From the NCBI GenBank assembly GCA_002686955.1, contig NYZA01000018.1, forward strand, positions 1 to 19,520: a stretch of DNA of 19,520 bases, written 5' to 3'. The translations under genes were made by a program, and so were the position numbers. The notes under the pieces are model-generated. The model had not been told where the DNA came from, searched no databases, and worked only from the letters and a program-made list of their open reading frames with translations. Shown here piece by piece: positions 1 to 19,520 of the stretch (its first letter is position 1; each line of letters begins with the position of its first letter). The DNA comes from Gemmatimonadota bacterium (GTDB lineage Bacteria > GCA-2686955).

Positions 1-1219
1 CCCGACTATTCCTCCGGTTTCGAGGCTCGCCGATCGACCAGATCTGCGGCACATCTGGGCGCCAAGATGACAAGTTATTCTTGCGCGGACCCTTAGCTCG
101 TCGTCGAGCAGCACGCGCTCCTCGACTAGCGACACTATCGAAGCCGCGGCGTCGCCACGTCCCGACTCCAGCAAGATGGCGGTTCGCTGCCGTAGCCGTT
201 CGCCGGGACGGCCCGTCAACGATCGATTCATGCGCAGTGCATCGCGGTGTGCGCCGGAGACCCGGTACTGGTCGGCCGCTTCGAAAGCGTAACCAGGCTC
301 GCTGAGGGCGAGCTCTTCGAAGAGGTGGGCGGCGCTTCGGTGTCGCCCTCCCTCGGCGTAGCAGAGGGCGAGATGTTCCGTGGTCCGGTGGTCAGAGGGG
401 AAGCGGAGGCGGGCTTCCTCGAGGGTCTCGTAGGCTTTGCACCGGCGCCCTGCTCGCCGGAGGAGATCGGCGAGCACGAGCCAGGCGTGGACCTCCCGCG
501 GTGCGGCCGCGCGACAGGCCAAAGCGCGCTCTATCGCGGTCGAGTAGAGGCCGAGGGACGCGAGAACCTCGCTCTGATCGCGCAGCATGGCCGCGTCGCC
601 GGGGAATGCGGCGAGGCCCGCGGCCAGGGTGGCGTATGCCCGCTCGGCTCGGCCCGATTGGTGCTCGACGCGGGCTCTCAGAAGGTGGTAGCCACGCAGG
701 CCGCGGCCGATCTCGTGCGCGTCCGTCAATGCCTCCAGGGCTCCTTCGAAGTCGCCCGCGCCGTAGCGCACCTGCCCGAGATGGAGCAGAAGGGCAGCCT
801 CGGCTGCGCCGCGATCCACAGCCTCCTCGAGCCTGGCCGCGGCATCCGCGTAGCGCCGCCTTTGCAAGTCGATGATCCCGATCAATGCGAGCGTCGGCGG
901 CGGCTCCGCCCCACCGGCGCCGGGCGCGCCGCAGATCGGCGATGCGCGCGATCAGACGTTCGGCGGCATCGAGATTCCCCGCCAGCAGCTCGCGACGCAC
1001 GATCGCGATCTGCCCGCCCGCGATCGTGTCTTGGGGCTCGCTTGCCGGCGCTTGCGACGCCGCCGTCACCAATAGCCGTACGAAGATCAGCCGGCGCAGC
1101 TCTTCCTGCTGGGCCAGGAGCCCCCTGCCGCCGGTCTGCTGCGCATCTCGTTCGCTCCGCATTCCGGCTTCGAGGCGCTCCACCTCCTCACGCAGCTCGG
1201 CCAGCTCGCGGGCGAGCAA
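1..1219 (-). CDS. TPR-repeat protein, 3' end cut by the window edge, apparent frameshift near 895-935
   Basis: The first about 95 residues (a coiled-coil-like AREVxx/ELREEVERLEAG start, then NLDAAERLIARIADL) are read in one frame. From about position 900 down to base 1 the protein-like signal continues in another minus frame, with TPR-type helices such as RRRYADAAARLEEAV, GDFEGALEALTDAHEIG, GLYSTAIERALACRAA and EGGRHRSAAHLFEELAL. That second frame has an in-frame TGA at 958-956, so the two parts join only by a one-base frameshift (one extra base, or two missing). The first frame continued past the junction turns into Arg/Gly-rich nonsense. The start is probably TTG at 1219, directly after the TGA of the receptor gene; GTG 1183 or ATG 1162 are alternatives. 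This is a likely periplasmic or envelope TPR protein co-transcribed with the TonB receptor. Its function is unknown. Confidence 0.6.
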
Positions 1220-3691
1220 TCAGAAGCGGAGATCGAGGCGAAAGGCGTAGAACGCACCATTGAACCCGAAGGGGCTAGCCCTTGGGTACTGGAAGATCTT
1301 CCCCTCCCCGGAGAAGGGGTGGCCCTGATCGGTGGTGAAGTCGGGAAAGACATCGAAGATGTTGTGCCCGCTGAAGCCTATGCGGACCGGATCGCTGAGC
1401 TGATAGGTGAGATCGATGTCGGTCAGCCACTTCGCCCCGAATGTCGGATCGCTCGCGGGATCGCCGATGTCGACGACGCCCTGAATCGAACCGAATCGGA
1501 TCGAGCGCGCGACACATCCGATCGCTCCGCGCTGATAGGTCGCACTGAGGATCACGGTCTCACCCGGCTGATACCCCTCGATCCGCACACGAGCCCAACG
1601 GTTCAGGACGACATCCTCGCCCGCTTCCCCCAAGACGAGGGGAGCTTTGACGTCGCCTACGATCGAGGTCCGGTTCAGATGGCATTGACCGCGAAGATCG
1701 AGCCGTCCGCCGATGCCCAGATCGAAATCCACGCGGGCCGATAGATCGGCCCCCTGGGTTCGGGTATCGACAGCGTTGGTGAAGTATCGAGCCCCCGCGA
1801 CGTTGTGCGATTCGAGGAGATCAACGACATCCTGACCATAGATGTCGGCGTCCTGGTTGATGTCGCCGGAGAGAACGATTCGGTCCTCGATCGTGGTCAA
1901 GAAGTAGTCGGCGGAGAACTCGATATTGTCAGCGGGCTGATAGGTCGCTCCCGCGCTCAAGTGTAGGGATCGTTCCGGCATCAGATCGGTCGCCCCCAGC
2001 CCCCGGGCCAAGGGATGATCGACCGGATAAGTGCCCACTTCGTATGGAACGTTCTCGATGAACACCGTGGCCGTCGAGGTGAAATGAGACTGCACCAGAG
2101 AGGGAGCTCTGAATCCTGAGCTCGTCGAGCTTCGCAGAACGACATCTTCGATCGGCTGAAAGCTCAGTGCGAGCTTTCCGTCGAGTGTCGATCCGAAGTC
2201 GTTGTAGTACTCGTAGCGCCCGGCGAGCCCCAAAAGCAGCTCGCCCGTCAGATCGCTTCCGAGATCGAGATAGATCCCCAGATTATGGCGCGATTCGTTG
2301 CGTTCGTTGCCCGGCATGAAGCCGGGAAAGACCTGCGCACCGGTGGAAGTGATGTCGCCCGCGTTCGGACCGTCGAGAACCGGAACTCCGCCGTGCAGAT
2401 ACGACGCGGGCTCGCCACTCTCGATCCGATAGTTCTCGAATCGATGTTCAAACCCAAATCCGACGTTTAGAGGCGCGACCATCAAATCATCGAACGATTT
2501 GAAGACATCTGCGTTTGTAGTGCTCTGTTTGAATATCATCGTACCGGCGTCGAAGGAGGTCGGACTCGACTCTCCCATCGATGCGTTCAGGCTGTTGCGC
2601 ACGTGGTATTCGTAACTGTTGCCACCACTCGTATTGCTGAGATCCCACGACCAATCGGAGTCGGTCTCACCTTCGATTCCGACGGCAAGCGACATGTCCC
2701 AGATCTCGGGGGCGATCAGGGGTAGGAACCCGCGTGGATAGATCGAACGCACATTGCGGTTGTCCTGAGGCGTTCTAAAAAACCCACCGGCCTCGCTCTG
2801 CCTGTAGCTCGCCCCTCCGAAGAAGTAGCACTCCGCCGCGTCTGAAAGGGGCAGCTCGCCATTGAGCATCACCAGCCGATCTTCGCTTTCCGGATCGCCG
2901 ATCCGAAAGGTGACCAGATTGTTGAGGCTAGGCTCGTCGTTTCTGGGATCGCCGTCGAAATACTGTTGTCTACCATCGACACCGGCACGGTTGGTGCTCT
3001 CGCGATTCCGAATCTCCCCCGCTATATGAATGAACCCGCCTCCGGACAGCGATTCACCGAATCCGTAGTCCATCTGCATCACTTCGCCGTCGCCGGCACT
3101 CGTCTGCCCCCAGGTCGCCGAGGAGCGGGACTCACCGTCCGCCCGCAGCACGATGTTGATGATTCCGGAAATCGCGTCCGAGCCATACTGGGCCGCCGCC
3201 CCGTCACGCAAGACCTCGATACGATCGATCGCGCGCAGCGGAATGTTGTTGAGGTCGACGCTGGTGCAGCCCCGCCCGACCGAGTCGTTGACGTGAACCA
3301 GCGCCCCGGCATGGCGGCGCTTCCCATTGATCAGCACCAGAACCTGGTCCGAACCCATGCCCCGAAGCGTGAACGGGCGGGCGTGGTCGGTGCCGTCCTC
3401 GATCGTGGATCTGGGGAAGTTGAACGACGGGAGCAATCGCTGGAGCACCTTGTTCAGCTCCGCGTAGCCGCTTCGCTCCAACTCCGCCGCGGTGATCACG
3501 GTGACCGGGACGGGGGATTGGGAGAGGGCGCGCTCGGGCCCCCTCGTCCCCACGTCGATCTCCACCGCCATCAGTTCTTCGAGAGAGAGGTGCTCGAACT
3601 CACCGGTTCTCGTGGGTGCGTCCGAGGCGCGACAGGGGGACCCGAAACCGGTGAAGAGCCAGAGCAGGGTCGATGTGCGCCATACAAGCAT
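1220..3691 (-). CDS. TonB-dependent outer-membrane receptor
   Basis: This 823-residue protein is the usual length for the family. It has a hydrophobic N-terminus (LLWLFTGFGSPCRAS, about residues 9-23), then a LSLEELMAVEIDV segment often seen before the plug. The plug domain covers about residues 55-185, with VPVTVITAAEL, RGMGSDQVLVLINGKR and the typical RIEVLRDGAAAQYGSDAI motif followed by GIINIVL. A long beta-barrel follows, with SSGFRAPS, SLHLSAGATYQP and INQDADIYGQDVV-type strands. The last strand, FRLDLRF, ends in the canonical aromatic residue. Such receptors import siderophores, cobalamin, sugars or other large substrates using TonB-ExbBD energy; the substrate is not evident here. The ATG at 3691 is preceded by a GGAGG ribosome site. 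It lies downstream of the porin, with a 142-base gap. Confidence 0.95.
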   Translation of the reverse strand: MLVWRTSTLLWLFTGFGSPCRASDAPTRTGEFEHLSLEELMAVEIDVGTRGPERALSQSPVPVTVITAAELERSGYAELNKVLQRLLPSFNFPRSTIEDGTDHARPFTLRGMGSDQVLVLINGKRRHAGALVHVNDSVGRGCTSVDLNNIPLRAIDRIEVLRDGAAAQYGSDAISGIINIVLRADGESRSSATWGQTSAGDGEVMQMDYGFGESLSGGGFIHIAGEIRNRESTNRAGVDGRQQYFDGDPRNDEPSLNNLVTFRIGDPESEDRLVMLNGELPLSDAAECYFFGGASYRQSEAGGFFRTPQDNRNVRSIYPRGFLPLIAPEIWDMSLAVGIEGETDSDWSWDLSNTSGGNSYEYHVRNSLNASMGESSPTSFDAGTMIFKQSTTNADVFKSFDDLMVAPLNVGFGFEHRFENYRIESGEPASYLHGGVPVLDGPNAGDITSTGAQVFPGFMPGNERNESRHNLGIYLDLGSDLTGELLLGLAGRYEYYNDFGSTLDGKLALSFQPIEDVVLRSSTSSGFRAPSLVQSHFTSTATVFIENVPYEVGTYPVDHPLARGLGATDLMPERSLHLSAGATYQPADNIEFSADYFLTTIEDRIVLSGDINQDADIYGQDVVDLLESHNVAGARYFTNAVDTRTQGADLSARVDFDLGIGGRLDLRGQCHLNRTSIVGDVKAPLVLGEAGEDVVLNRWARVRIEGYQPGETVILSATYQRGAIGCVARSIRFGSIQGVVDIGDPASDPTFGAKWLTDIDLTYQLSDPVRIGFSGHNIFDVFPDFTTDQGHPFSGEGKIFQYPRASPFGFNGAFYAFRLDLRF

Positions 3692-3775
3692 GCCGACCTC
3701 CGTCCCATGGTGGTCCGGAATCCGCCCGCCGTCCCGCGCGACCCGAGGTGGGTCCGTAGGGCGGCGCGCGAACCC

Positions 3776-3804
3776 ATACTAGCTGCTCCGACGCGACGCG
3801 TCAC
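3776..3804 (-). promoter_or_regulatory. possible sigma70-type promoter for the TonB receptor
   Basis: On the minus strand GTGACG (3804-3799) and TAGTAT (3781-3776) are separated by 17 bases. Each matches four of six consensus positions, about 85 bases upstream of the receptor start. This is suggestive only; the receptor could also be read through from the porin operon. Confidence 0.3.
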
Positions 3805-3833
3805 GAAACTGAGGCTGGCCTGCCCCGCGACAT

Positions 3834-4877
3834 TCAGAGCCTCATGTCGAGCTGAACCAACAACTCGTTGTTGTCCACGTCGGTCGACTCTTCATCGTAC
3901 AGGTTGAAGTTGGCCCGGATCGCGATGTGCTCGTTCAGATGGCAATTCGCGCCCAGACTGGACAGCCGCTCCTGGTCACCGGCGGTGTCGCCGTCGGGGT
4001 CGTACTGCTCGTATCGAACCACCACGGTGATGCGGGTGCCGATTTCGTACGACGCCAGCGTGTACCAGCTCCAGGTGCGCAGATCGGAGCCGATTCGTTC
4101 CCGCTGTTGATTGATGTACTCCGACTGGAGAGTCAACTTGGCGGCCGAGATTTCGACCAGTCCCGAAACACGCTCCCTCTTCTTCCCGATCTCTCCCTCG
4201 GCCGGCTGATCGCCGATCATCCAGTAGGCCCCGCCCAATCGCAGATGGCTCAGAGCCGATTCCGTGCCCCTGAAGGGCTGAAAAAGCACCCTGGCCAGCC
4301 GGTCCTTGGCGTCGTTGTCATCGCCGGTGTTGATCCCGGCCCCATTGAAGGCGCCCAACGCATAGCGGCACCTGCCGCCGAGAAGATCACCGCCGAGCGC
4401 GAACCCAACATCCCTCGAAGAGATCCTCGGGCTGTCCGTGGGGCTGCCCGGATGGGTCCCGTAGATCCTTGGACCGCGGACCGTTTTCTGCCCCGGTGCC
4501 GCGTTGGCGAATGCCAGTCCCGCGGCCGAGAAGGGCACCTTGAACTGGCCGACGGTCAGGTTGAACCGCTCGTCCGGGGAATAGCACAGAAAAGCATCCC
4601 AAACCGAATTGCGGGGTACACTGTACAGAAGTTTGTACGTCGCGGTGGGAGCCAGTCTACCGGCAAGGGAGAGCTTCATCTCCTTGACGTCGATAGCATC
4701 GAATGTGCCGGCAGCGTCAGATGCGCCGTAGCGAAAGAAGCCCGTACACCCAATGTGGGTATCGGTGCCTCCGCTCGTGATCTGATTGTCGACATCTTCC
4801 TAGGCCGCGAAGGTCAACGAAGGGTTGCCGACAGCAGCGAAGGCCACCATGGCCGCGGCCAGGAATTAGTATCTCAC
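3834..4877 (-). CDS. OprP/OprO-like (phosphate-selective type) porin, interrupted by UAA and UAG in its signal peptide
   Basis: The C-terminal 281 residues are an outer-membrane porin barrel of the OprO/OprP type, with LSLAGRLAPTATYKLLYS, the hallmark GQFKVPFS, DVGFALGGDLLGG, YALGAFNGAG and a final LLVQLDMRL. The same frame extends upstream through GFFRYGASDAAGTFDAIDV and a typical signal peptide (FLAAAMVAFAAVGNPSLTFAA). It reaches a GTG at 4877 that overlaps the preceding stop as GTGA and has an AAAGGAG ribosome site seven bases before it. Two stops interrupt this leader: TAA at codon 4 (4868-4866) and TAG at codon 26 (4802-4800), just after the predicted AxA cleavage site. Each is one C-to-T change from Gln. 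The restored protein would be 347 residues. A start at ATG 4679 would lack the export signal and first strands. The gene may be inactivated, suppressed or mis-assembled. OprP relatives pass anions. Confidence 0.75.
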
Positions 4878-6634
4878 AGTTGCTCTCCTTTCAACACGAC
4901 CGATAGTTCCCCCATCAGCCTCAACATCTCCTCGGCCGGCACGAAGTCGACCACTCGGAGCTCGTGGCGCTCCTTTCCCTGATCGTCCAGCATGACCAGC
5001 GTCGGAACACCTCTCACATCATATTGCCTCAACAGACGATCGTGCAACGGAATGTCGCCACCGGTGACATCGACCTTGATCATCACCAGCTCCTTGGAGG
5101 CCTCCACCACCTTCGAATCATGAAATGTGTCGGCTTCGAGCCTGCGGCACGGGGTGCACCAAGCGGCCGAGAAGTCGATGATCACGGGCCTCCCCTCTTC
5201 GCCCGCCCGCACGAGAAGCTCATCGGAATAGTGTTGCCAGTCGACCCCTGGACCCATCACCGCCCATGCGGTGATCAAATGCGCGCCGAGCACCACACCC
5301 ACCGCCCCCAGGCCTCGCCTGAGCCACGCGAAGCTGCGAAAGCCGGTTTCGGTCCGGTCGAGCCAACCGATCCGAGCCCCGGCAACCAAGGCTACCGTCG
5401 CGATCAGCAGGAGCCCGAAGGGTTCCGGCAGAATCGGCCGCACGAAGTAGGCGGCCATCCCCACCAGAAGCCAGCCCATCACACGGCGCACCCAGAGCAT
5501 CCACTCCCCCGAGCGCGGCAGACGATCGAGCCGACCCGAAGAGATCGCAAGCACGAAGAGTGGCAGCCCCAGGCCCAGGCTGAGAACGAAGAACACCACG
5601 AAACCGAACCAGGCGCTGCCGCTATTGGCCACCAGCGCCAGCAGCCCGATGACGAAAGGCCCGATGCACGGCGCCGCCACGACTCCCAGGGCCAGCCCCA
5701 TGAACAGACTGCCGAAATAGCCGCCGTGGGAACGGGCCGCCACCTGCGTCAACCCGCTCGGCATGCGCATCTCCCAGAGCCCGAAAAGGCTGGTCGCGAG
5801 AGCGAACAAGATCGCCGCCATCCCCGCCAGAACGAAGGGACTCTGCAGCAAAGCCCCCATCATGCCGCCAGTGAGCCCGGCCACAACACCCAGCGTGGAG
5901 TTGGTGATCACCAACCCGGCCAGATAGCAAATTCCATGGACCACCAGGCGCCCCTTCGATTTGCCCGCCCGCCCGCCGAAGTATGAGACAGTAATTGGAA
6001 TCAGTGGGTACACGCAAGGGGTCAGGTTGAGAGCAAGCCCACCCACGAACACCGCCACCAAAGCAATCGGCAGAGCCCATCCGAATACCGGCATGGGTGT
6101 CGCGTCCTGCTCCGCCCCGGACGCTACAGTTGTGCTCGCCACCGGCAGACTTCGCTCCCGCCAATCGGGAAAGCCCTCTGGGTAGCGATAGACCCTTTCG
6201 TATCCCAATCCCACGGCCACACGGGCCGCCGAGTCGCTACGGACTCAAGTGAAACCCGCTCAGTAAAATGCAATCAGCGCATCGGAATGCGGTTTCAACA
6301 GTTCGTCGATCTTGCCGCGAGCACGCCACCTCGCCCACCAGGTCGGCTCCATCGAGAAGTGCAGCGAACCGGGGATGTGGCCGGTGCGATGTTCCCATCC
6401 CTGCCGTGTGTCGACCAGCACGACCCCTTCCGGATCGGCCTTCATTCTGCTCACGAGCTCATCGGCTTCGATCAACCCGTAACCCCCCTCGCGCGCCTCT
6501 TGCTCCAGCTTCGCCTGCTGCTCAGGCGTCGCATCGGCGGTCGCGCGCCCGGCCCCAACAAGCAACACCGTCATGAACGCCAACGTGGCGAGCAACCGAT
6601 TTCGCGCCGGCGACACCCTTTTCCACGAAATCAT
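4874..6634 (-). CDS. selenocysteine-containing rhodanese-DsbD-thioredoxin fusion (two in-frame UGA codons)
   Basis: Read through UGA at codons 125 (6262-6260) and 130 (6247-6245), one frame encodes 586 residues. A signal or membrane anchor (LLATLAFMTVLLVGAG, 14-29) leads into a periplasmic rhodanese domain (about 50-165: VVLVDTRQGWEHRTGHIPGS, then FY-U-AGFT-U-VRSDSAARVAVGLGY and YPEGFPDW). Relatives have FYCNGPxCxRS here, so both UGAs replace cysteines. A DsbD transmembrane domain (about 180-470) carries its two electron-transfer cysteines, LTPC207VYP and APC323IGP. A C-terminal thioredoxin domain has WC493TPC496 and the cis-proline GVPT (542-545). The normal DsbD alpha domain is absent and the rhodanese takes its place. 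The ATG at 6634 overlaps the yeeE stop (TGATG) and has an AGGA site. It probably moves electrons from the cytoplasm to a periplasmic Se/S-transferase centre. Without recoding it would be two truncated proteins. Confidence 0.85.
6214..6228 (-). promoter_or_regulatory. candidate bacterial SECIS hairpin for the second rhodanese UGA
   Basis: CGGCC and GGCCG form a five-base-pair stem around a CGUGU loop. The loop begins after 21 intervening bases downstream of the UGA at 6247-6245, within the spacing known for bacterial SECIS elements, and contains GU. In GC-rich DNA a stem this short can arise by chance. Confidence 0.45.
6231..6246 (-). promoter_or_regulatory. candidate bacterial SECIS hairpin for the first rhodanese UGA
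   Basis: GAGUC pairs with GACUC around a CGUAGC loop, and two U-G wobbles extend the stem (6248-6229). The loop begins after 18 intervening bases downstream of the UGA at 6262-6260 and contains GU. The second UGA codon lies inside the 5' arm of this hairpin, so decoding the first UGA would happen with the second still folded. Confidence 0.5.
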
Positions 6635-7644
6635 CACGACATTCCTATCTCGGCAGAAGAAGCCGACACCGGCTCGGAATCCTGCCGCAAGCGCTGGAGC
6701 AAGGGAACGATCCAACTCCCCAGCATCGCCGCGGGGACGAAAAGTAGAGCACCGGGCGCCAGCAGCGGTGTGGCGCGCAAGCCCAACCCAACCGTGCACC
6801 CCGCCGCTAGCGCCCCGCCGAGACCCAGCCCCACACCACCGGCGAAGGCGCCGCCCAACTTTCGCGGCGATGCCTTCGACCATTTGAAGCGCCCCTCGAC
6901 CCTCGCGGCCACGTGGGCCCCCAGCGTGATCGTCACCACCAGAACCGTGGCGGCGTTCAAACGGGCCGGAGCCGCGCCCAACACAGCCTCGAACCAAGCG
7001 ACGTTTCCAGGAATGATCGCCAAGGCGAAGCCACGCCCGTCGACACCCGCCAACAGCCAGGCGCTGATCCCGGCCGCTCCGATCACAATTCCGGTGCGCC
7101 GCCAGGTCCAGGCTCCTTTCGCCGTGGCTGAGGGCGCCAGGCGACCGGCCACGACAAACAACAGCAAAGCCGCCGGCAGAGCCACCATCCACAACGGTTG
7201 CCCCGCTAGGCTTGGCACTACCGCCTGCGGCACCGGCGCGGCGGCGCTCCCTCCCGCGAGATGAACGATCGACCCGATCGACACCGTGAAGCCAAGAACC
7301 GCGGCGATACAAGCGACACTTCCCTCGCCGACATGCTGCCACACACCGGCGCTACACCCCCCAGCCGGCGCCATGGCAACGCCGAAAATCAGCCCCCCCA
7401 GCAGCGCCCGCCCGGCATCGAATCCGATCCCTGGAAGAGACAACCATCCAGCGGCCGCCAGCAAGGGCAGCACCGCTATCTGAACCGCAACCGCCAACCA
7501 CAAAGTGTGGAACTTGTCGAATCGCCTCCTGACCAGGAGGTCCCGGAAACCGGAATTCAGTCAGAATCGGCATCGGCTCGCGGCGTAACCGTACGCGAAC
7601 CCGAGAAGGCCTCCCGAGAGCAAGGCGAGGCTGGTGTGTGACAT
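6634..7644 (-). CDS. YeeE/YedE-family sulfur (or selenium) compound permease with selenocysteine codon 28
   Basis: Read through a UGA at codon 28 (7563-7561), the frame encodes 336 residues of a multi-spanning YeeE/YedE permease. The N-terminus MSHTSLALLSGGLLGFAYGY leads into RCRF-U-LNSGFRDLL, where relatives have RFC followed by FRD. The other two family cysteines remain as cysteine: PAGGC97SAG and AAGC283TVG. In the thiosulfate importer YeeE three cysteines at equivalent places line the transport path. The start is ATG 7644 with AAGGA seven bases upstream, 15 bases after the ArsR remnant. The next gene overlaps its stop. Reading only the part after the UGA would lose the first helix and its key residue. 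The substrate could be thiosulfate, another sulfane compound, or a selenium compound, since YedE relatives are linked to selenium metabolism. Confidence 0.85.
7525..7540 (-). promoter_or_regulatory. candidate bacterial SECIS hairpin in yeeE
   Basis: A perfect six-base-pair stem, CCUCCU with AGGAGG, closes a four-base loop GGUC. The loop begins after 26 intervening bases downstream of the UGA at 7563-7561. A GGUC apical loop is the SelB-recognised feature of the E. coli fdhF SECIS. Position, stem and loop all fit. Confidence 0.65.
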
Positions 7645-7658
7645 GGTGAGGTCCTTCG

Positions 7659-7841
7659 CTACAACTTCTTCGTCGTGCAGCAGGTGGGTGAGGGCGCCTC
7701 CGCCGTCGGTTTCTTGTCGAGCACTGCAACGAGATCGGCGACGCAGAGCGGTTCCCCCTCCGCGGCCAGCCGGGCGATGATCCGTAGCCGTGTCGGATGG
7801 GCGATCACGCGCAGCAGCTAGGCTTTGGCTTCGACGTCCAT
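7659..7841 (-). pseudogene. ArsR-family regulator remnant (nonsense codon and probable internal deletion)
   Basis: The frame from ATG 7841 reads MDVEAKA, TAG (7820-7818), then LLRVIAHPTRLRIIARLA and EGEPLCVADLVAVL, a clear ArsR N-terminus (compare MDVEALAQLFRALADPTRLRIL). It then jumps to DKKPTAEAPSPTCCTTKKL and a TAG stop. That ending looks like a Cys-Cys tail of an ArsR-type protein, while the recognition helix (normally SQPTVSRHL-like) and dimerisation helix are missing. The remnant is about 60 residues against about 100-120 for the family. The TAG at codon 8 is one C-to-T change from CAG (Gln), which fits the family at that position. Its place at the head of the operon suggests it once controlled the permease and rhodanese genes. 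A functional short form starting at a downstream GTG is unlikely because DNA-binding residues are gone. Confidence 0.65.
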
Positions 7842-7876
7842 GTGGCACGATAAGGGCCGGATGCCATGCAGCCAAG

Positions 7877-7886
7877 AATAGATATT
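7877..7886. promoter_or_regulatory. AT-rich palindrome, possible ArsR-type operator
   Basis: AATA-GA-TATT lies 36-45 bases upstream of the ArsR remnant start in an otherwise GC-rich stretch. ArsR/SmtB-family operators commonly contain such ATA/TAT half-sites. The arms are only four bases long, so this is tentative. No clear -35/-10 pair could be assigned nearby. Confidence 0.25.
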
Positions 7887-8008
7887 GAAGAAGGCATGGA
7901 CACTCAGAGAAGGTGCCCGACAACTCACCCGTGCGCGGTCGCTGCTCGCGCTGCTGTCGGGGGACCGAGAGCCCGAGGGGGGTCCGCCCATCCGCGAATG
8001 GTCATTGA

Positions 8009-10099
8009 CTACTGAATATACCCCAACGCCCTGAGCCGATCCAATTCCTGGTTGCTCAGCTGGGCATCGCCGCTTGCCTCGCGCCGATCCCAATGGGTGT
8101 GCCAATACGCGTCGACGCGATCGGCCAGGGTGTCGGAACGGGCGGCATCCGAGGCTTCCAGAGGCGCGGCAACGAAGTCGTGGGCGACATTGTGCACCTC
8201 GGCGCCATAGGAGGAGGGGCCCAGGGCCTTGAGGTCACCCTCGAAGAGCGCGACCCAGGGGCGATCATAGCTTGCACCCATGAGCTCCACCATGGAGCCG
8301 GAGACATAACGCTCCGAGACGATACCGAACTCATCCTCCGCCACAAGGCGATCGATGCCCGCGGGCTCTCCCCGCGCGCAGCCGAGGATGTAGTCGTAGA
8401 TTGCGCGAGTGGTGACAACAGCCTCGATCTCCCCCGCACCGAGGCGCCGATCACGTACAAATAGAGGCACATGGATCAGTGCCTGGGAAAGACCGTACTC
8501 GTGTCCGATTAGCCCATCCTCGCCCAACAGTTCGCCGTGATCCGATGTCACTATCACTATTGTTTCTTCGCCCAGCGCCTCGTCGATCCAGTCCAGGAGT
8601 CGTGCCAGGGCTTTGTCCATGCCTCGAAGCTCACCATCGTAGAGATCTACAATACTCTGGCTCACCGCCGCGGCATCACCCCGGGAGGAGAGAGGCAGCT
8701 CGTATTGGAACTGATAGCGTCCGAATAACGGTGGGGGATCGAGCCCGAGCTCGCGGAGAGCAGACGCCGGCGGGTTGTACGGATGGTGCGCGTCCAGGAG
8801 GTTCACGAAAAGAAAAACCGGCGCGTCGGGGGTTGCGCGCTGGACGATCTCGACCATGTCGGCGGCGCTGACGTAGGGCATGCGCCAACGCAGGTTCTCG
8901 TTGAGCGAACGCATGAATGGCAAAACATGATCGTCGATCAATCCTGCCAGCGTTTGCTTCCACCAGGCGCCACGGTCGAGGTTGAGGACGCGCTGAAACC
9001 CGTAATCCCCGGCCGGTATGGCGACGGGATTGGCGGACATAGCGAGCGGGATCAGGCCTTCCTTGGCAACCTCCCGTGGCAACCAGGAAAGGCCGTCGAC
9101 CGGTCGCGTGTAGTAAGCGGCCGCCGAAGAACCCGAGTAGTGGATCCCGTGGAGCGAGACGGGTTGACCGGTAAACATCGAGGCATGGGAGGGAAAGGTC
9201 CATCCCGCCGCCGCCACGGCACGCTTGAAAACCATGGCCCCGTCCGCCCAGGCTTCCACGAAGGGCATGGTGTTGCGACTATAGCCGTAGCGCTGGAGAT
9301 GATCTGCCCGGAGGGTGTCCAGGACGATCAACACAATGCTCCGCTCGGCTCCGCCCGGCACCATCTGCTCGCCCGCCGGAGTCTCTCCGTAGGAACGGAA
9401 AACCCAGACGGCGTGGCCGCCGAGAAGCAACGCGGCCACCGAAGGGATCATGTGCGCGCCGACCCGCAAGGCTCGGGGACGCGCACGCCACGCCAAAGGC
9501 ACGAGCCCCAGGGAGAACAGCGCCGGCACGGCCGTGATCAAGGCGAAACGAAGCTGACCGTGAGTCAGGCGGGCCAGTGCCCCACCGACGAACCCCAGCA
9601 CGAGCGCGGGCAGACTCATCCAGGCGAAGAGCTCGGGACCGGTTCCGGGCGCTTCACGCCGCGCCCAGGGAAGGAGACGCAAGAACCCCCAAAGCAAGAT
9701 CCCGACAATCCCGGCGACTGCGAGGGATTGGAGAGTTTTCCCTGGCTGGAAGCCCCATTCGAACCGGGCACACGCCAACATCACCAGCGCAGCTGGAGCG
9801 GCGCCGAGCATGGCCCGACGCTCGCGCGCGCTGCCCGCGCCCGGCAAGACACGGGCCAAGACCGGCGCCAGGAGTCTCACGCCCAAGACGAGGCACAGAG
9901 CGATCTGAATCTGAGCCAGCAGGAGGCCGAGCAGGTCTACTCCGGTCGTCGGCAGGACTCGAGCGATGAAGAGGCTGGTCCAGAGCTTCAAATTCACCAG
10001 CACCTCGATGGTCCAAAGAACCAGCGTCAGTGCAAGTGTTTCCTCGAGCGCTTGCTTGACGGGCGAACGCAATCGTCTCTCCGGCTCGTCTCTCTCCAC
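8009..10099 (-). CDS. membrane-anchored sulfatase / alkaline-phosphatase-superfamily protein
   Basis: This 696-residue protein has a long N-terminal membrane part (about residues 20-240, roughly six to seven hydrophobic segments), then a catalytic domain of the sulfatase superfamily from residue 253. Metal and active-site motifs are visible: IVLDTLRADHL (D261), TFPSHASMFTG (301-311), DAHHPY (437-442), TSDHGE (518-523) and GHEYGLSQALIHVPLFV (532-548). At the nucleophile position the formylglycine motif C/S-x-P-x-R is replaced by T301-F-P-S-H. This resembles Thr-nucleophile phosphoglycerol or phosphoethanolamine transferases more than true sulfatases. The C-terminus LRALGYIQ is typical and the gene ends with TAG. 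The start is GTG 10099 with a GGAAG site. It is a single gene divergent from the Bat operon. A role in envelope glycan or lipid modification is inferred. Confidence 0.85.
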   Translation of the reverse strand: MERDEPERRLRSPVKQALEETLALTLVLWTIEVLVNLKLWTSLFIARVLPTTGVDLLGLLLAQIQIALCLVLGVRLLAPVLARVLPGAGSARERRAMLGAAPAALVMLACARFEWGFQPGKTLQSLAVAGIVGILLWGFLRLLPWARREAPGTGPELFAWMSLPALVLGFVGGALARLTHGQLRFALITAVPALFSLGLVPLAWRARPRALRVGAHMIPSVAALLLGGHAVWVFRSYGETPAGEQMVPGGAERSIVLIVLDTLRADHLQRYGYSRNTMPFVEAWADGAMVFKRAVAAAGWTFPSHASMFTGQPVSLHGIHYSGSSAAAYYTRPVDGLSWLPREVAKEGLIPLAMSANPVAIPAGDYGFQRVLNLDRGAWWKQTLAGLIDDHVLPFMRSLNENLRWRMPYVSAADMVEIVQRATPDAPVFLFVNLLDAHHPYNPPASALRELGLDPPPLFGRYQFQYELPLSSRGDAAAVSQSIVDLYDGELRGMDKALARLLDWIDEALGEETIVIVTSDHGELLGEDGLIGHEYGLSQALIHVPLFVRDRRLGAGEIEAVVTTRAIYDYILGCARGEPAGIDRLVAEDEFGIVSERYVSGSMVELMGASYDRPWVALFEGDLKALGPSSYGAEVHNVAHDFVAAPLEASDAARSDTLADRVDAYWHTHWDRREASGDAQLSNQELDRLRALGYIQ

Positions 10100-10362
10100 G
10101 TGGAACTTCCGACGGACTCGGCGGGCGAGCCCTCACCGCCTGCGGCGCTGCCTGGGCGAGCGGCGCGAGACTACCCCAACCCTCCGCGTCCACACTATTG
10201 AATCTCCCCCCCCGCACCCCCTACTGTCCCAGTCTCCTCGGGCCATCTCCCGTCGGGAACCGAAGCGCCGCGAAGCGCGTAGATCCGGGGATGTCCGCGC
10301 CCCGGGAAGGGCCGCGGCGCCCTTCCAATCCCAGCAAACCGCAGGAAAACCCCCAGCATCTC

Positions 10363-11349
10363 ATGGACGCACGAATAATCGAGCTGAACCGCCGCATCGA
10401 AGAAGAGAGCCAGTTCACCCGCGCGCTGGTCGAAGAGATCCGCCGCGCCATCGTCGGGCAAGACCATATGGTCGAGCGGCTCATTGTCGGCCTGCTGGCG
10501 GGTGGGCACGTCCTTCTCGAAGGGGGCCCCGGCCTGGCCAAGACCCTCACCGTTCACACCCTCGCCCGCGCGATCGACGCCGGATTCCAGCGAATCCAGT
10601 TCACCCCCGATCTGCTCCCGGCCGACCTGATCGGCACCCTCGTCTACGATCCCCGTGGCGGCACCTTTACCCCCCGCAAGGGACCGATCTTCGGCCACAT
10701 CATCCTAGCCGACGAGATCAATCGCGCCCCGGCCAAGGTCCAGTCCGCCCTCCTCGAGGCGATGCAGGAGCATCAGGTCACGATCGGTGATACGACCTAC
10801 CCGCTGGACGAACCCTTCCTCGTGCTCGCCACCCAGAACCCGATCGAGCAGGAGGGTACCTATCCGCTCCCCGAAGCGCAGGTCGACCGATTCATGCTCA
10901 AGCTCGAGGTCACCTACCCTTCGAAGGAAGAGGAGCGCCGCGTCCTCGAGCTGATGGGGGTCGATCAGCCGATCGAGATCAGCGCCATCGTCCACCCCGA
11001 CCAGATCCTCTCCGCCCGAAACACCGTGAACGAGGTGTATGTCGACGACAAGGTGAAGGACTATATCGTCGACCTCGTGCAGGCGACCCGCAGCCCCGAC
11101 GAGTACGGAATCGAAATCTCGCGACTGGTCGAATATGGCGCCTCGCCCCGCGCCACCCTCTACCTGCTCCGCGCCGCTCGCGCCCTCGCCTTCCTGCGCG
11201 GCCGCGGCTACGTCACCCCCGAAGACATCAAGTCGGTGGCACCCGACGTGCTGCGCCACCGGGTCATCGTCACCTACGAGGCCGAGGCCGAAGAGATCGA
11301 CGCCGCCGCCATCGTCGGGCGCGTCCTCGACGAGGTGCCCGTGCCGTGA
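10363..11349 (+). CDS. MoxR-family AAA+ ATPase
   Basis: From ATG 10363 the product has 328 residues. It contains Walker A GGPGLAKT (54-61), Walker B IILADEIN (113-120), sensor 1 LATQNP (155-160) and the EAQVDRF arginine-finger region (171-177), followed by the MoxR lid domain (PRATLYLLRAARALAFLRGR, VTPEDIKSVAPDVLRHR). MoxR ATPases act as chaperones that activate VWA-domain partners, and this one heads a Bat operon. An upstream ATG at 10291 is in frame, but the added residues are Pro/Arg-rich and unlike the family, so 10363 is preferred. No strong ribosome site is visible right before either start. The stop overlaps the next start (GTGA). Confidence 0.93.
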   Translation: MDARIIELNRRIEEESQFTRALVEEIRRAIVGQDHMVERLIVGLLAGGHVLLEGGPGLAKTLTVHTLARAIDAGFQRIQFTPDLLPADLIGTLVYDPRGGTFTPRKGPIFGHIILADEINRAPAKVQSALLEAMQEHQVTIGDTTYPLDEPFLVLATQNPIEQEGTYPLPEAQVDRFMLKLEVTYPSKEEERRVLELMGVDQPIEISAIVHPDQILSARNTVNEVYVDDKVKDYIVDLVQATRSPDEYGIEISRLVEYGASPRATLYLLRAARALAFLRGRGYVTPEDIKSVAPDVLRHRVIVTYEAEAEEIDAAAIVGRVLDEVPVP

Positions 11350-12317
11350 GTCTGCTCCGCGGGATCCGCGACCGAATCCTGCCTCCGCCACCCTCCTCCG
11401 ACTCCGCCGCCACCGATCCCAGCGACGCCCCGATCACGGAGGAGCTGCTGGCCTCAGTGCGCCGCATCGAGATCCGTACGCGCACCCTCGTGCACGACCT
11501 CTTCGGCGGCCAGTACCACTCCGTCTTCAAGGGATTGGGGATGGAGTTCGCCGAGGTGCGCGAGTACGTCCCCGGCGACGACGTCCGCGCGATCGACTGG
11601 AACGTCACCGCCCGCACCGGCACACCCCATATCAAACGCTTCGACGAGGAGCGCGAGCTCACCGTCCATTTTCTCTTCGACGCCTCGATGTCGGGCGCCT
11701 ACACCAGCCGGGACCGCTTCAAGCGCGAGATCGGCGCCGAGATCGTCGCCTTGCTCGCCTTCAGCGCCATCAGCAACAACGACAAGGTGGGACTCGGCAT
11801 CTTCACCGACCGAATGGAGCTCTTCGTCCCCCCGCGCAAAGGACGCCGCCACGTCCTCCGTCTCGTCCGCGAGGTCCTCGCCTTCCACCCCGAGCACCGC
11901 GGATCGGACCTCAGCGTCCCCCTCGACCACACCCTGCTCGCTCTGCGCCGCCGCTCCGCCATCTTCGTTCTCTCCGACTTCGCCGGCGCCGATTTCGATC
12001 GCTCGCTGAAGGTGCTCGCCCGCAAGCACGACGTCATCCCGATTGTGCTCTCCGACCCGCGAGAGCACGAGCTGGCCGACGCGGGGATCGTCATCGTCGA
12101 AGATCTCGAAAGCGGCCGCCGCCACGCCGTCGATACCTCCGATCCGCGCACCCGCGCCCGCTACGGCGAGCAGGCCCGCCGCCGTGTCCAACGCCTCCAA
12201 GAGCTCTTCCGTTCGGCGGGCGTTGATCCGATCGCGGTCTCGACCGATGGGGACCACGTCGAAGCGCTGATCCGCTTCTTCAAGCTGCGAGCGCGGCGCA
12301 GGGCGGGGGGGCGATGA
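11346..12317 (+). CDS. DUF58 protein with VWA-like domain
   Basis: This 323-residue protein begins at GTG 11346, four bases inside the MoxR gene. It contains the DUF58 signature GMEFAEVREYVPGDDVRAID (65-84), then DWNVTARTG and IKRFDEERE. A VWA-like fold follows with the metal-site motif DASMS (112-116) and FVLSDFAG further on. DUF58 proteins almost always sit next to moxR and are thought to be the ATPase's partner or adaptor. No transmembrane segment is apparent, so it is probably cytoplasmic or peripheral. The end overlaps the next start as ATGA. Confidence 0.93.
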   Translation: MSLLRGIRDRILPPPPSSDSAATDPSDAPITEELLASVRRIEIRTRTLVHDLFGGQYHSVFKGLGMEFAEVREYVPGDDVRAIDWNVTARTGTPHIKRFDEERELTVHFLFDASMSGAYTSRDRFKREIGAEIVALLAFSAISNNDKVGLGIFTDRMELFVPPRKGRRHVLRLVREVLAFHPEHRGSDLSVPLDHTLLALRRRSAIFVLSDFAGADFDRSLKVLARKHDVIPIVLSDPREHELADAGIVIVEDLESGRRHAVDTSDPRTRARYGEQARRRVQRLQELFRSAGVDPIAVSTDGDHVEALIRFFKLRARRRAGGR

Positions 12318-13351
12318 TGTCGATCGCTTTCGCCGCGCTTCTGGTGGCCGCGGGTCTGGGGATTGGGGACGAATCGCCGCTTCCAGAGCCAGTGGCCACC
12401 GCTGTCCTGGACACCAGCGCCACCCTCCCCGGCTGCCCCGTCCGCCTGTCCATCGGTGTCCAGCACCAGCCTGGCTTCGTTCCCGATTTCCCCGATCCGG
12501 AGGGCGATCCCTTCCCCGGGTTCTCGATTCGGGGAGCGAAACGGGCCGAGCCCGAGGTCATGGACAATGGCCAAACCATCAGCCGAATCGAGTACAGGCT
12601 CGTCTCTCACCTCCTCGACTCGACCCTCGTGATCCCGCAGCTCCCGATCGACCTGCTGCCCGCCGATAGCACCGCCCGTGCGGGCTTCGCCCTCACCGAT
12701 CCCCTGGCGGTGCACATCGGATCGAGCATCTCCGCCGACGAGCTCGAAGCCGCCGAGTTGAGACCGGAGCGACCCCCGGTGCCGATCCCTCCACCGGTCC
12801 CCTGGGGGCGGATCGCTCTTGCCGCCATCGCGGGCGCACTCGTGGCCTGGCTACTCTGGCGCTGGTGGAAGCGGCGCCGCGCGAAAGAAGCGCCCGAATC
12901 GGTCTTCGCGTCGTTCGAGCCGCCTCGGCCCGCCCACGAGATCGCACTCGAAGAGATCGAAGCCCTCGGCGCATCGGAGATCGCCCGCGAGGGCCCCGCG
13001 AAACGCTTCTACACCGAGGCCTGCGATATCTTGCGCCGCTACTTCGACGGCCGCTTCGGTGTCGACGCACCCGATCTGACCAGCGAAGAGCTGATCGGTG
13101 CGCTCGAGCAAGAGAGCTTGTCCGGTCGTGTCCGGAGCTTGGTGAGGAACGCGTTGCGGGAGGCCGACCTGGTCAAGTTCGCGCGTCTCGATCCCGCCTG
13201 GTCGGAATGGGGGGGGGTTCTGGACCGCGCGCGAGAGATCGTGCATTCGACCACCCCGGTGCCCGAACCCGAGGTGACCGATCCGCCCCACTTCGGTTCC
13301 GACGGAGCTCTGCCCGCCCATCCGGCCGGCGCGGAGGAAGACGATGCCTGA
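12314..13351 (+). CDS. single-pass membrane protein of the Bat operon (DUF4381-like)
   Basis: This 345-residue protein has an N-terminal signal-like stretch (SIAFAALLVAAGLGIG). A periplasmic beta-rich domain follows (about 20-160, with the TLPGCPVRLSIGVQHQPGF region resembling the start of BatD-type Ig domains). One transmembrane helix covers about 164-184 (IALAAIAGALVAWLLWRWW). A cytoplasmic helical domain (about 210-320) carries PAKRFYTEACDILRRYFDGR and DLTSEELIGALEQE. This layout matches the DUF4381-type protein found between DUF58 and batA in many Bat operons. Its molecular role is not established. The gene overlaps batA by eight bases (ATGCCTGA). Confidence 0.8.
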   Translation: MMSIAFAALLVAAGLGIGDESPLPEPVATAVLDTSATLPGCPVRLSIGVQHQPGFVPDFPDPEGDPFPGFSIRGAKRAEPEVMDNGQTISRIEYRLVSHLLDSTLVIPQLPIDLLPADSTARAGFALTDPLAVHIGSSISADELEAAELRPERPPVPIPPPVPWGRIALAAIAGALVAWLLWRWWKRRRAKEAPESVFASFEPPRPAHEIALEEIEALGASEIAREGPAKRFYTEACDILRRYFDGRFGVDAPDLTSEELIGALEQESLSGRVRSLVRNALREADLVKFARLDPAWSEWGGVLDRAREIVHSTTPVPEPEVTDPPHFGSDGALPAHPAGAEEDDA

Positions 13352-14345
13352 GAACGTCTTCCGCTTCGAATCGCCCTGGATTCTGCTCGGGCTGCTCGTC
13401 CTCCCGATCCTCGGCGCCTGGCTCTTCGTGGTCGCCCCTGGGCGCCGCCCAGCGATCCGCTTCCCCCGCGTTTCGGAGCTGCTCGAAATCGAGCCTTCGG
13501 CCGTCCAGTCGGTGCACTGGCTGCCTAGCGCCCTTCGGATGGCCGTCCTGGCGCTCCTGCTCCTCGCCGCCGCGCGCCCCCAGACCGGCAAGCGTGTCTC
13601 CACGGTGCTCACCGAGGGGATCGATATCGTAGTCGCTCTCGATGTGAGCCGCTCGATGCTCGCCGAGGATTTCAAGCCTCGCAATCGGCTGCACGTGGCG
13701 AAACAGACGATCGGGCGGTTCATCCGCGGCCGCCGGAACGATCGGATCGGCCTGGTGGTTTTCGCGGGCCGCGCCTACACGCAGTGCCCCCTCACGACCG
13801 ACTACGGCGTGCTGCAGTCGCTGCTGCAAGAGATCGAGGTGGGCATGCTCGAAGATCCGACCGCGATCGGAACCGCCATCGCCACGTCGAGCGCCCGTCT
13901 CAAGGACACCGAGGCGATCTCGAAGGTCGTGATCCTGGTGACCGACGGGCGGAGCAACGCCGGCTCGATCGATCCGCTGACCGCCGCGGAGCTCGCCTCG
14001 GCCGTTGGGGTAAAGGTCTACACCGTCGGCGTTGGACGCGAAGGACTCGTGGACTATCCCGATCCTCGGATGCGCGGCGGGTACACACAGATCGAGTCCG
14101 ATATCGACGAAGAGGCCCTCGCCACCATAGCCAAACGAACGGAGGGCGCGTTCTTCCGCGCACACGATCCGGAAGCCCTCGACGGCATCTTCGAGCGGAT
14201 CGACGAGATGGAGAAGACGAAGCGGGAGACGAAGGACTACACCCGCTACCGTGAGATCTTCCTGCTTCCGGCCGCTTTGGCTCTGCTCCTGCTGCTGCTC
14301 GAGCGCGGGCTCTCCGCGACGCGATTTCGAACGGTACCGGGCTGA
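13344..14345 (+). CDS. batA: BatA-type VWA-domain membrane protein
   Basis: This 333-residue protein shows two N-terminal transmembrane helices (about 10-32 and 62-78), a periplasmic or cytoplasmic-face VWA domain and a C-terminal helix (about 308-322, FLLPAALALLLLLLERG). The VWA metal site is complete: DVSRS (100-104), the central threonine region GTAIATS and VILVTDGRSNAG. The preceding motif PQTGKRVSTVLTEGIDIVVALD is typical of BatA/BatB. Bat proteins (Bacteroides aerotolerance) support survival under oxidative or envelope stress and are thought to be remodelled by MoxR. The symbol follows gene order and domain layout. The stop overlaps the next start as TGATG. Confidence 0.9.
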   Translation: MPENVFRFESPWILLGLLVLPILGAWLFVVAPGRRPAIRFPRVSELLEIEPSAVQSVHWLPSALRMAVLALLLLAAARPQTGKRVSTVLTEGIDIVVALDVSRSMLAEDFKPRNRLHVAKQTIGRFIRGRRNDRIGLVVFAGRAYTQCPLTTDYGVLQSLLQEIEVGMLEDPTAIGTAIATSSARLKDTEAISKVVILVTDGRSNAGSIDPLTAAELASAVGVKVYTVGVGREGLVDYPDPRMRGGYTQIESDIDEEALATIAKRTEGAFFRAHDPEALDGIFERIDEMEKTKRETKDYTRYREIFLLPAALALLLLLLERGLSATRFRTVPG

Positions 14346-16081
14346 TGAGACTAGCGATTCCCTGGCTTCTGGTCCTGATCCTGCCGGCCTTCGTGCTGCT
14401 GCGCGTTTTTCGCGCGCGGCGCCTCAGGGCGGTTGAGACAGGGCGCGTGCTGATGGCCGGTAGCCGGCTCGGCGAGCTCGCCCCAGGGCTGGCCGACGGT
14501 CGTGCACGTTGGAAAGGGCTCTTGGTCGCGATGGCGACCCTCTTCGTGATCGGTGCGATGGCAAGGCCGCAGTTCGGCACCCGCTTCACTCAGGTGAAGA
14601 AGGAGGGGATCGACATCGTCTTCGCCATCGACACCTCGCTCTCGATGACCGCGGAGGATCTTCGGCCGAGCCGTCTGGAACGGGCGCGGCTCGAAATCGA
14701 AGCTCTGCTTCCCAGGCTGGGGGGCAATCGAGTGGGGATCGTGGCCTTCGCGGGGGCGGCCTTCGTCCAATGCCCGCTCACACTCGACCACGGAGCGTTG
14801 CGCCTTTTCCTCGACGCGCTCTCGCCCGACCTGATCCCGCGCCCGGGGACCGACGTGGCGGCGGCGATTCGAAAAGCGATCCGCTCCTTCCCCTCGGACA
14901 ATGTCGCGTCTCGGGTCGTCGTGCTCCTGAGCGACGGAGAGGGCTTCGAGGGCGATGCCGAGAAGGCGGCGGACGCGGCGGACGAGCAGGGCATCGCGAT
15001 CCACGCGGTCGGCATCGGCAGCCCCGAGGGGGAGCCGATCCCCGAATACGATTCGACCGGCGCCAAGATCGGCTACAAGAAGAACGGCGATGGCCAGACG
15101 ATCATGTCGAGGCTTGATGAGGCGACCCTATCGCGGGTCGCGCTGGCCACGGGGGGGCGGTACTATCGCGTGTCGGGCGGCGGCTTCGCGCTCGATGAGG
15201 TGATGAACGAAATCGCTGCCATGACGCGGAAAGAGACTGAGAGTCGATTCGTCGCGGAGTACGAAGAACGGTTCCAGCTGCCGCTCCTGGTGGCGGTGTT
15301 GCTTCTGATCGTTGATGCGGGCATCGTGTTGGCGCGCCGATCGGTGGTGGGCGCGCTCCTTATCGTGCTCCTGGTGACCGGCGTCTCGCCCGCGCGGGGC
15401 CAGGAGGCCAGCGAGATCGGAGCCGAGGGAGACCGCCTTTACCAGGAAGGGGACTTCGAGGGGGCGCTAAACGCCTACAAGCAGGCTGCGATCGACGAAC
15501 CGGAGCGGGCCGATCTGGAGTTCAACGTGGGCACGGCGCTCTTCAAGCTGGGCAGGACCGACGAGGCCGCGCACAAGCTCGAGCGGGCGGCGGAGAAGGC
15601 TACCGAAGAGCCAACGATCGAACGGAACGCTCACTACAATCGGGGCGTCACCAGGATGGCCGCCCAGCAGTTCGATGCGGCGGTCGATGCCTTCCAGTCG
15701 GCACTCGACATCGATCCCGGCGACGGCGACGCCCTCTTCAATCTCGAGCTGGCATTGCGGAAACTCCAGGAGCAGCAGGAACAGGAGGAGGAGCAGCAGC
15801 AGGAACAGGAGGAGGAGCAGGAGAAGCAAGACCAGGAACAGCAGAACCAGGAAGAAGAGGAAGAGGAGCAGGAGGAGGAAGAGCGGCAGGAAGAGCAAGA
15901 GGGAGAGGAAGAGGGGGACGAGGAGGAACCCGCCCCCCAGCCTGAAAGCGATTCTCTTCAGGTCGATCCACAGTTGGCGGAGCAGATTCTCGATGCGATC
16001 GCCGAGGACGAGGAGGACTTGCACAAGCAACGAGCCCGCTGGGCGATCCCGGCCAGCGACATGCCGGAGAAAGATTGGTGA
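14345..16081 (+). CDS. BatB-BatC fusion: VWA-domain plus TPR membrane protein
   Basis: This 578-residue protein joins two normally separate Bat proteins. Residues 1-330 are BatB-like: helices at about 5-20 and 58-72, a VWA domain with DTSLS (96-100), FAGAAFVQCPLT and VVVLLSDGEGFEG, and a helix at about 312-330. After a second hydrophobic stretch (335-350, resembling a signal peptide of BatC) comes a BatC-like TPR region (356-470: GDRLYQEGDFEGALNAYKQA, NRGVTRMAAQQFDAAVDAFQ). A Glu/Gln-rich segment (about 475-528) follows, then an acidic tail ending ASDMPEKDW. The TPR part is expected in the periplasm. The two modules are in one uninterrupted frame with no stop or frameshift. Confidence 0.9.
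   Translation: MRLAIPWLLVLILPAFVLLRVFRARRLRAVETGRVLMAGSRLGELAPGLADGRARWKGLLVAMATLFVIGAMARPQFGTRFTQVKKEGIDIVFAIDTSLSMTAEDLRPSRLERARLEIEALLPRLGGNRVGIVAFAGAAFVQCPLTLDHGALRLFLDALSPDLIPRPGTDVAAAIRKAIRSFPSDNVASRVVVLLSDGEGFEGDAEKAADAADEQGIAIHAVGIGSPEGEPIPEYDSTGAKIGYKKNGDGQTIMSRLDEATLSRVALATGGRYYRVSGGGFALDEVMNEIAAMTRKETESRFVAEYEERFQLPLLVAVLLLIVDAGIVLARRSVVGALLIVLLVTGVSPARGQEASEIGAEGDRLYQEGDFEGALNAYKQAAIDEPERADLEFNVGTALFKLGRTDEAAHKLERAAEKATEEPTIERNAHYNRGVTRMAAQQFDAAVDAFQSALDIDPGDGDALFNLELALRKLQEQQEQEEEQQQEQEEEQEKQDQEQQNQEEEEEEQEEEERQEEQEGEEEGDEEEPAPQPESDSLQVDPQLAEQILDAIAEDEEDLHKQRARWAIPASDMPEKDW
15767..15928 (+). repeat. Glu/Gln codon-rich low-complexity tract inside batB-batC
   Basis: About 54 codons are almost entirely GAG, GAA and CAG/CAA, encoding a flexible acidic linker. 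Such linkers are common after the TPRs of BatC. The tract is purine-rich (A/G) on the coding strand and could be length-variable by slippage. Confidence 0.8.
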
Positions 16082-18018
16082 TCGTGGCGGAGAGAAGAGG
16101 CGATGAGCGGCGGAGCAGATGGGGAGAAGGCATTGGGCGCGCATGCTCCGTGCGCGTGCTCCCAGTCCTTCTCCTGATCCTCGTGCTGATGGAGGGCAGC
16201 GCCTGGGGAGCCACGATCAGCGCCCGGGTCGAAGCCGAAACGGTCGGGATCGACGACCTCGCCCAGCTCGAGGTCACGGTGGCATCTGGAACAACGGGTG
16301 CTCTGGCGACACCGAGGCTCCCGGCGCTCGACGGTTGGAGCGTGGTGAGCACGGGATCGTCCCGCAACATGAGCTTCGTCAACGGAACACTCGAGACCTC
16401 GGTCACCTACACCTACAAGCTCCGCCCACTGCGAAAAGGGCAGCTTTCGATCCCGCCCATCGAGGTCGAAATGGGGGGAGAGAAGCTCGCCACCGATCCG
16501 ATTCCGATCACGGTCAAAGAGGGGAGCATCGTCACCAAGCGGCAACGGCGGCGGCGGAGCTTGTTGGATGATCCCTTCGGACGCGACCCCTTCGCCGGGC
16601 GCCGGACCCGATCGCGAGAGCGGGAGATCGACCCGTACGAGCATGCCGAAGTCGAGACCCTAGTGGACCGCAACGAGGCGGTCGTCGGGGAGCAGATCGT
16701 TTTGGCCTTCCGGCTGGCCACGTCGCCCTATATCCGCTTCGACAGGCAACCGCTCTATACCGCGCCCGAAGTGGAGGGAGCCTGGGTCGAGGCGCTGGGG
16801 GAGCAGACCCGACGGACCGAAATCCGGGCGGGAGTCGAGTGGGAGGTCTTGGAGATCCTCTACGCGGTCTTCCCGACCCAGCCGGGCACGATCGAGGTGG
16901 GTCCGGCCAAGCTCGACGGCGTAGTGAACGCGGGCTCCATGGACATCTTCTCGATGATGCGCCGCACCGGCCGGCGGCTGATTCTCGAGACCGAGCCGAT
17001 CGCGATCGTGGCCAATCCTCTTCCCGATGAAGGTCGCCCCGCCGACTTCAGGGGAGCGGTGGGCAGCTACCGGGTGCGGGCGGGCTTCGATAGGGAGCAG
17101 GGCACGGCCAACGATCCGATGACCCTGACGATCGAGGTGAGCGGCGAGGGGAATCTCAATACCGTTCCGGAACCGGAGCTTCCGGAGGTGGATGGGCTGC
17201 GTTTCTTCGAAGCGCAGAGTGAAGTGGAGCTCGTTCCGAAGGGGAAGATCCTGACCGGTCGACGGATCTTCACCCGCTTGGTCGTTCCAGAGAACGCGGG
17301 AACCATCATATTTCCCGAGCTCGATCTGAGCTTCTACGACCCCTCGCGCAGCCGTTTCAGAACGATGCACACCAACGCCGTTCGACTCGAGATTCTGCCT
17401 GACGATTCCGCGGTGGAGGGCGGGCCGATCGTGGCCGGGCTCTCGAAAGAGGAGGTGAAGCGGCTCAAGAGTGAAATCGAGTACATCCGCACTGAAGTGG
17501 CGAGCATCGAGCATCAGGGGGCGCGGGGCTATCGCGACCCCGCCTTCTGGGGGCTCGCGGCGCTGCCGCTGGTGGCGATCTCCGGAGCCCTTGGGTTGAG
17601 GAGGCGCAGGCACCGCCTGGCCACCGATTCCGGATACGCCCGTTCGAGCCGGGCGATGAAGCGACTGCGGCCGAGGCTGGAGGAGCTCCGTAGCGTGCCT
17701 CGAGGGAGCAGCGATGGGTGGGCCTTCGCGAGCCGGATCCTGCTGGACTATCTGGGCGACAAGCTGAATCTGAATGCGGCCGGGCTCACGACCGAAGAGG
17801 CGGTGGTGGTGTTGCGCGCTTCGGAGCTGCCCGATGAAGTAGTGGCCGAAATCCGTGAGTTCCTGACCTCTTGCGATCTGGCCCGTTACGCGTCGGCATC
17901 GATCGACGCATCGACTGGGGACCTGATCGAGCGAGTGCGATCGATCGCGCGAAGGGTTGAAAAGCCTGAGGGGTCGGTGAGTGGAAAGAGGACCGAGACC
18001 AGCGGGAGGAGGCTGTGA
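16078..18018 (+). CDS. batD: BatD-type oxygen-tolerance membrane protein
   Basis: This is a protein of about 646 residues. A hydrophobic export signal (VRVLPVLLLILVLMEGSAWGA, about residues 26-46) precedes several Ig-like beta domains typical of BatD (EAETVGIDDLAQLEVTV, PRLPALDGWSVVSTGSS, YTYKLRPLRKGQLSIPPIEV, ANDPMTLTIEVSGEGNL). It then has one transmembrane helix (about 485-500, FWGLAALPLVAISGALGL), and a C-terminal cytoplasmic helical domain. The GTG at 16078 overlaps the upstream stop (GTGA) and has GGAG eight bases before it; TTG 16075 is one codon earlier. The charged 25-residue stretch before the signal is long, so a later GTG (16150) could be the true start. BatD is presumed to scaffold the Bat complex in the inner membrane. 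Confidence 0.9.
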   Translation: MIVAERRGDERRSRWGEGIGRACSVRVLPVLLLILVLMEGSAWGATISARVEAETVGIDDLAQLEVTVASGTTGALATPRLPALDGWSVVSTGSSRNMSFVNGTLETSVTYTYKLRPLRKGQLSIPPIEVEMGGEKLATDPIPITVKEGSIVTKRQRRRRSLLDDPFGRDPFAGRRTRSREREIDPYEHAEVETLVDRNEAVVGEQIVLAFRLATSPYIRFDRQPLYTAPEVEGAWVEALGEQTRRTEIRAGVEWEVLEILYAVFPTQPGTIEVGPAKLDGVVNAGSMDIFSMMRRTGRRLILETEPIAIVANPLPDEGRPADFRGAVGSYRVRAGFDREQGTANDPMTLTIEVSGEGNLNTVPEPELPEVDGLRFFEAQSEVELVPKGKILTGRRIFTRLVVPENAGTIIFPELDLSFYDPSRSRFRTMHTNAVRLEILPDDSAVEGGPIVAGLSKEEVKRLKSEIEYIRTEVASIEHQGARGYRDPAFWGLAALPLVAISGALGLRRRRHRLATDSGYARSSRAMKRLRPRLEELRSVPRGSSDGWAFASRILLDYLGDKLNLNAAGLTTEEAVVVLRASELPDEVVAEIREFLTSCDLARYASASIDASTGDLIERVRSIARRVEKPEGSVSGKRTETSGRRL

Positions 18019-18827
18019 TGGGCGCTCGAATCTGGATCGCGGTCTCCGCGTCGCTTCTTCTTCTGACCGGGGCGGCTTTACCGGTTCCGCGGGACGCGCT
18101 TCGAACCGACGAGCAGCCGATCGAAATCCAGCGTCTCTTCGAGTTGGGCAACGCGGCCTACGGCGAAGGCGATTTCCAAGGGGCGATCGCGTTCTACGGA
18201 GCGATCGTCGAGGCGGGTATCGACAACGGAACGGTGCTTTTCAACTTGGGCAACGCCTATCACCGGAGCGGCGACCTCGGCCGGGCGATCCTCAGCTACG
18301 AGCGTGCCAGGCGGCTGATTCCACGCGACCGGGATCTGCGTGAGAACCTCGCCTATCTCGAAGTGCTCAAGCGAGATAGAGATGCCGAGGCCGATTCGGC
18401 GCCGGCGGTGCGCGCGGTGCACCGAGTCGTGCGAGGAGTCACGGTGGAAGAGATCGCCTGGGCATCGCTCGGCCTATGGGTGATGCTCGGGCTCCTGTTG
18501 GCTCTGCGGACCGTGACCGGCGGCGACCATCGGGGCGCTCGCTCCCTGAAGATCGCCATGATCTCGCTCTCGGTTTTGCTCTTCGGATCGCTGGCCCACA
18601 CGGCACTTCTCCTGGCTGAGGAAACACGGAACGATGCGATCGTTTTGGCGGAAGAGATCGCGATCCGTTCCGGCCCCTCCGAAGGCGATGTCACGGAATT
18701 CAAGCTGCACGCCGGCACGAAAGTGCGGCTGGGGCGGCGCTCCGGGGACTGGGTGCAGGTCGCCCTATCGGAGGAGCTGCGCGGGTGGTGCCGGGCGGGG
18801 GCGGTGGAGGGGATCGGCGTCGACTGA
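18018..18827 (+). CDS. batE: BatE-type TPR/SH3 membrane protein
   Basis: This is a 269-residue protein. A signal peptide (WIAVSASLLLLTGAALPVP) is followed by TPRs (about 35-120: RLFELGNAAYGEGDFQGAIAFY, NLGNAYHRSGDLGRAILSYERA), and then two transmembrane helices (about 146-166 and 176-198). A C-terminal bacterial SH3-like domain reads AIRSGPSEGDVTEFKLHAGT and GDWVQVALSEELRGWC. This order matches BatE, the usual last gene of the operon. The ATG at 18018 overlaps the batD stop (TGATG) and has GGAGG upstream; a GTG one codon earlier (18015) is possible. It is probably the operon's end. Confidence 0.88.
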   Translation: MGARIWIAVSASLLLLTGAALPVPRDALRTDEQPIEIQRLFELGNAAYGEGDFQGAIAFYGAIVEAGIDNGTVLFNLGNAYHRSGDLGRAILSYERARRLIPRDRDLRENLAYLEVLKRDRDAEADSAPAVRAVHRVVRGVTVEEIAWASLGLWVMLGLLLALRTVTGGDHRGARSLKIAMISLSVLLFGSLAHTALLLAEETRNDAIVLAEEIAIRSGPSEGDVTEFKLHAGTKVRLGRRSGDWVQVALSEELRGWCRAGAVEGIGVD

Positions 18828-18939
18828 CGTTTCGATATAGGCGTGAGATCCGCGGGAGGACTGCGCATTGGCGGGCGGAGAGCCTTCGTTCCTGGCCAGG
18901 CAAGCTCAGCGGCTCCTCTCGGGGCGAACTTCACTCCGT

Positions 18940-18963
18940 CGTCTTCACAAGAGGCGGAAGACG
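18940..18963 (+). terminator. stem-loop downstream of the Bat operon, possible terminator
   Basis: CGTCTTC and GAAGACG form a perfect seven-base-pair stem with a ten-base loop, about 110 bases after the batE stop. There is no following T-tract, so an intrinsic terminator is doubtful. It could be an RNA 3'-end stabiliser or chance. Confidence 0.2.
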
Positions 18964-19251
18964 CGATGGTGGCGGCGCCCAACGCGCGGATGTCGCGTCC
19001 TGCCCCATGCAAGGCGAGCGTCCCTGGTCTCGAGTCACCCGCGTTCTCTGTGTCGCAACCCGGGAGGACCAGAAAACACTTGACAGCGATTTCGCGGCCG
19101 AGAGGGGGCGAACTGAGCGTCATGGTTTCCGCGGCATCGATAGCGCGCACACGCACTCTCTGTCTCGCGATCGTGGCGGCAGCAACGATTTATGTCTCGC
19201 GGATGGAGAAGTGGCGTCTGGGGCGGTTACGGGAGGCCGCGAAAGTCAATG

Positions 19252-19257
19252 TAGAAT
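19252..19257 (+). promoter_or_regulatory. possible -10 box for the HNH endonuclease gene
   Basis: TAGAAT matches five of six positions of TATAAT and lies 36 bases upstream of the ATG at 19293. No convincing -35 box is present at 16-19 bases upstream. Confidence 0.25.
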
Positions 19258-19292
19258 CGGGTCCAACCCAAGAGAGAACAGGATTGAACGCC

Positions 19293-19520
19293 ATGAAGAC
19301 TCGATCGAACACGGAACTACTGATTGCGCTGCGGAAACTGGTGGCTCAGGTGCGCGGTGTGACGCGAGAATTGCTGGTGAAACTGGGCGAGGTCGATGCG
19401 CGCAGGCTCTATCTCGAAGAGGCCTGCCCTCGATGTTCGCGTTCTGTACCACCCGCCTTGGTTTCTCGGAGGATGTTGCCTACAAGCGGATTCAGGCGGC
19501 GCGGCTCGGCCGTCGATTCC
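19293..19520 (+). CDS. HNH endonuclease-family protein, N-terminus only, apparent one-base frameshift near 19427-19432
   Basis: ATG 19293, preceded by AGGA nine bases upstream, starts TRSNTELLIALRKLVAQVRG, then TRELLVKLGEVDARRLYLEEACP. The signal then continues in another plus frame as SMFAFCTTRLGFSEDVAYK and RIQAARLGRRF to the window end. This is the conserved N-terminal region of a common HNH endonuclease family (typical form: EVDARRLYLGEGYPSLFAYC, then TERLGLSEDAAYKRI). A single missing C in CCC-TCG would restore one frame. The nuclease domain with its HNH motif lies beyond the window. Whether the shift is a real mutation or a homopolymer sequencing error cannot be told from here. Confidence 0.7.
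   Translation, partial: MKTRSNTELLIALRKLVAQVRGVTRELLVKLGEVDARRLYLEEACPRCSRSVPPALVSRRMLPTSGFRRRGSAVDS

Follow-up and report, generated by a model that had tools for sequence, protein, structure and literature searches.

A TsoB-family rhodanese/DsbD fusion with two predicted selenocysteines beside a TsuA/YeeE-like transporter gene in a Gemmatimonadota bacterium

The window (the whole stretch of 19,520 nucleotides that was analysed, from contig NYZA01000018.1) carries on its minus strand two genes that overlap by one base (TGATG): a TsuA/YeeE-like transporter gene, whose frame starts at ATG 7644, and, directly downstream of it, tsoB. The frame of tsoB extends over 586 codons from ATG 6634 to a terminal UGA (4876-4874) and contains only two internal stops, both of which are UGA (6262-6260 and 6247-6245). 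The gene, its internal UGAs and its domains are located as follows:

4874..6634, minus strand: tsoB, predicted rhodanese/DsbD/thioredoxin fusion selenoprotein of 586 aa (translation and NF045694 match)
6155..6466, minus strand: rhodanese domain, predicted periplasmic, in the position of DsbD alpha (Pfam PF00581)
6260..6262, minus strand: UGA codon 125, predicted Sec125, on the catalytic Cys of rhodaneses (the Cys of FYC, alignments with PDB rhodaneses)
6245..6247, minus strand: UGA codon 130, predicted Sec130, within two residues inserted into the rhodanese loop; Cys in paralogue L002
5429..6064, minus strand: DsbD/CcdA transmembrane domain with Cys207 and Cys323 (Pfam PF02683)
4985..5242, minus strand: thioredoxin-like (DsbD gamma) domain, WCTPC, with Cys493 and Cys496 (Pfam PF13899)

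Pfam matches of the tsoB frame, computed with UGA read as Cys, were obtained for Rhodanese (E 2.4e-11, spanning both UGAs), DsbD_TM (E 1.4e-42) and Thioredoxin_7 (E 2.9e-14), and the N-terminus is signal-peptide-like. Among PDB entries, the thioredoxin-like domain matches DsbD gamma (4ip1, 1uc7). Thus, the rhodanese loop recognised in the original prediction stands, but a description of the protein as a rhodanese was incomplete, as it is a rhodanese-DsbD-thioredoxin fusion. TsoB shares with DsbD (NF001419/PRK00293) the transmembrane and gamma thioredoxin domains and all four relay cysteines (Cys207, Cys323, Cys493, and Cys496), which are invariant in 17/17 aligned sequences. It differs at the N-terminus, where TsoB has a rhodanese and DsbD has its alpha domain; the remaining DsbD relatives examined likewise carry a DsbD-alpha-like domain at this position. 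The DsbD model NF001419 matches from residue 187 only, with 241.3 bits against a cutoff of 330. Given the 17-sequence alignment, AlphaFold produced a model of the transmembrane and thioredoxin parts; the rhodanese part stayed unfolded (pLDDT ~30), because most alignment rows carry another N-terminal domain.

Over its whole length, the protein belongs to a family that has been named. NCBIfam NF045694, the "rhodanese/DsbD fusion-like selenoprotein TsoB", matches with 850.9 bits (cutoff 805), residues 19-577 aligning to positions 10-571 of the 572-position model, and the corresponding profile match on the genome contains 2 TGA inside. According to a 2026 review (PMC13188914), whose TsoB entry is credited to Haft & Tolstoy 2025, TsoB is rhodanese form 5 with a UxxxxU motif and two Sec, and Tso stands for "three selenoprotein operon". 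The protein of the window scores above the family cutoff, has UxxxxU at codons 125/130, and places the rhodanese before the DsbD-like part; match length, domain order, and the presence of two Sec in the motif are all those of TsoB. It therefore adds one more member to a known selenoprotein family and is not a new type of active site, which cannot be claimed because the TsoB family already has a curated model. The original prediction, which knew of no loop with both positions replaced, is corrected on this point by the TsoB entry of the review. Single-Sec rhodanese selenoproteins (forms 1-4 in PMC13188914; NF041203, LYCAU) share with TsoB a rhodanese fold with Sec but have one Sec rather than two, and NF041203 scores 22.7 on TsoB against a cutoff of 115.

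The loop peptide reads ...ALIAFY-U-AGFT-U-VRSDSAARVAVGLGYERVYRYPEGFPDW... In comparison with solved rhodaneses (6mxv, 2hhg, 3d1p, and 1e0c), codon 125 falls on the active-site Cys and codon 130 within the two-residue loop insertion. The genome has a paralogous rhodanese (G000:C66, L002) that reads VVYCNGGDCPDS, and both UGAs of tsoB align with its cysteines; a copy of this paralogue in the sole other sampled genome of the phylum (L056) also has Cys at both positions. The chance that two stops would fall on exactly these 2 of the 586 codons is P ~6e-6, which bears out the earlier argument that random nonsense is unlikely to strike just the two cysteines. Indeed, the frame and the domain match agree with the earlier description of two UGAs within one continuous frame at both cysteines of the loop.

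TsoB was found above the cutoff in 2/386 sampled genomes, namely that of the window and G286, which belongs to a different phylum; each of the two phyla is represented in the sample by only two genomes. The G286 protein is 55% identical to that of the window and keeps both UGAs. The proposed alignment of homologues at the two codons has thus yielded Cys in the paralogue and UGA in a homologue from another phylum. A search of genome contigs for further TsoB sequences returned a DsbD relative only, and a search of plasmids gave no full-length match. In G286, the next gene downstream of tsoB is TsoC (NEPQGKPU; 136.8 bits, cutoff 45), whereas neither TsoC nor TsoA was found here and tsoB instead follows the TsuA-like gene with its putative Sec. 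The models of TsoA/TsoC (NF045695, NF045708) had no match in the window's own genome, which is 84.5% complete, nor in the control genomes, and the motifs LULAxC and NEPxGxxU do not occur in the window.

The host genome, a draft of 4.28 Mb in 270 contigs, encodes the machinery required for decoding UGA as Sec. The search for selA, selB, selC, and selD suggested at the outset recovered SelA (434 bits), SelD (322 bits), SelB (359 bits when the neighbouring stretch is counted in), and a tRNA-Sec with anticodon UCA (tca; 76.9 bits), so that the genome does not lack the Sec system whose absence would have spoken against the original prediction. A general reassignment of UGA to a sense codon was also considered and is not likely, as tsoB and the upstream gene both terminate in UGA and the tRNA-Sec is a dedicated one. 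As a separate observation, the SelD gene of the host (L059, contig C248) has an in-frame UGA of its own (PAGG-U-ARKLGAKD), which makes SelD itself a selenoprotein candidate; this UGA is followed by a seven-pair hairpin (AGGACCU-GGUCG-AGGUCCU) whose loop, GGUCG, lies 26 nt after it.

Each of the two UGAs of tsoB is followed by a SECIS-like hairpin:

6222..6258, minus strand: putative bSECIS for UGA125, a lower stem plus UUGAGUC-CGUAGC-GACUCGG (consensus fold of the window and G286)
6213..6229, minus strand: putative bSECIS for UGA130, GCGGCC-CGUGU-GGCCGU (fold of the window and G286)

The interval marked in the original prediction ended at 6214, close to the end of the second hairpin at 6213. 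The bSECIS model in PMC13188914 specifies a loop of 3-9 nt with G in one of its first two positions, a stem of 4-16 bp, a spacing of 16-37 nt, and an MFE <= -7.5. In loop, stem, spacing, and G position, both hairpins fit this model. The loop of the first begins 19 nt after UGA125 (18 nt between), with G at loop position 2 followed by U, and that of the second begins 22 nt after UGA130 (21 nt between), with G at loop position 2. The energy of hairpin 2 (-10.2) is within the limit of the model, whereas hairpin 1 alone (-6.3 kcal/mol) is weaker than -7.5 but reaches ~-16 together with its lower stem. When the single sequence was folded, the energy downstream of the UGAs was not stronger than that of shuffles. 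In the comparison with G286, three differences in fold 1 each turn a U-G pair into a C-G pair, and the sole synonymous change in hairpin 2 sits in the loop, where GU becomes GG and the model accepts either. Between these two sequences, no two-sided compensatory changes were seen in the folds. Where the two proteins have the same amino acid, the codon is shared in 41% of cases, and over codons 131-137 it is shared in 7/7 (P ~0.002, for one region chosen for its place). As support, not proof, this comparison of two RNAs favours two SECIS-like hairpins.

Hairpin 2 shares sequence with the 3' arm of the lower stem in fold 1, and the two folds cannot form completely together; a succession of folds is therefore conceivable. 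The same overlap lends some weight to the idea that only one UGA is decoded as Sec and that the other specifies a different residue or mostly terminates translation, and Sec insertion twice within five codons is expected to be inefficient. Nonetheless, the conservation of both UGAs between phyla, together with a hairpin at a suitable distance after each, leaves decoding of a single UGA improbable. Less probable still is a pseudogene or an assembly error, in which a Cys-containing rhodanese-DsbD gene would have suffered two nonsense mutations or would contain miscalled bases. The genome is indeed a fragmented draft, and neighbouring genes seem damaged, with in-frame TAG/TAA in the remnant of an ArsR-like gene and at a porin 5' end. 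However, the stops are confined to the two Cys columns of the loop in an otherwise intact frame, and the genome has a full Sec system; above all, both UGAs occur again at these codons in another phylum, which is the ground for rejecting this explanation. The output of automatic calling with table 11, in which the rhodanese is cut short at the first UGA and GTG 6220 opens a separate, DsbD-like protein, is equally improbable, as GTG 6220 lies inside the rhodanese domain past the catalytic loop and conservation is unbroken across the UGAs in both the TsoB model and G286. It is thus very probable that the protein is TsoB and that both of its in-frame UGAs specify selenocysteine, as the original prediction of a double-Sec loop had proposed; the Sec machinery, the Cys/Sec pairing at both sites, the conservation across phyla, and the SECIS-like hairpins all point in this direction.

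The gene upstream of tsoB presents a similar feature:

6634..7644, minus strand: TsuA/YeeE-like transporter gene (PF04143, E 5e-37, matched downstream of the UGA)
7561..7563, minus strand: in-frame UGA (codon 28 of the TsuA-like gene), which pairs in the alignment with Cys22 of Spirochaeta thermophila TsuA (6leo chain A)

With the family match and an in-frame UGA at the conserved Cys22 of the TsuA/YeeE thiosulfate transporter, this gene probably encodes a selenoprotein as well, judging from the alignment. Calling with table 11 starts the gene at 7503 and thereby loses the UGA. Model NF052577 matches the protein below its cutoff (E 2e-31), and the cutoffs of the TsuA models were not reached. 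PMC13188914 already includes YeeE/YedE proteins with Sec, for which it gives the motif GUxSG, compared with FULNSG here. The hairpin that follows the UGA of the TsuA-like gene (loop UCCU) does not fit the consensus loop of bSECIS. In the reviewed literature, a comparison outside which the original Tso neighbourhoods lie, no description was found of either a TsuA-like neighbour or the hairpin pair of tsoB.

The domain order, from which alone both the substrate and the electron route are read, suggests how TsoB may work. With a rhodanese in place of DsbD alpha, electrons from the cytoplasm would reduce a periplasmic sulfur compound via the Sec pair. As in DsbD, they would pass from cytoplasmic thioredoxin to the transmembrane Cys pair, then to the CxxC of the gamma domain, and finally to the N-terminal periplasmic rhodanese. 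There, a sulfane donor, e.g., thiosulfate or a persulfide, could pass its sulfur (or selenium) to Sec125; Sec130 would resolve the adduct on Sec125, with release of sulfide and formation of a diselenide. The Sec125-Sec130 diselenide would in turn be reduced by the gamma domain. As the most economical interpretation, we give about even chances to such a DsbD electron relay that ends in a periplasmic selenium rhodanese and reduces a sulfane substrate. That the exact substrate is thiosulfate or a persulfide, as proposed because of the TsuA-like transporter next door, is held with less assurance.

The TsuA-like transporter with its putative Sec would bring sulfur compounds of this pathway into the cell, and two adjacent SECIS-like hairpins, forming in turn, would help to decode both UGAs. 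A fuller scheme can be drawn from these elements: a two-gene, selenium-dependent sulfur module in which a transporter of the thiosulfate type, carrying Sec in place of Cys22, is co-transcribed with a double-Sec TsoB that acts on sulfane sulfur in the periplasm as a reductase, and in which overlapping, mutually exclusive SECIS elements switch decoding from UGA125 to UGA130 as the ribosome advances. Taken as a whole, this scheme is speculative and rather doubtful. The locus places a known but uncharacterised double-Sec family in another lineage, beside a probable selenoprotein that may transport sulfur compounds, and this neighbour points to thiosulfate or a persulfide as a candidate substrate. 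Two close UGAs with adjacent hairpins would also offer a compact natural case of successive Sec insertion.

Several other features of the window may be mentioned. Just upstream of the transporter gene, at ~7650-7841 on the minus strand, there is a remnant of an ArsR-type regulator (MDVEAKA*LLRVIAHPTRLRII) with a weak Pfam HTH_20 match, an in-frame TAG (7820-7818), and an apparent frame shift. On the other side of tsoB, two in-frame stops precede a porin-like frame (3834-4679, minus strand): a TAG (4800-4802) immediately behind a stretch that resembles a signal peptide (NPSLTFAA*EDVDNQ), and a TAA (4866-4868) ahead of that stretch; the 5' end of this porin gene looks broken. Finally, on the plus strand, a run of genes from 10198 to 18827, as judged from ORF translations only, resembles a MoxR ATPase/DUF58/von Willebrand (Bat-like) cluster.
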